From Streptomyces catenulae (GTDB lineage Bacteria > Actinomycetota > Actinomycetes > Streptomycetales > Streptomycetaceae), in NCBI RefSeq assembly GCF_000718015.1, contig NZ_JODY01000036.1, positions 1 through 61,450 of the forward strand: 61,450 bases of DNA. The letters are read 5' to 3'. The position numbers were made by a program, and so were the translations under genes. The notes under the pieces are model-generated. The model was not told the DNA's origin and ran no database searches. It saw only the letters and a list, made by a program, of their open reading frames with translations. Below, piece by piece: positions 1-61,450 of the stretch (its first letter is position 1; the number at the start of each line of letters is the position of its first letter).

Positions 1-106
1 CCCCTGGACCAGCCAGTCCCTGACCGAACCTGGCCGCCCCACCCCGCCACCCCAGCTGTCACCCCCACCACCAGGCCAGGGGGCGCTCCCGCAGCGATCC
101 CGCAGC

Positions 107-910
107 TCACCCAGCCTCGACAGCCCCCGCCGTCACCACCTTCAGACCACGATCGGCGAACTCCCTCAACGCCTGTTCGGGCGCGCCACCGTCCGTGATG
201 AAGGTGTCGAACACATCCGCCCCACCGATCCGGGCGAAGCAGCGCTCGCCGATCTTCGACGAGTCGGCGACGACGACCGCTCGCCGCGCCCGCTCGGCCA
301 TCAGATGGTTGATCCTGGCCTCCGCCTCGTCGTGAACGGTGGCCCCCATCACCGGGTCCATCCCGTTGGCACCGATGAACGCGACGTCCACCGAGATCTG
401 CTGGAGCACCAACTCGCTGAACGGACCCACCAGCTCGAAGGAACGGGAGTGCGCCACGCCACCCGTCAGCACGATCTTGATCTGGGGGCGTACCGCCAGC
501 TCATTGGCGATGTTGAGGGAGTTGGTCACGATCGTCAGGTGGGGTTGCGGACCGGCTTCGGCGAAGTCCGGACGGACGGCCAGTGCCCGGGCGATGGCGG
601 TGGTGGTAGTGCCTCCGCTCAGACCGACCACATCGCCGCGCTCGACCAACCGTGCCGCCGCCTGCGCCACTGCCTCCTTCTCCTCGGACCGATGCGCGTG
701 CTTGTAGCGGATCGGCAGGTCGTACGCGACCGAGCTGAGCACCGCCCCGCCCCGGGTGCGGGTCAGCAGCTGCTGCTCGGCGAGTGCGTCCATGTCGCGC
801 CGCATCGTGGCGGCGGAGACCTCCAGCGCGGTCGCCGCCTCCTCGACGTCCACCCGGCCCCGTTCGCCGAGCAGCTCAAGCAGTGCGTTCATCCGTTCAT
901 GGCGCTTCAT
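107..910 (-). CDS. DeoR-family transcriptional repressor
   Basis: The 267-residue protein has the DeoR layout. An N-terminal winged helix lies at about residues 6-58, with the recognition stretch AATMRRDMDALAEQQLL and a TRGGAV wing. A sugar-phosphate sensor domain follows (GLSGGTTTTAIARAL, TIVTNSLNIANELA, FIGANGMD). It is the last gene of a minus-strand set behind a sugar isomerase and an aldolase, so I infer it represses that set and probably the divergent sugar transporter at 3086. The effector would be a phosphorylated pathway intermediate. The ATG at 910 is used; an in-frame ATG at 892 is also possible because neither has a strong ribosome binding site. Family assignment is firm; the effector is inferred. 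Confidence 0.9.
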   Translation of the reverse strand: MKRHERMNALLELLGERGRVDVEEAATALEVSAATMRRDMDALAEQQLLTRTRGGAVLSSVAYDLPIRYKHAHRSEEKEAVAQAAARLVERGDVVGLSGGTTTTAIARALAVRPDFAEAGPQPHLTIVTNSLNIANELAVRPQIKIVLTGGVAHSRSFELVGPFSELVLQQISVDVAFIGANGMDPVMGATVHDEAEARINHLMAERARRAVVVADSSKIGERCFARIGGADVFDTFITDGGAPEQALREFADRGLKVVTAGAVEAG

Positions 911-949
911 GCGGCGAGCCTAGCCGCGCGGCGATGGCGTTCCCGCCGC

Positions 950-1834
950 TCACCCCCGCGCCGCCGGTGCCTGCGCCGCGTACTGCTCGGGCAGTCCGGG
1001 CGCCGTGTTCACCACCCCCAGCAATCTGGCGGCTTCTCTGGCCACCTCCTCCCTGGCCGGCTTCAGATACTTACGCGAGTCGATGAGCCGGGGATCGGCT
1101 CCCAAGGTCTCCCGTATGGAGCGGGTGAACACCGACACCAGATGCGTGGAGATGTTGATCTTCGTCATTCCGGCTGCGATGGCGCGCTGCAACTCGTCGT
1201 CCGGTACACCGGACGACCCGTGCAGCACCAGTGGCACCGGGAGCGTCTCCCGCAGGCGGGAGATCAACTCCTTGTCCAGCACCGTTGTCCGCTCCCGCAT
1301 CGCATGGGAGGAGCCGACGGCGACCGCCAGCGCATCGACGCCTGTCGCATCGACGAACGCCAGCGCCTCGTCCGGATCGGTCCGTGCGCCGGGCGCGTGC
1401 ACGCCGTCCTTCCCGCCGACCTCGCCCAGCTCCGCCTCGACGAAGGCGTCACGCTCATGGCACCAGGCGGTGAGCGCGGCGGTGGTGGCGACGTTCTGGT
1501 CGTAGGGGAGTGCCGAGGCGTCCACCATGAAGGACCGCACACCGGCGGCGGCGCCTTCATGGACCAGTTCCGGGTCGGTGAGATGGTCCAGATGGACGGC
1601 GACGGCGGCGGACGAGTCCTCCGCGAGTGCCAGGGTGGCGAGAGTGATCGGGCGCAGACTGCCGTGATACCGGATGCAGTTCTCGCTGATCTGCAGGATG
1701 AGTGGTGCTTCGGCCCGCTCGGCGGCGGTGACCAGCGCCTCGGCGGTTTCCAGATGGATGACGTTGAAGGCCGCGGCGCCGACGCCGTTCACCCGCGCGG
1801 CGTCGAGGAGCGAGGAGGTCGAAACGAGAGGCAT
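950..1834 (-). CDS. Class II fructose/tagatose-bisphosphate aldolase family protein
   Basis: This 294-residue zinc-dependent class II aldolase is of the GatY/KbaY/Fba type. Visible metal and active-site blocks are VHLDHLTD (zinc His followed by the paired Asp), VEAELGEVGG (Glu), VGSSHAM (His) and LVLHGSSGVPD (His), with KINISTHL for phosphate binding near the C-terminus. It should cleave a ketose (bis)phosphate to dihydroxyacetone phosphate plus an aldehyde in the cytoplasm. It lies between a SIS-domain isomerase/deaminase gene (43 bp upstream) and a DeoR gene (39 bp downstream), which suggests amino-sugar or tagatose-type catabolism. The substrate cannot be fixed from sequence. The ATG at 1834 has a GGGAG motif upstream. 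Confidence 0.88.
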   Translation of the reverse strand: MPLVSTSSLLDAARVNGVGAAAFNVIHLETAEALVTAAERAEAPLILQISENCIRYHGSLRPITLATLALAEDSSAAVAVHLDHLTDPELVHEGAAAGVRSFMVDASALPYDQNVATTAALTAWCHERDAFVEAELGEVGGKDGVHAPGARTDPDEALAFVDATGVDALAVAVGSSHAMRERTTVLDKELISRLRETLPVPLVLHGSSGVPDDELQRAIAAGMTKINISTHLVSVFTRSIRETLGADPRLIDSRKYLKPAREEVAREAARLLGVVNTAPGLPEQYAAQAPAARG

Positions 1835-1877
1835 GGGACGCTGACTCCCTTGTCTGCAGGTCGGGTGGGGCGGCTGC

Positions 1878-2783
1878 CTACCGGGCTGCCGGAACGGTGA
1901 GCATCACGGACCGGGTGAGGCTGCGGGGGCTGTCGGGGTCCAGGCCCCGGGCGCGGGCCCGCTCCAGGGCGACACGCTGCACCAGCACCAGGTCTGCGAG
2001 CGGGTCACGGTCGTGGCGGACGAAGCGGGCGCCCGTGCGGGTCACCTCCGCCTCCAGGCCCGCCGGAGCGGTGCCGAAGAGCCAGGTCACGCGGTTGGGG
2101 GCGGCTATGGCGATCGGACCGTGGCGGTACTCCATCGCGGGGTAGGACTCCGTCCAGCTCTGGGACGCCTCCCGCATCTTGAGGGCCGCTTCGTTGGCCA
2201 GGCCGTACGTCCATCCGGTGCCCAGGAAGGTGAACTGCTCGGCTTCCACCCACTCCGGCGCGACGGGAGCGCTGAGGGCATCGCGTGCGTCGTCGATCGC
2301 CCCGGTCAGGTCCTCGCCCAGGTGGGCGCGGAGCAGTGTCAGGGCGGTGGTGGCGAAGCGGGTCTGGACCACCGAGCGTTCGTCGGCGAAGGGCAGGGTG
2401 ACGGTCGCATCCGAGAGTTCCTTCGCCGGGGTGTCCGGGTCGCCCAGGATGGTCACCGTCGGGATGCGCCCCTGGACGGCTTCCAGGACACGCAGCACCT
2501 CGGTCGTGGTGCCGGAGCGGGTGATCGCCACCACCGCGTCGTAGTCGCGGGCGTGACCGAGGAAAGCCTCCGAGGCGGCGAAGGGGTCGGTGACCCCGGC
2601 TCCGGAGCTCTCGCGGAGTGCGGCGTACGACTGCGCCATGAACCAGGAGGTACCGCAGCCGACGACGGCGACCCGTCGGCCCGGCTCCGGCAGCGGACCG
2701 CCCGCGGCGCCGATCCCGGCGGCCTCGGCCCAGGTCTCCGGCTGACTGCGCAGCTCCTGCTCCATGTAGGACGTCTCGCTCAT
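1878..2783 (-). CDS. SIS-domain sugar-phosphate isomerase/deaminase (AgaS-like)
   Basis: A 301-residue tandem SIS-domain protein. SIS1 carries VVGCGTSWFMAQS near residue 42 and AITRSGTTTEVLRVLE; SIS2 carries GTGWTYGLANEAALKMRE and the EYRHGP block typical of the isomerase half of GlmS, FrlB and AgaS. The glutaminase domain of GlmS is absent, so it should isomerise or deaminate a sugar 6-phosphate. It is the first gene of a three-gene minus-strand set with an aldolase and a DeoR repressor. I place the start at ATG 2783, which has an AAGGGT ribosome site; a longer reading from 2855 would add an unrelated basic tail lying over the operator region. Confidence 0.85.
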   Translation of the reverse strand: MSETSYMEQELRSQPETWAEAAGIGAAGGPLPEPGRRVAVVGCGTSWFMAQSYAALRESSGAGVTDPFAASEAFLGHARDYDAVVAITRSGTTTEVLRVLEAVQGRIPTVTILGDPDTPAKELSDATVTLPFADERSVVQTRFATTALTLLRAHLGEDLTGAIDDARDALSAPVAPEWVEAEQFTFLGTGWTYGLANEAALKMREASQSWTESYPAMEYRHGPIAIAAPNRVTWLFGTAPAGLEAEVTRTGARFVRHDRDPLADLVLVQRVALERARARGLDPDSPRSLTRSVMLTVPAAR

Positions 2784-2835
2784 GGCACACCCTTCGTGAA
2801 CGGTGGGTCGGACTGCTCGGCTTCTCGCCTGCCGG

Positions 2836-2933
2836 GAAAGTGAGTGAAAGTGCATTCTTCTCGGCTGTTGCGAGCAACTCTACGCATGGTTGGTGGGTCG
2901 AGCCATCCCTCGTGCGAGTGAAGTGTTCGAAAG
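2836..2933. promoter_or_regulatory. Candidate DeoR operator half-sites
   Basis: GAAAGTG occurs twice in direct orientation (2836-2842 and 2846-2852), exactly 10 bp apart, so on one helix face. A second pair, GAAGTG then GAAAG, lies at 2920-2933. On the minus strand these read as tandem CTTTC blocks, recalling the TTTC-repeat operators of AgaR-type DeoR repressors. The first pair is just upstream of the SIS gene start and just downstream of a minus-strand TAGAGT -10 candidate (2882-2877). Binding by the product of the gene at 107-910 is inferred. Confidence 0.4.
2877..2882 (-). promoter_or_regulatory. Candidate -10 box of the SIS-aldolase-DeoR operon
   Basis: On the minus strand positions 2882-2877 read TAGAGT, a good match to the vegetative Streptomyces -10 consensus TAGRRT. 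No convincing -35 lies 17-18 bp upstream. Transcription would start near 2870 and run through the GAAAGTG direct repeat before reaching the ATG at 2783. Confidence 0.3.
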
Positions 2934-3007
2934 GCGTGGCGCGGGGTGTCGCTCGACTGGCCCCTTTGTGCGGTGAATGTCGGGTGAGCGAGGTTCACTG
3001 GAGACTG

Positions 3008-3037
3008 TTGACAGTTGCGCGAAAGGACTTCGATACT
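3008..3037 (+). promoter_or_regulatory. Promoter of the MFS sugar transporter gene
   Basis: A perfect -35 TTGACA (3008-3013) is separated by 18 bp from GATACT (3032-3037). A further GAAAG half-site (3021-3025) lies inside the spacer, where a bound repressor would block polymerase. The transporter ATG is 49 bp downstream. The whole 2784-3085 divergent gap holds no credible gene; it contains this promoter and the GAAAG repeats. Confidence 0.5.
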
Positions 3038-3085
3038 TGCAAGATCAGTCATGAGTAGGTCGGCACGCTGCGCGAAGGACCCGCC

Positions 3086-4522
3086 ATGTCCACTGCAACG
3101 CTCTCCGGGACGCCCCCGCCGCCACCGCCCGGGAAGGCCCGCCGCACGGGGCGGCTCTTCGCGCTGACGGGAGCCTTCGTCGGCGTCATCTACGGCTACG
3201 ACTCCGGCAGCATCTCCGGCGCGCTGGTGTTCCTCAGCCGGGACTTCCAGCTCACCGAAGCGGAAAAGGGCCTGGTCAACAGCATCCTCGTGGGCGGCTG
3301 CATCGTGGGCGCACTGCTCGGCGGCAAGCTCGCGGACGCCTTCGGCCGCAAGGCCGCGATGCTGATCGTCGCGGGCTCGTACGCCCTCTTCGTCACGCTC
3401 TCCGCGCTCGCGCCCAACGTCGTCGTGCTCGACGCGGTGCGCTTCCTGCTCGGGGTCGCGATCGGCATCTCGATCGTCGCCGCCCCGCTGTACATCGCGG
3501 AATCCACCCCCGCACGTATCCGCGGCGCCTCCGTCGCCGCCTACCAGGTCGCGACCGTCACCGGCATCGTCATCACGTACTTCGTCAACTGGGGCCTGTC
3601 GGACGGCGGACACTGGCGCTGGATGCTGGGGGCGTCGGCGATTCCCGCGGCGCTGGTGATGATTCCGCTGCTCCGGCTGCCGGACACGCCTCGGTGGTAC
3701 GTCCTCAAAGGGCGGACCGAGCGTGCGGTCGAGGTCATGGCGATGACGGATCCGGAGGTCGACGCCCGCACCGAGGTGGCGGCGGTCGGTGCGGCGCTCA
3801 GCGCGGAGAGCGGCGGATCCGCCCGCTCCCTGCTGCACAAGCCCTACGTCCGTGCCACGGTCTTCGTCATCGGACTCGGCTTCTTCTGCCAGATCACCGG
3901 CATCAACGCCGTCACCTACTACAGCCCGCAGATCTTCACACAGATGGGATTCACCGGCGACGGACTCAACTTCCTGCTGCCCGCGTTCGTCCAACTCGCC
4001 TCGCTGGCCGCCACCGTGCTGGCGATACTCATCATCGACCGGCTGGGCCGCCGGGTGGTCCTGCTCACCGGCATCGGCACGATGGTCGTCATGCTCGCCG
4101 TGCTCACGGCCGTCTTCGCCACGGGAGAACTGCACGGCACCCTGACCTGGATCGGTTTCGGGGCGATACTGCTCTTCACCGCGGCCTTCAACTTCGGCTT
4201 CGGCTCGCTGATATGGGTCTACGCGAGCGAGGCGTTCCCCGCGCAGCTCCGGTCGACGGGCGCGTCGGTGATGCTCACCGCCGACCTCGTCGCCAACCTC
4301 CTCATCGCGCAGTTCTTCCCGACCCTGATGGCCTGGATCGGCGCCTCCCTGACCTTCGCCGGGCTGGGCGTGCTGGCGCTGGCCGCACTGGTCTTCGCCT
4401 CCTTCACCGCACCCGAGACCAAGGGGCGTCCCCTGGAGGAGATCCAGAGCTACTGGAGCAACGGAGGCCGCTGGCCCGCCGCCACCTCCGCCCCCGCACC
4501 CGCCCCGGAGGTGGTGCGCTGA
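3086..4522 (+). CDS. MFS sugar:proton symporter (sugar porter family)
   Basis: This 478-residue protein has about 12 hydrophobic segments and nearly all sugar-porter signatures: GYDSGSISGALVFL in TM1, GGKLADAFGRKAAM (loop 2-3), PLYIAESTPARIRG, RLPDTPRWYVLKGR after TM6, QITGINAVTYYSPQIF in TM7, DRLGRRVVLL (loop 8-9) and PETKGRPLEEIQ after TM12. It resembles GalP/XylE/GlcP proteins that take up a hexose or pentose with a proton across the cytoplasmic membrane. It diverges from the SIS/aldolase/DeoR set and so probably imports that pathway's sugar without phosphorylating it. A kinase is then needed, and none is adjacent. Confidence 0.92.
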   Translation: MSTATLSGTPPPPPPGKARRTGRLFALTGAFVGVIYGYDSGSISGALVFLSRDFQLTEAEKGLVNSILVGGCIVGALLGGKLADAFGRKAAMLIVAGSYALFVTLSALAPNVVVLDAVRFLLGVAIGISIVAAPLYIAESTPARIRGASVAAYQVATVTGIVITYFVNWGLSDGGHWRWMLGASAIPAALVMIPLLRLPDTPRWYVLKGRTERAVEVMAMTDPEVDARTEVAAVGAALSAESGGSARSLLHKPYVRATVFVIGLGFFCQITGINAVTYYSPQIFTQMGFTGDGLNFLLPAFVQLASLAATVLAILIIDRLGRRVVLLTGIGTMVVMLAVLTAVFATGELHGTLTWIGFGAILLFTAAFNFGFGSLIWVYASEAFPAQLRSTGASVMLTADLVANLLIAQFFPTLMAWIGASLTFAGLGVLALAALVFASFTAPETKGRPLEEIQSYWSNGGRWPAATSAPAPAPEVVR

Positions 4523-4529
4523 CCCCGTG

Positions 4530-4573
4530 GCCGCCGACCCGGCCCGCCGACCGCGGCGGCCCGGGTCGGCGGC
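4530..4573 (+). terminator. Hairpin terminator after the sugar transporter
   Basis: A perfect 13-bp stem (GCCGCCGACCCGG pairing with CCGGGTCGGCGGC) encloses an 18-nt loop with its own small stem. It begins 8 bp after the transporter stop, in the 90-bp gap before the endonuclease V gene. There is no U-tract, as is usual in this genome. Confidence 0.5.
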
Positions 4574-4612
4574 GGACTCACCGCTCCGCCTGTTCGATAC
4601 CGTGGCGTCACC

Positions 4613-5329
4613 ATGGACAACACCAGCCCCGTCTCCCTCGATGACGAACTGCGGAACTGGCCGACCGACGAGGCCGAGGCACGCGCGGTCCAGGACCGGC
4701 TGCGGCGCCATGTGCGCCTCGACGAGCCCGGCCCGCCCCCGGACTTCGAGGGCACCGTCGTCGGTGTCGATGTGGCGTACGACGACGAGCGGGATGTCGT
4801 CGCGGCCGCAGCCGTGGCGCTGGACGCCCGCACCCTGAAGATCGTGGACGAGGCCACCGCGGTCGGCCGGATCTCCTTCCCGTACGTCCCGGGGCTGCTG
4901 GCCTTCCGGGAGATACCGACGGTCGTCGACGCGCTGGCCGCCCTTGCGCAGCCGCCCGGTCTGGTGGTGTGCGACGGCTACGGCCGGGCGCACCCGCGGC
5001 GCTTCGGCCTCGCCAGCCACCTCGGCGTCCTGACCGGCCTGCCCACCATCGGCGTCGCCAAGAACCCCTTCACCTTCCGCTACGACGCCCCCGACGACGG
5101 ACGCGGGGCGACCTCGCCACTCCTGGACGACCGCGACGGCGCCACGGAAGAAGTGGGGCGGGCGCTCCGCACCCAGCCGGGCGTCAAGCCCGTCTTCGTC
5201 TCCGTCGGCCACCGCACCGGCCTCGACGGCGCCTGCGCACACACGCTCCGGCTGGCGCCGAAGTACCGGCTCCCCGAGACGACCCGCGCGGCCGACGCCC
5301 TCTGCCGTCGGGCACTGGCCGCCAGCTGA
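4613..5329 (+). CDS. nfi: Deoxyribonuclease V (endonuclease V)
   Basis: A 238-residue endonuclease V. The family blocks are intact: GVDVAYDD (catalytic Asp53), FPYVPGLLAFREIP (Glu100) and VVCDGYGRAHPRRFGLASHL (Asp121), matching the acidic triad of the E. coli enzyme, then GVLTGLPTIGVAKN. It nicks DNA one phosphodiester 3' of deoxyinosine and starts repair of deaminated adenine. It is probably monocistronic, between a terminator hairpin and a 400-bp non-coding stretch. The ATG at 4613 puts the conserved core at the usual distance from the N-terminus. Confidence 0.93.
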   Translation: MDNTSPVSLDDELRNWPTDEAEARAVQDRLRRHVRLDEPGPPPDFEGTVVGVDVAYDDERDVVAAAAVALDARTLKIVDEATAVGRISFPYVPGLLAFREIPTVVDALAALAQPPGLVVCDGYGRAHPRRFGLASHLGVLTGLPTIGVAKNPFTFRYDAPDDGRGATSPLLDDRDGATEEVGRALRTQPGVKPVFVSVGHRTGLDGACAHTLRLAPKYRLPETTRAADALCRRALAAS

Positions 5330-5583
5330 GAGTCCGCCTCCCTCAAGGCCGGACCAGGCCAGGCCGGGGTGGCATTCCGGCCCCCGCCGGACCGTTCAGC
5401 AGGGGCGGCGCCGGACCTCCGGCGCGCCGGGAAACCCTCCCCGCCGAGCCCCAAGGGAAGAGGAATCACCCCTGAACTCGCGGGCCCGGCCGCCACTTCC
5501 GGGTGACCTCCCCGGGCCCCGTACGCATGGAGTCCGGCCGCTGTTTCCCGTCCGTTGGGGAAGTGCCCCCGAGGCGCGCGGTC

Positions 5584-5612
5584 TTGACACCCCGCCTGGC
5601 CTGGTCCACATT
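5584..5612 (+). promoter_or_regulatory. Promoter of the DapA-like gene
   Basis: TTGACA (5584-5589) and CACATT (5607-5612) are spaced by 17 bp, predicting a start site near 5619. The rest of the 402-bp gap 5330-5731 is GC-rich, with no ORF that looks coding. Confidence 0.45.
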
Positions 5613-5620
5613 CACCGATG

Positions 5621-5638
5621 ACATGGGACGTCCCATGT
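5621..5638. promoter_or_regulatory. Perfect 18-bp palindromic operator
   Basis: ACATGGGACGTCCCATGT is a perfect inverted repeat with no spacer. It begins 8 bp after the -10 box, so it covers the predicted transcription start of the gene at 5732. Position and symmetry fit a repressor dimer site of GntR or similar type. No such regulator gene is adjacent, so the partner must lie elsewhere. Confidence 0.55.
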
Positions 5639-5731
5639 CCGGACGGCGGCACGGGTACGGGCCCCCACCGCCCTGTGTGCCCCGCAGCGCACCCGCGCCA
5701 CCGGCCCCGTACGGCAGAAGGCTGGACCTGC

Positions 5732-6661
5732 ATGCCCCTCCCCGCACCACTCACGGGCGTCGTGCCGCCCGTGTGCACACCCCTCACCGCGTCCGGTCGC
5801 GTCGACGTCGACTCGCTCGCCGCCCTCACCGAGCGCCTCATCGACGCCGGAGTGAACGCCCTGTTCGTGCTCGGCTCCACCGGGGAGGCGGCGTGTCTGT
5901 CGGACGGCAGGCGCAGCACCGTCATCGAAACCGTCGTCGCGGCGGCCCGCGGACGGCTCCCCGTACTGGCCGGGGCCCTCGACATGGCGACCAGCCGCGT
6001 CCTCGACCACGCCCGCACCGCCCAGGCCCTGGGCGCCGACGCCATCGTGGCCACCCCGCCGCTCTGCACCCGCACCCACCCGGCCGAGATCGCCGACCAC
6101 TACCGCCGCATCCGCGCCGCCGTGGACCTGCCGCTCTTCGCCTGCAACGCCCCCGCGTCCCTCCCCACCGAACTCCCCGCGGACACCGTGCTCGACCTGG
6201 CGGCGGACGGCATCCTGGACGGGATCGAGGACAGCAGCGGCAACATCGGCGCCCTGCGCCGCCTCCTGGTGCGGCTGCCCGCCCTCGACCGGCCGTTCTC
6301 GGTGCTCACCGGCTGCGAACTCTCCGCCGACGGCGCCCTGCTGGCCGGGGCGCACGGCGTCGTCCCGGGGCTCGGCAACGTCGACCCCGCGGCCTTCGTA
6401 CGGCTCTACGAGCACGCCCGCGCGGGGGACTGGCGCGCCGCCGCCGCGGAACAGGACCGGCTCGCCGCGCTGTTCGCGCTCACCGACGCCGGGGACGCGA
6501 CGGCGATGGGCCGCGGGTCGTCCGCCCTCGGGGCGCTCAAGGCGGCCCTGCACCTCCTGGACGTCATCGGCTGCCCGGACACCGCACCGCCGCAGATCCC
6601 GCTGGACGGCCCCGCGCGCGATGCGGTGCGCCGCGCGCTGGAGGAGGCGGAACTGCTCTGA
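5732..6661 (+). CDS. DapA/NanA-fold protein lacking the catalytic Lys and Tyr
   Basis: A 309-residue protein of the dihydrodipicolinate synthase/N-acetylneuraminate lyase family: VPPVCTPLTASGRVD at the N-terminus, FVLGSTGE near residues 46-52, then an (alpha/beta)8 barrel. Two defining residues are replaced. The Schiff-base lysine position reads DGIEDSSGN (Glu166), and the tyrosine of the YNxP block reads FACNAP (Cys138). Ordinary Schiff-base aldolase chemistry is therefore not expected. It could be a hydrolase, a lactonase-like enzyme, a binding protein or an inactive paralogue. The start is ATG 5732, where the conserved barrel begins; upstream in-frame codons run through the promoter region. 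It is a single gene with its own operator, convergent with the MgtC-like gene 13 bp away. Confidence 0.82.
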   Translation: MPLPAPLTGVVPPVCTPLTASGRVDVDSLAALTERLIDAGVNALFVLGSTGEAACLSDGRRSTVIETVVAAARGRLPVLAGALDMATSRVLDHARTAQALGADAIVATPPLCTRTHPAEIADHYRRIRAAVDLPLFACNAPASLPTELPADTVLDLAADGILDGIEDSSGNIGALRRLLVRLPALDRPFSVLTGCELSADGALLAGAHGVVPGLGNVDPAAFVRLYEHARAGDWRAAAAEQDRLAALFALTDAGDATAMGRGSSALGALKAALHLLDVIGCPDTAPPQIPLDGPARDAVRRALEEAELL

Positions 6662-6674
6662 GGGCGCGCGGCCG

Positions 6675-7415
6675 TCACTCGGTCGCGTCCGCCTGCCGCC
6701 CCAGCTGCACCCCACGTACGCCGTCGAGGTCGGCGAGCGCGTCCACCAGGGCGTGCGCCGACCCGGTACCTTCCAGCCGGAGCAGGACCTCCGCGGAGAC
6801 GGCGCCCTCCGGAGGCCCGGTCTCCACCTGTACGTCGGAGACGAGGAAGCCGCTGCCGGTGCACAGCTCCAGCATCCGTCCCAGCAGTCCCCGTTGGGGG
6901 CGGTAGGCCAGCCGCAGCTCGAACCGGTCCGGCGACGGCGTGGTGCCGATCCGCTCCGACACCTTCGTGAACCCGCGCACGATCAGGAAGTGCACCGCCG
7001 TCGCCCCGAGGGCCAGCAGCGGCAGCCCGCCGCCGCACGCCATGCCGATGGCGCAGGTCAGCCAGATCGTCGCGGCGGTCGTCAGGCCCCGGACCGCGTC
7101 CTTCTTCACGAAGATCAGACCGCCGCCGATGAAGCCGATACCGGAGACGACCTGCGCCGCGACGCGGGAGGGATCCAGCGCCACGCCGTCCGTGCCCAGG
7201 ATCGCGCCGAATCCGTGGATCGACACCTCCATGAAGAGGGCGCTGCCGACCCCGACGAGCGTATGGGTGCGCAGCCCGGCACTCTTCTGCCGGGCCTCCC
7301 GTTCCATCCCGATCAGCGACGACAACAGCAGCGCGAGCGCCAACTCTGCGAACTGACGCGGACCCTGACCCGGATGAAGGGCGAACAACGGGGTGGCGAG
7401 AGGAAGGTGAGACAT
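6675..7415 (-). CDS. MgtC/SapB-family membrane protein
   Basis: This 246-residue protein carries the MgtC core: LLLSSLIGMEREARQKSAGLR, then THTLVGVGSALFMEVS and QVVSGIGFIGGGLIF, with several transmembrane helices in the first 150 residues. A soluble C-terminal ACT-like extension (ELRLAYRPQRGLLGRM onward, about residues 165-240) is usual for the longer members. MgtC proteins support growth at low magnesium and modulate membrane ATPases; the exact role here is unknown. It is transcribed alone, convergent with the DapA-like gene. A GGAGG motif precedes the ATG at 7415. Confidence 0.88.
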   Translation of the reverse strand: MSHLPLATPLFALHPGQGPRQFAELALALLLSSLIGMEREARQKSAGLRTHTLVGVGSALFMEVSIHGFGAILGTDGVALDPSRVAAQVVSGIGFIGGGLIFVKKDAVRGLTTAATIWLTCAIGMACGGGLPLLALGATAVHFLIVRGFTKVSERIGTTPSPDRFELRLAYRPQRGLLGRMLELCTGSGFLVSDVQVETGPPEGAVSAEVLLRLEGTGSAHALVDALADLDGVRGVQLGRQADATE

Positions 7416-7846
7416 GCCTGCATTCTCCTCCCGGACGCCTTCGCGCAGTGGCTCCGCGGGCCGTTGTCAGTGGGCGCCGTTAGCGTGGGTGATGAGATCG
7501 GACGAGGGCGCCGACCCGCTCCGGGCACGGCACGGAAGCGGCCGGGAAAGGCGCCGGAACGACCGGAACGCGGCGAGGCGGGCACGCCCGGCGGAGCCGG
7601 ACGGAACGGAAGGGGAGGGCGGTATGGCGAAGGTGTGTGGCGCGGCGATGTGCGGCCGGGCGGCGGGACCGTACCGCGGCATAGCCCTGCCGTGGCCCAT
7701 CGCCGGGTTCGACGGGGGATAGCGGCGCGCGGTGCAGCGCGCAAGACCCGTGGCGGCGAAGGCGGTTGAGCCTCGCCGCCGTCGCCTTTCCAGGGGTGCG
7801 GAAGCGATGCTCAGGGGGCTTGTGGAAAGTGGAACACGTTCTTAAC

Positions 7847-7874
7847 ATCACGAGTGTTACATCAGAAGTGTCAC
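7847..7874. promoter_or_regulatory. Tandem 14-bp direct repeat upstream of the branched acyl-CoA operon
   Basis: Two abutting 14-mers, ATCACGAGTGTTAC (7847-7860) and ATCAGAAGTGTCAC (7861-7874), match at 11 of 14 positions. They lie 17 bp before the racemase ATG in an AT-richer island (about 7830-7880) that must contain the operon promoter. The core AGTGT also occurs in the MerR gene's promoter (14846-14850). The rest of the 7416-7891 gap shows only shared upstream sequence for two divergent genes and no supported ORF. Confidence 0.4.
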
Positions 7875-7891
7875 AGTGCGCGAGGAGCGTG

Positions 7892-9100
7892 ATGACGGAG
7901 TCAGGCCACGGCCCGCTCAGCGGGGTGCGCGTGGTGGAGCTGGCAGGCATCGGCCCCTGCCCCTTCGCCGCCATGACCCTCGCCGACCTCGGCGCCGACG
8001 TCGTACGCGTCGACCGCCCCGGCGGCGCCGCACTCGGCATCGACCCGGCGTACGACCTCACCAACCGCAACAAACGCTCGGTCGTCGTCGACCTCAAGAC
8101 ACCCCGGGGCGTGGCGCAGGTGCTGGAGCTGGCCGAGCGCGCCGACATCCTCGTCGAGGGGTACCGCCCCGGCGTCGCCGAAAGACTGGGCGTCGGCCCC
8201 GACGCCTGTCTGGCGCGCAACGCACGGCTGGTCTACGGCCGGATGACCGGCTGGGGCCAGCGGGGTCCGCTCGCCGACACCGCCGGACACGACCTCTCCT
8301 ACATCGCGCTCACCGGCGCCCTGGGCATGATCGGCGCGCCCGACGCCCCGCCCACCGTCCCCGTCAACCTCCTCGGCGACTACGCGGGCGGCTCGCTCTA
8401 CCTCGTCATCGGACTCCTGGCCGCACTCCGGCACGCCACCGCCCCCGGAGGCAGCGGACAGGTCGTCGACGCCGCCATCGTCGACGGCACCGCCCACCTC
8501 TCCTCGATGATCCACGGCATGCTCGCCGCCGGTGCCTGGCAGGACCGGCGCGGCAGCAACCTCCTCGACGGCGGCGCCCCCTTCTACGGCACCTACGAGA
8601 CGGCGGACGGCGGCCACATGGCGGTCGGCGCGCTGGAGCCGCGGTTCTACGCCGAGTTCATCCGCCTGCTCGGCATCGAGGACGAGGCACCCGCACGCGA
8701 CGACCTCGCCTCCTGGGGGGCGCTGCGCGACACCATCGCCGCCCGGTTCAGGTCCCGCACCCGCGCCGAGTGGACCGCCGTCTTCGAGGGCACCGACGCC
8801 TGTGTCGCCCCGGTGCTGTCGCTCCGCGAGGCCCCGCACCATCCGCACCTGGCCGCCCGCGGCACCTTCCTCGACCACGGAGGGCTCACCCAGCCCGCCC
8901 CCGCGCCACGGTTCTCCCGTACCCCCGGAGCCGTCCGCCGCCCGCCCGCCCAACCGGGCGCCGACACCGCGGAGGTCGCCCGCGACTGGGCCGTCCCCGG
9001 ACTGCTCGGCGACCCGCCGGACGCACCAGCGCCGACCCCGCGGCCGACCGTGACAGACCCTGACCCCGAGCCCGGCACCGGCCCGGGGGAGGCCCACTGA
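7892..9100 (+). CDS. Alpha-methylacyl-CoA racemase (CaiB/BaiF family)
   Basis: A 402-residue family III CoA-transferase fold. SGVRVVELAGIGPCPFAAM opens the protein, with DLGADVVRVDRPGG and NKRSVVVDLKTP following. The active-site pattern is that of alpha-methylacyl-CoA racemase rather than a transferase: AGHDLSYIALTG gives His133 and NLLGDYAGGS gives Asp163, 30 residues apart like His126/Asp156 of the mycobacterial enzyme. It would interconvert (2R)- and (2S)-methylacyl-CoAs so that the S form can enter beta-oxidation. It is the first gene of an operon with a dehydrogenase, thiolase and hydratase/dehydrogenase. ATG 7892 has a GAGGAG ribosome site. A proline-rich C-terminal tail is odd but harmless. 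Confidence 0.86.
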   Translation: MTESGHGPLSGVRVVELAGIGPCPFAAMTLADLGADVVRVDRPGGAALGIDPAYDLTNRNKRSVVVDLKTPRGVAQVLELAERADILVEGYRPGVAERLGVGPDACLARNARLVYGRMTGWGQRGPLADTAGHDLSYIALTGALGMIGAPDAPPTVPVNLLGDYAGGSLYLVIGLLAALRHATAPGGSGQVVDAAIVDGTAHLSSMIHGMLAAGAWQDRRGSNLLDGGAPFYGTYETADGGHMAVGALEPRFYAEFIRLLGIEDEAPARDDLASWGALRDTIAARFRSRTRAEWTAVFEGTDACVAPVLSLREAPHHPHLAARGTFLDHGGLTQPAPAPRFSRTPGAVRRPPAQPGADTAEVARDWAVPGLLGDPPDAPAPTPRPTVTDPDPEPGTGPGEAH

Positions 9101-9159
9101 CGGCCGCCCGCCCCATCCGCCGCCCACCGCACCCCGGCTCCCAGGAGGGCCAGCACACC

Positions 9160-10302
9160 ATGAAGCGCCAGATCTTCACCGCGGACCACGAAGCCTTCCG
9201 CGAGACGGTACGCACCTTCCTCGCCAAGGAGGTCACCCCGTACTACGCACAGTGGGAGCAGGACGGCATCGTCAGCCGGGACGCCTGGCGGGCCGCCGGG
9301 CGGCAGGGGCTCCTGGGCCTGGCCGTCCCCGAGGAGTACGGCGGCGGAGGCACCACCGACTTCCGCTACAGCGCCGTGCTGGCCGAGGAGTTCACCCGCG
9401 CCGGGGCCCCGGGCCTCGCCGTCGGACTGCACAACGACATCATCGGCCCCTACCTCACCACCCTCGCCACCGATGAACAGAAGCGCCGGTGGCTGCCCGG
9501 CTTCTGCAGCGGTGAGCTGATCACCGCCATCGCGATGACCGAGCCCGGCGCCGGATCCGACCTCCAGGGCATCCGCACCGCCGCCACCGACCACGGTGAC
9601 CACTGGAGCCTCAACGGCTCCAAGACCTTCATCTCCAACGGCATCCTCGCCGACCTCGTCATCGTCGTCGCCCGCACCACCCCCGAGGGCGGGGCCCACG
9701 GCCTGAGCCTCCTCGTCGTCGAGCGCGGTATGGACGGCTTCGAACGCGGCCGCAACCTCGACAAGATCGGCCAGAAGGCCCAGGACACCGCGGAACTCTT
9801 CTTCCACGACGTCCGGGTGCCCAAGGAGAACCTCCTCGGCGAGCTGAACGGCGCCTTCCTCCATCTGATGACCCACCTCGCACAGGAGCGGATGGGTATC
9901 GCCGTCGCCGGGATCGCGGGCGCCGAGCATCTGCTGGAGATCACCACGCGGTACGTCAAGGAGCGCGAGGCGTTCGGCCGCCCCCTCGCCCGCCTCCAGC
10001 ACATCCGCTTCGAGATCGCCGAGATGGCCACCGAATGCGCCGTCACCCGCGCCTTCCTGGACCGCTGCATAGCCGACCACTCCGCCGGGGAGCTGGACGC
10101 CGTACACGCCTCGATGGCCAAGTGGTGGGCCACCGAACTGCACAAACGCGTCGCCGACCGCTGTCTGCAACTCCACGGCGGCTACGGCTACATGGCCGAG
10201 TTCCCGGTGGCCAAGGCGTACACCGACGGCCGTATCCAGACCATCTACGGAGGGACGACGGAGATCATGAAAGAGATCATCGGCCGCTCCCTGCTCGGCT
10301 GA
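9160..10302 (+). CDS. Acyl-CoA dehydrogenase, long-chain/isovaleryl-like base position
   Basis: A 380-residue FAD enzyme with [16 protein letters not shown] near residue 126, [27 protein letters not shown] and [14 protein letters not shown]. It introduces the alpha,beta double bond in acyl-CoAs. The C-terminal [14 protein letters not shown] has Gly where medium- and short-chain enzymes carry the catalytic Glu. A Glu at residue 260 (HLLEITTRY) instead matches the base position of long-chain and isovaleryl-CoA dehydrogenases, which suits branched substrates supplied by the racemase gene 59 bp upstream. Confidence 0.92.
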
Positions 10303-10361
10303 CCCGGCCCCGCCCGGCCCGCCCCGCCGCGACTTCTCCCTCTCCCGAAAGGCTGCCCGAC

Positions 10362-11576
<1,215 letters not shown>

Positions 11577-11608
11577 CCGCCCGTCCCACCCCTTACGGAG
11601 AAGCCACA

Positions 11609-13813
11609 GTGAGCGAGACCTCTGCGATGTCGACCATCCGCTGGGAGCAGGACGAGACCGGCGTGGTCACCCTGGTCCTGGACGATCCCGGCCAGTCCGC
11701 CAACACCATGAACGACGCCTTCAAGACCTCCCTCACCGCGGTCGCCGACCGCCTGGAGGCCGAGGCGGACACCGTCCGCGGCATCATCGTCACCTCCGCC
11801 AAGAAGACCTTCTTCGCAGGCGGTGACCTGCGCGAACTGATCGCCGTCACCCCCGAGGGCGCCCAGCAGGCGTTCGACGCGGGCATGCGCATCAAGCGCG
11901 ATCTGCGCCGTATCGAAACCCTCGGCAAGCCCGTCGTCGCCGCCCTCAACGGCGCGGCCCTGGGCGGCGGCTACGAGATCGCGCTCGCCTGCCACCACCG
12001 CATCGCCCTCGACACCCCCGGCACCAAGATCGGCCTGCCGGAGGTCACCCTCGGCCTGCTGCCCGCGGGCGGCGGCGTCACCCGCACCGTCCGCCTCCTC
12101 GGCATCGCCGACGCCCTGCTCAAGGTCCTCCTCCAGGGCACCCAGTACAACGCCGTACGGGCCAAGGATGCCGGGCTGATCCACGACGTCGCCGCCACGC
12201 CCGAGGAACTCCTCGCCAAGGCCCGCGCGTTCATCGACGAGCACCCCGCATCCCAGCAGCCCTGGGACGTCAAGGGGTACCGCATCCCGGGCGGCACCCC
12301 CGCGCAGCCCAAGTTCGCCGCCAACCTCCCGGCGTTCCCCGCCAACCTCCCGGCGTTCCCCGCCAACCTCAAGAAGCAGCTCAACGGTGCGCCCTACCCG
12401 GCGCCCCGCAACATCCTCGCCGCCGCGGTCGAGGGCTCCCAGGTCGACTTCGAGACCGCGCAGACCATCGAGGCGCGGTACTTCACCGAGCTGGTCACCG
12501 GCCAGATCTCGAAGAACATGATCCAGGCGTTCTTCTTCGACCTCCAGGCCGTCAACTCCGGCGCCAGCCGCCCCAAGGACATCGAGCCCCGCACCGTCGG
12601 GAAGGTCGCCGTCCTCGGCGCCGGAATGATGGGCGCGGGCATCGCCTACAGCTGCGCCCGCGCGGGGCTGGAGGTCGTCCTCAAGGACGTCTCGCCGGAA
12701 GCCGCCGCCAAGGGCAAGGCGTACTCCGAGGGGCTGCTCGCCAAGGCGCTGGCCCGGGGCCGCACCACCGAGCGCAAGCGGGACGAACTCCTCGCCCGCA
12801 TCACCCCCACCGCCGATCCGCAGGACCTCGCCGGTTGCGATGTCGTGATCGAGGCGGTCTTCGAGGACGCCGCGCTCAAGCACAAGGTCTTCCAGGAGAT
12901 CGAGCAGATCGTCGCGCCCGACGCGCTGCTCTGCTCCAACACCTCGACGCTGCCGATCTCGCAGCTCGCCGAGGGCGTGGAGCGGGACACCGACTTCATC
13001 GGTCTGCACTTCTTCTCACCGGTCGACAAGATGCCGCTGGTGGAGATCATCAAGGGGGAGCGCACCGGCGACGAGGCGCTGGCCCGTGCCTTCGACCTGG
13101 TCCGCACGATCCGCAAGACCCCCATCGTGGTCAACGACTCGCGGGGCTTCTTCACCTCGCGGGTCATCGGCCAGTTCATCAACGAGGGCGTGGCGATGGT
13201 CGGCGAGGGCCTCGACCCGGCCTCCGTCGAACAGGCCGCCGCCCAGGCCGGATACCCGGCCAAGGTGCTCTCCCTCATGGACGAGCTGACGCTGACGCTG
13301 CCGCGCAAGATCCGCCGGGAGACCCAGCGCGCCGTGGAGGCGGCCGGGGGCACCTGGGCGCCCCACCCCTCCGACGCGGTCGTCGACCGGATGGTCGACG
13401 AGTTCGGCCGCACCGGGCGCAGCGGCGGCGCCGGTTTCTACGACTACGCCGAGGACGGCAGCCGCGGCGGCCTGTGGCCCGGCCTGCGCGAGCACTTCAC
13501 CCGGCCGGACGCCGACGTCCCCTTCCGCGACATGCGGGAGCGGATGCTGTTCTCCGAGGCGCTGGACACCGTCCGCTGCCTGGAGGAAGGCGTGCTGACC
13601 TCGGTCGCCGACGCCAACATCGGCTCCATCCTCGGCATCGGCTTCCCCGGCTGGACCGGCGGCGTGCTCCAGTACATCAACGGCTACGAGGGCGGTCTGC
13701 CCGGTTTCGTGGCCCGCGCCCGGGAACTGGCGACGGCGTACGGCGACCGCTTCGCGCCGCCCGCGCTCCTGGTCGAGAAGGCGGAGAAGGGAGAGATCTT
13801 CCGCGACGCCTGA
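11609..13813 (+). CDS. Fused enoyl-CoA hydratase / 3-hydroxyacyl-CoA dehydrogenase (FadB/FadJ-like)
   Basis: A 734-residue trifunctional-alpha-type fusion. Residues about 1-190 are a crotonase domain (FFAGGDLREL, ALGGGYEIALACHHR, GLPEVTLGLLPAGGG). From about 330, KVAVLGAGMMGAGIAYS begins an NAD-binding 3-hydroxyacyl-CoA dehydrogenase with HFFSPVDKMPLVEI and two C-terminal helical domains. It hydrates the enoyl-CoA and oxidises the product, completing the operon's pathway with the thiolase. The GTG start has TACGGAG upstream. The linker contains an exact in-frame duplication of 21 bp (12323-12364), giving two NLPAFPA heptads. Confidence 0.93.
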   Translation: MSETSAMSTIRWEQDETGVVTLVLDDPGQSANTMNDAFKTSLTAVADRLEAEADTVRGIIVTSAKKTFFAGGDLRELIAVTPEGAQQAFDAGMRIKRDLRRIETLGKPVVAALNGAALGGGYEIALACHHRIALDTPGTKIGLPEVTLGLLPAGGGVTRTVRLLGIADALLKVLLQGTQYNAVRAKDAGLIHDVAATPEELLAKARAFIDEHPASQQPWDVKGYRIPGGTPAQPKFAANLPAFPANLPAFPANLKKQLNGAPYPAPRNILAAAVEGSQVDFETAQTIEARYFTELVTGQISKNMIQAFFFDLQAVNSGASRPKDIEPRTVGKVAVLGAGMMGAGIAYSCARAGLEVVLKDVSPEAAAKGKAYSEGLLAKALARGRTTERKRDELLARITPTADPQDLAGCDVVIEAVFEDAALKHKVFQEIEQIVAPDALLCSNTSTLPISQLAEGVERDTDFIGLHFFSPVDKMPLVEIIKGERTGDEALARAFDLVRTIRKTPIVVNDSRGFFTSRVIGQFINEGVAMVGEGLDPASVEQAAAQAGYPAKVLSLMDELTLTLPRKIRRETQRAVEAAGGTWAPHPSDAVVDRMVDEFGRTGRSGGAGFYDYAEDGSRGGLWPGLREHFTRPDADVPFRDMRERMLFSEALDTVRCLEEGVLTSVADANIGSILGIGFPGWTGGVLQYINGYEGGLPGFVARARELATAYGDRFAPPALLVEKAEKGEIFRDA
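12323..12364 (+). repeat. Perfect 21-bp tandem duplication within the hydratase/dehydrogenase gene
   Basis: The 21-bp unit at 12323-12343 is repeated exactly at 12344-12364 and adds seven residues (NLPAFPA) in frame. A third partial copy begins with AACCTC at 12365. It falls in the linker between the crotonase and NAD-binding domains, so it is unlikely to abolish activity. Confidence 0.85.
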
Positions 13814-13865
13814 CCGGACGGGCCGGGCGGGCCGGGCGGGGCCGGGCGGGCGGCGACGCCACCGG

Positions 13866-13901
13866 GGGCGCGGCGGGGGAGCCTCCCCGGCCGCCGCGCC
13901 C
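13866..13901 (+). terminator. Hairpin terminator after the branched acyl-CoA operon
   Basis: GGGCGCGGCGG pairs with CCGCCGCGCCC in a perfect 11-bp stem 53 bp after the last stop codon of the operon, in the 257-bp gap before the convergent MerR gene. The remainder of that gap is low-complexity GC/CCG sequence without a gene. Confidence 0.5.
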
Positions 13902-14070
13902 GTCCCGGCGCCGCCACGCCCGGGACCCGCCGCCACGCTCTCGGGCTCCGCCCGCCCCGGCCCCGCACCCGCCCCGAGCCCACAAGCCCCCGAACGCCTT
14001 CCGCAGCCCCGACCGCAGCTCTGACCACAGTCCGGGCCGCAGGCCCTGACCCCAGCCCCGCCGGAACGGC

Positions 14071-14817
14071 CTACCCCTCCCCGAACGCCTCCCGCAGTTC
14101 CTCCTTCATCGAGCGTTGGAACGCGGTGACCAGCGCCTGTACCACCATCGGCTGCATATGGGCGGAGAGGGACTTGATCCGGGCGACGTCCTCGGCGTCC
14201 GGTCCGGCCTCGCGGTACGGCTCCCAGACCTCGTCCTTGAAGAGTCGGCTCAGCTCCCGCGCCGCCGACCGGGAGTGCTCCAGCACGACGGTGCGCGCCG
14301 CCAGGATCGTCTCCAGCGCGATCGGCACGTCCAGCAGCCGGACGCCCAGATGGAGCAGCCCGGGATCGACCTGGAAGACGTCCGGGGCGTCGGTGCGGAC
14401 CAGCACGCTCATCGCCGCCAGCCGGTCCAGATCGTCCTCGGTCAGCTCCCGGCCGACCCGGCGTTCCAGCTGGTCGCGGGTGGTGTCCTCCGCCTTGTCC
14501 GGGATCCAGCTCGCCACCAGGGCCCGGTGGATGGCCAGATCCTGGGCGCTCAGATCGGGCGGCAGCTGTTCCAGATAGCGCTCGATCGCGGACAGCGTCA
14601 TGCCCTGGTGCTGCAGCTCCTCGATCAGTGCCAGCCGGGAGAGATGGTCGGGGCCGTAGCGTCCGACGCGGCGCGGGCCGATCTCCGGCGGCGGCAGCAG
14701 GCCCCGGGTGCCGTAGAAGCGGATCGTACGGACGGTGACGCCGGCGCGGGCGGCCAGTTCGTCGACGGTCAGAGCGGTGCCGGGCTCGGTTCCGGTCTCC
14801 GTGGCGGACTCTTTCAT
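14071..14817 (-). CDS. MerR-family transcriptional regulator
   Basis: A 248-residue protein. The N-terminal MerR winged helix (about residues 15-85) shows LTVDELAARAGVTVRTIRFY, GLLPPPEIGPRRVGRYGPDH and IEELQHQGMTLSAIERYLEQ. The long helical C-terminal part lacks the cysteines of metal sensors, so it probably senses an organic or acyl-type ligand. It ends convergently with the beta-oxidation operon and is its likely regulator by proximity. Its own ATG at 14817 coincides with the predicted transcription start, implying a leaderless mRNA. Confidence 0.9.
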   Translation of the reverse strand: MKESATETGTEPGTALTVDELAARAGVTVRTIRFYGTRGLLPPPEIGPRRVGRYGPDHLSRLALIEELQHQGMTLSAIERYLEQLPPDLSAQDLAIHRALVASWIPDKAEDTTRDQLERRVGRELTEDDLDRLAAMSVLVRTDAPDVFQVDPGLLHLGVRLLDVPIALETILAARTVVLEHSRSAARELSRLFKDEVWEPYREAGPDAEDVARIKSLSAHMQPMVVQALVTAFQRSMKEELREAFGEG

Positions 14818-14822
14818 GCGGA

Positions 14823-14852
14823 ACAGTATTGCTGTCTCACCAATAGTGTGAA
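14823..14852 (-). promoter_or_regulatory. MerR-type promoter/operator for the MerR gene
   Basis: On the minus strand a -35 TTCACA (14852-14847) and a -10 TACTGT (14828-14823) flank an 18-bp spacer, and a TATTG/CAATA inverted repeat (arms 14827-14831 and 14841-14845) fills it. This is the usual architecture of MerR-activated promoters. The -10 ends 5 bp before the ATG, so the transcript would have essentially no leader. Confidence 0.5.
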
Positions 14853-15177
14853 ACCTCGCGAACGCCCCGTCGGAATCCCCGTGGCGCCGCGGGCGGTCGC
14901 TTCGGTGCGGTTTCGGGAACGATGCGCCCGTCCGTCGTAAATTCCCGTGAAGATCGCCGGGAATTCATCCGGGTGCGTACGGACCAGCGATTTCAAAATG
15001 TCCCGCCGGGGCAACAGTGGGCAAACAGGCCGAACTTCAGATTGGCTGATAACCCTTGTGATCCGCACCACAGACGAGGGGTCCGGGTTCGGGGAAGGTG
15101 TGCCATCGGCCATTCGTGCGAACCGTGGGATTCGGCCATGGTTCCCGGCGCCTGCCTGAAAGCGAGTTGAACCACCA
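14853..15177. other. Non-coding gap between MerR gene and permease gene
   Basis: The 325 bp between the MerR promoter and the permease start contain no credible ORF. The stretch around 14985-15065 is AT-richer than its surroundings and probably holds the permease promoter, but I could not find a convincing -35/-10 pair. Confidence 0.5.
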
Positions 15178-16644
15178 GTGAGCACAGAGATCGCCGCAGA
15201 AGAAGCACCGCAGTCGCCGGGTGGGGGCGGCGGCGGACGGCAGGACGCGGGGGATGCCGGGTACAGCAAGGGCCTCAAGAGCCGCCACATCAACATGATC
15301 GCCATCGGCGGGGCCATCGGAACCGGCCTCTTCCTCGGCGCGGGCGGCCGTCTCCACTCCGCCGGACCCGCGCTGGCCATCGCCTACGCGGTCTGCGGTC
15401 TCTTCGCCTTCTTCGTCGTCCGTGCCCTCGGTGAGCTGGTCGTGCACCGCCCGTCGTCCGGCTCGTTCGTCTCCTACGCCCGGGAATTCCTCGGCGAGAA
15501 GGGTGCCTACGTCGCCGGATGGATGTATGTCGTCAACTGGTCCACGACCGGTATCGCCGACATCACCGCGATTGCCCTCTACACCCACTACTGGAGTCTT
15601 TTCACCGACATTCCGCAGTGGGTCATGGCATTGATCGCTCTCGCCGTGGTGCTCACTGTCAACCTCATCTCGGTCAAGATCTTCGGTGAGCTGGAATTCT
15701 GGTTCGCGATCATCAAGGTCGCCGCGCTGGTCGTGTTCATGTTCATCGGCATCTTCCTGCTGGCCACCCAGCACCCGGTGGACGGCCACACCCCGGGCCT
15801 GCACCTCCTCTCCGACAACGGCGGTCTCTTCCCGACCGGCCTGCTGCCCGTGGTGATCGTGCTGCAGGGCGTCGTCTTCGCGTACTCCGCCGTCGAGCTG
15901 GTCGGCGTCACCGCCGGTGAGACCAGCGAGCCCGAGAAGGTCGTCCCCAAGGCGGTCAACTCGATCATGTGGCGGGTGGGCGTCTTCTACGTCGGCTCGG
16001 TGCTGCTGCTGACGCTGCTGCTGCCGTGGAACAAGTACGTCGGCGGGGAGAGCCCCTTCGTGACCGTGCTCTCCCACGTCGGCGTCCCGGCCGCCGGTGA
16101 TGTGATGAACCTCGTCGTGCTCACCGCCGCGATGTCGAGCCTCAACTCCGGCCTCTACTCGACCGGCCGCATCCTGCGCTCCATGTCCATGGCGGGCTCC
16201 GCGCCGAAGTTCGCCGGGCTCATGAACCGCAACCAGGTGCCGTTCGGCGGGATCATGCTCACCTCCGCCGTCTGTGTGCTCGGCGTGGTGCTGAACTACG
16301 TCGTCCCGGGCAAGGCGTTCGAGATCGTGCTGAACATCGCGGCGCTCGGCATCATCAGCACCTGGTGCACGATCATGATCTGCCACATGGTCTTCGTCCG
16401 CCGCGCCAAGGAGGGCATCGTCCAGCGGCCCCGCTTCCGGCTCCCCGGCACGCCCGTCACGGACCTGGTGACCATCGCGTTCCTGCTCGGCGTGATCGTC
16501 CTGATGTGGTTCGACGACGGCGTCGGCCGACAGACCGTGATGCTGGTCCCGGTCCTCGCCGCGGCGCTGACCGGCGGCTGGTTCGTGGTCCGCGGCCGGG
16601 TCCGCCGCCTCGCCGCGGAGCGGGAGACCGCGGCGGCGGAGTAG
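15178..16644 (+). CDS. Amino acid permease (APC superfamily, AnsP/CycA-like)
   Basis: A 488-residue integral membrane protein with about 12 helices. YSKGLKSRHINMIAIGGAIG and TGLFLGAGGRLHSAGP form the TM1 signature of the AAT family; ELVGVTAGETSEPEKVVPKA and the SSLNSGLYSTGRILRSMS block are also typical. It should import an amino acid with a proton; asparagine, D-alanine/D-serine/glycine and GABA are all possible. The GTG start at 15178 has only a weak GCGAG-type site. The cytoplasmic N-terminus has an SPGGGGGGR linker. The gene is followed by a strong hairpin. Confidence 0.9.
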   Translation: MSTEIAAEEAPQSPGGGGGGRQDAGDAGYSKGLKSRHINMIAIGGAIGTGLFLGAGGRLHSAGPALAIAYAVCGLFAFFVVRALGELVVHRPSSGSFVSYAREFLGEKGAYVAGWMYVVNWSTTGIADITAIALYTHYWSLFTDIPQWVMALIALAVVLTVNLISVKIFGELEFWFAIIKVAALVVFMFIGIFLLATQHPVDGHTPGLHLLSDNGGLFPTGLLPVVIVLQGVVFAYSAVELVGVTAGETSEPEKVVPKAVNSIMWRVGVFYVGSVLLLTLLLPWNKYVGGESPFVTVLSHVGVPAAGDVMNLVVLTAAMSSLNSGLYSTGRILRSMSMAGSAPKFAGLMNRNQVPFGGIMLTSAVCVLGVVLNYVVPGKAFEIVLNIAALGIISTWCTIMICHMVFVRRAKEGIVQRPRFRLPGTPVTDLVTIAFLLGVIVLMWFDDGVGRQTVMLVPVLAAALTGGWFVVRGRVRRLAAERETAAAE

Positions 16645-16653
16645 CGCGGCCTC

Positions 16654-16701
16654 ACGGGAGGCGGTCGCGGAGCCCCGGGGCGACCGCGACCGCCCTCCCG
16701 T
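16654..16701 (+). terminator. Hairpin terminator after the permease
   Basis: ACGGGAGGCGGTCGCGG (16654-16670) pairs with 16684-16701 over 17 bp with a single bulged C; the loop is 13 nt. It starts 10 bp after the permease stop codon. Confidence 0.55.
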
Positions 16702-16779
16702 GCGCGTACCGGCTCTCCCCGGACCGGCCCGCCCGCCGGGGACGGATCCGCCCGTTCCGGGCCGCTACAGTCCTCGGTC

Positions 16780-17554
16780 ATGGACGAGGAGATGGCGGGC
16801 GGCCGGTTCTCCCGCCCCGTGCGCCGGGGCGATGTGGTCGAACGGGCCCGGAGCAGCCCCGGTGTGCACGCCCTGCTGCGGCACTTCGAACGGACCGGGT
16901 TCCCGCTCGCCCCCGCGCTACCTGGGCACCACCGAGGACGGCACGCGCGACCTCCTCCGCTTCGTCGCGGGCCGGGCCGCGCACTACCCCCTCGCCGAGG
17001 AACCCCGCTCCGACGCGGCGCTGATCAGCGTGGCCCGGGCCGTCCGCGCGCTGCACGACGCCACCCGGGGGTTCGTCGCCGACGACCCGCGGGCATGGCG
17101 CCACCGGGAGGTCGCGGTCCCGGTGCGGATCGACTGCATCGGCCACCACGACCTCGCCCCCTGGAACATGACCTTCGACGGCACCGAGGTGACCGGCATC
17201 ATCGACTGGGACTTCGCCGGACCCTCCAACCGTGCCTGGGACCTCAGCTATGCGGCCCACCGCTTCGTCCCGCTCTCCTCACCCCGCCTGACCAGGGCAT
17301 TCGGCTGGCCGACGCCGCCCGACCGGGCCGCCCGGCTGCGGCTGCTCGCCGACACCTACGGCCATGGCATCACCCCGGACGGGCTCCTCGACCTCGCCGT
17401 GGTCCGTCTCTCCGCCGTCGCCGCCCACATCGAGCAGCAGATCCGGGCCGGAAACCCCGCCTTCGACGTACAACGCGACGAGCGGCACGCGGACGGCTAC
17501 CGCGAGGACGTCCGGTTCATCCTGGCCCACCGCGCCACGCTCCTCGCGGGCTGA
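16780..17554 (+). pseudogene. Aminoglycoside-phosphotransferase-family gene with a frameshift
   Basis: The family's N-terminus (from ATG 16780, through VHALLRHFERTGFPLAP) and its catalytic remainder (RYLGTTEDGTRDLLRF onward to 17554) lie in different frames that join at a run of five C residues (16910-16914). Removing one C restores a continuous protein of about 257 residues. The C-terminal part keeps the catalytic loop HHDLAPWN and metal-binding IDWDFAG of APH/choline-kinase folds. As written the gene cannot give a full product from its natural start; a GTG at 16700 in the second frame yields an alternative N-terminus unlike the family. It may be a genuine pseudogene or a homopolymer sequencing error. 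Confidence 0.75.
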
Positions 17555-17583
17555 CCGGCTCCGGGACGGACACGGAGCCGGTC
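17553..17583. terminator. Bidirectional hairpin between convergent genes
   Basis: GACCGGCTCCG and CGGAGCCGGTC form a perfect 11-bp stem with a 9-nt loop. It begins inside the stop codon of the phosphotransferase gene and ends 17 bp before the stop of the sphingomyelinase-like gene on the other strand. Confidence 0.6.
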
Positions 17584-17599
17584 AGCTACCGCGTCCCGC

Positions 17600-18577
17600 T
17601 CAGCCGCCGATCAGCGGGTAGTGGTCGGAGAGATTGGTGTACGTGTACCGCTTGCCCCAGCTGGAGACGGTCCAGGGGGCCGACTCCTCCTTGACCACCG
17701 TGTTCTTCCAGCCGGTCGGGCGGGCGTGGCCGTTGCGGTGCAGGACGTAGTCCAGGTCCTCGCGGGGATCGTTCGGGTAGCGGTCCTTCGCGATGGAGTT
17801 CTCCTGCGTGTCGAAGGAGTACGGGTGGCCGGTGCGGCTGTCGGCGGGGGCGAGGTCGGCGTCGGCGAGGAGCGCGTCGTACTCGGGGGAGCGGGAGTCG
17901 ATGTTGAAGTCGCCGGTGACCATCACCTCCTCGTCGGCGGGGATCTGCTTCGCGTCCAGGAACGTGTCCATCTCCTTCAGCTGCGAGGCGCGGTCGGCGG
18001 CTGCCTCGCCCGCCTTGCAGCCGGAGTCCGTCGACTGGGTGTGGGTGCCCACGACGTGCACCTTCGTGCCGTTCACATCCAGGACGGCGTAGACGAAACC
18101 CTTGTTGGAGAGGGCGTCCGAGCCGCAGGCGTCCTTGTAGACGTACTGCTCCTTGCGGAGCACGGGCCACTTGCTCAGCAGCGTCACCCCGCCGTCCTCC
18201 GGGGTCACCGCGGAGTAGGCGCCGCCGGTGGCGTCCCAGCCGTCCTTGGAGCGGCCGACCACCGGGGTCTGGTACGGATACTCCGCCGCCGCCCGGGACT
18301 TGAGGGCGTCCGAGGAGGAGTTGTCGAACGCCTCCTCCAGGACCACGACGTCATTGCCCCGGAAGAAGTCCGCGTCGGGTATCGCCTGGGCCCGGTGGTC
18401 CTGGCCCCAGTTGGGGTAGAGCGTCTTGCTCATCAGGAACGTGTTGTACGTGAGGACCTTCAGCCGCGGGGGCGGCGCCGTGGCCGAGGCGCCGGGCGCG
18501 GTGGCGGCGAGGGCGGTGGCGGTCAGCGCCGCGGTGATCACGGCGGACCGGCGGACGCGCGGCGAGAGGTACGACAC
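17600..18577 (-). CDS. Secreted sphingomyelinase C-like phosphodiesterase
   Basis: A 325-residue exported enzyme of the endonuclease/exonuclease/phosphatase fold. After an Arg-rich start, a signal peptide with core AVITAALTATALAATA and a GASATA cleavage region leads to LKVLTYNTFLMSKTLYPNWG. Metal/catalytic motifs are VVVLEEAFDN (Glu), VVGTHTQSTDSGC, MVTGDFNIDSRSPEYD and LSDHYPLIG (Asp-His). This arrangement is typical of bacterial neutral sphingomyelinases that split sphingomyelin to ceramide and phosphocholine. The start is GTG 18577, with a close AGGGAG site. Two Cys pairs (DACGSD, DSGCKAG) may form disulfides. Confidence 0.85.
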   Translation of the reverse strand: MSYLSPRVRRSAVITAALTATALAATAPGASATAPPPRLKVLTYNTFLMSKTLYPNWGQDHRAQAIPDADFFRGNDVVVLEEAFDNSSSDALKSRAAAEYPYQTPVVGRSKDGWDATGGAYSAVTPEDGGVTLLSKWPVLRKEQYVYKDACGSDALSNKGFVYAVLDVNGTKVHVVGTHTQSTDSGCKAGEAAADRASQLKEMDTFLDAKQIPADEEVMVTGDFNIDSRSPEYDALLADADLAPADSRTGHPYSFDTQENSIAKDRYPNDPREDLDYVLHRNGHARPTGWKNTVVKEESAPWTVSSWGKRYTYTNLSDHYPLIGG

Positions 18578-18706
18578 GGAAACTCCCTGTGGGGGGTGGG
18601 GGAATGACCCGGCGCCGCCCATCCAACCAGCCGCGGTTACCTCTTGGTAACCGCTGGGTGTGCACGGGATTCCCCGGCGGTGACGACCGGCCCCACGGGA
18701 GCGGAC

Positions 18707-18743
18707 GGGGCCGGGGGCGCGACCACCGCGCGCCCCCGGCCCC
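18707..18743 (-). terminator. Hairpin terminator after the M1 peptidase gene
   Basis: A perfect 15-bp stem (GGGGCCGGGGGCGCG with its complement) and a 7-nt loop lie 17 bp beyond the peptidase stop codon on the minus strand, separating it from the sphingomyelinase-like gene. Confidence 0.6.
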
Positions 18744-18760
18744 TGGTACGCCGTGCGTGC

Positions 18761-20263
18761 TCAGCCCCGGTGGGCCGCGTGCGCGGCGGCGATCTTCGGC
18801 CAGGACGCGGGGCGCGGCGCCGGGGTCGCGCCGCGGGCGCCGAGGGCCTGCCGGGCCGCACCCGCCGACGGCTTGGACGGCTGGAACAGCCAGGTGTCGA
18901 AGAAGTCCGCGAGCGGCTTGCCGGACTTCTTCTCGGCGAACGCCACGAAGTCGGCGACCGAGGCGTTGCCGTACGCGTGCTCCTGCGGCCAGGACTTGAG
19001 CAGACCGAAGAAGACCTTGTCACCGACCTTGTTGCGGAGCGCCTGGAGGGCCACCGCGCCACGGTCGTAGACGGCGCCGTCGAACTGGTTGTCCGGGCCC
19101 GGGTCGCCGGGCTTCACGGTCCAGAACGGGTCGTCGGCCGGGTGCTGGTCGTAGACGTAGTCGGCCAGCTCCTGCGCGGTGCCCTCGCCCTCCTTCTCGG
19201 ACCAGAGCCACTGCGCGTACGCCGCGAAGCCCTCGTTGATCCAGATGTCCTTCCAGTCCTTCAGCGAGACGCTGTCGCCGTACCACTGGTGCGCCAGCTC
19301 GTGGACGACGACGGAGACGTTGGCGCCGCGGTCGAACGCCTTCTTCCCGTAGAACGGGCGGGTCTGGGTCTCCAGCGCGTACCCGGCCGGAACGTTGGGG
19401 ACGTAGCCGCCGACGGCGTTGAAGGGGTAGCGGCCGTAGAGCGTCTCCAGCCAGTCGGTGATCTCGGAGGTGCGCTCGATGCTGGCGCGGGCGGCGCCCT
19501 CGTTGGCGCCGAGGTCCTTGCTGACGGCGTTGATCACCGGCACGCCGCCCTCGGTGGTGCCGGTGGTGAGGTCGAACTTGCCGATGGCGAGCGTCGTCAG
19601 ATACGTGGCCTGCGGCTTGTCGGAACGCCAGTTGTAGCGCGTCCAGCCGAGCTTGGAGGTCTGCGAGGCCAGCACGCCGTTGCTGATCGCCTGGGTGCCG
19701 TCCGGCACCGCGACGGAGATGTCGTACGTCGCCTTGTCGGTAGGGTGGTCGTTGCTCGGGTACCACCACACGGCGGACTCCGGCTCCTGCGCCGCCACCC
19801 CGCCGTCGGGCGTCCGGGCCCACGCGGTGTAGCCGCCGATCTTCACCTCGGACGGCTTGCCCGCGTACCGCACCACGACGCTGATCTGCTTGCCGCGCTC
19901 CAGCGGCGTCGCCGGGGTGATCTCCAGCTCATGGGCGCCCGAGGTGGTGAACCGCGCCTTCCTGCCGTCGACGCGGACCTCGTCGACCTTGAGCCCGAAG
20001 TCGAGGTTGAAGCGGGACAGGTCCTGGGTGGTCCTGGCGAGCAGCGTCGCCGTGCCCTCCAGCAGGTCGGTCCTCGGCTGGTACTTCAGGCGCAGGTCGT
20101 AGTGGGAGACGTCGTAGCCGCCGTTCCCGCTCTCCGGGTAGTAGGAGTCGCCCGCACCGGGCGCGCCGGGGGTGAAGCTCGCCGCCGATGCCGGGATCGC
20201 CAGCAGCAGACTGAGCGCCGCCGCGCCCGGGACGAGGAGTCTGTGACGCACCGAGTCCTCCAA
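18761..20263 (-). CDS. Secreted M1-family metallopeptidase
   Basis: A 500-residue exported zinc aminopeptidase-type protein. A signal peptide (LLVPGAAALSLLLAIPASAA) is followed by the N-terminal beta domain (YDVSHYDLRLKYQP) and the gluzincin domain with HELAHQWYGD (His321, His325) and the downstream Glu344 in WINEGFAAYAQW. It lacks the large C-terminal domain of PepN, so it is about half that size. The exopeptidase GAMEN loop is replaced by GYALETQ, which may change amino-terminal recognition. It is divergent from a small secreted protein gene at 20504. Confidence 0.9.
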   Translation of the reverse strand: MEDSVRHRLLVPGAAALSLLLAIPASAASFTPGAPGAGDSYYPESGNGGYDVSHYDLRLKYQPRTDLLEGTATLLARTTQDLSRFNLDFGLKVDEVRVDGRKARFTTSGAHELEITPATPLERGKQISVVVRYAGKPSEVKIGGYTAWARTPDGGVAAQEPESAVWWYPSNDHPTDKATYDISVAVPDGTQAISNGVLASQTSKLGWTRYNWRSDKPQATYLTTLAIGKFDLTTGTTEGGVPVINAVSKDLGANEGAARASIERTSEITDWLETLYGRYPFNAVGGYVPNVPAGYALETQTRPFYGKKAFDRGANVSVVVHELAHQWYGDSVSLKDWKDIWINEGFAAYAQWLWSEKEGEGTAQELADYVYDQHPADDPFWTVKPGDPGPDNQFDGAVYDRGAVALQALRNKVGDKVFFGLLKSWPQEHAYGNASVADFVAFAEKKSGKPLADFFDTWLFQPSKPSAGAARQALGARGATPAPRPASWPKIAAAHAAHRG

Positions 20264-20329
20264 CTCGTAGGGGTGGTGGAACCGTTCCGACCCTATGTAC
20301 GCCCCCGCCCCTCGTCATGTCCATGGCCC

Positions 20330-20353
20330 CAGATGACACATGAACGACATCTG
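20330..20353. promoter_or_regulatory. Inverted repeat in the peptidase/small-protein divergent gap
   Basis: CAGATG (20330-20335) and CATCTG (20348-20353) form a dyad with a 12-bp spacer, in the middle of the 240-bp gap between the divergent peptidase and small secreted protein genes. It could serve a shared regulator. Confidence 0.3.
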
Positions 20354-20503
20354 TGTAGCTGCCAGTTGCTTCACCGCGACTTCCCCGCAGGCGTACGGAC
20401 ACCGGAGCGGCGGTGTGTGGCGAAAGCCGGGTCGGGTAGGCGGAGCACCGACCGAAGTACGGGGCCACTTGCCCGCGTACGGGAAGCAAACGGGGAGAAG
20501 CAG

Positions 20504-20827
20504 ATGAAGTGGCGTTTTCGTGCGGCCCTCGCCGTCGGTGCGGTGACGGCGTCGGTGCTGCCGGTTGCCTCCGGGGCCGGTGCCGCCGAGCTGACAACCG
20601 GCACGGTGTACACGACAGGCACCTGGACGGCCGCCTACAAGTGTGCGATCAGGTCGAAGAAGGACTCGCACCTGGTGCTGTATCTGACCGGCAAGGGGAA
20701 GGCGGGCAGCCGTGCACAGGCGGAGGCGAAGGCCAAGAAGGATTACCGGAAGCGTCTCGCCCACAAGGGTCATGGCTTCCACACCGTCCCCGGCTCCTGC
20801 ACCATGTCCGGGATGGGGCCTGTCTGA
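20504..20827 (+). CDS. Small secreted basic protein, unknown function
   Basis: I do not recognise a family. The 107-residue product has a clean signal peptide (FRAALAVGAVTASVLPVASG, cleavage near AGAAEL), giving a mature protein of about 79 residues. It is rich in Lys/Arg (GKGKAGSRAQAEAKAKKDYR) and has exactly two cysteines (YKCAIR, GSCTMS), consistent with one disulfide. The ATG at 20504 follows GGGGAGAAG. A perfect hairpin follows the stop. It diverges from an exported M1 peptidase, which could act on the same extracellular target or share control. Confidence 0.7.
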   Translation: MKWRFRAALAVGAVTASVLPVASGAGAAELTTGTVYTTGTWTAAYKCAIRSKKDSHLVLYLTGKGKAGSRAQAEAKAKKDYRKRLAHKGHGFHTVPGSCTMSGMGPV

Positions 20828-20852
20828 CGGACGGGTGTGACACCGTGAGCGA

Positions 20853-20883
20853 CGCGACCGCCGGGCCCGGCCCGGCGGTCGCG
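20853..20883. terminator. Hairpin after the small secreted protein gene
   Basis: A 14-bp stem (CGCGACCGCCGGGC and its complement) with a 3-nt loop lies between the small protein gene and the convergent D-amino-acid oxidase-like gene, and can serve both. Confidence 0.6.
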
Positions 20884-20945
20884 CCATGTGCGGGGTCCCG
20901 CCGCGGGACCGTTTCCTGGCCGCGGCGGGAAGGTGAAGCCAGGAC

Positions 20946-21941
20946 CTACGCGACCGGAACCTCCCGCACCAGCCGTCCGACCTCGTCGGCGCAGCCCCAG
21001 GCCACGGTGACGCCGGCGCCGCCGTGGCCGTAGTTGTGGACGCACCAGGCGCCGCCGGGCAGCCGCTCGCCCTCCAGCCGGACCGCGGGGCGGGCCGGGC
21101 GCAGGCCCACCCGGTGCGCCAGGATCTCGGCGTCGGCCAGCGCGGGGAACCGGCGGGCGGCGCGCGCCACGATCGCCTCGGCCACCGCCGGGTCGGGCTC
21201 CGTCGACCAGGCGTGCTCATGGGCGGTGCCGCCGACCACCACGCCGTAGGGCTGCGGCAGGACGTAGGTGGTGTCCGCGGCGCCCGGGGCGGCGGAGACG
21301 TACCACTCCTCGACGCCGGGGTCGGCCACCACGACCAACTGGCCCTGCACCGGGTGGACCTGCGGGTCCGGCACCAGTTCGCGGGCGCCGAGACCGGAGC
21401 AGTTCACCACCACCGCGGCTTCCTGGCCCGCCTCGGTGAGCGAGGTGAACGTGGCGCGCTCCACCACACCGCCCGCGGCGCGCAACCGCTCCTCCAGGTA
21501 GTGCAGATGGGTCGGCATGTCGACGAGCGAGGTCAGGGCACGCCAGCCGGTGTGGCCCTCGGACACCTCGTCCGGGCGGGCCCGGCGCAGCCCCGGCACG
21601 GCGGAGTACCAGGCGGCGAGCGGATCGGCACCGGCGTCCGGCCCGCCGGGCGCCGCGGGCTCGGTCATCGTCCCGGCCACCATCCGCGCCCCGGTCTCCC
21701 GCGGCCGCTCGGCGAGCTGCGCCAGGACCTCGAAGCCGCGCAGCGACCACCGCACCGCCGGGGCGTGCGGCCGGATGCGGTAGGGCCAGCACAGCCCGCC
21801 GGCCACCGCGGAGGTGGAGTCGGCGGCCGGGTCCCGGCTCACCAGCCGCACCCGGTAGCCGCCCTCCGCCAGCGTGATGGCCGAGGTCAGACCGATGACA
21901 CCGCCACCGATCACCAGAATGTCGTTCGCCTCGCTCGTCAT
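20946..21941 (-). CDS. D-amino-acid oxidase-like FAD oxidoreductase
   Basis: A 331-residue flavoprotein. The Rossmann motif ILVIGGGVIGLTSAITLAEG binds FAD. SAVAGGLCWPYR, YVLPQPYGVVVGGT, HRVGLRPARPAVRLE (substrate-carboxylate Arg) and CVHNYGHGGAGVTVAWGCA match the D-amino-acid/D-aspartate oxidase family. The expected reaction is oxidative deamination of a D-amino acid to a 2-oxo acid, ammonia and peroxide; substrate unknown. Length is normal for the family. The gene stands alone and diverges from the FUSC protein gene. Confidence 0.85.
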   Translation of the reverse strand: MTSEANDILVIGGGVIGLTSAITLAEGGYRVRLVSRDPAADSTSAVAGGLCWPYRIRPHAPAVRWSLRGFEVLAQLAERPRETGARMVAGTMTEPAAPGGPDAGADPLAAWYSAVPGLRRARPDEVSEGHTGWRALTSLVDMPTHLHYLEERLRAAGGVVERATFTSLTEAGQEAAVVVNCSGLGARELVPDPQVHPVQGQLVVVADPGVEEWYVSAAPGAADTTYVLPQPYGVVVGGTAHEHAWSTEPDPAVAEAIVARAARRFPALADAEILAHRVGLRPARPAVRLEGERLPGGAWCVHNYGHGGAGVTVAWGCADEVGRLVREVPVA

Positions 21942-22160
21942 ACCTGGACGCTATCGGCTGCCGTCCGAACGGGCGAGAGCGGGCCCGCCCACGGACGGCC
22001 CACGCGAGCGGGTGATCCGGGGCGCGGACGCGGGGCGCGCGCGGCGGCGCGCGGTGGGGGGAACGTCGCAGGTCGGGGGCAGACCGTAGGCTGGAGACCA
22101 GCACCGTCGGCCGATGTCGCCCCTCGGATCGTGTTCGTCATCCGTCGACTGAGGAGGCAC

Positions 22161-24167
22161 ATGCCCCGCGCCCCGCGGGCCGTTCCCGTCTGGCTCGCCC
22201 ACCCGTTCCGCTGGCAGCGGCTGCCCGTGCCGTGGCCCGCCGTCGTCCGCGGCGCACTCTGCGCGGGCCCGCTGCTCGGCGCCGGGATCGCCACCGGCCA
22301 CCCGGCGCCCGGCGTCCTGACCGGGCTCGGCTCGATGATGGCCGGGGTCAACGACCGGCCCGGCACCCGGCGCACCGGCATGGTCCACATCGGACTGCCC
22401 GCCCTCGCCTGCGGCCTCGGCACGCTGATCGGCGCCTCGCTGCAGTCCGCGCACGCCGGATGGTGGACGGTGCCCGCGCTCTGCGCCGTCGCCTTCGTCT
22501 CCGGCGCCGCGAGCGTGGCCGGACCGGTCCGCTCGACCGCCGGGGTGCAGATGCTCGCCACCGCCGTCCTCGGCGCGGGGATGCCGCTGCCCGGCTCACC
22601 CTGGGCGAAGAGCCTCTACGTCCTCGCCGGGTGCGCCTGGCTGCTGCTGTTGCGGCTGGTGCTGCGCTCGCCCCGGCCGCCCGGTGGCCCGCTCGGCGGT
22701 GAGCGGGCCGCCGTCGCCGCCGTCTTCGACGCACTGTCCGACGCGCTCGCCGCGGTCGGCGGCGAGGGCGCGGAACCGGCCCGGCGCCGCCTGACCTCGG
22801 CCCTGGACCGGGCCGACGAGGCGCTGCGGCTGCGCCGCCTCACCGACCGGCTGCTGCGCCGCACGGTCCGTACCGAAGAGGCGCTGCTGGCCGAGCGGTT
22901 CGCCGCGGCGGCCGCGCTCTGCGAGGCGAGCGTGGCGCTCCTGTGGGAGGGACGGCCGCTGCCCGCCGCGGTCGCGGAGAGCCCCCGCCGGTTCGCCGCG
23001 GCGCTGCGCACCGGGGAGGCCCCCGGCCGCCTCTCCGCTCCCGCCAACAACTCGGCCGCCCGCGGCGCCTTCGACCGCGCGCTGCTGGCCGCGGCCGTCG
23101 TCTTCGCCCGGTCCGAGCCGTCACCGGCGTACGGGGCGGCGGAGCCGGGCGCGGTGGCCGCGGTGCCCGGATCCGCGGCGCCGTCCGACCGGCCCGGCCG
23201 GATCCGCGGCTTCCTGGACCGGCGTACCCGGCGGGGCCGCGATCTGCTGGGGCCCGCGGCCCGGGACTACGGGCTGCGCGTCGCCGTCTGCATCGGCGCC
23301 AGCACCGCGGTCGCGCTGCTGCTCCACCCCGTGCACTGGTACTGGCTCCCGGCCACCGCGACCTTCCTGGTCAAGCCCGATCTGGGGCCGCTGTTCTCGC
23401 GGACCGTCAACCGCTTCGCCGGGACCGTCGCGGGCGTCCTGGTCTTCGCGCTGGGCAGCGCGGTGCTGCCCGGCTCCTGGTGGCCGGCGCTGGCCGCGGG
23501 CATCGGCGGCGCGGTGCTGCCGTTCGCCACCCGCCACTTCGCGCTGCAGACCTCGGCGATCACCTTCATGGTGCTGGCGTTCGTCTGGGTGGGCGGCGAC
23601 CCGCAGGCGGCGGGGGAGCGGATCGCGGACACCGCCATCGCCTGCGGCATCGTCCTCGTCGTCGGGCATCTGCCGCGGCTGGCCGATCCCCGCCGCCGGA
23701 TCGCGCAGCGGGCGGTGTCGGCGCTGCGTGCCACGGAGGCGTATCTGCGGCATGTGCTGGCGGCCGAGCCCGGCGCCGGGACCACCGCGGAGCGGCTGGC
23801 GCTGCGCCGGAACGCCTACCACGCGCTGGGCCAGGCCCGCACGGCCGCCGAGACCGCCACCGCGGAACTCCTCGCCGCCCGCGACCGCAACCCGGACTGG
23901 CCCGCGATCCTCACCGCCGCCGAACGCATCGTGGACGCCGCGACCGCCGCCGCGATCCGGATCGACCACGGTGCGCGGCGGCCCAGCCCCGAGGAGGCGG
24001 CCCGGCTCGGTGAGGCGCTGTCCGCGATGGCCGCCGCGCTGGCCGACCCCGGCCACCGACTGCCGCACCTCCACGACCGCCCGGTCGCGCCCGTCCCGGA
24101 CTGCGCCACGCTCACCGACGTCGCCGCCGAACTGGAACGGATGCGGGGGCACACGGGCGCACTCTGA
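22161..24167 (+). CDS. FUSC-family membrane protein (aromatic-acid-exporter type)
   Basis: A 668-residue membrane protein with two sets of hydrophobic helices (about residues 20-175 and 370-525) joined by a soluble helical region, then a cytoplasmic C-terminal part. The second set has the FUSC signature LLHPVHWYWLPATATFLVKP and FSRTVNRFAGTVAGVLVF. Relatives include fusaric-acid-resistance proteins and AaeB-type exporters, so export of an aromatic or weak acid is plausible but unproven. ATG 22161 has an excellent GAGGAGG site four bases upstream; reading further upstream runs antisense through the oxidase gene. Confidence 0.85.
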   Translation: MPRAPRAVPVWLAHPFRWQRLPVPWPAVVRGALCAGPLLGAGIATGHPAPGVLTGLGSMMAGVNDRPGTRRTGMVHIGLPALACGLGTLIGASLQSAHAGWWTVPALCAVAFVSGAASVAGPVRSTAGVQMLATAVLGAGMPLPGSPWAKSLYVLAGCAWLLLLRLVLRSPRPPGGPLGGERAAVAAVFDALSDALAAVGGEGAEPARRRLTSALDRADEALRLRRLTDRLLRRTVRTEEALLAERFAAAAALCEASVALLWEGRPLPAAVAESPRRFAAALRTGEAPGRLSAPANNSAARGAFDRALLAAAVVFARSEPSPAYGAAEPGAVAAVPGSAAPSDRPGRIRGFLDRRTRRGRDLLGPAARDYGLRVAVCIGASTAVALLLHPVHWYWLPATATFLVKPDLGPLFSRTVNRFAGTVAGVLVFALGSAVLPGSWWPALAAGIGGAVLPFATRHFALQTSAITFMVLAFVWVGGDPQAAGERIADTAIACGIVLVVGHLPRLADPRRRIAQRAVSALRATEAYLRHVLAAEPGAGTTAERLALRRNAYHALGQARTAAETATAELLAARDRNPDWPAILTAAERIVDAATAAAIRIDHGARRPSPEEAARLGEALSAMAAALADPGHRLPHLHDRPVAPVPDCATLTDVAAELERMRGHTGAL

Positions 24168-24207
24168 GCGGGCCGCCCGGCCCGGACCCGCGCTGCCCGG
24201 CCACGAC

Positions 24208-24252
24208 ACGGAGGCGGGGCCCCGCGGACAACCCGCGAGGCCCCGCCTCCGT
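24208..24252. terminator. Bidirectional terminator between the FUSC gene and tex
   Basis: ACGGAGGCGGGGCC pairs perfectly with GGCCCCGCCTCCGT (14 bp). Inside, after a one-base mismatch, CGCGG and CCGCG add a second 5-bp stem. It lies in the 108-bp gap between convergent genes. Confidence 0.65.
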
Positions 24253-24275
24253 ACGTCAGGGTCCGGCGCCCCGGC

Positions 24276-26681
24276 TCAGCGGCGCCTGCCGTTGCCGCCC
24301 TCGCCGCCGCCGAGCAGACCGGCCCGGCGCAGCGCGTCGGCCATCGCGTCGTTGGCGGGCGCCGGACCCTGCCCGCCCCGGCGGTCGCCGCCGCGTCCGC
24401 CGCCCGACCGGGGCGCGCCGCCGCGCCCGCCGGAGCGTCGGCCGTCCGGCCGCTGCCCCTCCCGGCGCTCACCGCCGCCGCGCCGCTCACCCCCGGCCCT
24501 CGCCTCGCGCCCGGGCTCGTCGTCCAGCCGCAGGGTCAGCGAGATCCGCTTGCGCGGGATGTCGACGTCGAGGACCTTGACCCGCACGATGTCGCCGGGC
24601 TTGACCACCTCGCGCGGGTCCTTGACGAACGTCTTCGACATCGCGGAGACATGCACCAGACCGTCCTGGTGGACGCCGACGTCCACGAACGCGCCGAACG
24701 CGGCGACATTGGTGACCACACCCTCCAGGACCATCCCCGGCGTCAGGTCGCCGATCTTCTCCACCCCGTCCTTGAACGTCGCGGTCCGGAACTCCGGACG
24801 CGGGTCCCGGCCCGGCTTCTCCAGCTCCTGGAGGATGTCGCCGACGGTCGGCAGCCCGAACGCGTCGTCGACGAAATCGGCCGGACGCAGCGACCGCAGC
24901 ACCGTGGCGTTGCCGATCAGCGTGCCCACCGCGCCGCCCGCCGCGGAGGCCATCCGGCGCACCACCGGGTACGCCTCCGGGTGCACGCTGGAGGCATCCA
25001 GCGGGTCGTCGCCGCCGCGGATCCGCAGGAACCCGGCGCACTGCTCGTACGCCTTCGGGCCGAGGCGCGAGACGTCCTTGAGCGCCTTGCGGGAGCGGAA
25101 GGGGCCGTTGGTGTCGCGGTGCGTCACGATGTTCTCGGCCAGCCCCGAGCTGATGCCGGAGACCCGCGAGAGCAGCGGCGCGGAGGCGGTGTTGACGTCC
25201 ACGCCGACGCCGTTCACACAGTCCTCGACCACCGCGTCCAGCGACCGCGACAGCTTCACCTCGGACAGGTCGTGCTGGTACTGGCCGACGCCGATCGACT
25301 TCGGGTCGATCTTGACGAGTTCGGCCAGCGGGTCCTGGAGACGCCGGGCGATCGAGACGGCGCCGCGCAGCGACACATCCATCCCGGGCAGCTCCTGCGA
25401 GGCGAACGCCGAGGCGGAGTAGACCGACGCGCCCGCCTCGGAGACCATCACCTTCGTCAGCTTCAGCTCCGGCTGCGCGGCGATCAGATCGGCGGCCAGC
25501 TTGTCCGTCTCGCGGGAGGCGGTGCCGTTGCCGATCGCGATCAGCTCGACGCCGTGCTCCTTCGCCAGCCGCGCCAGCGTGGCCAGCGACGCGTCCCACT
25601 TCTGCTGCGGCACATGCGGGTAGATCGTCTCCGTCGCGGCGACCTTGCCGGTCGCGTCCACCACGGCCACCTTCACCCCCGTACGGAAACCGGGGTCCAG
25701 ACCCATCGTCGCGCGCGTCCCGGCGGGCGCCGCCAGCAGCAGATCGCGCAGGTTGGAGGCGAAGACCCGGACCGCCTCGTCCTCGGCCGCCTGCCGCAGC
25801 CGCAGCCGCAGATCGATGCCGAGATGGACCAGGACGCGGGTGCGCCAGGCCCAGCGGACGGTGTCCAGCAGCCAGCCGTCGCCCGGCCGCCCGCGGTCCG
25901 CGATCCCGAACTTCGCCGCGATGGCCTGCTCGTACGAGGTACGGCCCTCGACGGGCTGCGCGTCCGGCTCCAGCGCGAGGTCGAGGATCTCCTCCTTCTC
26001 ACCGCGGAGCATCGCCAGCACCCGGTGCGAGGGCAGCTCGGTGAACGGCTCCGCGAAGTCGAAGTAGTCGGCGAACTTCGCGCCCGCCTCCTCCTTGCCC
26101 TCGCGCACCTTCGCGCCGACCCGCCCGCGCGACCACATCCGTTCCCGCAGCTCACCGATGAGGTCCGCGTCCTCGCCGAACCGCTCGGTGAGGATCGCCC
26201 GCGCGCCCTCCAGCGCCGCGGCGGGATCGGCGACGCCCTTGTCGGCGGAGACGAACGCCGCCGCGGCCGCCTGCGGCTCCACCGACGGGTCCGTCAGCAG
26301 CCCGTCGGCGAGCGGCTCCAGCCCCGCCTCCCGCGCGATCTGCGCCTTCGTCCGCCGCTTGGGCTTGTACGGGAGGTAGATGTCCTCCAGCCGCGCCTTG
26401 GACTCCGCGCCCCGGATCCGCGCCTCCAGCGCCTCGTCCAGCTTGCCCTGGGAGCGGACGGATTCCAGGATCGCGGTGCGCCGCTCCTCCAGCTCCCGCA
26501 GATAGCGCAGCCGCTCCTCCAGCGCGCGCAGCTGCGCGTCGTCGAGCATCTCGGTGGCTTCCTTGCGGTAGCGCGCGATGAACGGGACCGTCGAGCCGCC
26601 GTCCAGCAGCGCGACCGCGGCCGTCACCTGCCGCTCCCTGACGCCGAGCTCCCCGGCGATCCTCGCTTCGATGGACACCAT
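24276..26681 (-). CDS. tex: Tex-family RNA-binding transcription accessory protein
   Basis: About 801 residues in the Tex order: N-terminal helical domain ([37 protein letters not shown]), a YqgF-like RNase-H fold ([19 protein letters not shown]), helix-hairpin-helix repeats ([17 protein letters not shown]) and an S1 domain ([20 protein letters not shown]). The protein ends in an Arg/Gly-rich tail of about 70 residues, absent from E. coli Tex, which probably adds nonspecific RNA binding. It acts in the cytoplasm on RNA/transcription complexes. The start is ATG 26681 or the adjacent GTG 26678, which is better spaced from GAGG. Confidence 0.92.
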
Positions 26682-26808
26682 GACCTCGGTGGATGCCGTC
26701 ACGTTGAACCAGACCCGCCTTCCCGCGCTCGCTTGAGCCTGCATTGTGCAGGTTCGGCGGTCGCGGTGTCGCACCGCCCGGCCGGGAGCGCCGGGTTGTG
26801 AGAAGGCG

Positions 26809-26852
26809 CACGCCCGCCCGGCGCCCCCGTACGGGAACGGCGGACGGGCGTG
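26809..26852 (-). terminator. Imperfect hairpin after the SCO6745-family gene
   Basis: CACGCCCGCCCG at 26809-26820 pairs with 26841-26852 at 11 of 12 positions (one G:C-to-C:A mismatch). It begins 17 bp past the stop codon on the minus strand, upstream of tex. Confidence 0.4.
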
Positions 26853-26869
26853 GCGCCCGGGGCGGCGGG

Positions 26870-27739
26870 CTACCGGCCGAACAGCTCCGCGGGGAACGCG
26901 CCCGCCGCCATCGCCGCCTGCGTGAACGCCCCGCCCAGCTCGGTCAGGCGCGCCACGCCCGCGGCGCCGAGATGCGCGTACGGTGCCCGGTCCAGCCGGT
27001 CGGTGGTGTCCTCCAGCTCCTTGCGCAGCCCTATCCCGGCCTCGGTCAACTCGCCGTCAGCGTCCAGCAGTCCGCGCCCGCGCAGCCGCTCCTGCGCCGC
27101 GGCCCACTCCTCCGCGGACCAACCGCGGGTGCGCATGATGCCCAGATAGCTCATGCCACGGCCGCTGGCGTTGTGGGTGACCAGCGCCTCCAGACCGTCC
27201 AGCTCGGCACCGACCAGCGCGATCAGATGGGAGTCGCCGCGGTGTTCGCGCAGCAGCGTCGCGCCGTGCCAGTACGCCAGGTGCGGGGCGTCGGGCACCG
27301 GCAGATCGGCGTGGGCGGCGAACAGCGGGCGGGCGCCGCGGCCACCCGCCTCGGCGGCGCGCAGCGCCAGCTCCGCGGCCTCGGCCATCTCCGGCGACGT
27401 CAGCAACTCCTCGCCGAGCAGCCGCCGCAGCGTACGGTCGACCGCCCGCAGCCGCGCCGCCAGCGCTGCCTCGGGGGTGACGACGTCCCAGACGGCGGGG
27501 ACGTGCCGGGCGACCAGGGTGTGGTGGAAGTTGTAGAACGTCGCGGTGACCGTGCCGGGGCCGACCGCCCCCATGGCGGCGGAACGGATGGCGAAGTATC
27601 CGGGGCTGCGGCCCTCGACCCCGATCTCCGCCAGTTCGGCGCCGAGGTCGGGGGAGAAGTAGTGGGTCGAGTGGAACGGGTTGACGACGTTGTGGCAGTG
27701 CCGTCCGGCGCGCAGGTCCGGCGTGGTCGCAGAGGTCAT
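26870..27739 (-). CDS. SCO6745-family protein
   Basis: A 289-residue soluble, mostly helical protein recognised as the SCO6745 family, widespread in actinomycetes and without an established biochemical role. Visible landmarks are [16 protein letters not shown] near the N-terminus, [38 protein letters not shown], and a C-terminal half with a winged-helix-like look ([33 protein letters not shown]). There are no signal peptide or membrane segments. It lies between tex and an enoyl-CoA hydratase gene, all on the minus strand. The presence of this family beside the idi and hopanoid genes supports synteny with S. coelicolor. Confidence 0.82.
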
Positions 27740-27832
27740 GCCCGGCAGGTTACCGACCCGTTGGTATGGCGGGAAGCGCGGTGGCCGGGCGGCCCCGCAC
27801 GCGGGTCCGCGTACGGTCCGCCCGGCGCCCGC

Positions 27833-28600
27833 TCAGCCCACCGGACCGAACCGCGGCTTCCGCCGCTCCAGGAACGCCGCGGCGCCCTCCGCCGTGTCAC
27901 CGCTCGCCTGCGCCCGCGCCGCCCAGTGCGCGGCCCGGCGGGCGGCCTCCTCCTCCGGCACGTCCCACGCGCCGTCGGTCAGCTCCTTCGCCGCCGTCTG
28001 CGTCATCGACGAGCGGCTCGCCAGCACCGCGGTGAACTCCGCGACCCGCGCCGCCAGCCCGCCCGCCGGGCACACCTCGTCGACCAGCCCGGTCCGCAGC
28101 GCCCGCGCACAGTCGATCAACTCGCCCGAGAACAGCAGATATTTGGCCGCCGAGAGCCCCACCAGCCGTACCAGCCGCCGGGTGCCGGACGCCGGATAGA
28201 CCACGCCCAGCTTGGCCGGTGTCACCCCGAACACCGCGCCCTCCTCGGCGAACCGCAGATCGCAGGCGGCCGCCAACTGCGCCCCGCCGCCCACACAGTG
28301 CCCCCGTATCGCCGCCAGCGTCGGCCGGGGGAACGCCGCCACCGCCTCCTCCGCCGCGACCGCCAGCCGCTGCGCCTCGCCCGCGTGCTCGCGCAGCGAG
28401 GCGATGTCCGCCCCGGCGCAGAACGTGCCGCCCGCGCCGGTCAGCACCAGCGACCGCACCGCGCCGTCCGCGGCCAGCCGCGCCAGCAGCGGGGGCAGCT
28501 CCCGCCACATCCGCGGCGTCATCGCGTTGCGCTTGGCGGGATTACGGAGGACGACGGTCGCTGTGCCGTCGCTGACATGCGTTTCCAGGCCCGGTTCCAT
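27833..28600 (-). CDS. Enoyl-CoA hydratase/isomerase family protein
   Basis: A 255-residue crotonase-fold protein. The oxyanion-hole segments are FCAGADIASLREHAG and RGHCVGGGAQLAAACDLRF. The later catalytic-position block reads AVFGVTPAKLGVVYPASGTR. The second catalytic Glu of classical hydratases is not obvious there (PAKLGVVYP in place of PExxLG), so isomerase, hydrolase or other crotonase chemistry is equally possible. Substrate unknown. It is likely monocistronic, 93 bp upstream of the SCO6745-family gene on the same strand and divergent from the ABC-F gene. Confidence 0.85.
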   Translation of the reverse strand: MEPGLETHVSDGTATVVLRNPAKRNAMTPRMWRELPPLLARLAADGAVRSLVLTGAGGTFCAGADIASLREHAGEAQRLAVAAEEAVAAFPRPTLAAIRGHCVGGGAQLAAACDLRFAEEGAVFGVTPAKLGVVYPASGTRRLVRLVGLSAAKYLLFSGELIDCARALRTGLVDEVCPAGGLAARVAEFTAVLASRSSMTQTAAKELTDGAWDVPEEEAARRAAHWAARAQASGDTAEGAAAFLERRKPRFGPVG

Positions 28601-28653
28601 GCCCGGATATTAGAGCGACCGCCGCCCGCCGGGCCGCTACGATCGACGGTCTG

Positions 28654-30297
28654 ATGTCAGCCACTCTCGTCGCCAAAGACCTCACCGCCGGCCACGGTGA
28701 GCGCGTCCTCTTCTCCGGCCTCGATCTGGTCGTCGCCCCCGGCGAGGTGATCGGACTCGTGGGCGCCAACGGCGCGGGCAAGTCGACGCTGCTGCGCCTG
28801 CTCGCCGGTCTCGACACCCCCGAGCAGGGCACCCTCGCCCTCAGCCCGCCCACCGCCACCGTCGGCCACCTCCCGCAGGAGCCCGACCGCCGCCCCGGCG
28901 AGACGGTCCGCGCCTTCCTCGCCCGCCGCACCGGCGTCGCCCGCGCCCAGGCGGACCTCGACGCCACCACCCAGGCGCTGGTCGACGAACGCCCCGGCGC
29001 CGACGACGCGTACGCCACCGCGCTGGAGCGCTGGCTCGCCCTCGGCGCCGCCGACCTCGACGAACGCGCCGAGGAGACCTGCGCCCAGCTGGGCCTGACC
29101 ACCGGCCTCGACCACCCGATGACCGCCCTCTCCGGCGGTCAGGCCGCCCGCGCCTCCCTCGCCTCCCTCCTCCTCTCCCGCTACGACGTCTTCCTCCTCG
29201 ACGAGCCGACCAACGACCTCGACCTCGACGGACTGCGCCGCCTGGAGGAGTTCGTCTCCGGACTCCGCGCCGGTACGGTCCTGGTCAGCCACGACCGCGA
29301 GTTCCTGACCCGCACCGTCACCTCCGTCGTGGAGCTGGACCTCGCCCAGCAGCAGGTCAACACCTACGGCGGCGGCTACACCTCGTATCTGGAGGAGCGC
29401 GAGCGGGCCCGGCGCCACGCCCGCGAGGAGTACGAGGAGTACGCCGACACCAAGGCGTCGCTGGAGGCGCGGGCGCACACCCAGCGCAACTGGATGGCGA
29501 AGGGCGTCCGCAACGCCCGCCGCAAGGCCCCCGACAACGACAAGATCGCCCGCAAGGGCCGGGTGGAGGCCACCGAGAAGCAGGCGGCCAAGGCGAAGCA
29601 GACCCAGCGCCTGATCGACCGGCTCGACGTCGTCGAGGAGCCGCGCAAGGAGTGGGAGCTGCGGATGGAGATCGCCGCCGCGCCCCGCGCCGGAGCCGTC
29701 GTCGCCACCCTGCGCGGCGCCGAGGCGCGGCGCGGCACCTTCCGCTTCGGCCCGGTGGACCTCCAGATCGACTGGGGCGACCGCGTCGCGATCACCGGCC
29801 CCAACGGCTCCGGCAAGTCGACGCTGCTCGCCGCCCTCCTCGGTCGGCTGCCGCTGACCGCGGGCGCGGCGGCGCTGGGCCCCGGTGTGGTGGTCGGCGA
29901 GGTCGATCAGGCCCGCGGCCTCTTCCTCGGCGACGCCCCGCTGATGGACGCCTTCCGCGCCGCCGTCCCGGAGACGGCCCCCGCCGACGTACGGACCCTG
30001 CTGGCGAAGTTCGGGCTGAAGGCGGCGCATGTGCTGCGCCCGGCGGACACCCTGTCGCCGGGGGAGCGGACCCGCGCCGCCCTCGCCCTCCTCCAGGGCC
30101 GCGGCGTCAACCTCCTCGTCCTGGACGAGCCGACCAACCACCTCGACCTGCCCGCCATCGAGCAGCTGGAGTCCGCGCTCGCCTCGTACGGCGGCACGCT
30201 GCTGCTGGTCACACACGACCGGCGGATGCTGGACGCGGTGCACACCACCCGCCGGATCGAGGTCGACGCCGGGAGGATCACCGACCGGGCGGTGTGA
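28654..30297 (+). CDS. ABC-F family ATPase
   Basis: A 547-residue soluble protein with two ABC ATPase domains and no membrane helices. Domain 1 has GANGAGKSTLLRLLAG, LSGGQAARASLASLLL and VFLLDEPTNDLD; domain 2 has GPNGSGKSTLLAALLG, LSPGERTRAALALL and LLVLDEPTNHLD. A charged linker (REEYEEYADTKASLEARA onward) joins them. ABC-F proteins act on the ribosome as translation factors or antibiotic-target protectors. Which applies here cannot be told; the linker is the part to compare with resistance-type members. Confidence 0.92.
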   Translation: MSATLVAKDLTAGHGERVLFSGLDLVVAPGEVIGLVGANGAGKSTLLRLLAGLDTPEQGTLALSPPTATVGHLPQEPDRRPGETVRAFLARRTGVARAQADLDATTQALVDERPGADDAYATALERWLALGAADLDERAEETCAQLGLTTGLDHPMTALSGGQAARASLASLLLSRYDVFLLDEPTNDLDLDGLRRLEEFVSGLRAGTVLVSHDREFLTRTVTSVVELDLAQQQVNTYGGGYTSYLEERERARRHAREEYEEYADTKASLEARAHTQRNWMAKGVRNARRKAPDNDKIARKGRVEATEKQAAKAKQTQRLIDRLDVVEEPRKEWELRMEIAAAPRAGAVVATLRGAEARRGTFRFGPVDLQIDWGDRVAITGPNGSGKSTLLAALLGRLPLTAGAAALGPGVVVGEVDQARGLFLGDAPLMDAFRAAVPETAPADVRTLLAKFGLKAAHVLRPADTLSPGERTRAALALLQGRGVNLLVLDEPTNHLDLPAIEQLESALASYGGTLLLVTHDRRMLDAVHTTRRIEVDAGRITDRAV

Positions 30298-30361
30298 CGC
30301 GGCGGCCCCCGGTCACCGATTTGGCCCTGCGCCGGGCGGCCCGTAGGGTGGTGCGAGCCGA

Positions 30362-30435
30362 CGCGGGGTGGAGCAGCTCGGTAGCTCGCTGGGCTCATAA
30401 CCCAGAGGTCGCAGGTTCAAATCCTGTCCCCGCTA
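30362..30435 (+). tRNA. Initiator tRNA-fMet(CAU)
   Basis: A full 74-nt cloverleaf: acceptor CGCGGGG/CCCCGCT with the unpaired C1:U72 end typical of initiators, D-arm around GAGCAGCTCGGTAGCTC, anticodon stem CTGGG/CCCAG with three G:C pairs next to the CTCATAA loop (anticodon CAT), and T-arm GCAGG-TTCAAAT-CCTGT. The 3' CCA is not encoded (ACTCAC follows). The C1 mismatch and the three G:C pairs mark initiator rather than elongator tRNA. Confidence 0.96.
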
Positions 30436-30443
30436 CTCACAAA

Positions 30444-30475
30444 CGAAGGCCCGGTGCCCACGCACCGGGCCTTCG
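30444..30475 (+). terminator. Terminator of the initiator tRNA gene
   Basis: A perfect 14-bp stem, CGAAGGCCCGGTGC with its complement, and a 4-nt loop start 9 nt after the tRNA end. Confidence 0.75.
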
Positions 30476-30565
30476 CCGTTCCCGTATGCCGTCGCCCGTT
30501 CGCGCTGCCTCCTCTGTGGAAACGCGGTATACACGGACGAATCAGGCATTTCGAGGAGGCGGCAC

Positions 30566-31267
30566 ATGATCCGCAGATCCGCTCGTGACTGCACGCCCGA
30601 GCAGCGGCACACCGACGAGTTGGGCCGCGGCTTCGGCCGGTTGACGGCGCTCGGCGTCGTCCTCGTCGTCGCGGGCGCGGTGGGCCTGGTGTACGCCGGG
30701 GTCGCCACCCTCACCTCGATGCTGCTCTTCGGCTGGCTGCTGCTGGTCGGCGGCGCGGTGGGGCTGCTCCACGCCCTCCAGTCGCGGGGGACCAACTTCG
30801 TCTGGCTGGCGGTCATCGTCGCGGCGCTGAACCTCGCCGCCGGTGTCGTGGTGATCGTCCGCCCCGATGTGGCCGCCGCGGCGCTGACCATGTTCGCCGC
30901 GCTGCTCTTCCTCACCGGCGGCGTCTTCCGGCTGGTCGGCGGGGTGGTGGTACGCGGACCGCAGTTCGGCTGGACGCTGGTGCAGGGCGCCTTCGACCTT
31001 CTGCTGGGCATCCTGGTGCTCGCCGACTGGCCGCACAGCAGCCGCTATGTGCTGGGCATCTTCATCTCCCTCGCGCTGCTCTTCGACGGACTCGGCCTCT
31101 TCGCGATGGGCTTCGGTGGCCGCCGGATCGTCGGCATGGTCGAGGAGGGACGCCAGGGGCCGGGCACGGCGGGGTACGGCGTGGCGAATGGCTCGGAACG
31201 ATCGTCCACCGCGCCCTGGAGCTCCCTGACGAAGAAGCAGAAACGACAAGACCGGTCATCCGAGTAA
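30566..31267 (+). CDS. HdeD-like (DUF308) membrane protein
   Basis: A 233-residue protein with six predicted membrane helices in three similar pairs: LTALGVVLVVAGAVGLVYAG, MLLFGWLLLVGGAVGLLHAL, WLAVIVAALNLAAGVVVIV, ALTMFAALLFLTGGVFRLVG, LVQGAFDLLLGILVLAD and LGIFISLALLFDGLGLFAMG. Internal repetition and the Gly-rich helix ends match the HdeD/DUF308 family, linked to acid stress in enterics but of unknown function in Streptomyces. The C-terminal 45 residues are cytoplasmic and polar. ATG 30566 has GAGGAGG upstream. Confidence 0.85.
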   Translation: MIRRSARDCTPEQRHTDELGRGFGRLTALGVVLVVAGAVGLVYAGVATLTSMLLFGWLLLVGGAVGLLHALQSRGTNFVWLAVIVAALNLAAGVVVIVRPDVAAAALTMFAALLFLTGGVFRLVGGVVVRGPQFGWTLVQGAFDLLLGILVLADWPHSSRYVLGIFISLALLFDGLGLFAMGFGGRRIVGMVEEGRQGPGTAGYGVANGSERSSTAPWSSLTKKQKRQDRSSE

Positions 31268-31361
31268 GGAAAACGCGCCGAATCGGTCGGGAAGCGTCGA
31301 TTGACGCTGACTTACGTTCAGTGGGCCGGATCGGACCGGCCCCGGTCCCCACACTCGACCT

Positions 31362-31874
31362 GTGAGGACCCCTCCCGGACCACCCGCCGAATCCCCCGAG
31401 GAACTGACCGCGCCCCCTGCCCACCACGGCACCTGGCGCTTCACCGCACCGCTCGACACGGCATCGGTACCCCGGACCCGGCACGCCGTCCGGGACCTGC
31501 TCGCCGAACGGCGGGTGCCCCTCGCCCCCGCCGTCCGCGACGGCCTGCTGCTGATCGTCTCCGAACTCGTCACCAACGCCGTCCGGCACGCCGCCCACTT
31601 CTCCCCGGAGCTGGCGGTCCACCTCGACATCGGCGACGGACGGCTCCGCCTGGCCGTCGCCGATCTGCACCCCTACTGCCCGAAGGCGCTCGAAGCCGAC
31701 GCGGGCGACCTCGGCGGCCGGGGACTGTGGCTGGTCAAGACCGTCACCGCGGAGGCCGGGGGCGCCTGCGGCGTCGCCCCGACCCCCGGCGGCGGCAAGA
31801 TCGTCTGGGTGGAGTTCCCGCTGGCGGCCCGGCCGCCCGCCGGGCCGTCTACCAGCCCGCCGCGGCTCCCGTGA
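31362..31874 (+). CDS. RsbW-like ATP-binding regulatory protein (HATPase_c_2)
   Basis: A 170-residue single-domain GHKL ATPase. The N box is LLLIVSELVTNAVRHAA and the G1/G2 region is DLGGRGLWLVKTV; no membrane, dimerisation or phosphoacceptor domain is present. Streptomyces carry many such proteins, and those studied act as anti-sigma factors or serine kinases of anti-sigma antagonists. No sigma or antagonist gene is adjacent, so the partner is unknown. The GTG start lies 95 bp after the HdeD-like gene. Its 3' end overlaps the convergent idi gene by 26 bp. Confidence 0.82.
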   Translation: MRTPPGPPAESPEELTAPPAHHGTWRFTAPLDTASVPRTRHAVRDLLAERRVPLAPAVRDGLLLIVSELVTNAVRHAAHFSPELAVHLDIGDGRLRLAVADLHPYCPKALEADAGDLGGRGLWLVKTVTAEAGGACGVAPTPGGGKIVWVEFPLAARPPAGPSTSPPRLP

Positions 31875-32460
31875 GCTCCCGCACCGCCGGACGCGCCGCG
31901 TCCAGCACGGTCATGAACCACGCCGAGAACGGCCCCTCGGCGTGCCGCTTCTCCAGCTCCTGCGGCGTCACGAACGCGATCTCGCCGATCTCCGCCGGAT
32001 CCGGCTCCGGGGTCTGCCGCACCAGACCGACGAAGAGGTGGTTGTACTCCTGCTCCACCAGGCCGGAGGCCGGGTCCGGGTGGTTGTAGCGCACCGTGCC
32101 CGCCTCCGCCAGCAGCGACGGCGCGAGCCCCAGCTCCTCCGCGGTACGGCGCGCGGCTGCCGCGAACGGCTTCTCGCCCGGGTACGGATGGCCGCAGCAG
32201 GTGTTGGACCACACGCCGGGGGAGTGGTACTTGCCCAGCGCCCGGCGCTGCAGCAGCAGCCGCCCCTGCTCGTCGAAGAGGAAGACCGAGAACGCGCGGT
32301 GCAGCTGACCGGGGGCCTGATGGGCGGAGAGCTTCTCCGCGGTGCCGATCGTCGTGCCGTCCTCGTCGACCAGCTCCAGCATGATCGGCCCGGCGGCGCC
32401 GTCCGGCGCGGTCACCGCCGCGCGCTCGGCGGTCTGTCCGTTGGCAGGTGTGATCGGCAT
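31849..32460 (-). CDS. idi: Isopentenyl-diphosphate delta-isomerase, type I
   Basis: A 203-residue Nudix-fold isomerase that interconverts isopentenyl and dimethylallyl diphosphates. The type I signatures are HRAFSVFLFDEQGRLLLQRR, YHSPGVWSNTCCGHPYPGE (catalytic Cys in SNTCCGHP), RTAEELGL and VEQEYNHLFVG (catalytic Glu). I place the start at ATG 32460, which has AGGA five bases upstream; a start at 32517 would add an unrelated basic peptide. It sits between the RsbW-like gene and the CDP-alcohol operon, near the hopanoid genes whose precursors it balances. Confidence 0.93.
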   Translation of the reverse strand: MPITPANGQTAERAAVTAPDGAAGPIMLELVDEDGTTIGTAEKLSAHQAPGQLHRAFSVFLFDEQGRLLLQRRALGKYHSPGVWSNTCCGHPYPGEKPFAAAARRTAEELGLAPSLLAEAGTVRYNHPDPASGLVEQEYNHLFVGLVRQTPEPDPAEIGEIAFVTPQELEKRHAEGPFSAWFMTVLDAARPAVRELTGAAAGW

Positions 32461-32985
32461 GCCCATCCTTGTCGTCGGTCTTCGACGCCAAGTCTGCCCC
32501 ACCGCGGTACCCGGCACGGTTCAGGCGGCGCGCGGTGGTGTGCCGGGCGCCGCCTTGCCCGGCGGCTCGTCCGGCTCCGCCCGGCCCGTGAGAAGGTCCA
32601 CACCCCGCGCGCCCCGGCCGGGGACCGGCGCACGCCGCTGACCAGCGCACCTGCGAGGTGGGCCGGAGGTGCCGGACGCGTCACGGATCAACCCGCACCA
32701 CCCGTGACCAGCCCCCGCATAACCGGCGCCGAAACGTGCCGTCGCCCCCGGCGCCAGTTGTTCCGGCACCGCCCGATCCACCATGATGATCGCGGCAGGC
32801 GCAGCGGTCGGTCACCCGATCGTGCGGTGAATCCGCGGTGAACGGCCTCAACCCGCATCCGATAGCCTCTGCCGATGTGCCACCGGCCCCACGGGGCGAG
32901 GTGTGCCGCGCCCACTGCCCGGGTAGTTCGTGCCGAATGCGGACCGGACGGCGCGGCCTTGTCAGCATTCAAGGAGTGAGTTCGT
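32461..32985. other. 525-bp non-coding gap upstream of the CDP-alcohol operon
   Basis: No ORF here has family features. A weak promoter candidate for the downstream operon is GTGAAC (32838-32843), a 19-bp spacer and TAGCCT (32863-32868), which would leave a leader of about 110 nt. The only clear element is the AAGGAG ribosome site at 32971-32976. The length is unusual for this compact region, so an undetected small RNA or long leader is possible. Confidence 0.4.
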
Positions 32986-34800
32986 CTGTCGACCGCCATC
33001 CTCACCGGTCCGCCGGTCGCCGGGTCGCCGCTCGAAGGCGATCTGCGCGCGCTGGGCTTCGACATCCGTACGGCACAGGACCCCGCGTCCGCGGCCGAGC
33101 TGATCGCCGCGGTCCCCGCCCATGAGCGGATCGCCGTCGTGGACCCCCGCTTCGTCGGCCACCGGCACACCCTGCGCCTCGCGCTCACCGACCCCCGCTT
33201 CCCGGCAGCCGCCGTCGAGGGCGCGCTCACCGCGCAGCCCGAGGCCCGCGCCGCGCTGGACCGCGCGGCCGCCCGGATCCCGGTCGGCGCCGGGAGCGCC
33301 CACCTCACCGACGTCCTCACCGGCACCCTGACCGACGCCCTGGACCACGCCGACATCGGCCTGACGCGCATCGAGCCGGGCAGCCTGGTCGCCGCCGTCC
33401 CGCTCACCCCGGCCACCCGCGAGGAGGCCCGGGAGGCCGTCGCCGCGGTCGACGAGGAAGCGGTCCGGCTGCGCAGCGCGGTCAAGTCCCGCGACGGGTT
33501 CTTCACCACCCACTGCATCAGCCCGTACTCCCGCTACCTCGCCCGCTGGTGCGCCCGGCGCGGACTGACCCCGAACCAGGTCACCACCGCCTCGCTGCTC
33601 ACCGCGCTGATCGCGGCGGGCTGCGCCGCCACCGGCACCCGCGGCGGTTTCGTCGCCGCCGGTGTGCTGCTACTCCTCTCCTTCGTCCTGGACTGCACCG
33701 ACGGGCAGCTCGCCCGCTACTCCCTGCAGTACTCGACGATGGGCGCCTGGCTCGACGCCACCTTCGACCGCGCCAAGGAGTACGCCTACTACGCCGGTCT
33801 CGCCCTGGGCGCCGCCCGCGGCGGCGACGACGTCTGGGCGCTGGCGCTCGGCGCGATGATCCTCCAGACCTGCCGCCATGTCGTCGACTTCTCGTTCAAC
33901 GAGGCCAACCACGACGCGACGGCCAACACCAGCCCCACCGCCGCCCTCTCCGACCGGCTCGACAGCGTCGGCTGGACCGTCTGGGCGCGCCGCATGATCG
34001 TGCTGCCGATCGGTGAGCGCTGGGCCCTGATCGCCGTGCTCACCGCCTGCACCACACCCCGCATCGTCTTCTACGTCCTGCTCATCGGCTGCGCGCTGGC
34101 CGCCTGCTACACCACCGCCGGGCGCGTGCTGCGCTCGCTGACCCGCCGGGCCCGGCGCACCGACCGCGCCGCCCGGGCGCTCGCCGACCTCGCCGACACC
34201 GGCGCGCTCGCCGAGCTGATCGCCCGCCCCGTGCGCGGACGCGGCCGCACCGGCTCGTTCCTCGCCCCGGTCATGGCCTTCCTCGCCGCCGCCGTCCTGC
34301 TGGTCGCGGTGGTCTTCGAGGACCGCCCGGCCTCCTGGCTCACCGTCGGTCTGGCCTGCTGCGCCGCGCTGCTCACCGGCGCCGCCGTGGCCCGCCCGCT
34401 CAAGGGCGCCCTCGACTGGCTGGTGCCGCCGTTCCTGCGCGTCGCCGAGTACGTCACGATCCTGGTGCTCGCCGCCCGCAGCGGGGCGCACGGCGCGCTG
34501 CCCGCGGCGTTCGGGCTGGTCGCGGCGGTCGCCTACCATCACTACGACGCGGTCTACCGCATCCGCGGTGGCAGCGGTGCGCCGCCGCGGTGGCTGGTGC
34601 GGGCCGCCGGTGGCAGCGAGGGGCGGATCCTCGTGGTCACCGTCCTCGCCGCCGCGCTGTCCCCCTCCGATTTCCCCCTCGCGCTCGCGGTCCTCGCAGG
34701 CGCGCTGGGCCTGCTGGTGCTCGTCGAGAGCATCCGCTTCTGGGTGCGTGCCGCGAAGACCGGCGCACCCGCCGTACACGATGAAGGAGAACCCGCATGA
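32986..34800 (+). CDS. DUF5941/CDP-alcohol phosphatidyltransferase fusion, apparent CTG start
   Basis: About 604 residues. An N-terminal soluble domain of roughly 170 residues (from STAILTGPPVAGSPLEGDLR) precedes a membrane CDP-alcohol phosphatidyltransferase domain with the complete motif DCTDGQLAR...GAWLDATFD (Asp236 to Asp261), then several further helices. It should transfer a phosphoalcohol from a CDP-alcohol to another alcohol. No ATG, GTG or TTG is in frame between the TGA at 32977 and a GTG inside conserved sequence at 33136-33139. CTG 32986 lies nine bases after AAGGAG and is my choice. It overlaps the next gene in ATGA. Confidence 0.8.
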   Translation: MSTAILTGPPVAGSPLEGDLRALGFDIRTAQDPASAAELIAAVPAHERIAVVDPRFVGHRHTLRLALTDPRFPAAAVEGALTAQPEARAALDRAAARIPVGAGSAHLTDVLTGTLTDALDHADIGLTRIEPGSLVAAVPLTPATREEAREAVAAVDEEAVRLRSAVKSRDGFFTTHCISPYSRYLARWCARRGLTPNQVTTASLLTALIAAGCAATGTRGGFVAAGVLLLLSFVLDCTDGQLARYSLQYSTMGAWLDATFDRAKEYAYYAGLALGAARGGDDVWALALGAMILQTCRHVVDFSFNEANHDATANTSPTAALSDRLDSVGWTVWARRMIVLPIGERWALIAVLTACTTPRIVFYVLLIGCALAACYTTAGRVLRSLTRRARRTDRAARALADLADTGALAELIARPVRGRGRTGSFLAPVMAFLAAAVLLVAVVFEDRPASWLTVGLACCAALLTGAAVARPLKGALDWLVPPFLRVAEYVTILVLAARSGAHGALPAAFGLVAAVAYHHYDAVYRIRGGSGAPPRWLVRAAGGSEGRILVVTVLAAALSPSDFPLALAVLAGALGLLVLVESIRFWVRAAKTGAPAVHDEGEPA

Positions 34801-35534
34801 TCGGCCTCGTGCTGGCCGCCGGCGCCGGACGGCGTCTGCGCCCCTACACCGACACCCTGCCCAAGGCTCTGGTGCCGGTTGATGGGGACACGACGATCCT
34901 GGACCTGACGCTCGGCAACTTCGCCGAGATCGGCCTGACCGAGGTCGCGATCATCGTCGGCTACAAGAAGGAAGCCGTCTACGAGCGCCAGGCCGCCCTG
35001 GAGGCGAAGTACGGCCTCAAGCTGACGCTGATCGACAACGACAAGGCCGAGGAGTGGAACAACGCCTACTCCCTGTGGTGCGGCCGTGACGCCATCAAGC
35101 ACGACGTGATCCTCGCCAACGGCGACACCGTGCACCCGGTCTCCGTCGAGAAGACGCTGCTCGCCGCCCGCGGCAACGGCCAGAAGATCATCCTCGCGCT
35201 GGACACCGTCAAGCAGCTGGCCGACGAGGAGATGAAGGTCGTCGCCGACCCGGCCAAGGGCGTCCAGAAGATCACGAAGCTGATGGACCCGGCCGAGGCG
35301 ACCGGCGAGTACATCGGCGTCACCCTCATCGAGGGCTCCGCCGCCGACGAGCTGGCCGACGCCCTCAAGGCCACCTTCGAGCGCGACCCCGACCTCTACT
35401 ACGAGGACGGCTACCAGGAGCTGGTCAACCGGGGCTTCCAGGTCGACGTGGCCCCCATCGGCGACGTCACGTGGGTCGAGATCGACAACCACGACGACCT
35501 CGCGAAGGGCCGTGAGATCGCATGCCGGTACTGA
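34797..35534 (+). CDS. Nucleotidyltransferase, CTP:phosphoalcohol (LicC/IPCT-like)
   Basis: A 245-residue NTP-transferase fold: GLVLAAGAGRRLRPYTDTLP then KALVPVDG at the N-terminus (nucleotide and metal binding), WNNAYSLWCGRD, VILANGDTVHP (metal Asp) and a C-terminal WVEIDNHDDLAKGREI. The NxYSLW and late EID blocks are like phosphocholine and inositol-1-phosphate cytidylyltransferases. It probably makes a CDP-alcohol for the two adjacent CDP-alcohol transferases. The alcohol phosphate is unknown; glycerol phosphate or a polyol phosphate from the next gene is the natural guess. It is coupled to neighbours by ATGA upstream and a 13-bp overlap downstream. Confidence 0.82.
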   Translation: MIGLVLAAGAGRRLRPYTDTLPKALVPVDGDTTILDLTLGNFAEIGLTEVAIIVGYKKEAVYERQAALEAKYGLKLTLIDNDKAEEWNNAYSLWCGRDAIKHDVILANGDTVHPVSVEKTLLAARGNGQKIILALDTVKQLADEEMKVVADPAKGVQKITKLMDPAEATGEYIGVTLIEGSAADELADALKATFERDPDLYYEDGYQELVNRGFQVDVAPIGDVTWVEIDNHDDLAKGREIACRY

Positions 35535-36583
35535 CCCGCCTCATTCCGTCCCCGGTCGTCGTCGACATCAACGCCGGCGCCCTGGACGACCTGGCGGGCC
35601 TCCTGGCCGATCAGCGCATCTCCGCATCCGGGAAGCTCGCCATCGCCATCTCCGGCGGTTCGGGCGCCCGGCTGCGGGAGCGGCTGTCCCCCGCGCTGCC
35701 CGGCGCGGACTGGTACGAGGTCGGCGGCGGCACGCTCGACGACGCGATCAAGCTCGGCGACGCCATGAAGAAGGGGCACTACGACGCCGTCGTGGGCCTG
35801 GGCGGCGGCAAGATCATCGACTGCGCGAAGTACGCCGCCGCGCGGATCGGCCTGCCGCTGGTCGCCGTCGCGACGAACCTGTCGCACGACGGCCTCTGCT
35901 CGCCGGTCGCCACGCTCGACAACGACGCGGGCCGCGGCTCCTACGGGGTGCCGAACCCGATCGCCGTCGTCATCGACCTCGACATCATCCGCGAGGCGCC
36001 CGTCCGCTTCGTTCGCTCCGGCATCGGTGACGCCATCTCCAACATCTCCGCGGTCGCGGACTGGGAGCTGGCCCACCAGGAGAACGGCGAGGCGATAGAC
36101 GGGCTGGCCGCCGCGATGGCGCGCCAGGCCGGAGAGGCCGTGCTGCGCCACCCCGGTGGCGTCGGTGACGACAACTTCCTCCAGGTGCTGGCCGAGGGCC
36201 TCGTCCTCACCGGCATCTCGATGTCCGTCGCGGGCGACAGCCGGCCGGCCTCGGGGGCCTGCCACGAGATCAACCACGGCTTCGACATCCTCTTCCCCAA
36301 GCGGGCGGCGAGCCACGGCGAGCAGTGCGGCCTCGGCGCCGCCTTCGCCACCCACCTGCGCGGCGACGCGGAGACGTCCGCGCTGATGGTCGAGGCGCTC
36401 CAGCGGCACGGCCTGCCGGTCACGCCGGGCGAGATCGGCTTCACGGACGAGGAGTTCGTCCAGGTCGTCGAGTTCGCCCCGAAGACCCGGCCGGGCCGGT
36501 ACACCATCCTGGAACACCTGGACCTGTCCACCGACGAGATCAGGGACGCATACGCCGACTATGCCAAAACCATCCGTAGCTGA
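35522..36583 (+). CDS. Iron-containing alcohol dehydrogenase family, glycerol-1-phosphate dehydrogenase-like
   Basis: A 353-residue enzyme of the AraM/EgsA/dehydroquinate-synthase-like fold. NAD(P) binding shows as ISGGSGARLRERL and VVGLGGGKIIDCAKYAA; VATNLSHDGLCSPVA resembles the archaeal G1P dehydrogenase block. Likely metal ligands are Asp170 (SGIGDAISN), His248/His252 (GACHEINHGFD) and His265 (AASHGEQCG). The expected reaction is NAD(P)H reduction of dihydroxyacetone phosphate or a related ketose phosphate to a polyol phosphate, feeding the cytidylyltransferase. It overlaps both neighbouring genes (13 and 23 bp). Confidence 0.82.
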   Translation: MPVLTRLIPSPVVVDINAGALDDLAGLLADQRISASGKLAIAISGGSGARLRERLSPALPGADWYEVGGGTLDDAIKLGDAMKKGHYDAVVGLGGGKIIDCAKYAAARIGLPLVAVATNLSHDGLCSPVATLDNDAGRGSYGVPNPIAVVIDLDIIREAPVRFVRSGIGDAISNISAVADWELAHQENGEAIDGLAAAMARQAGEAVLRHPGGVGDDNFLQVLAEGLVLTGISMSVAGDSRPASGACHEINHGFDILFPKRAASHGEQCGLGAAFATHLRGDAETSALMVEALQRHGLPVTPGEIGFTDEEFVQVVEFAPKTRPGRYTILEHLDLSTDEIRDAYADYAKTIRS

Positions 36584-37340
36584 ACTCCGGCCGGTCGTTC
36601 ACCCTCCGGGCGTGAAGGACCGGCGGAGCGGCGAGCACTGGGCCGGTCGGCTCTACATGCGCGAGGTCTCCCTCCGCATCGACCGGCATCTGGTGAACAC
36701 GAAGGTCACGCCCAACCAGCTGACCTACGTGATGACCGTCGCCGGTGCCCTCGCCGCCCCGGCACTGCTGGTGCCGGGGATCTGGGGCGCCGTGCTCGGC
36801 GTGGTGATGGTCCAGCTGTATCTGCTGTTCGACTGCGTCGACGGTGAGATCGCCCGCTGGAAGAAGCAGTACTCGATGTCCGGGGTCTACCTGGACCGCG
36901 TCGCCGCCTATCTGTGCGACGCCGCGGTCCTGGTCGGCTTCGGTCTGCGCGCCGCCGACCTGTGGGGCGGCGGACGCATCGACTGGCTCTGGGCCTTCCT
37001 CGGCACCCTCGCCGCCCTCGGCGCGATCCTGATCAAGGCGGAGACGGACCTGGTCGGCGTGGCCCGGCACCAGCAGGGCATGGCGCCGGTCAAGGAGTCG
37101 GCCGCCGAGCCGCGCTCCTCCGGCATGGCGCTGGCCCGTAAGGCCGCCGCGGCGCTCAAGTTCCACCGGCTGGTCCTCGGCGTCGAGGCGTCCCTGCTGA
37201 TCCTGGCCCTCGCGATCGTGGACTCGGTCCGCGGCGATCTGTTCTTCTCGCGGCTCGGCGTCGCGGTGCTCGCCGGTATCGCGCTGCTCCAGACCGTGCT
37301 CCACCTCGTGTCCATCCTCGCTTCCAGCAGGCTCAAGTGA
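36561..37340 (+). CDS. CDP-alcohol phosphatidyltransferase family protein with altered D4
   Basis: A 259-residue membrane protein with about six helices. The family motif appears as DCVDGEIARWKKQYS then MSGVYLDRVAA. Asp91, Asp94, Gly95, Ala98-Arg99, Gly108 and Asp112 fit the DxxDGxxAR...GxxxDxxxD pattern, but the fourth aspartate, the catalytic base in studied members, is Ala116. It may use another base, work with the larger paralogue at 32986, or have a non-catalytic role. It overlaps the dehydrogenase gene by 23 bp and the glycosyltransferase gene by GTGA, so it belongs to the same transcript. Confidence 0.82.
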   Translation: MPKPSVAELRPVVHPPGVKDRRSGEHWAGRLYMREVSLRIDRHLVNTKVTPNQLTYVMTVAGALAAPALLVPGIWGAVLGVVMVQLYLLFDCVDGEIARWKKQYSMSGVYLDRVAAYLCDAAVLVGFGLRAADLWGGGRIDWLWAFLGTLAALGAILIKAETDLVGVARHQQGMAPVKESAAEPRSSGMALARKAAAALKFHRLVLGVEASLLILALAIVDSVRGDLFFSRLGVAVLAGIALLQTVLHLVSILASSRLK

Positions 37341-38239
37341 CGAAGACCCCTCAGAAGATGACGGTCGGCGCGGTGGTCCTCACCATGGGCAACCGCCCCG
37401 AGGAACTCCGTGCGCTGCTGGACTCGGTCGCCGCGCAGGAGGGCGATCCGGTCGAGGTGGTGGTGGTCGGCAACGGCTCACCCCTGCCCGAGCTGGACGT
37501 CCCGGGGCTCGCGGTGCGCACCGTCGAGCTGCCGGAGAACGTCGGCATCCCGGCGGGCCGCAACGTCGGCATCGAGGCGTTCGGCCCCGGCGGCACCGAC
37601 GTCGACATCCTGCTCTTCCTCGACGACGACGGTCTGCTGGCCCGCAAGGACACCGCCGAGCTGTGCCGTCAGGCGTTCGCCGCGGACGAGAAGCTGGGCA
37701 TCATCAGCTTCCGGATCGCCGACCCGGACACCGGGGAGACCCAGCGCCGCCACGTCCCGCGGCTGCGCGCCTCCGACCCGATGCGCTCCTCGCGGGTGAC
37801 CACCTTCCTCGGCGGCGCCAACGCGGCCCGTACGGCGGTGTTCGCGCAGGTCGGCGGCTTGCCCGACGACTTCTTCTACGCGCACGAGGAGACCGACCTG
37901 GCCTGGCGCGCGCTGGACGCGGGCTGGCTGGTCGACTACCGCGCGGACATGCTGCTGCTCCACCCGACGATGGCGCCGAGCCGGCACGCGGTCTACCACC
38001 GCATGGTGGCCCGTAACCGCGTCTGGCTGGCCCGGCGCAATCTGCCCGCCCCGCTGGTTCCGGTCTACCTCGGTGTCTGGTTCCTGCTGACGCTGGCCCG
38101 GCGCCCTTCCCTTCCGGCGCTGCGCGTCTGGCTGGCCGGTTTCAAGGAGGGCTGGACGACCCCGTGCGGCCCCAGGCGGCCGATGAAGTGGCGTACCGTG
38201 TGGCGCCTGACCCGGCTGGGTCGCCCTCCCGTCATCTGA
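37337..38239 (+). CDS. Family 2 glycosyltransferase
   Basis: A 300-residue GT-A fold protein: GAVVLTMGNRPEELRALLDS opens the nucleotide-sugar domain, followed by VVVGNGSPLPELDVPG, NVGIPAGRNVGIEA, LFLDDDGLLARKD (metal-binding DDD) and FYAHEETDLAWRALD (catalytic ED region). It resembles rhamnosyl- and galactofuranosyl-type GT2 enzymes; donor and acceptor are unknown. A hydrophobic stretch near residue 240 (LVPVYLGVWFLLTLARR) may tether it to the membrane. In this operon it would glycosylate the phosphodiester product before export. Confidence 0.88.
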   Translation: MTKTPQKMTVGAVVLTMGNRPEELRALLDSVAAQEGDPVEVVVVGNGSPLPELDVPGLAVRTVELPENVGIPAGRNVGIEAFGPGGTDVDILLFLDDDGLLARKDTAELCRQAFAADEKLGIISFRIADPDTGETQRRHVPRLRASDPMRSSRVTTFLGGANAARTAVFAQVGGLPDDFFYAHEETDLAWRALDAGWLVDYRADMLLLHPTMAPSRHAVYHRMVARNRVWLARRNLPAPLVPVYLGVWFLLTLARRPSLPALRVWLAGFKEGWTTPCGPRRPMKWRTVWRLTRLGRPPVI

Positions 38240-38309
38240 CAAGCTCAATATCTGAGAGCATCAGGCGCGAACCGGGGCGTGGCCCCGGCAGCGCACCTTG
38301 AGGACGAAA

Positions 38310-39257
38310 GTGTCAACTGTGAGCGAGACCACGCACGACAGTGCGGTCGCCATGAGTGCCCCGCCATCCCCCGACGACGGGCTCACCCCTGCCCAGCTGG
38401 CCCAGAAGTACGGGCTGTCGCAGAGCGGTGCCCGACCCGGCCTGTTCGAATACGTCCGGCAGCTGTGGGACCGGCGCCACTTCATCGCCGCCTTCTCCAG
38501 CGCCAAGCTGACCGCGCAGTACAGCCAGGCGAAGCTGGGCCAGGTCTGGCAGGTGGCGACGCCGCTGCTCAACGCGTTGGTGTACTACTTCATCTTCGGT
38601 CTGCTCATGGGCGGCCGGGGCAAGATGACCAACGACGTCTACATCCCGTTCCTGGTGACCGGTGTCTTCGTCTTCACCTTCACCCAGAGCTCGGCGATGG
38701 CCGGTGTCCGGGCGATCTCCGGCAACCTCGGGCTGGTGCGCGCGCTGCACTTCCCGCGCGCCTCGCTGCCGATCTCGTTCGCACTCCAGCAGCTCCAGCA
38801 ACTGCTGTTCTCGATGATCGTGCTGGTCATCGTGTTGCTCGGGTTCGGTCACTACCCGTCGCTGTCGTGGCTGCTGGTGTTCCCCACGCTCGTACTCCAG
38901 TACGTCTTCAACACCGGTCTGGCCCTGATCATGGCCCGCGCCGGTGCGAAGACCCCGGACCTGGCGCAGCTGCTGCCGTTCATCATGCGGACGTGGATGT
39001 ACGCCTCCGGCGTCATGTACAACCTGACCGAGCAGCTGCGGAACAAGCACGCCGCCGAGTGGCTCATCAACCTTCTGGCGTCGAACCCGGCGTCGGTCTA
39101 CATCGACCTGATGCGGTACTCGCTGCTGGGTCACGGTTTCAACCACAGGGACCTGCCGCCGCACGTCTGGGCGCTGGCCCTCGGCTGGGCGCTGCTCGTC
39201 GGCGCCGCGGGTTTCGTGTACTTCTGGAAGGCTGAGGAGCGTTACGGCCGTGGCTGA
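38310..39257 (+). CDS. ABC transporter permease, polysaccharide/teichoic-acid export type (TagG-like)
   Basis: A 315-residue ABC-2 permease with six helices: a cytoplasmic N-terminus, then SQAKLGQVWQVATPLLNALV and YYFIFGLLMGGRGKM in the ABC2 domain, and PFIMRTWMYASGVMYNLTEQ typical of TagG/RfbA-like exporters. It should move a lipid-linked glycopolymer or glycolipid across the membrane with the ATPase encoded 8 bp inside its 3' end. I choose GTG 38310, six bases after GAGG; TTG 38298 and GTG 38319 are alternatives. It starts 70 bp after the glycosyltransferase. Confidence 0.88.
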   Translation: MSTVSETTHDSAVAMSAPPSPDDGLTPAQLAQKYGLSQSGARPGLFEYVRQLWDRRHFIAAFSSAKLTAQYSQAKLGQVWQVATPLLNALVYYFIFGLLMGGRGKMTNDVYIPFLVTGVFVFTFTQSSAMAGVRAISGNLGLVRALHFPRASLPISFALQQLQQLLFSMIVLVIVLLGFGHYPSLSWLLVFPTLVLQYVFNTGLALIMARAGAKTPDLAQLLPFIMRTWMYASGVMYNLTEQLRNKHAAEWLINLLASNPASVYIDLMRYSLLGHGFNHRDLPPHVWALALGWALLVGAAGFVYFWKAEERYGRG

Positions 39258-40053
39258 GCAGCAGCAGGACACCGGCGCCACCGCGCAGGCGGCCCCGGCC
39301 ACCCGCCCCACCGTGATCGCCGACGATCTGCACATCGTCTACCGCGTCTACGGCGGTGGCGGCAAGGGCAGCGCCACCGCGGCGCTCAACCGGATCATCC
39401 GCCGCAAGCCGGGCGGCAGCGTCCGCGAGGTGCACGCGGTCAAGGGCGTCAATTTCACCGCGTACCGCGGCGAGGCCATCGGGCTGATCGGCTCCAACGG
39501 CTCGGGCAAGTCGACGTTGCTGCGGGCCATCGCCGGTCTCCTCCCGGCGGAGCGCGGCAAGGTCTACACCGACGGCCAGCCGTCGCTGCTGGGTGTGAAC
39601 GCGGCGCTGATGAACGACCTGACCGGCGAGAAGAATGTGGTGCTGGGCGGGCTGGCGATGGGTATGTCCCGCGACCAGGTCCGCGAGCGCTACCAGGGCA
39701 TCGTCGACTTCTCGGGGATCAACGAGAAGGGCGACTTCATCTCGCTGCCGATGCGCACCTACTCGTCCGGTATGGCGGCCCGGCTGCGGTTCTCCATCGC
39801 CGCGGCGAAGGACCACGACGTGCTGATGATCGACGAGGCGCTGGCCACCGGCGACCGCAAGTTCCAGAAGCGCTCCGAGGCCCGCATCCGTGAGCTGCGC
39901 AAGGAGGCCGGTACGGTCTTCCTGGTCAGCCACAACAACAAGTCGATCAGGGACACCTGCGACCGGGTGCTGTGGCTGGAGAAGGGCGAGCTGCTGATGG
40001 ACGGCCCGACCGACGAGGTCATCAAGGCGTACGAGAAGGAGTCGGGCAAGTAG
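39250..40053 (+). CDS. ABC transporter ATP-binding protein (TagH-like)
   Basis: A 267-residue ATPase. Walker A is GLIGSNGSGKSTLLRAI, the signature motif MRTYSSGMAARLRFSIA and Walker B VLMIDEALATGD, with H-loop LVSHNNKSI. The signature YSSGMxARL and DEALATGD are those of polysaccharide/teichoic-acid exporters (TagH, KpsT, RfbE). It overlaps the permease gene by 8 bp and is the last gene before a strong terminator, so permease and ATPase form the exporter of this operon's product. Confidence 0.92.
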   Translation: MAEQQQDTGATAQAAPATRPTVIADDLHIVYRVYGGGGKGSATAALNRIIRRKPGGSVREVHAVKGVNFTAYRGEAIGLIGSNGSGKSTLLRAIAGLLPAERGKVYTDGQPSLLGVNAALMNDLTGEKNVVLGGLAMGMSRDQVRERYQGIVDFSGINEKGDFISLPMRTYSSGMAARLRFSIAAAKDHDVLMIDEALATGDRKFQKRSEARIRELRKEAGTVFLVSHNNKSIRDTCDRVLWLEKGELLMDGPTDEVIKAYEKESGK

Positions 40054-40066
40054 TCCGCCTCCGGCC

Positions 40067-40098
40067 CGGGCCCCCGCGAGACCGTTCGCGGGGGCCCG
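40067..40098 (+). terminator. Terminator of the CDP-alcohol/ABC operon
   Basis: A perfect 13-bp stem (CGGGCCCCCGCGA and its complement) with a 6-nt loop begins 13 bp after the ATPase stop codon. Confidence 0.7.
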
Positions 40099-40222
40099 AC
40101 GGCCGTCATGGGCCTGTCAACTCCCGCAGGTGGGAGCGTGTTTGGGCCGGGCGCGGTGCCGCGCCGGACGGGGCCCCGCGGTGCGGGACCCGGTCGGCCG
40201 TCGCGAAGATCTACCGCGTAAG

Positions 40223-40241
40223 CTGTACAGGTACTGATCAG
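40223..40241. promoter_or_regulatory. Paired 8-bp palindromes upstream of the hopanoid operon
   Basis: CTGTACAG (40223-40230) and CTGATCAG (40234-40241) are each perfect palindromes, three bases apart, in an AT-rich island (40200-40350) inside the 309-bp gap 40054-40362. TATAAG at 40251-40256 is a possible -10, but no convincing -35 accompanies it. This is where the operon's promoter and control should lie. Confidence 0.35.
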
Positions 40242-40362
40242 AATAAGTGGTATAAGTCGGGCAATGCTCGCCATTTGTGAGCGTAGAACGGTCCTGTCGG
40301 GCGTGGCGTGTCCGAAATGGGATGTTTTGGCTTGGCGGTGTAGAACGGGAGACGTGACGGCA

Positions 40363-40413
40363 ATGGCTACTGGACCGCTCCGGCTCCGAAACGCGCCGGG
40401 CAGACTTCGGTGA
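40363..40413 (+). CDS. Putative 16-residue leader ORF coupled to hpnC
   Basis: ATG 40363 opens MATGPLRLRNAPGRLR, whose stop TGA (40411-40413) overlaps the hpnC GTG (40410-40412) in the classic GTGA arrangement. A GGGAG motif lies about 11 bases upstream of the ATG, and an in-frame GTG at 40354 is an alternative start. hpnC itself has no clear ribosome site, so ribosomes ending the leader could restart there. No family is recognised; this is a structural inference. Confidence 0.35.
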   Translation: MATGPLRLRNAPGRLR

Positions 40414-41336
40414 GCCGAGAAACGGCCCGGGCCTCCGCAGGCCGGCCGGTGGACGATCCCTCGCGCACCGTCCTCGACCAGGCCGCTCACGAGAACTTCC
40501 CGGTCGCGCCCTTCTTCCTGCCCCGCGCCTGGCGCGGCGACCTCATGGCGGTCTACGGGTACGCCCGTCTGGTCGACGACATCGGCGACGGCGACCTCGC
40601 CCCCGGCGGCGGCGACGCCGTCCTCCTCGGGCTGGAGCGCGAGCAGGCCGACGACCGCTTCGCGCTGCTCGACGCCCTCGAAGCCGACCTGCACCGCGTC
40701 TTCGGCGACCGCGCCCCCGGCCCCCGCCACCCGCTGCTGCGCCGTCTGGGCCCGACCGTCCGCCGCTGCGGACTGACGCCGGAGCCCTTCCTCGGCCTGA
40801 TCGAGGCGAACCGTCAGGACCAGCGGATCTCGCGCTACGCGACCACCGCGGACCTCGACGCGTACTGCGAGCTGTCCGCCAACCCCGTCGGCCGCCTCGT
40901 CCTCGGCATCACCGGCACCACCAGCCCCGAACGCGTCCGGCGCTCCGACGAGATCTGCACCGCGCTGCAGATCGTCGAACACCTCCAGGACGTCGCCGAG
41001 GACCTGGCCCGCGACCGGATCTACCTCCCCGAGGAGAACCGCAAGCGCTTCGGCGTCACCGAGGCCGACCTCGCCGCCCCGCACGCCTCTCCCGCCGTGC
41101 GCGCGCTCATCGCCCACGAGGCGGACCGCGCCACCCGGCTGCTGGACGCCGGAGCCCCGCTGGTGGGCAGCGTCCACGGCCGGCTGCGGCTGCTGCTGGC
41201 CGGTTTCGTCGGCGGCGGGCGCGCCGCCCTGCAGGCCGTCGCCGACGCCGGCCACGACGTACTCCCCGGACCGCCCAAGCCGACCAAGCTCAGCCTGCTG
41301 CGCGCGGTGGGGGCGACATTGCGAAGAGAGGGGTGA
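40410..41336 (+). CDS. hpnC: Squalene synthase HpnC (hydroxysqualene synthase type)
   Basis: A 308-residue head-to-head prenyl synthase of the trans-isoprenyl diphosphate synthase fold. The two aspartate-rich regions are YARLVDDIGDGD (Asp56-Asp60) and LQDVAEDLARDRIYLPEE, with FLPRAWRGDLMAVY upstream. In the HpnCDE route HpnC converts presqualene diphosphate to hydroxysqualene. GTG 40410 is the first possible start in this frame and abuts a small leader ORF. It overlaps hpnD by GTGA, so the two are translated together. Confidence 0.92.
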   Translation: MSRETARASAGRPVDDPSRTVLDQAAHENFPVAPFFLPRAWRGDLMAVYGYARLVDDIGDGDLAPGGGDAVLLGLEREQADDRFALLDALEADLHRVFGDRAPGPRHPLLRRLGPTVRRCGLTPEPFLGLIEANRQDQRISRYATTADLDAYCELSANPVGRLVLGITGTTSPERVRRSDEICTALQIVEHLQDVAEDLARDRIYLPEENRKRFGVTEADLAAPHASPAVRALIAHEADRATRLLDAGAPLVGSVHGRLRLLLAGFVGGGRAALQAVADAGHDVLPGPPKPTKLSLLRAVGATLRREG

Positions 41337-42280
41337 GTCGGACCGTGGAGGAAACCGCACAGCCAGCCGCGCCGGTGCTCGCCGCATACCGCTACTGCGA
41401 GGCCGTCACCGGGCACCAGGCCCGGAACTTCGCCTACGGCATCCGGCTGCTGCCCGCCGCCAAGCGGCAGGCCATGTCGGCGCTGTACGCCTTCTCCCGC
41501 CGCGTCGACGACATCGGCGACGGCGCCCTGGAGCCGGAGGCCAAGCGCGTCCGGCTGGAGAACACCCGGGCGCTGCTGGGCCGGATCAAGGACGGCGAGA
41601 TCGAGGAGGACGACACCGACCCGGTCGCCGTCGCCCTCGCCGACGCCGCCCGGCGCTTCCCGCTGCCCCTGGTCGGCCTCGACGAGCTGATCGACGGCGT
41701 CCTGATGGACGTCCGCGGCGAGACCTACCGCACCTGGGACGAGCTGAAGCTCTACTGCCGCTGCGTCGCCGGGGCCATCGGTCGGCTCTCGCTCGGCGTG
41801 TTCGGCACGGTGCCCGGCGCACCGGACGCCGCGCGCGCCCCCGAGTACGCCGACACCCTCGGCCTCGCGCTGCAGCTCACCAACATCCTGCGCGACGTCC
41901 GCGAGGACGCCGCCAACGGCCGCACCTACCTGCCCGCCGAGGACCTCGCGAAGTTCGGCTGCTCGGCCGGGTTCGACGCGCCGGTCCCGCCGCCCGGCGC
42001 GGACTTCGCCGGTCTGGTGCACTTCGAGGCCACCCGCGCCCGCGCGCTCTTCGCCGAGGGCTTCCGGCTGCTGCCGATGCTGGACCGCCGCAGCGGCGCC
42101 TGCGTCGCGGCGATGGCCGGGATCTACCACCGGCTGCTGACCCGGATCGCCGACGACCCGGAGGCCGTGCTCCGCGGCCGGGTGTCGCTGCCGGGCCGGG
42201 AGAAGGCGTTCGTCGCGGTGCGCGGTCTGTCCGGTCTGGACGCCCGCGCGGCGGGCCGCCGCACCGCCGGGAGGCGCTGA
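41333..42280 (+). CDS. hpnD: Presqualene diphosphate synthase HpnD
   Basis: A 315-residue paralogue of HpnC. It shows NFAYGIRLLPAAKRQAMSA, the first Asp motif FSRRVDDIGDG (Asp59-Asp63), and LQLTNILRDVREDAANGR as the second. HpnD condenses two farnesyl diphosphates to presqualene diphosphate. The shorter spacing and RxxDD form of the first motif distinguish it from HpnC. Its stop overlaps the ATG of a 41-codon ORF (TGATG), and GGGAGG near its end serves as that ORF's ribosome site. Confidence 0.92.
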   Translation: MSRTVEETAQPAAPVLAAYRYCEAVTGHQARNFAYGIRLLPAAKRQAMSALYAFSRRVDDIGDGALEPEAKRVRLENTRALLGRIKDGEIEEDDTDPVAVALADAARRFPLPLVGLDELIDGVLMDVRGETYRTWDELKLYCRCVAGAIGRLSLGVFGTVPGAPDAARAPEYADTLGLALQLTNILRDVREDAANGRTYLPAEDLAKFGCSAGFDAPVPPPGADFAGLVHFEATRARALFAEGFRLLPMLDRRSGACVAAMAGIYHRLLTRIADDPEAVLRGRVSLPGREKAFVAVRGLSGLDARAAGRRTAGRR

Positions 42281-42405
42281 TGTACGACCGCACCACCGCA
42301 CGGCCCGGCCTCCCGGCGGCCCGGCCGACGCACCCCGCGGCACCCGGGGCAACCCTCCCGGTGATCATGGCGTCCCTGTGGACGGCGACGGGGGAGGACA
42401 CATGA
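42280..42405 (+). CDS. 41-residue protein between hpnD and hpnE, unknown
   Basis: The ORF is tied to both neighbours. Its ATG overlaps the hpnD stop (TGATG) and has GGGAGG five bases upstream; its TGA overlaps the hpnE ATG (ATGA). The product MYDRTTARPGLPAARPTHPA... is Pro/Ala-rich and ends IMASLWTATGEDT, with no membrane or signal segment. I do not recognise it with confidence; I recall that streptomycete hopanoid operons carry a short ORF at this point. Perfect start/stop coupling is the main evidence. It may serve mainly to pass ribosomes from hpnD to hpnE. Confidence 0.55.
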   Translation: MYDRTTARPGLPAARPTHPAAPGATLPVIMASLWTATGEDT

Positions 42406-43820
42406 CAGCCGGAGCAGGGCGCACCGGCGGCGCGGTGGTGGTCGGCGGCGGGCTGGCCGGTACGGCGGCCGCCCTGGCGCTGGCCGATGCCGGGGCGCGC
42501 GTCACCCTCGTCGAGGGCCGCCCGCGCCTGGGCGGACTGGTCTTCTCCTTCCGCCGCGAGTTCGGCGGCGGCGAGCTGAGCGTCGACAACGGCCAGCATG
42601 TCTTCCTGCGCTGCTGCACCGCCTACGGCGCCTTCCTCGAACGGCTCGGCGCCACCGAGCTGGTCCCGCTCCAGGACCGGATGGACGTGCCCGTCCTCGA
42701 CGCCGACCGGATGCGGCTGGGCCGACTGCGGCGCACCGCGCTGCCCGTCCCGCTGCACCTCGCGGGCAGCCTCGCCCGCTACCCGCACCTGACCGCCGCC
42801 GACCGCGCCTCCGTGGTCCGCGCCACCCTCGCGCTCAAGGGCCTCGACCTCGACGACCCGGCGCTCGACGCGGTCGACTTCGGCAGCTGGCTGCGGCGCC
42901 ACGGCCAGTCCGCCCGCGCCGTCGAGGCGCTCTGGGACCTCGTCGGCGTCGCCACCCTCAACGCCCCCGCCGCCGACGCCTCCCTCGCGCTCGCCGCCAA
43001 GGTCTTCAAGACCGGGCTGCTCTCCGCGCCCGGCGCCGCCGACATCGGCTGGGCCCGGGTCCCGCTCGGCGACGTCCACGACACCCTCTCCCGCACCGCC
43101 CTGGAGAAGGCCGGGGTCCGCGTCCTGCTGCGCACCCGCGCCACCGACCTCACCCGTACGGACTCGGGCTGGCGGGTCACCGTCGCCGACGGGCCGGACG
43201 CCACCGAGGTGCTCGACACCGACACCGTCGTCACGGCCCTCCCGCAGCGCGAGACGCACGCCCTGCTCCCCGCGGGCACCCTCGACGACCAGGACCGGCT
43301 GCTCGACATCGGCACCGCGCCGATCCTCAACCTCCACGTCGTCTACGACCGCAAGGTGCTGCGCCGCCCGTTCTTCACCGCGGTCGGCTCGCCCGTCCAG
43401 TGGGTCTTCGACCGCACCGACACCTCCGGCCTGGCCGCGCTCCCCGAGGGCGCGGGCTGCCAGTACCTGGCGGTGTCCCAGTCGGCCGCGCAGGAGGAGA
43501 TCGGGCAGCCGGTCGCCAAGCTGCGCGACCGCTACCTCCCGGAGCTGGAGCGGCTGCTGCCCGCGGCGCGCGGCGCCCGCGTCCGCGACTTCTTCGTCAC
43601 CCGCGAACGCACCGCGACGTTCGCCCCCACCCCGGGCGTCGGCAGGCTCCGCCCCGCCGCCCGTACCCGTACCCCCGGCCTGTACCTGGCCGGTGCGTGG
43701 ACCGCCACCGGGTGGCCCGCGACCATGGAAGGCGCTGTGCGCAGCGGCCATGCGGCCGCGCGCCACGCGCTCACCGAACTCGGCTTCCCCCGGGGCCGGT
43801 TGCCCCGGGAGGCAGCATGA
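42402..43820 (+). CDS. hpnE: Hydroxysqualene dehydroxylase HpnE
   Basis: A 472-residue FAD amine-oxidase/phytoene-desaturase-like protein: GAVVVGGGLAGTAAALALAD binds ADP, EGRPRLGGLVFSFR follows, and the C-terminal FAD motif is RTPGLYLAGAWTATGWPATM with EGAVRSGHAAA. HpnE reduces hydroxysqualene to squalene, the last step of the HpnCDE route. ATG 42402 follows GGGGGAGG; a GTG 24 bases upstream is less likely. Its end overlaps the next start (ATGA at 43817). Confidence 0.92.
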   Translation: MTAGAGRTGGAVVVGGGLAGTAAALALADAGARVTLVEGRPRLGGLVFSFRREFGGGELSVDNGQHVFLRCCTAYGAFLERLGATELVPLQDRMDVPVLDADRMRLGRLRRTALPVPLHLAGSLARYPHLTAADRASVVRATLALKGLDLDDPALDAVDFGSWLRRHGQSARAVEALWDLVGVATLNAPAADASLALAAKVFKTGLLSAPGAADIGWARVPLGDVHDTLSRTALEKAGVRVLLRTRATDLTRTDSGWRVTVADGPDATEVLDTDTVVTALPQRETHALLPAGTLDDQDRLLDIGTAPILNLHVVYDRKVLRRPFFTAVGSPVQWVFDRTDTSGLAALPEGAGCQYLAVSQSAAQEEIGQPVAKLRDRYLPELERLLPAARGARVRDFFVTRERTATFAPTPGVGRLRPAARTRTPGLYLAGAWTATGWPATMEGAVRSGHAAARHALTELGFPRGRLPREAA

Positions 43821-44938
43821 CAACGCGCACCAGCGCTCGCATGAGCACGAGCATCGGAAACAGAGGAGAAACCGTGAACCCGGCTTCCCCAGCTATCGAC
43901 ACCGAGAGCGTCACCGCGCTGCTGGAGCGCGGGCGCACGCTCGCCACTCCCGTGCTGCGTGCCGCCGTGGACAGACTCGCCCCTCCCATGGACACCGTCG
44001 CCGCCTACCACTTCGGGTGGATCGACGCCGCGGGTCACCCCTCGGCGGGCGACGGCGGCAAGGCGGTACGTCCCGCGCTCTCCCTGCTGTCCGCCGAGGC
44101 CGCGGGCGCGGCGCCGGAGGTCGGCATCCCCGGCGCGGTCGCCGTCGAGCTGGTGCACAACTTCTCGCTGCTCCACGACGACCTGATGGACGGCGACGAG
44201 CAGCGCCGCCACCGCGACACGGTCTGGAAGGTGCACGGCCCGGCCCAGGCCATCCTGGTCGGCGACGCGCTCTTCGCCCTCGCCAACGAACTGCTGCTGG
44301 AACTCGGCACCGTCGAGGCCGGCCGCGCCACCCGCCGTCTGACCACCGCCACCCGTAAGCTGATCGACGGTCAGGCGCAGGACATTTCGTACGAGCACCG
44401 CGAGCGGGTCACCGTCGCGGAGTGTCTGGAGATGGAGGGCAACAAGACCGGCGCGCTGCTGGCCTGTGCCGTCTCCATCGGTGCGGTGCTCGGCGGCGCC
44501 GACGACCGCACCGCCGACACCCTGGAGAAGTACGGCTACCACCTCGGTCTCGCCTTCCAGGCGGTCGACGACCTGCTCGGCATCTGGGGCGACCCGGAGT
44601 CCACCGGCAAGCAGACCTGGAGCGACCTGCGGCAGCGTAAGAAGTCGCTGCCGGTCGTCGCCGCGCTGGACGCCGACGGCCCGGCCTCGCGGCGGCTCGC
44701 CGAGATCCTGGCGGCCGACGCGAAGAAGTCCGAGGACGAGATCGCCGACTTCACGGAGGAGGAGTTCGCCTCCCGCGCCGCACTGATCGAGGAGGCCGGG
44801 GGCCGCGAGTGGACCTCGCAGGAGGCCCGCCGCCAGCACGCCACGGCCATCGCCGCGCTCGACGAGGTCGAGATGCCCGAGAAGGTCCGCGCGCAACTCG
44901 TCGCGCTCGCGGACTTCGTCGTCGTACGACAGAGATGA
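43817..44938 (+). CDS. Polyprenyl diphosphate synthase (farnesyl/geranylgeranyl type)
   Basis: A head-to-tail prenyl synthase of about 373 residues: GGKAVRPALSLLSAEAAG, the first Asp-rich motif LLHDDLMDGDEQRR and the second AFQAVDDLLGIWGD. It elongates DMAPP with IPP, here most likely to farnesyl diphosphate for HpnD, although chain length cannot be read with certainty. Two starts are plausible: ATG 43817, overlapping the hpnE stop with GGGAGG upstream, and GTG 43874, with GAGGAG upstream. The 19 residues between them are Thr/Ser/Arg-rich and not conserved-looking. Confidence 0.9.
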   Translation: MTTRTSARMSTSIGNRGETVNPASPAIDTESVTALLERGRTLATPVLRAAVDRLAPPMDTVAAYHFGWIDAAGHPSAGDGGKAVRPALSLLSAEAAGAAPEVGIPGAVAVELVHNFSLLHDDLMDGDEQRRHRDTVWKVHGPAQAILVGDALFALANELLLELGTVEAGRATRRLTTATRKLIDGQAQDISYEHRERVTVAECLEMEGNKTGALLACAVSIGAVLGGADDRTADTLEKYGYHLGLAFQAVDDLLGIWGDPESTGKQTWSDLRQRKKSLPVVAALDADGPASRRLAEILAADAKKSEDEIADFTEEEFASRAALIEEAGGREWTSQEARRQHATAIAALDEVEMPEKVRAQLVALADFVVVRQR

Positions 44939-45042
44939 GCACTATCGACACGAACTGATCGCAGTCGCCGGCCGGTGCCAGCCGGGCGCCGGCCGACGGA
45001 ATCCCTGAGCACGCTTCACAGTTCACTGCAGAAGGGGAAGCC

Positions 45043-47034
45043 ATGACAGCGACGACCGACGGAAGCACCGGGGCCCTGCCGCCCCGGGCCCCCTCGGCCA
45101 GTGATGCCGCCGGTCACACCGGTGATCCGGCGGGCATCGCAGAGCAGGCCCGGCGTGCGACGGAGCGCGCCACCGCATATCTCCTCTCCGTCCAGGACCC
45201 CGCCGGATGGTGGAAGGGCGACCTGGAGACCAACGTCACGATGGACGCCGAGGACCTGATGCTCCGCCAGTTCCTGGGCATCCGGGACGCGCGGACCACC
45301 GAGGCGGCCGCCCGGTACATCCGCGGCAAGCAGCGCGAGGACGGCGCCTGGGCCACCTTCCACGGCGGGCCCGGCGACCTCTCCACCACCGTCGAGGCGT
45401 ATGTCGCCCTGCGGCTCGCCGGGGACACCCCCGAAGCCCCGCACATGGCGCGCGCCGCCGCCCGGGTCCGCGAGGCCGGCGGTATCGCCGCGTCCCGCGT
45501 CTTCACCCGCATCTGGCTGGCCCTCTTCGGCTGGTGGAAGTGGGAGGACCTGCCGGAACTCCCGCCGGAGCTGATCCACCTCCCCAAGTGGTTCCCGCTC
45601 AACATCTACGACTTCGGGTGCTGGGCGCGGCAGACGATCGTGCCGCTCACCATCGTCTCGGCCAAGCGCCCGGTGCGCCCCGCGCCGTTCGGCCTCGACG
45701 AGCTGCACACCGACCCGGCCGTCCCCGTCCCGCCGCGCCCGCTCGCACCGGCCACCAGCTGGGACGGCCTCTTCCAGCGTCTCGACAGGGCGCTGCACCT
45801 CTACCACAAGGTCGCGCTCCGTCCGGTGCGCGCCGCCGCGATGCGCTCCGCGGCCCGCTGGATCATCGAACGCCAGGAGAACGACGGCTGCTGGGGAGGG
45901 ATCCAGCCGCCCGCCGTCTACTCCGTCATCGCCCTGCACCTGCTCGGCTACGACCTCGACCATCCGGTCCTCAAGGCGGGCCTGGCCTCGCTGGACCGCT
46001 TCGCGGTCTGGCGCGAGGACGGCTCCCGGATGATCGAGGCGTGCCAGTCGCCGGTCTGGGACACCTGTCTGGCCACCATCGCCCTCGCCGACGCCGGGCT
46101 CCCCGCCGACCACCCGCAGCTGGTCAGGGCCGCCGACTGGATGCTCGCCGAACAGATCGACCGGCCCGGCGACTGGCAGGTCCGCCGTCCGCGTCTCGCC
46201 TCCGGCGGCTGGGGCTTCGAGTTCGAGAACGACAACTACCCGGACATCGACGACACCGCCGAGGTCGTCCTCGCGCTGCGCCGGGTCGACCACCCGGACC
46301 CGCGGCGGATCGAGGAGGCGGTGGCGCGCGGGGTGCGCTGGAGCGCCGGGATGCAGTCGCGGAACGGCGCGTGGGGCGCGTTCGACGCGGACAACACCAG
46401 CCCGTTCCCCAACCGGCTGCCGTTCTGCGACTTCGGCGAGGTCATCGACCCGCCGTCGGCGGACGTCACCGCCCATGTCGTCGAGATGTTCGCCGACACC
46501 GGACGCGCCGACCATCCGCGCGCCCGCCGCGGCATCGCCTGGCTGCTGGCCGAGCAGGAGCCCTGCGGCGCCTGGTTCGGCCGCTGGGGCACCAACTACC
46601 TCTACGGCACCGGTTCGGTCCTCCCCGCCCTCGCCGCGGCCGGGATCCCCCGTACGCATCCGGCCGTGCGGCGCGCCGTCGCCTGGTTGGAGCGGGTGCA
46701 GAACACCGACGGCGGCTGGGGCGAGGACCAGCGCTCGTACCAGGACAAGGAGACCTGGACCGGCCGCGGCGCCTCCACCGCCTCGCAGACCGCGTGGGCG
46801 CTGATGGCGCTGCTGGCCGCCGGGGAGCGGGAGAACGAGGCGGTCCGGCGCGGGGTGCGCTGGCTGGCCGACACCCAGCTGGCGGACGGCTCCTGGGACG
46901 AGCCGTACTTCACCGGCACCGGCTTCCCCTGGGACTTCTCCATCAACTACCACCTGTACCGCCAGGTCTTCCCGCTGACGGCGCTGGGCCGTTACGTGGG
47001 CGGCGGACCGGCCGCCGCACCGCTGGGGGCCTGA
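45043..47034 (+). CDS. shc: Squalene-hopene cyclase
   Basis: A 663-residue cyclase of two alpha/alpha-barrel domains with repeated QW motifs (QREDGAWATF, QENDGCWGGIQ, QSRNGAWGAFD, QNTDGGWGED, QLADGSWDE). The protonating DxDDTA motif is at 401-406 (YPDIDDTAEVV), so the catalytic proton donor is the middle Asp403. It folds squalene to hopene/hopanol at the membrane face. It begins 104 bp after the prenyl synthase, the widest gap in the operon. Its stop overlaps the next ATG (TGATG). Confidence 0.96.
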   Translation: MTATTDGSTGALPPRAPSASDAAGHTGDPAGIAEQARRATERATAYLLSVQDPAGWWKGDLETNVTMDAEDLMLRQFLGIRDARTTEAAARYIRGKQREDGAWATFHGGPGDLSTTVEAYVALRLAGDTPEAPHMARAAARVREAGGIAASRVFTRIWLALFGWWKWEDLPELPPELIHLPKWFPLNIYDFGCWARQTIVPLTIVSAKRPVRPAPFGLDELHTDPAVPVPPRPLAPATSWDGLFQRLDRALHLYHKVALRPVRAAAMRSAARWIIERQENDGCWGGIQPPAVYSVIALHLLGYDLDHPVLKAGLASLDRFAVWREDGSRMIEACQSPVWDTCLATIALADAGLPADHPQLVRAADWMLAEQIDRPGDWQVRRPRLASGGWGFEFENDNYPDIDDTAEVVLALRRVDHPDPRRIEEAVARGVRWSAGMQSRNGAWGAFDADNTSPFPNRLPFCDFGEVIDPPSADVTAHVVEMFADTGRADHPRARRGIAWLLAEQEPCGAWFGRWGTNYLYGTGSVLPALAAAGIPRTHPAVRRAVAWLERVQNTDGGWGEDQRSYQDKETWTGRGASTASQTAWALMALLAAGERENEAVRRGVRWLADTQLADGSWDEPYFTGTGFPWDFSINYHLYRQVFPLTALGRYVGGGPAAAPLGA

Positions 47035-47687
47035 TGCCGAGACGGCCCCCGCCGGAGGGCGAGCCGCCGCTGCTGGTCGCCTGTGCGCTCGGCATCGAAC
47101 GGCTCGCGCTGCGCGGCGGGGGCCGGGGCGCCGCCGGGGCCGCCCATGTCACGCTCCGCACCGGCATGGGGCCGCACGCCGCCGAACGCGCCATGGAGCG
47201 GGCGCTCGCCCCGGGCGCGGCCACCGCGCTCTCCCCGGTGATCGCCAGCGGCTTCTGCGCCGGGCTCGCCCCGGGCATGCGCCCCGGCGACGTGGTGGTC
47301 GCCGAGCGGACCCGTGACCACCGACCGGACGCATCCGCCGTGCCCTGTCACGGGGGTCCGCTGGCCGCGGCGCTGCGCGCGCGGGGGCTGACCGTCCACA
47401 CCGGGCTGCTGCAGGGCAGTGACCATGTGGTGCGGGGTGCGGAGCGGGCGGCGCTGCACGCCGCGGGCGCGGTCGCGGTGGACATGGAGTCCGCCGCGAC
47501 GCTGCGTGCGGCGCGGCGGGCCGGGGACCGCCCGGTTGCGGCCGTCCGGGTGGTCGTGGACGCTCCAGAACATGAACTGCTGCGCCTGGCGACCCTGCGC
47601 GGAGGAATATCGGCCTTCCGCGTGCTGCGGTCAGTCCTTCCTGTTTTCTTCGAATGGCACCGTTCTTTGCTGCTCCCCTGGAGGTGA
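47034..47687 (+). CDS. hpnG: HpnG-like nucleosidase/phosphorylase
   Basis: A 217-residue phosphorylase-superfamily protein. PLLVACALGIERLALR, VTLRTGMGPHAAERAM, VIASGFCAGLAPGMRPGDVV and AVAVDMESAATLRAARRAG match the MTA/SAH-nucleosidase fold, the last being the substrate-binding Met-Glu-Ser block. HpnG removes adenine from adenosylhopane to give (phospho)ribosylhopane. Its position between shc and hpnH fits. The ATG at 47034 overlaps the shc stop, and its own TGA falls in the spacer between the hpnH ribosome site and start. Confidence 0.88.
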   Translation: MPRRPPPEGEPPLLVACALGIERLALRGGGRGAAGAAHVTLRTGMGPHAAERAMERALAPGAATALSPVIASGFCAGLAPGMRPGDVVVAERTRDHRPDASAVPCHGGPLAAALRARGLTVHTGLLQGSDHVVRGAERAALHAAGAVAVDMESAATLRAARRAGDRPVAAVRVVVDAPEHELLRLATLRGGISAFRVLRSVLPVFFEWHRSLLLPWR

Positions 47688-47692
47688 GCCAG

Positions 47693-48715
47693 ATGGCCAT
47701 GCCGCTCCGCCAGTCCATCCGGGTCGGGACCTATCTCTTTGAACAGAAGATGCGGAAGCGCGACAAGTTTCCGCTGATCGTCGAGTTGGAGCCGCTGTTC
47801 GCCTGCAACCTCAAGTGCGAGGGGTGCGGCAAGATCCAGCACCCCGCGGGCGTGCTCAAGCAGCGGATGCCGGTGGCGCAGGCGGTGGGGGCGGTGCTGG
47901 AGTCCGGCGCCCCGATGGTCTCCATCGCCGGTGGCGAACCCCTGATGCACCCTCAGATCGACGAGATCGTCCGGCAGTTGGTGGCCCGGCGGAAATACGT
48001 CTTCCTCTGCACCAACGCGATGCTGCTCCGGAAGAAGCTGGAGAAGTTCACGCCCTCGCGGTACTTCGCCTTCGCGGTGCACATCGACGGGATGCGCGAG
48101 CGCCACGACGAGTCCGTCGCGAAGGAGGGCGTCTTCGACGAGGCGGTGGCCGCCATCAAGGAGGCCAAGCGGCGCGGCTTCCGCGTCACCACCAACTCCA
48201 CCTTCTTCAACACCGACACCCCGCAGACCATCATCGAGGTGCTGAACTTCCTCAACGACGACCTCCAGGTCGACGAGATGATGCTGTCGCCCGCCTACGC
48301 GTACGAGAAGGCGCCCGACCAGGAGCACTTCCTCGGCGTCGAGCAGACCCGGGAGCTGTTCAAGAAGGCGTTCGCCGGGGGCAACCGCGGCCGCTGGCGC
48401 CTCAACCACAGCCCGCTCTTCCTCGACTTCCTGGAGGGCAAGGCGGACTTCCCGTGCACCGCCTGGGCGATCCCCAACTACTCCCTCTTCGGCTGGCAGC
48501 GCCCCTGCTACCTGATGAGCGACGGCTACGTCCCCACGTACCGCCAGCTCATCGAGGAGACCGACTGGGAGAAGTACGGCCGCGGCAAGGATCCGCGGTG
48601 CGCCAACTGCATGGCGCACTGCGGCTACGAGCCGACCGCCGTGCTGGCCACCATGGGGTCGCTCAAGGAGTCGCTGCGCGCGGCGCGCGAGACCGTCGCG
48701 GGCAACCGTGACTGA
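47693..48715 (+). CDS. hpnH: Adenosylhopane synthase HpnH (radical SAM)
   Basis: A 340-residue radical-SAM enzyme. FACNLKCEGCGKIQHP supplies the 4Fe-4S ligands (Cys38, Cys42, Cys45) and VSIAGGEPLMHPQ binds SAM. The C-terminal CANCMAHCGYEPTAVL belongs to the domain of unknown function following HpnH. It attaches the 5'-deoxyadenosyl radical to diploptene, giving adenosylhopane, the first C35 hopanoid. ATG 47693 has GGAGG eight bases upstream; a start at 47654 would run into hpnG. It overlaps the aminotransferase gene by 8 bp. Confidence 0.94.
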   Translation: MAMPLRQSIRVGTYLFEQKMRKRDKFPLIVELEPLFACNLKCEGCGKIQHPAGVLKQRMPVAQAVGAVLESGAPMVSIAGGEPLMHPQIDEIVRQLVARRKYVFLCTNAMLLRKKLEKFTPSRYFAFAVHIDGMRERHDESVAKEGVFDEAVAAIKEAKRRGFRVTTNSTFFNTDTPQTIIEVLNFLNDDLQVDEMMLSPAYAYEKAPDQEHFLGVEQTRELFKKAFAGGNRGRWRLNHSPLFLDFLEGKADFPCTAWAIPNYSLFGWQRPCYLMSDGYVPTYRQLIEETDWEKYGRGKDPRCANCMAHCGYEPTAVLATMGSLKESLRAARETVAGNRD

Positions 48716-50171
48716 CACGTCCGCCGCCCGTGGCCCGGGCGGCGCGTACCGCCCGGGCCACGGGGAGCGACGGGGAGGGGAGCCACCGGTGACCGGCTTC
48801 GATCTGGGCGCGCTGCTGGCCGAGCGCGGCGGCGAACGCTACGACCTGCACAGCCGCCATCTCAACCACCAGCTGCCGCGGATGCTGCACACCCTCGGCT
48901 TCGACAAGGTCTACGAGCGGGCCGAGGGCGCCTACTTCTGGGACGCCGACGGGCAGGACTACCTCGACATGCTCGCCGGTTTCGGGGTGATGGGCCTGGG
49001 CCGCCACCACCCGGTCGTCCGGCGGGCGCTGCACGACGTCCTCGACGCGCAACTGGCGGACCTCACCCGCTTCGACTGCCAGCCGCTGCCCGGTCTGCTC
49101 GCCGAGAAGCTGCTCGCCCACACGCCCCACCTGGACCGGGTGTTCTTCGGCAACAGCGGCACCGAAGCCGTCGAGACCGCCCTGAAGTTCGCCCGCTACG
49201 CGACCGGGAGACCCCGCGTCCTGTACTGCACCCACGCCTTCCACGGTCTGACCACCGGCTCCCTGTCGGTCAACGGCGAGGACGGCTTCCGCGACGGCTT
49301 CGCCCCGCTGCTGCCGGACACTGCGATCGAGCTGGGCGATCTGGCCGCGCTGGAGCGGGAGCTGCGCCGCGGGGACGTGGCGGCGCTGGTCGTCGAGCCG
49401 ATCCAGGGCAAGGGTGTGCTGCCGACCCCGCCCGGCTTCCTCGCCGCCGCCCAGGAACTGCTCCACCGCCACCAGGCGCTGCTGATCGCCGACGAGGTGC
49501 AGACCGGGCTCGGCCGCACCGGCGACTTCTTCGCCTACCAGCACGAGGCGGGCGTCGAACCGGACCTGGTCTGCGTCGCCAAGACGCTCTCCGGCGGCTA
49601 CGTCCCGGTCGGCGCGACGCTCGGCAAGGACTGGATCTTCAAGAAGGTCTACTCGTCCATGGACCGGGTGCTGGTCCACTCCGCCAGCTTCGGCGCCAAC
49701 GCCCAGGCGATGGCGGCGGGCCTGGCGGTGCTCGCCGTGCTGGAGGACGAACAGCTCGTCGCCCACGCCCGCCGCACCGGCGATCTGCTGCGCACCCGGC
49801 TGGCCGCGCTCACCGACCGGTACGAGCTGCTGCACGAGGTGCGCGGCCGGGGCCTGATGATCGGCATCGAGTTCGGCCGCCCGAGGTCGCTGGCGCTGCG
49901 CGGCCGCTGGACGATGCTCCAGGCGGCCCGCAAGGGCCTCTTCGCGCAGATGGTCGTGGTGCCGCTGCTCCAGCGCCACCGGATCCTCACCCAGGTCTCC
50001 GGCGACCGCCTGGAGGTCATCAAGCTGATCCCGCCGCTGATCATCGGCGAGCGGGAGGTGGACCGGTTCGTCGACGCGTTCACCGCCGTCATGGACGAGG
50101 CGCACACGGGCTCCGGCCTGATGTGGGACTTCGGCCGGACGCTGGTGAAGCAGGCAGTCGCCCACCGCTGA
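48708..50171 (+). CDS. hpnO: Class III PLP aminotransferase, probable HpnO
   Basis: A 487-residue fold-type I aminotransferase of the acetylornithine/GABA class. It shows FGNSGTEAVETALKFAR, CTHAFHGLTTGSLSVNG, ALLIADEVQTGLGRTG (Asp262) and the Schiff-base Lys292 in VCVAKTLSGGYVPVG. In hopanoid operons this class makes aminobacteriohopanetriol from ribosylhopane. GTG 48708 overlaps hpnH; a GTG at 48789 after GGGGAGGGGAG is a shorter alternative. ispG and dxs, which I recall lying before this gene in S. coelicolor, are missing here. Confidence 0.85.
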   Translation: MTDTSAARGPGGAYRPGHGERRGGEPPVTGFDLGALLAERGGERYDLHSRHLNHQLPRMLHTLGFDKVYERAEGAYFWDADGQDYLDMLAGFGVMGLGRHHPVVRRALHDVLDAQLADLTRFDCQPLPGLLAEKLLAHTPHLDRVFFGNSGTEAVETALKFARYATGRPRVLYCTHAFHGLTTGSLSVNGEDGFRDGFAPLLPDTAIELGDLAALERELRRGDVAALVVEPIQGKGVLPTPPGFLAAAQELLHRHQALLIADEVQTGLGRTGDFFAYQHEAGVEPDLVCVAKTLSGGYVPVGATLGKDWIFKKVYSSMDRVLVHSASFGANAQAMAAGLAVLAVLEDEQLVAHARRTGDLLRTRLAALTDRYELLHEVRGRGLMIGIEFGRPRSLALRGRWTMLQAARKGLFAQMVVVPLLQRHRILTQVSGDRLEVIKLIPPLIIGEREVDRFVDAFTAVMDEAHTGSGLMWDFGRTLVKQAVAHR

Positions 50172-50197
50172 CGGGGCGACCCACAGGAGGGGGAGAG

Positions 50198-51373
50198 ATG
50201 AGCGACGACGCCACGGTGCGGGCCGTCAACGCGATGACGGCCCGCTGGGCGCGGGCGGCCGTGGGGGAGCGGGGCACGGTCCTGGCCGCCGCCGGGGTCT
50301 GGCCGCTGCTCGCCCTGCTCACCACCCCGGCCGCGGGCCCGGCCCGTACGGAGCTGGCCGCCGCCCTCGGCACCGCCCCGGAGCACGCGATGGACGAGGC
50401 CCGCGCGCTGCTCGCCACGCTGGACGCGATGGACGGCACCGACGCGGCCGCCGGGGTGTGGGCCGCCCGCTCCGCCGGACTCCGCCCGGAGTGGTGCGCG
50501 CGGCTGCCGGAGGGCGCGCTCGGCGAGCTGACCGGCGACGCCGCCGCCGACCGCGCCGCGCTGGACGCCTGGGCGCGGCGCGGCACCGACGGCATGATCG
50601 AACGGATGCCGGTGGCGGTCGGCCCCGGCACGCTGCTGGTGCTGGCGAGCGCGCTGCTGCTCCGCACCACCTGGGAGACCCCGTTCGCCGAGCGCCCGCT
50701 GCGCCCGGTCGAGGGCCCGTGGGCGGGGCGGACGCTGGCGGAGCTGTACCGCCGTACGGAGGACGGTGCGCAGCTGCGGGTGCACCACACACCGGACGGT
50801 CCGCTGACCGATGCCCGGGTCGCGGGCACGGACGGCCTCGACGTCCATCTGCTGCTCGGCCCGGAGCGGCTGCCGGGCGGGGAGGTGCTGGCACACGGTG
50901 TGGCGGCGCTCGGCGGGGCGTACCCGATGGCGCCCGGCGCGGACGGGAGCGGTCCGGGGCTCGCCGTCTCCTCGGTGCCGTCCCCGCACGGCCGTCCGCT
51001 GACCGAGCTGTGCACCACGCGGTGGACCGTCGACGCCGACCACGATCTGCTGGGGTGGCCCGAGGTGTTCGGGCTCGGCGCGGTGGCGCGGGCGTCGGCC
51101 GGGCACTTCCCGGGGATGGCCACGCGCCCGCTGGCGGTCTCCGCGGCGCGGCAGACGGCGACGGCGACGTTCGGGCCGCTCGGCTTCCGGGCGGCGGCGG
51201 TCACCGCGATCGGGATGCGCGCGGCGGGCATGGCGTCGCCGCCGCCGCTCCGCTCCCGGCTGGTGACGGCGTACTTCACGCGGCCGTTCGGCTTTCTGGC
51301 AGTGCACCGGGCGAGCGGGCTGGTGCCGGTCGCCGGGTGGGTCACCGACCCCGATCCGTACCCGGTGGTGTGA
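50198..51373 (+). CDS. Serpin-like protein
   Basis: A 391-residue serine-protease-inhibitor fold. The shutter/breach region is visible as GTDGMIERMPVAVGPGT and LVLASALLLRTTWETPF, recalling the eukaryotic NAxxFKGxWxxxF block. Near the C-terminus FGPLGFRAAAVTAIGMRAAG occupies the reactive-centre hinge region, followed by YFTRPFGFLAVHRASG. The hinge is not the small-residue run of strong inhibitors, so activity is uncertain. There is no signal peptide, implying a cytoplasmic role. ATG 50198 has AGGAGGGGGAG upstream and lies 26 bp after hpnO, so it is probably cotranscribed with the hopanoid genes. Confidence 0.78.
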   Translation: MSDDATVRAVNAMTARWARAAVGERGTVLAAAGVWPLLALLTTPAAGPARTELAAALGTAPEHAMDEARALLATLDAMDGTDAAAGVWAARSAGLRPEWCARLPEGALGELTGDAAADRAALDAWARRGTDGMIERMPVAVGPGTLLVLASALLLRTTWETPFAERPLRPVEGPWAGRTLAELYRRTEDGAQLRVHHTPDGPLTDARVAGTDGLDVHLLLGPERLPGGEVLAHGVAALGGAYPMAPGADGSGPGLAVSSVPSPHGRPLTELCTTRWTVDADHDLLGWPEVFGLGAVARASAGHFPGMATRPLAVSAARQTATATFGPLGFRAAAVTAIGMRAAGMASPPPLRSRLVTAYFTRPFGFLAVHRASGLVPVAGWVTDPDPYPVV

Positions 51374-51399
51374 GGCCGGGTACGGAGCCGGGTGCGGGC

Positions 51400-52206
51400 T
51401 CAGCCCTCCAGGAGCCGGTCGCGCAGCTGCTCGCGGACGGCCGGGGTCAGGCCCAGCCCCTCGGTGAGGTAGGTCTCGGTCGAGCCCCAGGTCGCGGAGA
51501 TCGCGTCGTAGGCGGCTGCGAGGTACCCGGCGTCGGCGCCGAAGAGCGGCGACAGCAACTCCATGACCTCGGGGGACATCGCGGCGGGGGAGTTGTCCGA
51601 GCGGCGGATCTTGTAGCGCCGGTGCGGGTCGTTCGACTTGAGGTAGTCGGCCTCGATCGCGTCCCGCTCGACGCCGACGGCGAGCAGGGTGACGGCGATC
51701 GACAGTCCGGCGCGGTCCTTCCCGGCGGCACAGTGCAGCAGCGCGGGCGTGCTGTCCTCGGCGAGGGCGTGCAGCAGACGGCTGTGGTCGGCGGTGCGGG
51801 TGGTGACGATGTGGCGGTAGCTCCTCGCCATCCGGGCGGCCGCCTTGCCGTCGCCGAGTATCCGGCGCAGCTGGTCCAGCGCACCGTCGCGGACCATGGT
51901 CCAGAACTCCGCGCCGTCGGCCGGGTCGGTCAGCGGGATGTTGACGTTCCGTACGCCGGGGAGCGTGACGTCCGGGCCTTCGAGGGAGATGTCCGCGGCG
52001 TTGCGGAAGTCGAAGACGGTGTGGAGGCCGAGCCCCGCGAGGAAGGCGGCGTCGGCGTCGGTCGCGTGCGCGAGATGGCCGCTGCGGAACAGCCGTCCCC
52101 TCCGTACCCGCCGCCCGTCCACGGTCGGCAGCCCGCCCACGTCGCGGAAGTTGCGGACCTCCACGAGAGGGGAATCGGCCGGTGGGACCTGCGGCGTCTG
52201 CGTCAC
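51400..52206 (-). CDS. Tyrosine-protein phosphatase (PTP-like, IphP/PtpB type)
   Basis: A 268-residue phosphatase: VRNFRDVGGLPTVDGRRVRR and GRLFRSGHLAHATDAD open the domain and LLHCAAGKDRAGLSIAV is the P-loop (nucleophile Cys, HCxxGKDR form typical of the MptpB/IphP group that also dephosphorylates phosphoinositides). LTDPADGAEFW lies in the region expected to supply the general acid. The start is GTG 52206 with GAGGAG upstream; a longer reading to 52419 is only basic low-complexity sequence. It ends convergently with the serpin-like gene, 26 bp away. Confidence 0.88.
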   Translation of the reverse strand: MTQTPQVPPADSPLVEVRNFRDVGGLPTVDGRRVRRGRLFRSGHLAHATDADAAFLAGLGLHTVFDFRNAADISLEGPDVTLPGVRNVNIPLTDPADGAEFWTMVRDGALDQLRRILGDGKAAARMARSYRHIVTTRTADHSRLLHALAEDSTPALLHCAAGKDRAGLSIAVTLLAVGVERDAIEADYLKSNDPHRRYKIRRSDNSPAAMSPEVMELLSPLFGADAGYLAAAYDAISATWGSTETYLTEGLGLTPAVREQLRDRLLEG

Positions 52207-52480
52207 GGGCGCTCCTCGGTTCGGCCGCCGGCGCGGTCGCCGGCGAGACGTGGCCGGTCCCGACGATACGACACGGGTGCCGCAGGCAACCATGGTGGGA
52301 AGTGACGCTTCCGTTCCGGGCGTGGACCGGGTCCGACACGGTGGGCCGCACTCCGGTGACAACGGGCGATCGTTGTGTATTCCAACTTGAAGAGAATTTG
52401 ACCGGGTGGTGTTAATCACCTCCCGTCAACCCCTGGTTACGGTGGCGTAAGTCACTTCTCGCGGTGAAGTATGTCCTGAC

Positions 52481-53281
52481 GTGGGAGACGATTCGAAAAA
52501 CATCAGCAGCGGCGCCGTGCGCGCCATCGGGTCGTACGCAGCCGTCGGGGACAGCTTCACCGAGGGAGTCGGGGATCCGGGCCGTGACGGGGCGTACATC
52601 GGTTGGGCGGACCGCCTCGCGGTCCTCCTCTCGGACCAGCGTGCGGAGGGCGATTTCCGCTACGCCAACCTCGCGGTCCGCGGCCGCCTCCTGGACCAGA
52701 TCGTCGAGGAGCAGGTGCCCCGCGCCAAGGAGCTCGCCCCCGAGCTGGTGACCTTCTGCGCGGGCGGCAACGACATCCTGCGTCCCGGCTCCGACCCGGA
52801 CGATGTCGCCGAGCGGTACGAAGCGGCCGTCGCGGAGCTGCGCGAGACCGTCGGCACGGTCCTGCTCTGCACCGGCTTCGACACCCGCGGCATCCCCGTC
52901 CTGAAGCATCTGCGCGGCAAGATCGCGACATACACCGCACACGTCCGCGCCATCGCCGACCGGCACGGCTGCCCGGTCCTCGACCTCTGGTCGCTCAAGT
53001 CCGTCCAGGACCGGCGCGCCTGGAGCGACGACCGGCTGCACCTGTCCGCCGACGGCCACACCCGGGTCGCGCTCCGCGCCGGTCAGGTCCTCGGCCTCCA
53101 GGTCCCGGCCGACCCGGACCAGCCCTGGCCCCCGGAGGCGGAGCGGTCGGCCGCCGACGCCCGCCGCGACAACATCCACTGGGCGCGCGAACACCTGGTG
53201 CCCTGGATCGGCCGCCGCCTGCGCGGTGAGTCCTCCGGCGACCACGTCGAGCCGAAGCGCCCGGATCTGCTTCCCCTCTAG
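52481..53281 (+). CDS. SGNH/GDSL-family hydrolase
   Basis: A 266-residue cytoplasmic-looking SGNH esterase. Block I is YAAVGDSFTEGVGDPG (nucleophile Ser), block II NLAVRGRLLDQI (Gly), block III FCAGGNDILRPG (Asn) and block V WSDDRLHLSADGHTRVA (Asp-His). No signal peptide is seen, and a charged C-terminal tail (EPKRPDLLPL) ends it. The substrate is unknown; lipase, acyl esterase or sugar deacetylase activity are all possible. The GTG at 52481 lacks a good ribosome site; an internal GTG at 52517 is an alternative. Confidence 0.87.
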   Translation: MGDDSKNISSGAVRAIGSYAAVGDSFTEGVGDPGRDGAYIGWADRLAVLLSDQRAEGDFRYANLAVRGRLLDQIVEEQVPRAKELAPELVTFCAGGNDILRPGSDPDDVAERYEAAVAELRETVGTVLLCTGFDTRGIPVLKHLRGKIATYTAHVRAIADRHGCPVLDLWSLKSVQDRRAWSDDRLHLSADGHTRVALRAGQVLGLQVPADPDQPWPPEAERSAADARRDNIHWAREHLVPWIGRRLRGESSGDHVEPKRPDLLPL

Positions 53282-53289
53282 GGCGAGCA

Positions 53290-53330
53290 CGACGGCCCCG
53301 GAATCCCGTGAAGGGATTCCGGGGCCGTCG
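53290..53330. terminator. Terminator after the SGNH hydrolase gene
   Basis: A perfect 18-bp stem (CGACGGCCCCGGAATCCC and its complement) with a GTGAA loop starts 9 bp after the hydrolase stop and ends 27 bp before the stop of the convergent ATPase gene. Confidence 0.8.
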
Positions 53331-53357
53331 CCATGTCCGGGCCTGCGCCGCCCGGAG

Positions 53358-53813
53358 TCAGTCGGTGGCTCCCTCGCGCCCGACCTCGGCCCACACCACC
53401 CGGCCACCGCCGTGCTCGTCGGGCCGGGTGCCCCAGTTCCGCGCGAGCGCGCCGACCAGGAAGAGACCGCGGCCGCACTCCTTGTCCACGCTGCCCGGGC
53501 GGACCCGCGGCGCCGACGCCCCCGCCCCGCCCTCGTCGGTGACGGCTATCCGTACGTACCCCGTGTGCAGCGACAGTTCGCAGCCGACCCATCGGCTCGC
53601 GGTGTGCCGCAGGGCGTTGGTGAACAGCTCGCAGACCACCAGCTCCACGTCGTCACGGACGCCGGGTGCGGTGCCCCAGGAGCGCAGCAGCGCGGTGACC
53701 CGCCGCCGCGCCTCGGGGACGGAGGTGCGGCGCGCCGGCAGATGGAACGCGTCCCGGCGCCCGGCGGAACAGCCGCGGGGCGCCAACGAAGGGGCGTTGC
53801 TGGAGGAAGCCAC
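53358..53813 (-). CDS. RsbW-like ATP-binding protein of a WhiJ/AbaA-type locus
   Basis: A 151-residue GHKL ATPase. DVELVVCELFTNALRHTA is the N box and KECGRGLFLVGALAR the G box; it begins with a short Ser-rich tail. Proteins of this type are regularly encoded beside XRE-DUF5753/DUF397 pairs in Streptomyces, as at abaA and whiJ loci. Here it is divergent from such a pair across 134 bp. The start is GTG 53813; TTG 53849 is less likely. The partner sigma or anti-sigma factor is unknown. Confidence 0.82.
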   Translation of the reverse strand: MASSSNAPSLAPRGCSAGRRDAFHLPARRTSVPEARRRVTALLRSWGTAPGVRDDVELVVCELFTNALRHTASRWVGCELSLHTGYVRIAVTDEGGAGASAPRVRPGSVDKECGRGLFLVGALARNWGTRPDEHGGGRVVWAEVGREGATD

Positions 53814-53857
53814 TACGCAACTATGTGCGATGCCGAGGAGCGATGGCAAGGATCAAT

Positions 53858-53885
53858 CTGCAAATTACAGAATCGGATTATGCAG
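53858..53885. promoter_or_regulatory. Dyad in the WhiJ-like divergent promoter region
   Basis: CTGCAAATT (53858-53866) and ATTATGCAG (53877-53885) are inverted with 7 of 9 matches, in an AT-rich patch unlike the surrounding DNA. It sits centrally between the ATPase gene and the XRE regulator gene and is a candidate autoregulatory site of the latter. Confidence 0.3.
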
Positions 53886-53947
53886 TCTGTTCGCGTAACT
53901 GACGGCATGACACACTGCTGCCCGGAAGCAGGCAGAAGGGATCGGAC

Positions 53948-54817
53948 GTGGTGGAAGCACGGTCGGGCGGGGCGCCGACCGTCCTGCGGGTGGTGCTCGG
54001 GAAACGGTTGCAGGACCTGCGCGAGAAGGCCGGTCTCTCCTTCGAGCAGGCCGCCGAGGCCCTCGACGTCACCCATGCGACGGTACGGCGGATGGAGAAG
54101 GCCGAGGTCGGCCTGAAGATCCCGTACGTCGAGAAGCTGCTGGCCACCTACGGGGTCACCGAACCCACCGAGATCGCGGGCTTCGTCTCCCTCGCCCGCG
54201 AGGCCAACCGCCCCGGCTGGTGGCACCGCTTCCGTGACGTCCTGCCCGACTGGTTCAGCGCCTACGTCAGCCTGGAGAGCGAGGCCAACCTCATCCGCGG
54301 CTACCAGCCCGCCTACGTACCCGGGCTGCTGCAGACCGAGGAGTACGCACGGGCCGTGCTGCGCGCCGGGATGCCACACGCCGCCGCCGACGACATCGAC
54401 CGCAGCGTCGCCCTCCGCATGGAGCGCCAGTCCCTGCTCACCCGCGAGAACGCGCCGACGCTCTGGGTGGTCATGGACGAAACCGTGCTGCGCCGCCCGA
54501 TCGGTGACGACCCGCAGGTGATGCGCGACCAGATCGCCCGCCTCGTGGAGGCCACCGCGCTGCCCAACGTCCGGCTGCAGATCATCCCGTTCGCCGCCGG
54601 GCCGCACCCGGCGATGTACGGGCCGTTCCACATCTTCCGCTTCCCGATTCCGGAGCTGCCGGACATCGCGTACGCGGAGAGCCTCGTCGGAGCCCAGTAC
54701 TTCGACCAGCGCAACGACGTCTCGCAGTTCCTGGAGGCCCTCGACCGGATGTGTGCGCAGGCCGCACCGGCACACGCCACCGAGGACATCCTGGGTGGCT
54801 TTCGCAAGGAGATCTGA
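53948..54817 (+). CDS. XRE-type regulator with DUF5753 domain (WhiJ/Scr1-like)
   Basis: A 289-residue regulator. A Cro/CI helix-turn-helix spans about residues 13-70 (GKRLQDLREKAGLSFEQAAE, THATVRRMEKAEVG), and DUF5753 fills the rest (WFSAYVSLESEANLIRGYQP, YVPGLLQTEEYARAVL, LWVVMDETVLRRPIG, LQIIPFAAGPHPAMYG). Such proteins pair with the DUF397 protein encoded immediately downstream; the family includes WhiJ and Scr1, which affect development and secondary metabolism. GTG 53948 has AGAAGGG upstream. Three base pairs separate it from the DUF397 gene. Confidence 0.92.
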   Translation: MVEARSGGAPTVLRVVLGKRLQDLREKAGLSFEQAAEALDVTHATVRRMEKAEVGLKIPYVEKLLATYGVTEPTEIAGFVSLAREANRPGWWHRFRDVLPDWFSAYVSLESEANLIRGYQPAYVPGLLQTEEYARAVLRAGMPHAAADDIDRSVALRMERQSLLTRENAPTLWVVMDETVLRRPIGDDPQVMRDQIARLVEATALPNVRLQIIPFAAGPHPAMYGPFHIFRFPIPELPDIAYAESLVGAQYFDQRNDVSQFLEALDRMCAQAAPAHATEDILGGFRKEI

Positions 54818-54820
54818 ACC

Positions 54821-55099
54821 ATGGATCGCATACGCATCTACAACGGCATGCCCGCCAAGGAACTGGGCACCGACGGCTGGCACAAGCCCTGGAGCGGCGG
54901 CAACGGCGGCGAGTGCGTCGAGGCGATGAGACTGGGCGACGGCCGGGTCGCGCTGCGCCAGTCCACCGACCCCGACGGCCCCGCGCTGATCTACACCCAC
55001 CACGAGATCGTCAGCTTCATCGAGGGCGCCAAGGCCGGGGACGCGGACTTCCTGCTGACCGGCGGCCCGCACCGCCACCCCGAACGGAGAACGGTATGA
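54821..55099 (+). CDS. DUF397 small protein (BldB/Scr2-like partner)
   Basis: A 92-residue protein with the DUF397 core: WHKPWSGGNGGECVEAMRLG, GRVALRQSTDPDGPALIYTH and EIVSFIEGAKAGDADFL. DUF397 proteins are thought to bind and antagonise the adjacent XRE regulator, an arrangement sometimes likened to toxin-antitoxin pairs. The gene is 3 bp after the regulator gene and overlaps the methyltransferase gene by ATGA, so all three are one transcription unit. The C-terminal GGPHRHPERRTV extension is atypical. Confidence 0.9.
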   Translation: MDRIRIYNGMPAKELGTDGWHKPWSGGNGGECVEAMRLGDGRVALRQSTDPDGPALIYTHHEIVSFIEGAKAGDADFLLTGGPHRHPERRTV

Positions 55100-55983
55100 G
55101 CGACGCCGAGATCGCCCGGGGGCCGCTGCTCCCGCCGCTGCCCGACGGCACCGGCCACGGCGGCTTCCGCCCCGAGGAGATCGACACCGGCACCCCGCAC
55201 CCGGCCCGGATGTACGACTACTACCTCGGCGGGCGCGACAACTACGAGGTCGACCGGATCGCCGCCGACCGCGTCATCGAGGTCCACCCGCAGGTCCGGC
55301 TGAGCGCCCGCGCCAACCGCGCGTTCCTCGGCCGCGCGGTCCGCACCCTCGTCGGCGGCGGCATCCGCCAGATCCTCGATCTCGGCACCGGCATCCCCAC
55401 CTCGCCCAACACCCACGAGGTGGCCCGCGCGAGCGCCCCCGACACCCGGGTCGTCTACGTCGACAACGACCCGATCGTCGCCACCCACGCCGGGGCACGC
55501 CTGACCGACGCCGACCGCACCGGCTTCGTCCTCGGCGACGTCCGCGACATCCGGTCCGTCCTGGCGCACCCGACCGTACGGCGGCTCATCGACTTCGACC
55601 GGCCGGTGGCCGTCCTCCTCCTCGCGGTGCTGCACTTCGTCCGCGAGGAGGAGGACCCGGCGGGCATCGTCACCGCCCTCGCCGACGCCCTGCCCGCCGG
55701 GAGCCACCTGGTGCTCTCGCACGCCACCGACGAGCCCTACGAGGAGTTCCCCGGCGGCCGCGTCGACGCCACCGCCCGCGACGGCGTCGTCAACGTCTAC
55801 AAGAACGCCACCGCCCCCCTCACCGTCCGCTCCCGGGCCCGGGTCGCCGAACTCTTCGGCCCCTTCACGCTGCTGGAGCCCGGCGTCGTCCGCGTCCCGC
55901 TGTGGCGCCCGGACGGCGAGATCCCGGACGCCGAGGAGCTGAACAACACCATCTTCTACGGGGCGGTGGGCCGGAAGGACTGA
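55096..55983 (+). CDS. SAM-dependent methyltransferase, DUF574 (PF04672) family
   Basis: A 295-residue protein with the actinobacterial DUF574 signatures: GTPHPARMYDYYLGGRDNYE, ILDLGTGIPTSPNTHEVARA (SAM-binding glycine loop), VVYVDNDPIVATHAGARL (acidic residue for the ribose) and AVLLLAVLHFV. These methyltransferases are numerous in Streptomyces, often beside XRE/DUF397 genes, and have no assigned substrate. The ATG overlaps the DUF397 stop, a coupling that suggests a role in the same regulatory system, perhaps modifying a protein or signal molecule. Confidence 0.9.
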   Translation: MSDAEIARGPLLPPLPDGTGHGGFRPEEIDTGTPHPARMYDYYLGGRDNYEVDRIAADRVIEVHPQVRLSARANRAFLGRAVRTLVGGGIRQILDLGTGIPTSPNTHEVARASAPDTRVVYVDNDPIVATHAGARLTDADRTGFVLGDVRDIRSVLAHPTVRRLIDFDRPVAVLLLAVLHFVREEEDPAGIVTALADALPAGSHLVLSHATDEPYEEFPGGRVDATARDGVVNVYKNATAPLTVRSRARVAELFGPFTLLEPGVVRVPLWRPDGEIPDAEELNNTIFYGAVGRKD

Positions 55984-56008
55984 CCGCGCGGGCGCCGGGC
56001 CCGCGGTC
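55982..56008. terminator. Hairpin between methyltransferase and kinase genes
   Basis: GACCGC at 55982-55987 pairs with GCGGTC at 56003-56008, with a further G:C-rich inner stem around a bulge. It overlaps the stop codons of both convergent genes. Confidence 0.45.
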
Positions 56009-56954
56009 AGACCGGAACGGCGTCCGCCGCCCCCGCCTGCGGCTCCTCACCGGCGGTCAGCGCTGCCGCGTCCAGGGGCGCGGTGTGCGTCCCCTGCGCG
56101 ACACAGGCGTGCGCGCCCGCCAGCGCACCCCGCCGCGCACACTCCCCGAACTCCCGCCCGGCGAGATGCCCGTGGAGGAACCCGCTGGTGAACGCGTCCC
56201 CGGCGCCGTTGCTGTCCACCACCGCGCCGGGCGGCACGGCCGCCGGGACATGCCGCGGGGTGCGGTCCTCCGAGCTGAGGAGGTACGCGCCCCCGGCGCC
56301 CGCCGTCGCGATCACCGCGGACGCCCGGCCCTCCCGCAGGATCTCCCGCATCACCGCCCCGATCCGCTCACCCGCCCCCGCGGTGCTCAGGAACACCAGG
56401 TCGGAACGGAACGCGAACTCCTTGTGGTGGCAGGTGAGTCCGTCCCAGTCGTGCAGATCCGTGGAGACCGGCAGCCCCAGCGCGGCGATGTCGTCGTACA
56501 GGAACCGCGTGAAATGGGTGATCGACAGATGGACGTGCCGGGCGCGGCGCAGCGCGGGGAGGTAGTGCTCGGGCGGCATCCGCAGATCGAGCGGGTCCCG
56601 GGAGTCGTGGAGCGAGGTGCGGCGGCCGTCCGGGGCGACGAGGTTCACCGAACGGCGGGTGCCGTGCGGGGAGATCAGCGGCCGGAAGTCGACGCCGGTA
56701 CCGGCCAACCGCTCCCGGACCAGCGCGCCCTGCGGGTCGTCGCCGATGAAGTCGAGGAACCCGGTACGCAACCCGAGCGCGGCACACCCCACGGCGACGC
56801 CGGTGCCGGTGTGACCCGCGTACTCCCGGACCGGCGGCACCGGCACGGAATCGGCCGCGGGGATCGGCAGGGTGGGGACCCGTACGACGGTGTCCACCCC
56901 CGATCCGCCGACGACCAGGACGTCATAGGGCTCGGTTCCCGGCTGATGTGTCAC
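56007..56954 (-). CDS. PfkB/ribokinase-family carbohydrate kinase
   Basis: A 315-residue kinase: VLVVGGSGVDTVVRVPTLP and YAGHTGTGVAVGCAALGLRT (PfkB signature 1 region) open it, FLDFIGDDPQGALVRERL follows, and VVDSNGAGDAFTSGFLHGHL carries the catalytic Asp and anion hole of signature 2. The substrate may be a sugar, nucleoside or sugar phosphate; the His-rich acceptor side (DLHDWDGLTCHH) is unusual. It is a lone gene, and I see no reason to link it to the sugar operon at 0.1-4.5 kb. The start is GTG 56954; longer readings extend over the divergent promoter. Confidence 0.86.
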   Translation of the reverse strand: MTHQPGTEPYDVLVVGGSGVDTVVRVPTLPIPAADSVPVPPVREYAGHTGTGVAVGCAALGLRTGFLDFIGDDPQGALVRERLAGTGVDFRPLISPHGTRRSVNLVAPDGRRTSLHDSRDPLDLRMPPEHYLPALRRARHVHLSITHFTRFLYDDIAALGLPVSTDLHDWDGLTCHHKEFAFRSDLVFLSTAGAGERIGAVMREILREGRASAVIATAGAGGAYLLSSEDRTPRHVPAAVPPGAVVDSNGAGDAFTSGFLHGHLAGREFGECARRGALAGAHACVAQGTHTAPLDAAALTAGEEPQAGAADAVPV

Positions 56955-57084
56955 AGGCGCATCCCTGGCTGGTGGCGGCGGTCTGCGGACAGGCCCCGTC
57001 CGCAGGCCGGATTCTAGCCCCAAGATGCCGCAAAACGGGGCGTCAGGTACAGGATCCGACAGGGCCGACGAGGGTGGGGAAAAC

Positions 57085-57100
57085 GTGTGCGACAGCACAC
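57085..57100. promoter_or_regulatory. Inverted repeat upstream of the monooxygenase gene
   Basis: GTGTGC-GACA-GCACAC is a perfect 6-bp inverted repeat about 55 bp before the TTGACA box in the 298-bp divergent gap between the kinase and monooxygenase genes. A regulator site is possible. Confidence 0.3.
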
Positions 57101-57155
57101 CGGACGACGGTCCGCCCCCGCCGCCCCGGGGCCGGGCGGAGCCACCGGACAGGCG

Positions 57156-57184
57156 TTGACAAGGGGTGACGGGCGCTGAAGTCT
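57156..57184 (+). promoter_or_regulatory. Promoter of the FAD monooxygenase gene
   Basis: TTGACA (57156-57161), a 17-bp spacer and AAGTCT (57179-57184), giving a start near 57191 and a leader of about 60 nt before ATG 57253. Confidence 0.4.
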
Positions 57185-57252
57185 GGGCCCCGGCACCGTA
57201 GTTGATCACTTGGGGCGGGCGGCCGGGCGGCGGCCGACCGAGGGGAGCGGGT

Positions 57253-58668
57253 ATGGAACAGCAGCACACCGGCGGCGCACGGGACGCGATCGTGATCGGC
57301 GGAGGGCTGGCCGGAATGCTCGCCGCCACCGCCCTGTTGGGCCACGCCGACACCGTCACCGTCATCGAACGCGACCGCTACCCGGAACACCGCGGCTTCC
57401 GCAAGGGCGTCCCCCAGTCACGCCACACCCACATCCTCCTCACCGGCGGCCAACGCGCCCTGGACGCCCTGCTGCCCGGCAGCTGCACGGCCCTGGTCGA
57501 GGCGGGCGCCCCCCGCCTCGACCTGCCGCGCGACATCCTCACCCGCACCCCCACCGGCTGGCCCCGCCGGTTCGACGAAGGGCGTCACCACACCCTCAGC
57601 GTGTCCCGCCCGCTGCTCGACGCCGTCGTCACCGAACGGGCCCGGGCCGCCTTCGCGGACTCCACCACCCACGTGGAGGTGCGGGAGGCCACCGAGGCCG
57701 TCGGACTCACCGGCGACGCCGAACGGGTCACCGGCGTCCGCATCCGCCCCCGCGACGGCGGCGCCCCGCAGACCCGCACCGCCGCCCTCGTCGTGGACGC
57801 CTCCGGACGCAGCTCCCGCGCCCCCCGCTGGTACGCCGAACTGGGCCTGGACGCCCCGCACGAGGAGACCGTCGACACCGGCCTCGGCTACGCCACCCGC
57901 CGGTACCGCCCCGGACCCGGCGGCCCCCCGGACACCGGCGTCAACATCCCCAACTGGCCGGGCTCCCCGCGCGGCGGCTGCTACCTCCCCGTCGAGGACG
58001 GCGCCTGGATGCTGACCCTCGCCGGAATGCACGGCGACCACCCGCCCACGGATCCGGCGGAGTTCCTGGCCTACTGCGCCACCGTCGGCGACCCGTACCT
58101 CCACTCCCTGGTCGCCGACGCCGAACCGCTCACCCCCGTCCACGGCTTCCAGGACACCCGCAACCGCCGCCGCCGCTACGAGCGCCCCGGCGCCTCCCCG
58201 CACGGCTTCCTCGTCCTCGGGGACGCGCACTGCACCTTCAACCCCGTCTACGGCCAGGGCATGTCGGTCGCCGCCCTCGGCGCCCGCGCGCTGCGCGACA
58301 CCCTGGAGCGCACCGGCGGACCGCTGCCGGACACCGCCGCCACGGTCCAACGGGAGATCGCCGCCGTCACCGACCCGGCATGGATCACCGCGGTCGGCGC
58401 CGATCTGCCCTACCTCCGCGACGCCGACGAGAAGCGGTCCGTCGGGGAGCGGCTGACGGCCTGGTACCTCGAACGGCTGGCGGCCCGCGCGGCCCTCGAC
58501 CCCGTCGTCGGCGCCGCCCTGCGCGACGTCTTCTGCCTCACCGCCCCGCTGCCCCGCCTCTTCGGCCCCCGCATAGCCGCCCGCACCGTCCTGCGCCCCC
58601 GCCGCCCCGCACTGCCCGCACCACCGACGGTGCCCGAGCCGGTCCGGGCGTCGGGAGCACGCGCCTGA
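57253..58668 (+). CDS. FAD-dependent monooxygenase/oxidoreductase
   Basis: A 471-residue flavoprotein of the halogenase/hydroxylase fold. The dinucleotide-binding loop is AIVIGGGLAGMLAATALLG, followed by ERDRYPEHRGFRKGVPQSRH with HTHILLTGGQRAL, and the second FAD motif HGFLVLGDAHCTFNPVYGQG with MSVAALGARAL. The lysine of the WxWxIP and related motifs of flavin halogenases is not evident, so a hydroxylase, epoxidase or dehydrogenase is more likely. Substrate unknown. ATG 57253 has GGGGAG upstream. It diverges from the kinase gene and precedes an acetyltransferase gene by 85 bp. Confidence 0.84.
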   Translation: MEQQHTGGARDAIVIGGGLAGMLAATALLGHADTVTVIERDRYPEHRGFRKGVPQSRHTHILLTGGQRALDALLPGSCTALVEAGAPRLDLPRDILTRTPTGWPRRFDEGRHHTLSVSRPLLDAVVTERARAAFADSTTHVEVREATEAVGLTGDAERVTGVRIRPRDGGAPQTRTAALVVDASGRSSRAPRWYAELGLDAPHEETVDTGLGYATRRYRPGPGGPPDTGVNIPNWPGSPRGGCYLPVEDGAWMLTLAGMHGDHPPTDPAEFLAYCATVGDPYLHSLVADAEPLTPVHGFQDTRNRRRRYERPGASPHGFLVLGDAHCTFNPVYGQGMSVAALGARALRDTLERTGGPLPDTAATVQREIAAVTDPAWITAVGADLPYLRDADEKRSVGERLTAWYLERLAARAALDPVVGAALRDVFCLTAPLPRLFGPRIAARTVLRPRRPALPAPPTVPEPVRASGARA

Positions 58669-58753
58669 CCTCGGACGCGGCAGCCCGGACGGCCCCGGCG
58701 GGCGCCCCCGAAAATGCGGTGCGCCACGGGCGACCCCTACCGGAAACTGGGGC

Positions 58754-59635
58754 ATGACCTGGACCACCACAGCAGACCCCGACGCCTTCGACGCCGCCGC
58801 CGGAGCCTTTCTGAGAGCCCGGCCGGTCGAGCACACCATGCTCCTCTCCGTCGCCGCGACCGTCCGCAAGACCGGCGCCGACGCCTACGGCGACCACCCG
58901 CCGCGGTACGGCTGGTGGCAGGAGAAGGACGCCGTCGGCGCCGCCTTCCTCTGGACGCCGCCGCACCCGGTGCTGCTCTCGACCATGCCCGAGCGGGCCG
59001 CGAGCGCCCTCGCCGACACCCTGACCGCCGAGCGGCGCCCCGTCCCGGGCATCGGCGGCGACCGGACCGCCGTCGACGCCTTCGCCACCACCTGGCTGCG
59101 CCACCACGGCGGCACCATCGACACCGTCGAACGCAGCCGCCTCCACCGCCTCGGCACCCTCCTGCCCCCGCGCCCCGGCCCACCGGGCGCCGCCCGCCCG
59201 GCCACCACCACCGCCGACCGCGCCCTCGTCCTGGAGTGGTTCACCGCCTTCGCCACCGACGCCGGGGTCGCCCCGCCGCGCGACGCCCGTACGGTCGACG
59301 ACCGGATCGCGCACGGCCGGGTGCTGCTCTGGGAGGACGCCGGACGCCCCGTGGCGATGGCCGCCCACACCGGCGCGGACGACGGCGTCACCCGCGTCGC
59401 CCCCGTCTACACCCCACCCGAGCTGCGCGGCCGCGGCTACGCCGGAGCCGTGACGGCGGCCCTCTCCCAGACCGCCCGCGACACCGGAGCCCATGAGGTC
59501 CTGCTCTTCACCGACCTCGCCAACCCGACCGCGAACGCGCTCTACCAGCGGTTGGGGTACGAGGCGGTGCGGGACCGGGTGGTCGTGGAGTTCCGCGGGA
59601 CGGACGCACCGGAGGCAGGAGCCGCACCCGAGTAA
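58754..59635 (+). CDS. GNAT-family N-acetyltransferase
   Basis: A 293-residue acetyltransferase. The C-terminal GNAT domain (about residues 155-285) has VAPVYTPPELRGRGYAGAVT (acetyl-CoA pyrophosphate loop RGRGYAG), EVLLFTDLANPTANALYQRL and GYEAVRDRVVVEF. The N-terminal half (FLRARPVEHTMLLSVAATVR) looks like a degenerate second GNAT fold, as in many actinomycete members. The acceptor is unknown. Confidence 0.87.
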   Translation: MTWTTTADPDAFDAAAGAFLRARPVEHTMLLSVAATVRKTGADAYGDHPPRYGWWQEKDAVGAAFLWTPPHPVLLSTMPERAASALADTLTAERRPVPGIGGDRTAVDAFATTWLRHHGGTIDTVERSRLHRLGTLLPPRPGPPGAARPATTTADRALVLEWFTAFATDAGVAPPRDARTVDDRIAHGRVLLWEDAGRPVAMAAHTGADDGVTRVAPVYTPPELRGRGYAGAVTAALSQTARDTGAHEVLLFTDLANPTANALYQRLGYEAVRDRVVVEFRGTDAPEAGAAPE

Positions 59636-59694
59636 AGGGGAGTCCGGAGCGCGGCGGCCCGGCGCACTCCCCGGAGCCGGGCCTGAGGCCCGGT

Positions 59695-59714
59695 CGGCGG
59701 GCGGGGGCCCGCCG
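59695..59714 (+). terminator. Hairpin after the acetyltransferase gene
   Basis: CGGCGGGC-GGGG-GCCCGCCG is a perfect 8-bp stem with a 4-nt loop, 59 bp beyond the stop codon. Confidence 0.4.
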
Positions 59715-59890
59715 GAGCCGGACCGTGCGGACCCCGACCCATATATAGGGGGCCGCGGGTCGCGCCGCCCCCGGCACGGAGAGAGGGTGTGGAAGTGCCC
59801 GGGCGCCGCGGCCCCCTGGGCGGGCCGGGGACGGAACCTGCGGTCCGCCCGGTCCGTTCAACGTGGCGACCGCCCGACATTGGAGGTTCC

Positions 59891-61123
59891 GTGACCGGTC
59901 CCCGACCCCGCCGTACGCCGTGGCGCGCGCTGCGCCCCGCGAGCTTCGGCGCCGCACCCACCGGCGAGCGACTGGCCAGGATGCGCCGGTCACCGCAGTT
60001 CGTGGACGGTCAGTTCCGCAACCCGACACCGATCAACCGGCTGCTACGCGGCTCCGCCCTGCCGATGGTCCGTTCGCAGCTGAACCGCGAGGCCCGGCTG
60101 CGCCGCGCCCCCGCCGCCCCGATACCACTGCACCGCCCGGCCCCGGGGGAGACCGCCGGGCCACCGCGGACCGGACTCCGCATCACCTGGATGGGGCATT
60201 CCAGCGCGCTCGCCGAGATCGACGGACACCGGCTGCTCTTCGACCCGGTCTGGGGCGAGCGCTGTTCCCCCTTCGCCTGGGCCGGTCCCAAGCGACTCCA
60301 CCCGGCCCCCGTCGAGCTGGCCGCGCTGGCTCCCGTCGACGCCGTGGTGATCTCCCACGACCACTACGACCATCTCGACATGGCGACGGTCCGGGCGCTC
60401 ACCGTCACCGGAGCCGCCTTCGTGGTGCCCCTGGGCATCGGCGCCGACCTGGAGTTCTGGGGCGTACCGCCGTCCCGTATCACCGAGCTGGACTGGCACG
60501 AGTCCACCCGCGTCGGCGAACTGACCCTCACCGCCACCCCCGCCCAGCACTTCTGCGGCCGTGGCCTGCGCGGACCCCAGCACACCCTCTGGGCCTCCTG
60601 GTCCGTCGCCGGGCCCGAGCACCGCATCCACCACAGCGGCGACACCGGCTATTTCCCCGGCTTCGCCGAGATCGGCGAAGGCCACGGCCCCTTCGACCTG
60701 ACCATGATCCAGATCGGCGCGTACAGCGAATTCTGGCCCAGGAACCACCCGAACCACATCCCGCTGCCCGGCGCCTGGCCCGACATCCACATGACCCCGG
60801 CGCAAGGGGTCCGGGCCCACCTGGATCTCCAGGGAGGCGGCCCCGCCGGAGTGCTGCTGCCGATCCACTGGGGCACCTTCAATCTCGCCCCGCACCCGTG
60901 GGCGGAGCCGGCCGAGTGGACGAAGGACGCGGCCGACGAGGTCGGCCAGGCGGTGGCGTTCCCCCGCCCCGGCGAGCCGTTCGAGCCCGGGGGCCAGCTG
61001 CCCGAGGAGCCGTGGTGGCGGGCCGTCTCCCATCCGATCGCCCGTCCGTGGCGCCGCCCACGGGCCGCCGAGGTCGAGACGGAGCCACGCACCGCCGATC
61101 TGGACGTCGCCGGAGAACGGTGA
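59891..61123 (+). CDS. MBL-fold metal-dependent hydrolase (NAPE-PLD/UlaG-like)
   Basis: A 410-residue metallo-beta-lactamase-fold protein. The metal motif is VVISHDHYDHLDMATV (HxHxDH), with ITWMGHSSALAEIDGHRLLF and DPVWGERCSPFAWAGPKR upstream and HHSGDTGYFPGFAEIGE (metal Asp) plus LPIHWGTFNLAPHPW (last His) downstream. The layout is that of N-acylphosphatidylethanolamine phospholipase D and the RomA-like group, so a phosphodiester or lactone hydrolase is expected. The start is GTG 59891, with GGAGG four bases before it; upstream codons back to 59789 are low-complexity. A TATATA sequence at 59742-59747 may belong to its promoter. Confidence 0.87.
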   Translation: MTGPRPRRTPWRALRPASFGAAPTGERLARMRRSPQFVDGQFRNPTPINRLLRGSALPMVRSQLNREARLRRAPAAPIPLHRPAPGETAGPPRTGLRITWMGHSSALAEIDGHRLLFDPVWGERCSPFAWAGPKRLHPAPVELAALAPVDAVVISHDHYDHLDMATVRALTVTGAAFVVPLGIGADLEFWGVPPSRITELDWHESTRVGELTLTATPAQHFCGRGLRGPQHTLWASWSVAGPEHRIHHSGDTGYFPGFAEIGEGHGPFDLTMIQIGAYSEFWPRNHPNHIPLPGAWPDIHMTPAQGVRAHLDLQGGGPAGVLLPIHWGTFNLAPHPWAEPAEWTKDAADEVGQAVAFPRPGEPFEPGGQLPEEPWWRAVSHPIARPWRRPRAAEVETEPRTADLDVAGER

Positions 61124-61163
61124 CGCCGACTCCCCTCCCGCGGCCCTCTTTCCCTTCCTTACG

Positions 61164-61194
61164 CGCCACCGGGCGGTACGGATGCCCGGTGGCG
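61164..61194 (+). terminator. Terminator after the MBL hydrolase gene
   Basis: CGCCACCGGGC and GCCCGGTGGCG form a perfect 11-bp stem with a 9-nt loop, 40 bp after the stop codon. Confidence 0.6.
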
Positions 61195-61450
61195 GGGGGG
61201 GAGAGAGCCCGGAGCGCCGCAGAGGCACCCCCCGTCGTAGGGCGCCTGCGGGGTCGTGTAAGTTGTTCGAGTTGCCACGGAGCCGACAGGTCTCCTGGCA
61301 GCCGTCCGCCGCATCGCGGCACACCACTACTGCACGACTCCTCACCGGGATGAATTTCGGCATGCCCGAATTTCACACCGCGACGTGATTATGCGTCACC
61401 GAGGAATTCCGCTAAAGTAGTGACCACGCCAAGGCGCCGCAAACGAAAGT
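61195..61450. other. Right-hand non-coding edge with a dyad and possible -10
   Basis: No coding ORF is supported. GAATTTCGG at 61352-61360 is nearly repeated in inverted form up to 61374 (8 of 9 matches), and TAAAGT at 61413-61418 resembles a vegetative -10 without a clear -35. This is probably the control region of a plus-strand gene beyond the window. Confidence 0.35.

Follow-up and report, generated by a model that had tools for sequence, protein, structure and literature searches.

A conserved Streptomyces operon that may supply activated glycerol phosphate for teichoic-acid-type polymers

Introduction

The searches described here raise the question of where the TagF enzymes of actinobacteria obtain CDP-glycerol when there is no recognisable TagD. 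How these bacteria synthesise LTA although they have no clear LtaS was described in 2011 as an open question (PMC3196553). We analysed a window of 61,450 nucleotides, the whole stretch of Streptomyces catenulae DNA considered here. In this window a first-pass annotation had read seven genes as a pathway from a ketose phosphate via a polyol phosphate and a CDP-polyol to a phosphodiester, which is glycosylated and exported. The analysis supports this logic. Among the titles listed in a literature search, none characterises the operon.

We propose, and give it an even chance, that the operon is a dedicated supply and assembly line, and that its product is a teichoic-acid-like surface molecule containing glycerophosphate. 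It may explain teichoic-acid-type polymers in Streptomyces without the usual activating enzyme, and the form of glycerol phosphate that is activated is probably the mirror-image one, as in archaea.

The operon and its surroundings

Seven co-directional open reading frames occupy 32986..40053 on the forward strand and overlap or are closely spaced, as the first-pass annotation had described. The first, CAPT1-DUF5941 (32986..34800; Pfam PF01066 and PF19365), overlaps by 4 nt (34797/34800) a small nucleotidyltransferase, NT (34797..35534), which shares 13 nt (35522/35534) with a G1PDH-like dehydrogenase of the iron-ADH family (35522..36583). CAPT2, of the CDP-alcohol phosphotransferase family (36561..37340), follows with an overlap of 23 nt (36561/36583), and a glycosyltransferase (37337..38239) with one of 4 nt (37337/37340); a PF00535 match agrees with the earlier assignment of the latter to GT2. 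A gap of 58 nt separates the end of GT2 at 38239 from the start at 38298 of a TagG/Wzm-like ABC-2 exporter permease (38298..39257; an alternative start is possible at 38319), which overlaps by 8 nt (39250/39257) the TagH/Wzt-like exporter ATPase (39250..40053). The permease matches PF01061, and the ATPase scores 173.5 bits with NCBIfam TagH, under the cut-off of 320; the exporter had been named TagGH-like before.

The operon had been said to end at a strong terminator. A long GC hairpin does stand just past 40053: a 101-nt segment folds with -65.5 kcal/mol (z -3.73), and the predicted fold delimits a GC-rich hairpin of 13 pairs with a 4-base loop at 40068..40097 on the forward strand. The hairpin has no T-run, however, and a terminator scan found none. 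No second copy of the operon was found in the genome, G1PDH and DUF5941 giving one match each. A CDP-alcohol transferase on contig C1 was not taken for such a copy; it is followed downstream by an acyltransferase-like ORF, a gene order known from PIP-synthase loci.

A survey of gene order across Streptomyces, which had been asked for beforehand, found the order kept in all 11 of the 11 other loci of the genus. All operon parts are present in 14/14 Streptomycetaceae loci from named genomes, except the N-terminal piece of CAPT1 in L128, a locus which begins at a contig end without this piece. In counts of distinct loci L039 and L135 are one contig, as are L044 and L086. Micromonosporaceae keep NT, G1PDH and CAPT, the last in 52/52 loci, with TagF in 0/52 of the fetched stretches. 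Sugar-transferase and GT4 matches were also seen in the Micromonosporaceae loci.

Two sets of neighbours were not counted in the operon: a divergent IPP isomerase-like gene, idi (31849..32517, reverse strand), and downstream the hpnC-like and hpnD-like genes of squalene/hopanoid synthesis (40410..42280, forward strand). Judged by this position, the operon could serve hopanoid or isoprenoid lipids, and the neighbourhood is indeed persistent: idi lies beside the operon in 26/27 Streptomycetaceae loci (a count that includes one contig twice and in which the exception is L128, at its contig end), hpnC/hpnD in 13/14, and L043 also has an idi-like ORF about 4 kb upstream. We nevertheless regard this as very improbable, since HpnC/HpnD occur in 0/66 loci outside Streptomycetaceae and are absent from L043-L050 although core operon genes are present, and since the long hairpin stands between the operon and hpnC/hpnD here.

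The nucleotidyltransferase and the dehydrogenase

NT is related in sequence and in predicted fold to the LicC/IPCT/PntC cytidylyltransferases; its nearest relatives are the CTP enzymes PntC, IPCT and LicC, as the earlier LicC/IPCT-like label implied. The dehydrogenase scores 234.5 bits with the NCBIfam equivalog PRK00843, under the cut-off of 413, and is therefore named G1PDH-like. That label too had been given before and is upheld, because the closest characterised relatives, PDB matches included, are G1PDHs. D164, H242 and H258 (numbering of the first sequence in alignment A1) are invariant in 7/7 aligned dehydrogenases and align with Asp, His and His of archaeal G1PDH, at the metal-site positions.

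NT and the dehydrogenase form a near-invariant pair, found in 79 of the 80 best loci, which were chosen by similarity to the dehydrogenase of an NT-bearing locus. The pair is also found in 8/12 more distant regions, while NT does not adjoin G1PDH in L139, L141, L142 and L148 (L141 and L049 are overlapping pieces of one contig). This pairing, together with the kinship of the dehydrogenase to G1PDHs, strengthens the idea of sn-glycerol-1-phosphate put forward in the first-pass annotation. An ether-lipid reading was rejected because no PcrB/GGGPS was found in this genome (the search control matched in 7/14 genomes). Outside actinobacteria, G1PDH matches lie on plasmids of Nitratidesulfovibrio, Cytobacillus and Priestia; in one of the three Nitratidesulfovibrio records and in Cytobacillus, the annotation shows none of NT, TagF and CDP-alcohol genes in the vicinity. 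A second G1PDH copy near TagF in genome G334 carries little weight, being about 5.6 kb away with genes between and no NT adjoining.

The activated polyol might also be a different one (CDP-2-glycerol, sn-3 CDP-glycerol, or a CDP-tetritol or CDP-pentitol), still destined for a teichoic-acid-type polymer. The dehydrogenase misses the equivalog cut-off and its substrate is a prediction, and the pneumococcal capsule pathway reportedly arrives at CDP-2-glycerol by a reductase and a cytidylyltransferase. We think this unlikely, as G1PDHs are the closest characterised relatives of the dehydrogenase and the operon has no kinase. Moreover, L089 and L118 carry IspD-SDR (CDP-ribitol-synthase-like, Pfam-confirmed) as well as NT-G1PDH, and L154, like L106, has a similar gene by tblastn only, so that a second source of CDP-ribitol would be redundant in L089, L118 and L154. 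TarIJ tblastn matches in L124 (26%) and in two Micromonosporaceae loci probably concern the SDR half only and were not counted.

The CDP-alcohol phosphotransferases

CAPT1 starts at 32986 with a CTG. This codon is preceded by AAGGAG, and an in-frame TGA stands two codons ahead of it; in the standard ORF list the start of CAPT1 is later, at 33139. The conserved N-terminus was recognised in 20 of 32 distinct loci scanned, with CTG in 14 and TTG in 6, and TTG at this place is the start in one public annotation. The protein had been described as a fused CDP-alcohol phosphatidyltransferase. Fused it is, and more specifically it consists of a degenerate nucleotidyltransferase domain (about 1-156), a CDP-alcohol phosphotransferase core (about 168-390) and DUF5941 (393-604), for which a literature search found no paper. 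In the predicted structure model (pLDDT 88.8) core and DUF5941 resemble eukaryotic CPT1/CEPT1, the core being joined by extra C-terminal helices in the CPT1 arrangement. A Foldseek search with this model, however, ranks AF2299 above CPT1.

The family motif was taken as D-x2-DG-x2-AR-x8-G-x3-D-x3-D, with four Asp. The fourth is present in 35/35 distinct motif matches of CAPT1. CAPT2 had been called a second CDP-alcohol phosphatidyltransferase, and it passes the PF01066 cut-off and so belongs to the family, but its fourth Asp is absent in 35/35 distinct matches (Ala in 24, as here, and His in 11), which makes a second transfer doubtful.

Because CAPT1, CAPT2 and NT show a family resemblance to IPCT-DIPPS, it was considered whether the operon makes a compatible solute such as a di-inositol phosphate or a glycerophosphoinositol. 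The probability of this is slight: the scores with IPCT-DIPPS NF041135 are 47.5-52.1 bits against a cut-off of 580, GT2 and the exporter do not fit, and DUF5941 brings what is predicted to be a CPT1-like part.

The connection to teichoic acid genes

The operon had been described as not a normal wall teichoic acid set, with no TagF. It is correct that none of the seven proteins matches TagF (PF04464). Elsewhere in the genome, however, three full-length GT2-TagF fusion genes stand with another TagGH-like pair on contig C34, and contig C11 gives a weak fourth TagF match of about 40 bits. A tagO gene is reported for S. coelicolor (PMC7300013). Setting the operon apart from teichoic acid synthesis is contradicted by some relatives, where it adjoins TagF, IspD+SDR and LCP genes (the TagF-like genes of L089 and L118 give a partial PF04464 match only), and by the exporter. 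Sequence comparison makes the latter a close paralogue of the exporter at the genome's own TagF locus, the permeases being 57% identical and the ATPases 84% identical over 244 residues.

The operon might instead make a polar (glyco)phospholipid that stands on its own, such as a glycosylated lipid resembling phosphatidylglycerol; the exporter would then be a flippase, and there would be no link to a polymer. The predicted CPT1/CEPT1-like fold, the lack of a polymerase in the operon and the Micromonosporaceae loci, with CAPT throughout and no TagF nearby, would fit such a lipid. We consider it decidedly unlikely in view of the linkage to TagF, LCP and TagGH in some relatives and the 84% identity of the two ATPases.

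TagD (TIGR01518 above the cut-off of 165) was found in 0/194 genomes of the genus, and this genome has no candidate, even a weak one. Weak TagD-family matches of 31-69 bits, some spanning nearly the whole model, occur in 7/13 genus genomes at E 1e-3 and persist in 4/12 at E 1e-15, so that a diverged TagD is possible in those other members. Across all 396 genomes TagD and G1PDH do not significantly exclude each other (p 1.0), and co-occurrence is confounded by descent, as 12/21 positive genomes belong to one genus. Neither TagD nor G1PDH is present in 5 of the 18 genera with TagF; TagF enzymes may use another CDP-polyol.

The proposed pathway

The proposal of a supply and assembly line starts from gene content, conservation, the NT-G1PDH pairing and the presence of TagF without recognisable TagD in the genus. 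The TagF, LCP and CDP-ribitol-type linkage in some relatives and the predicted folds of CAPT1-DUF5941 and NT lend it support. From these we infer what every enzyme acts on, the stereochemistry, which lipid is the acceptor, how the steps follow one another and what is made. The dehydrogenase would reduce DHAP to sn-glycerol-1-phosphate, which NT would join with CTP to CDP-1-glycerol. CAPT1-DUF5941 would then move glycerol-1-phosphate from CDP-glycerol onto diacylglycerol or a glycolipid as the accepting lipid, in the style of the Kennedy pathway, and CAPT2 would assist or perform a second transfer. GT2 would add a sugar, and the TagGH-like exporter would move the product out, where it would act as or prime polyglycerolphosphate. 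The TagF polymerases, whose genes lie elsewhere, would draw on this CDP-glycerol too, so that the operon would take the place of the absent TagD.

A bolder form of this proposal, which we advance tentatively and think rather unlikely, is a Kennedy-type route to lipid-anchored polyglycerolphosphate with the sn-1 stereochemistry of LTA, in which the CPT1/CEPT1-like enzyme would transfer from CDP-1-glycerol straight onto a glycerolipid, and neither phosphatidylglycerol nor LtaS would be needed. This would make CDP-1-glycerol, which one article calls likely absent in bacteria (PMC8262930), a metabolite of all Streptomyces. It counts against our preferred explanation that a study of S. verticillus detected no LTA there (PMC3196553).

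If the proposal is true, the genus has a TagD-independent, perhaps mirror-image, supply of CDP-glycerol, which answers part of the LTA and TagF questions; DUF5941 gains a role, and sn-glycerol-1-phosphate is a routine building block across a large bacterial genus. The operon offers concrete targets for deletion and assay in the main antibiotic-producing genus.

Comparison with known systems

A conserved syntenic region of Streptomyces has been published with crtB, tagG, tagH, araM and genes for a CDP-alcohol phosphatidyltransferase, a GT2 and a sugar-phosphate nucleotidyltransferase (PMC13118837). Its annotated genes match the operon, and the part of the article available notes an association with teichoic acid biosynthesis without proposing a pathway; the absence of TagD, the G1P logic and the fold analysis come from the present work.

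With the wall teichoic acid pathway of B. subtilis (TagD, TagF, TagGH) the operon has in common the logic of a CDP-polyol donor and the TagGH-like exporter, and TagF as well, which is coded elsewhere in this genome and stands beside the module together with LCP in some relatives. It differs in reaching the CDP-polyol by a reductase and a LicC-like enzyme, a recognisable TagD being absent from the genus, and in containing CDP-alcohol phosphotransferases and no polymerase. CDP-ribitol synthesis by TarI-TarJ or IspD-SDR likewise pairs a cytidylyltransferase with a ketose-phosphate reductase; the reductase of the IspD-SDR fusions is an SDR, whereas that of the operon is of the iron-ADH family, and L089 and L118 have both kinds.

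The choline/ethanolamine phosphotransferases CPT1/CEPT1 are 10-13% identical to CAPT1-DUF5941, which is bacterial, and in several relatives of the operon DUF5941 is a separate ORF. IPCT-DIPPS, AF2299 and the phosphatidylinositol-phosphate synthases also combine a nucleotidyltransferase-like domain with a CDP-alcohol phosphotransferase core, but their curated cut-offs are far off, and the operon adds DUF5941, the linkage to glycan genes and an exporter. Finally, the AraM/EgsA G1PDHs of ether lipid synthesis share the dehydrogenase family and the conserved Asp/His positions; they pair with PcrB or GGGPS, whereas the dehydrogenase of the operon pairs with a nucleotidyltransferase.

Layout of the operon

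The window corresponds to contig C36 in a genome of 7.0 Mb, which near-identical proteins from named records indicate to be a Streptomyces. At 32986-40053 it carries seven ORFs which run in one direction and are overlapping or tightly spaced. According to Pfam and NCBIfam they code, in order, for a CDP-alcohol phosphotransferase-family protein (CAPT1, starting at 32986; PF01066 plus DUF5941), a nucleotidyltransferase (NT), a dehydrogenase of the iron-ADH family whose closest match is glycerol-1-phosphate dehydrogenase (G1PDH), a second phosphotransferase-family protein (CAPT2), a GT2 glycosyltransferase, an ABC-2 permease and a TagH-like ATPase ending at 40053. The DNA 3' of 40053 contains a long GC hairpin that lacks a T-run. 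CAPT1 starts with CTG at 32986, with AAGGAG ahead of it and an in-frame TGA two codons upstream. This non-standard start codon is conserved: among the 20 distinct loci (of 32) with a recognisable N-terminus the position holds CTG in 14, TTG in 6 and ATG or GTG in none, and TTG at this position is the annotated start in the public S. fungicidicus record.

Conservation and gene pairing

The survey of gene order proposed in the first-pass annotation bore out the seven-gene unit, the order being kept in all 11 other Streptomyces loci of a phylum-wide sample. The dehydrogenase subfamily is present in 194/194 genomes of the genus sample. Named genomes were scanned with a G1PDH alignment headed by a sequence from an NT-bearing locus, and the best 80 of at least 544 confirmed loci were analysed; they belong to Solirubrobacterales, Micromonosporaceae, Nocardioidaceae, Streptosporangiaceae, Nitriliruptorales, Frankiales-type MAGs and Streptomycetaceae. 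Among these 80, NT immediately precedes G1PDH in 79 (the exception is L124) and a CAPT gene lies within 4 kb in 70. With the loci grouped by their record titles, CAPT1, DUF5941, NT, CAPT2, GT2 and the ABC pair are found in 14/14 Streptomycetaceae loci; the remaining groups have NT in 13/14 and DUF5941 in 7/14. The 52 Micromonosporaceae loci all have NT, none has DUF5941, and in each a third type of CDP-alcohol phosphotransferase lies 3' of NT-G1PDH (e.g. L066:10043-10750).

Eight loci outside the genus were selected by a DUF5941 match; five of them (L043, L044, which is the same contig as L086, L046, L047 and L048) have NT-G1PDH-CAPT2-GT2 together with CAPT1, and the fetched stretches of L045, L049 and L050 hold no G1PDH. 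Another 12 regions surrounding G1PDH relatives were compared; in eight of them (L140, L143-L147, L149, L150) NT sits next to G1PDH, which is not so in L139, L141, L148 and L142, a contig of 4.3 kb. The L139 gene (15379-16449) is a second G1PDH copy in one Streptomyces genome and has two TagF polymerase genes some 5.6 kb away. The distant NT-G1PDH pairs of L146, L147 and L150 lie near phosphodiesterase-like and sugar-transferase-like genes, the former matching PF01663 in L146.

Neighbours in Streptomycetaceae

HpnC/HpnD genes adjoin the operon in 13/14 Streptomycetaceae loci against 0/66 elsewhere among the best 80, and in 10/11 loci of genus mates (missing in L035). These hopanoid neighbours are a Streptomycetaceae-specific feature, and because the neighbourhood is confined to this family we do not take them as functional partners. 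A divergent GalE gene (e.g. L153:3188-4159) and a cation-diffusion facilitator gene each adjoin the operon in 19/27 Streptomycetaceae loci, one contig being counted twice. The adjoining GalE, absent beside the operon in the window, could be a sign that the product bears a galactose substituent. In the window, the stretch 31849-32985 ahead of the operon holds a divergent idi gene (31849-32517), likely the counterpart of sco6750, a putative IPP isomerase gene of S. coelicolor which appears in a list of sigma-E targets (PMC6767563); that listing could point to envelope-stress control.

Linkage to teichoic acid genes

Contig C34 of the same genome has three GT2-TagF fusion genes with a GalE-like epimerase, a GT4 and a second TagGH-like exporter pair (L052:10681-12484), 57% and 84% identical to the operon permease and ATPase; this is probably the main teichoic acid locus of the genome. 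C11 has a weak PF04464 match. The genome has no candidate for TagD, the glycerol-3-phosphate cytidylyltransferase (TIGR01518), and at 1e-22 no match was obtained in 194 Streptomyces genomes. Weaker matches occur in 7/13 genomes of the genus at E 1e-3 (31-69 bits) and in 4/12 at 1e-15 (63-66 bits), against a cut-off of 165 bits. Weak TagD-family proteins of 58-69 bits are seen in some Streptomyces (genomes G407, G405, G400, G402 and others).

In relatives, full-length TagF lies near the NT-G1PDH module in L048, L087 and L144, the last with a dehydrogenase that Conexibacter sp. SYSU D00693 has in identical form; in L050 it lies near CAPT1-DUF5941 without NT-G1PDH. A single stretch in Herbidospora (L089) runs, with a few other ORFs interspersed, from LCP through a partial TagF-like gene (40.7 bits), a CDP-ribitol-synthase-like IspD-SDR, CAPT1, DUF5941, NT, G1PDH, CAPT2 and GT2 to another LCP, and tblastn found the same series in Nonomuraea (L154). 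L118 combines NT-G1PDH with a partial TagF-like gene (37.2 bits) and IspD-SDR. A glycerophosphodiester phosphodiesterase gene adjoins TagF-NT-G1PDH in L144 and NT-G1PDH in L145. Counting against the linkage, the fetched stretch holds TagF in 0/52 Micromonosporaceae loci. Sulfotransferase-like genes near the module in L043 (where Pfam supports the assignment), L044, L045 and L048, all outside Streptomyces, possibly indicate a sulfated product there.

Co-occurrence was counted over 396 genomes of the phylum with thresholds chosen after the scores had been seen (450 bits or more for G1PDH, an E of at most 1e-20 for TagF, 95 bits or more for TagD), giving 21, 33 and 16 positive genomes, respectively. 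TagF is present in 16/21 G1PDH genomes against 17/375 others. With Streptomyces left out the figures are 4/9 against 17/375 (p 7e-4), and counted by genus 5/8 against 13/228 (p 7e-5), shared descent being ignored in both. Among 18 TagF genera six have TagD, seven a G1PDH relative (two of these the distant form only, 245-247 bits), none both and five neither (p 0.038, shared descent again ignored). Over all 396 genomes the exclusivity of TagD and G1PDH is not significant (TagD in 0/21 against 16/375, p 1.0).

A putative supply of CDP-glycerol

The simplest account is that the operon makes CDP-glycerol for a teichoic-acid-type product, both substrates and product being putative. We read it as a CDP-glycerol supply because the reductase-nucleotidyltransferase pair is near-invariant and stands with a transferase resembling CPT1, with a glycosyltransferase and with an exporter of the TagGH kind, and because the genus has TagF and no recognisable TagD. 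The proposed CDP-glycerol is probably CDP-1-glycerol. The literature searched, partly in excerpt, gave no characterised product of the operon. A 2026 paper notes the region as a block of conserved synteny (PMC13118837), and an alignment of 2016 included a Streptomyces G1PDH homologue (PMC5059525). CDP-1-glycerol has been judged likely absent in bacteria (PMC8262930). The lipoteichoic acid of Streptomyces is described as polyglycerolphosphate, with no clear LtaS (PMC3196553); in B. subtilis lipoteichoic acid is reported to be of the sn-1 type and wall teichoic acid of the sn-3 type (PMC7086022).
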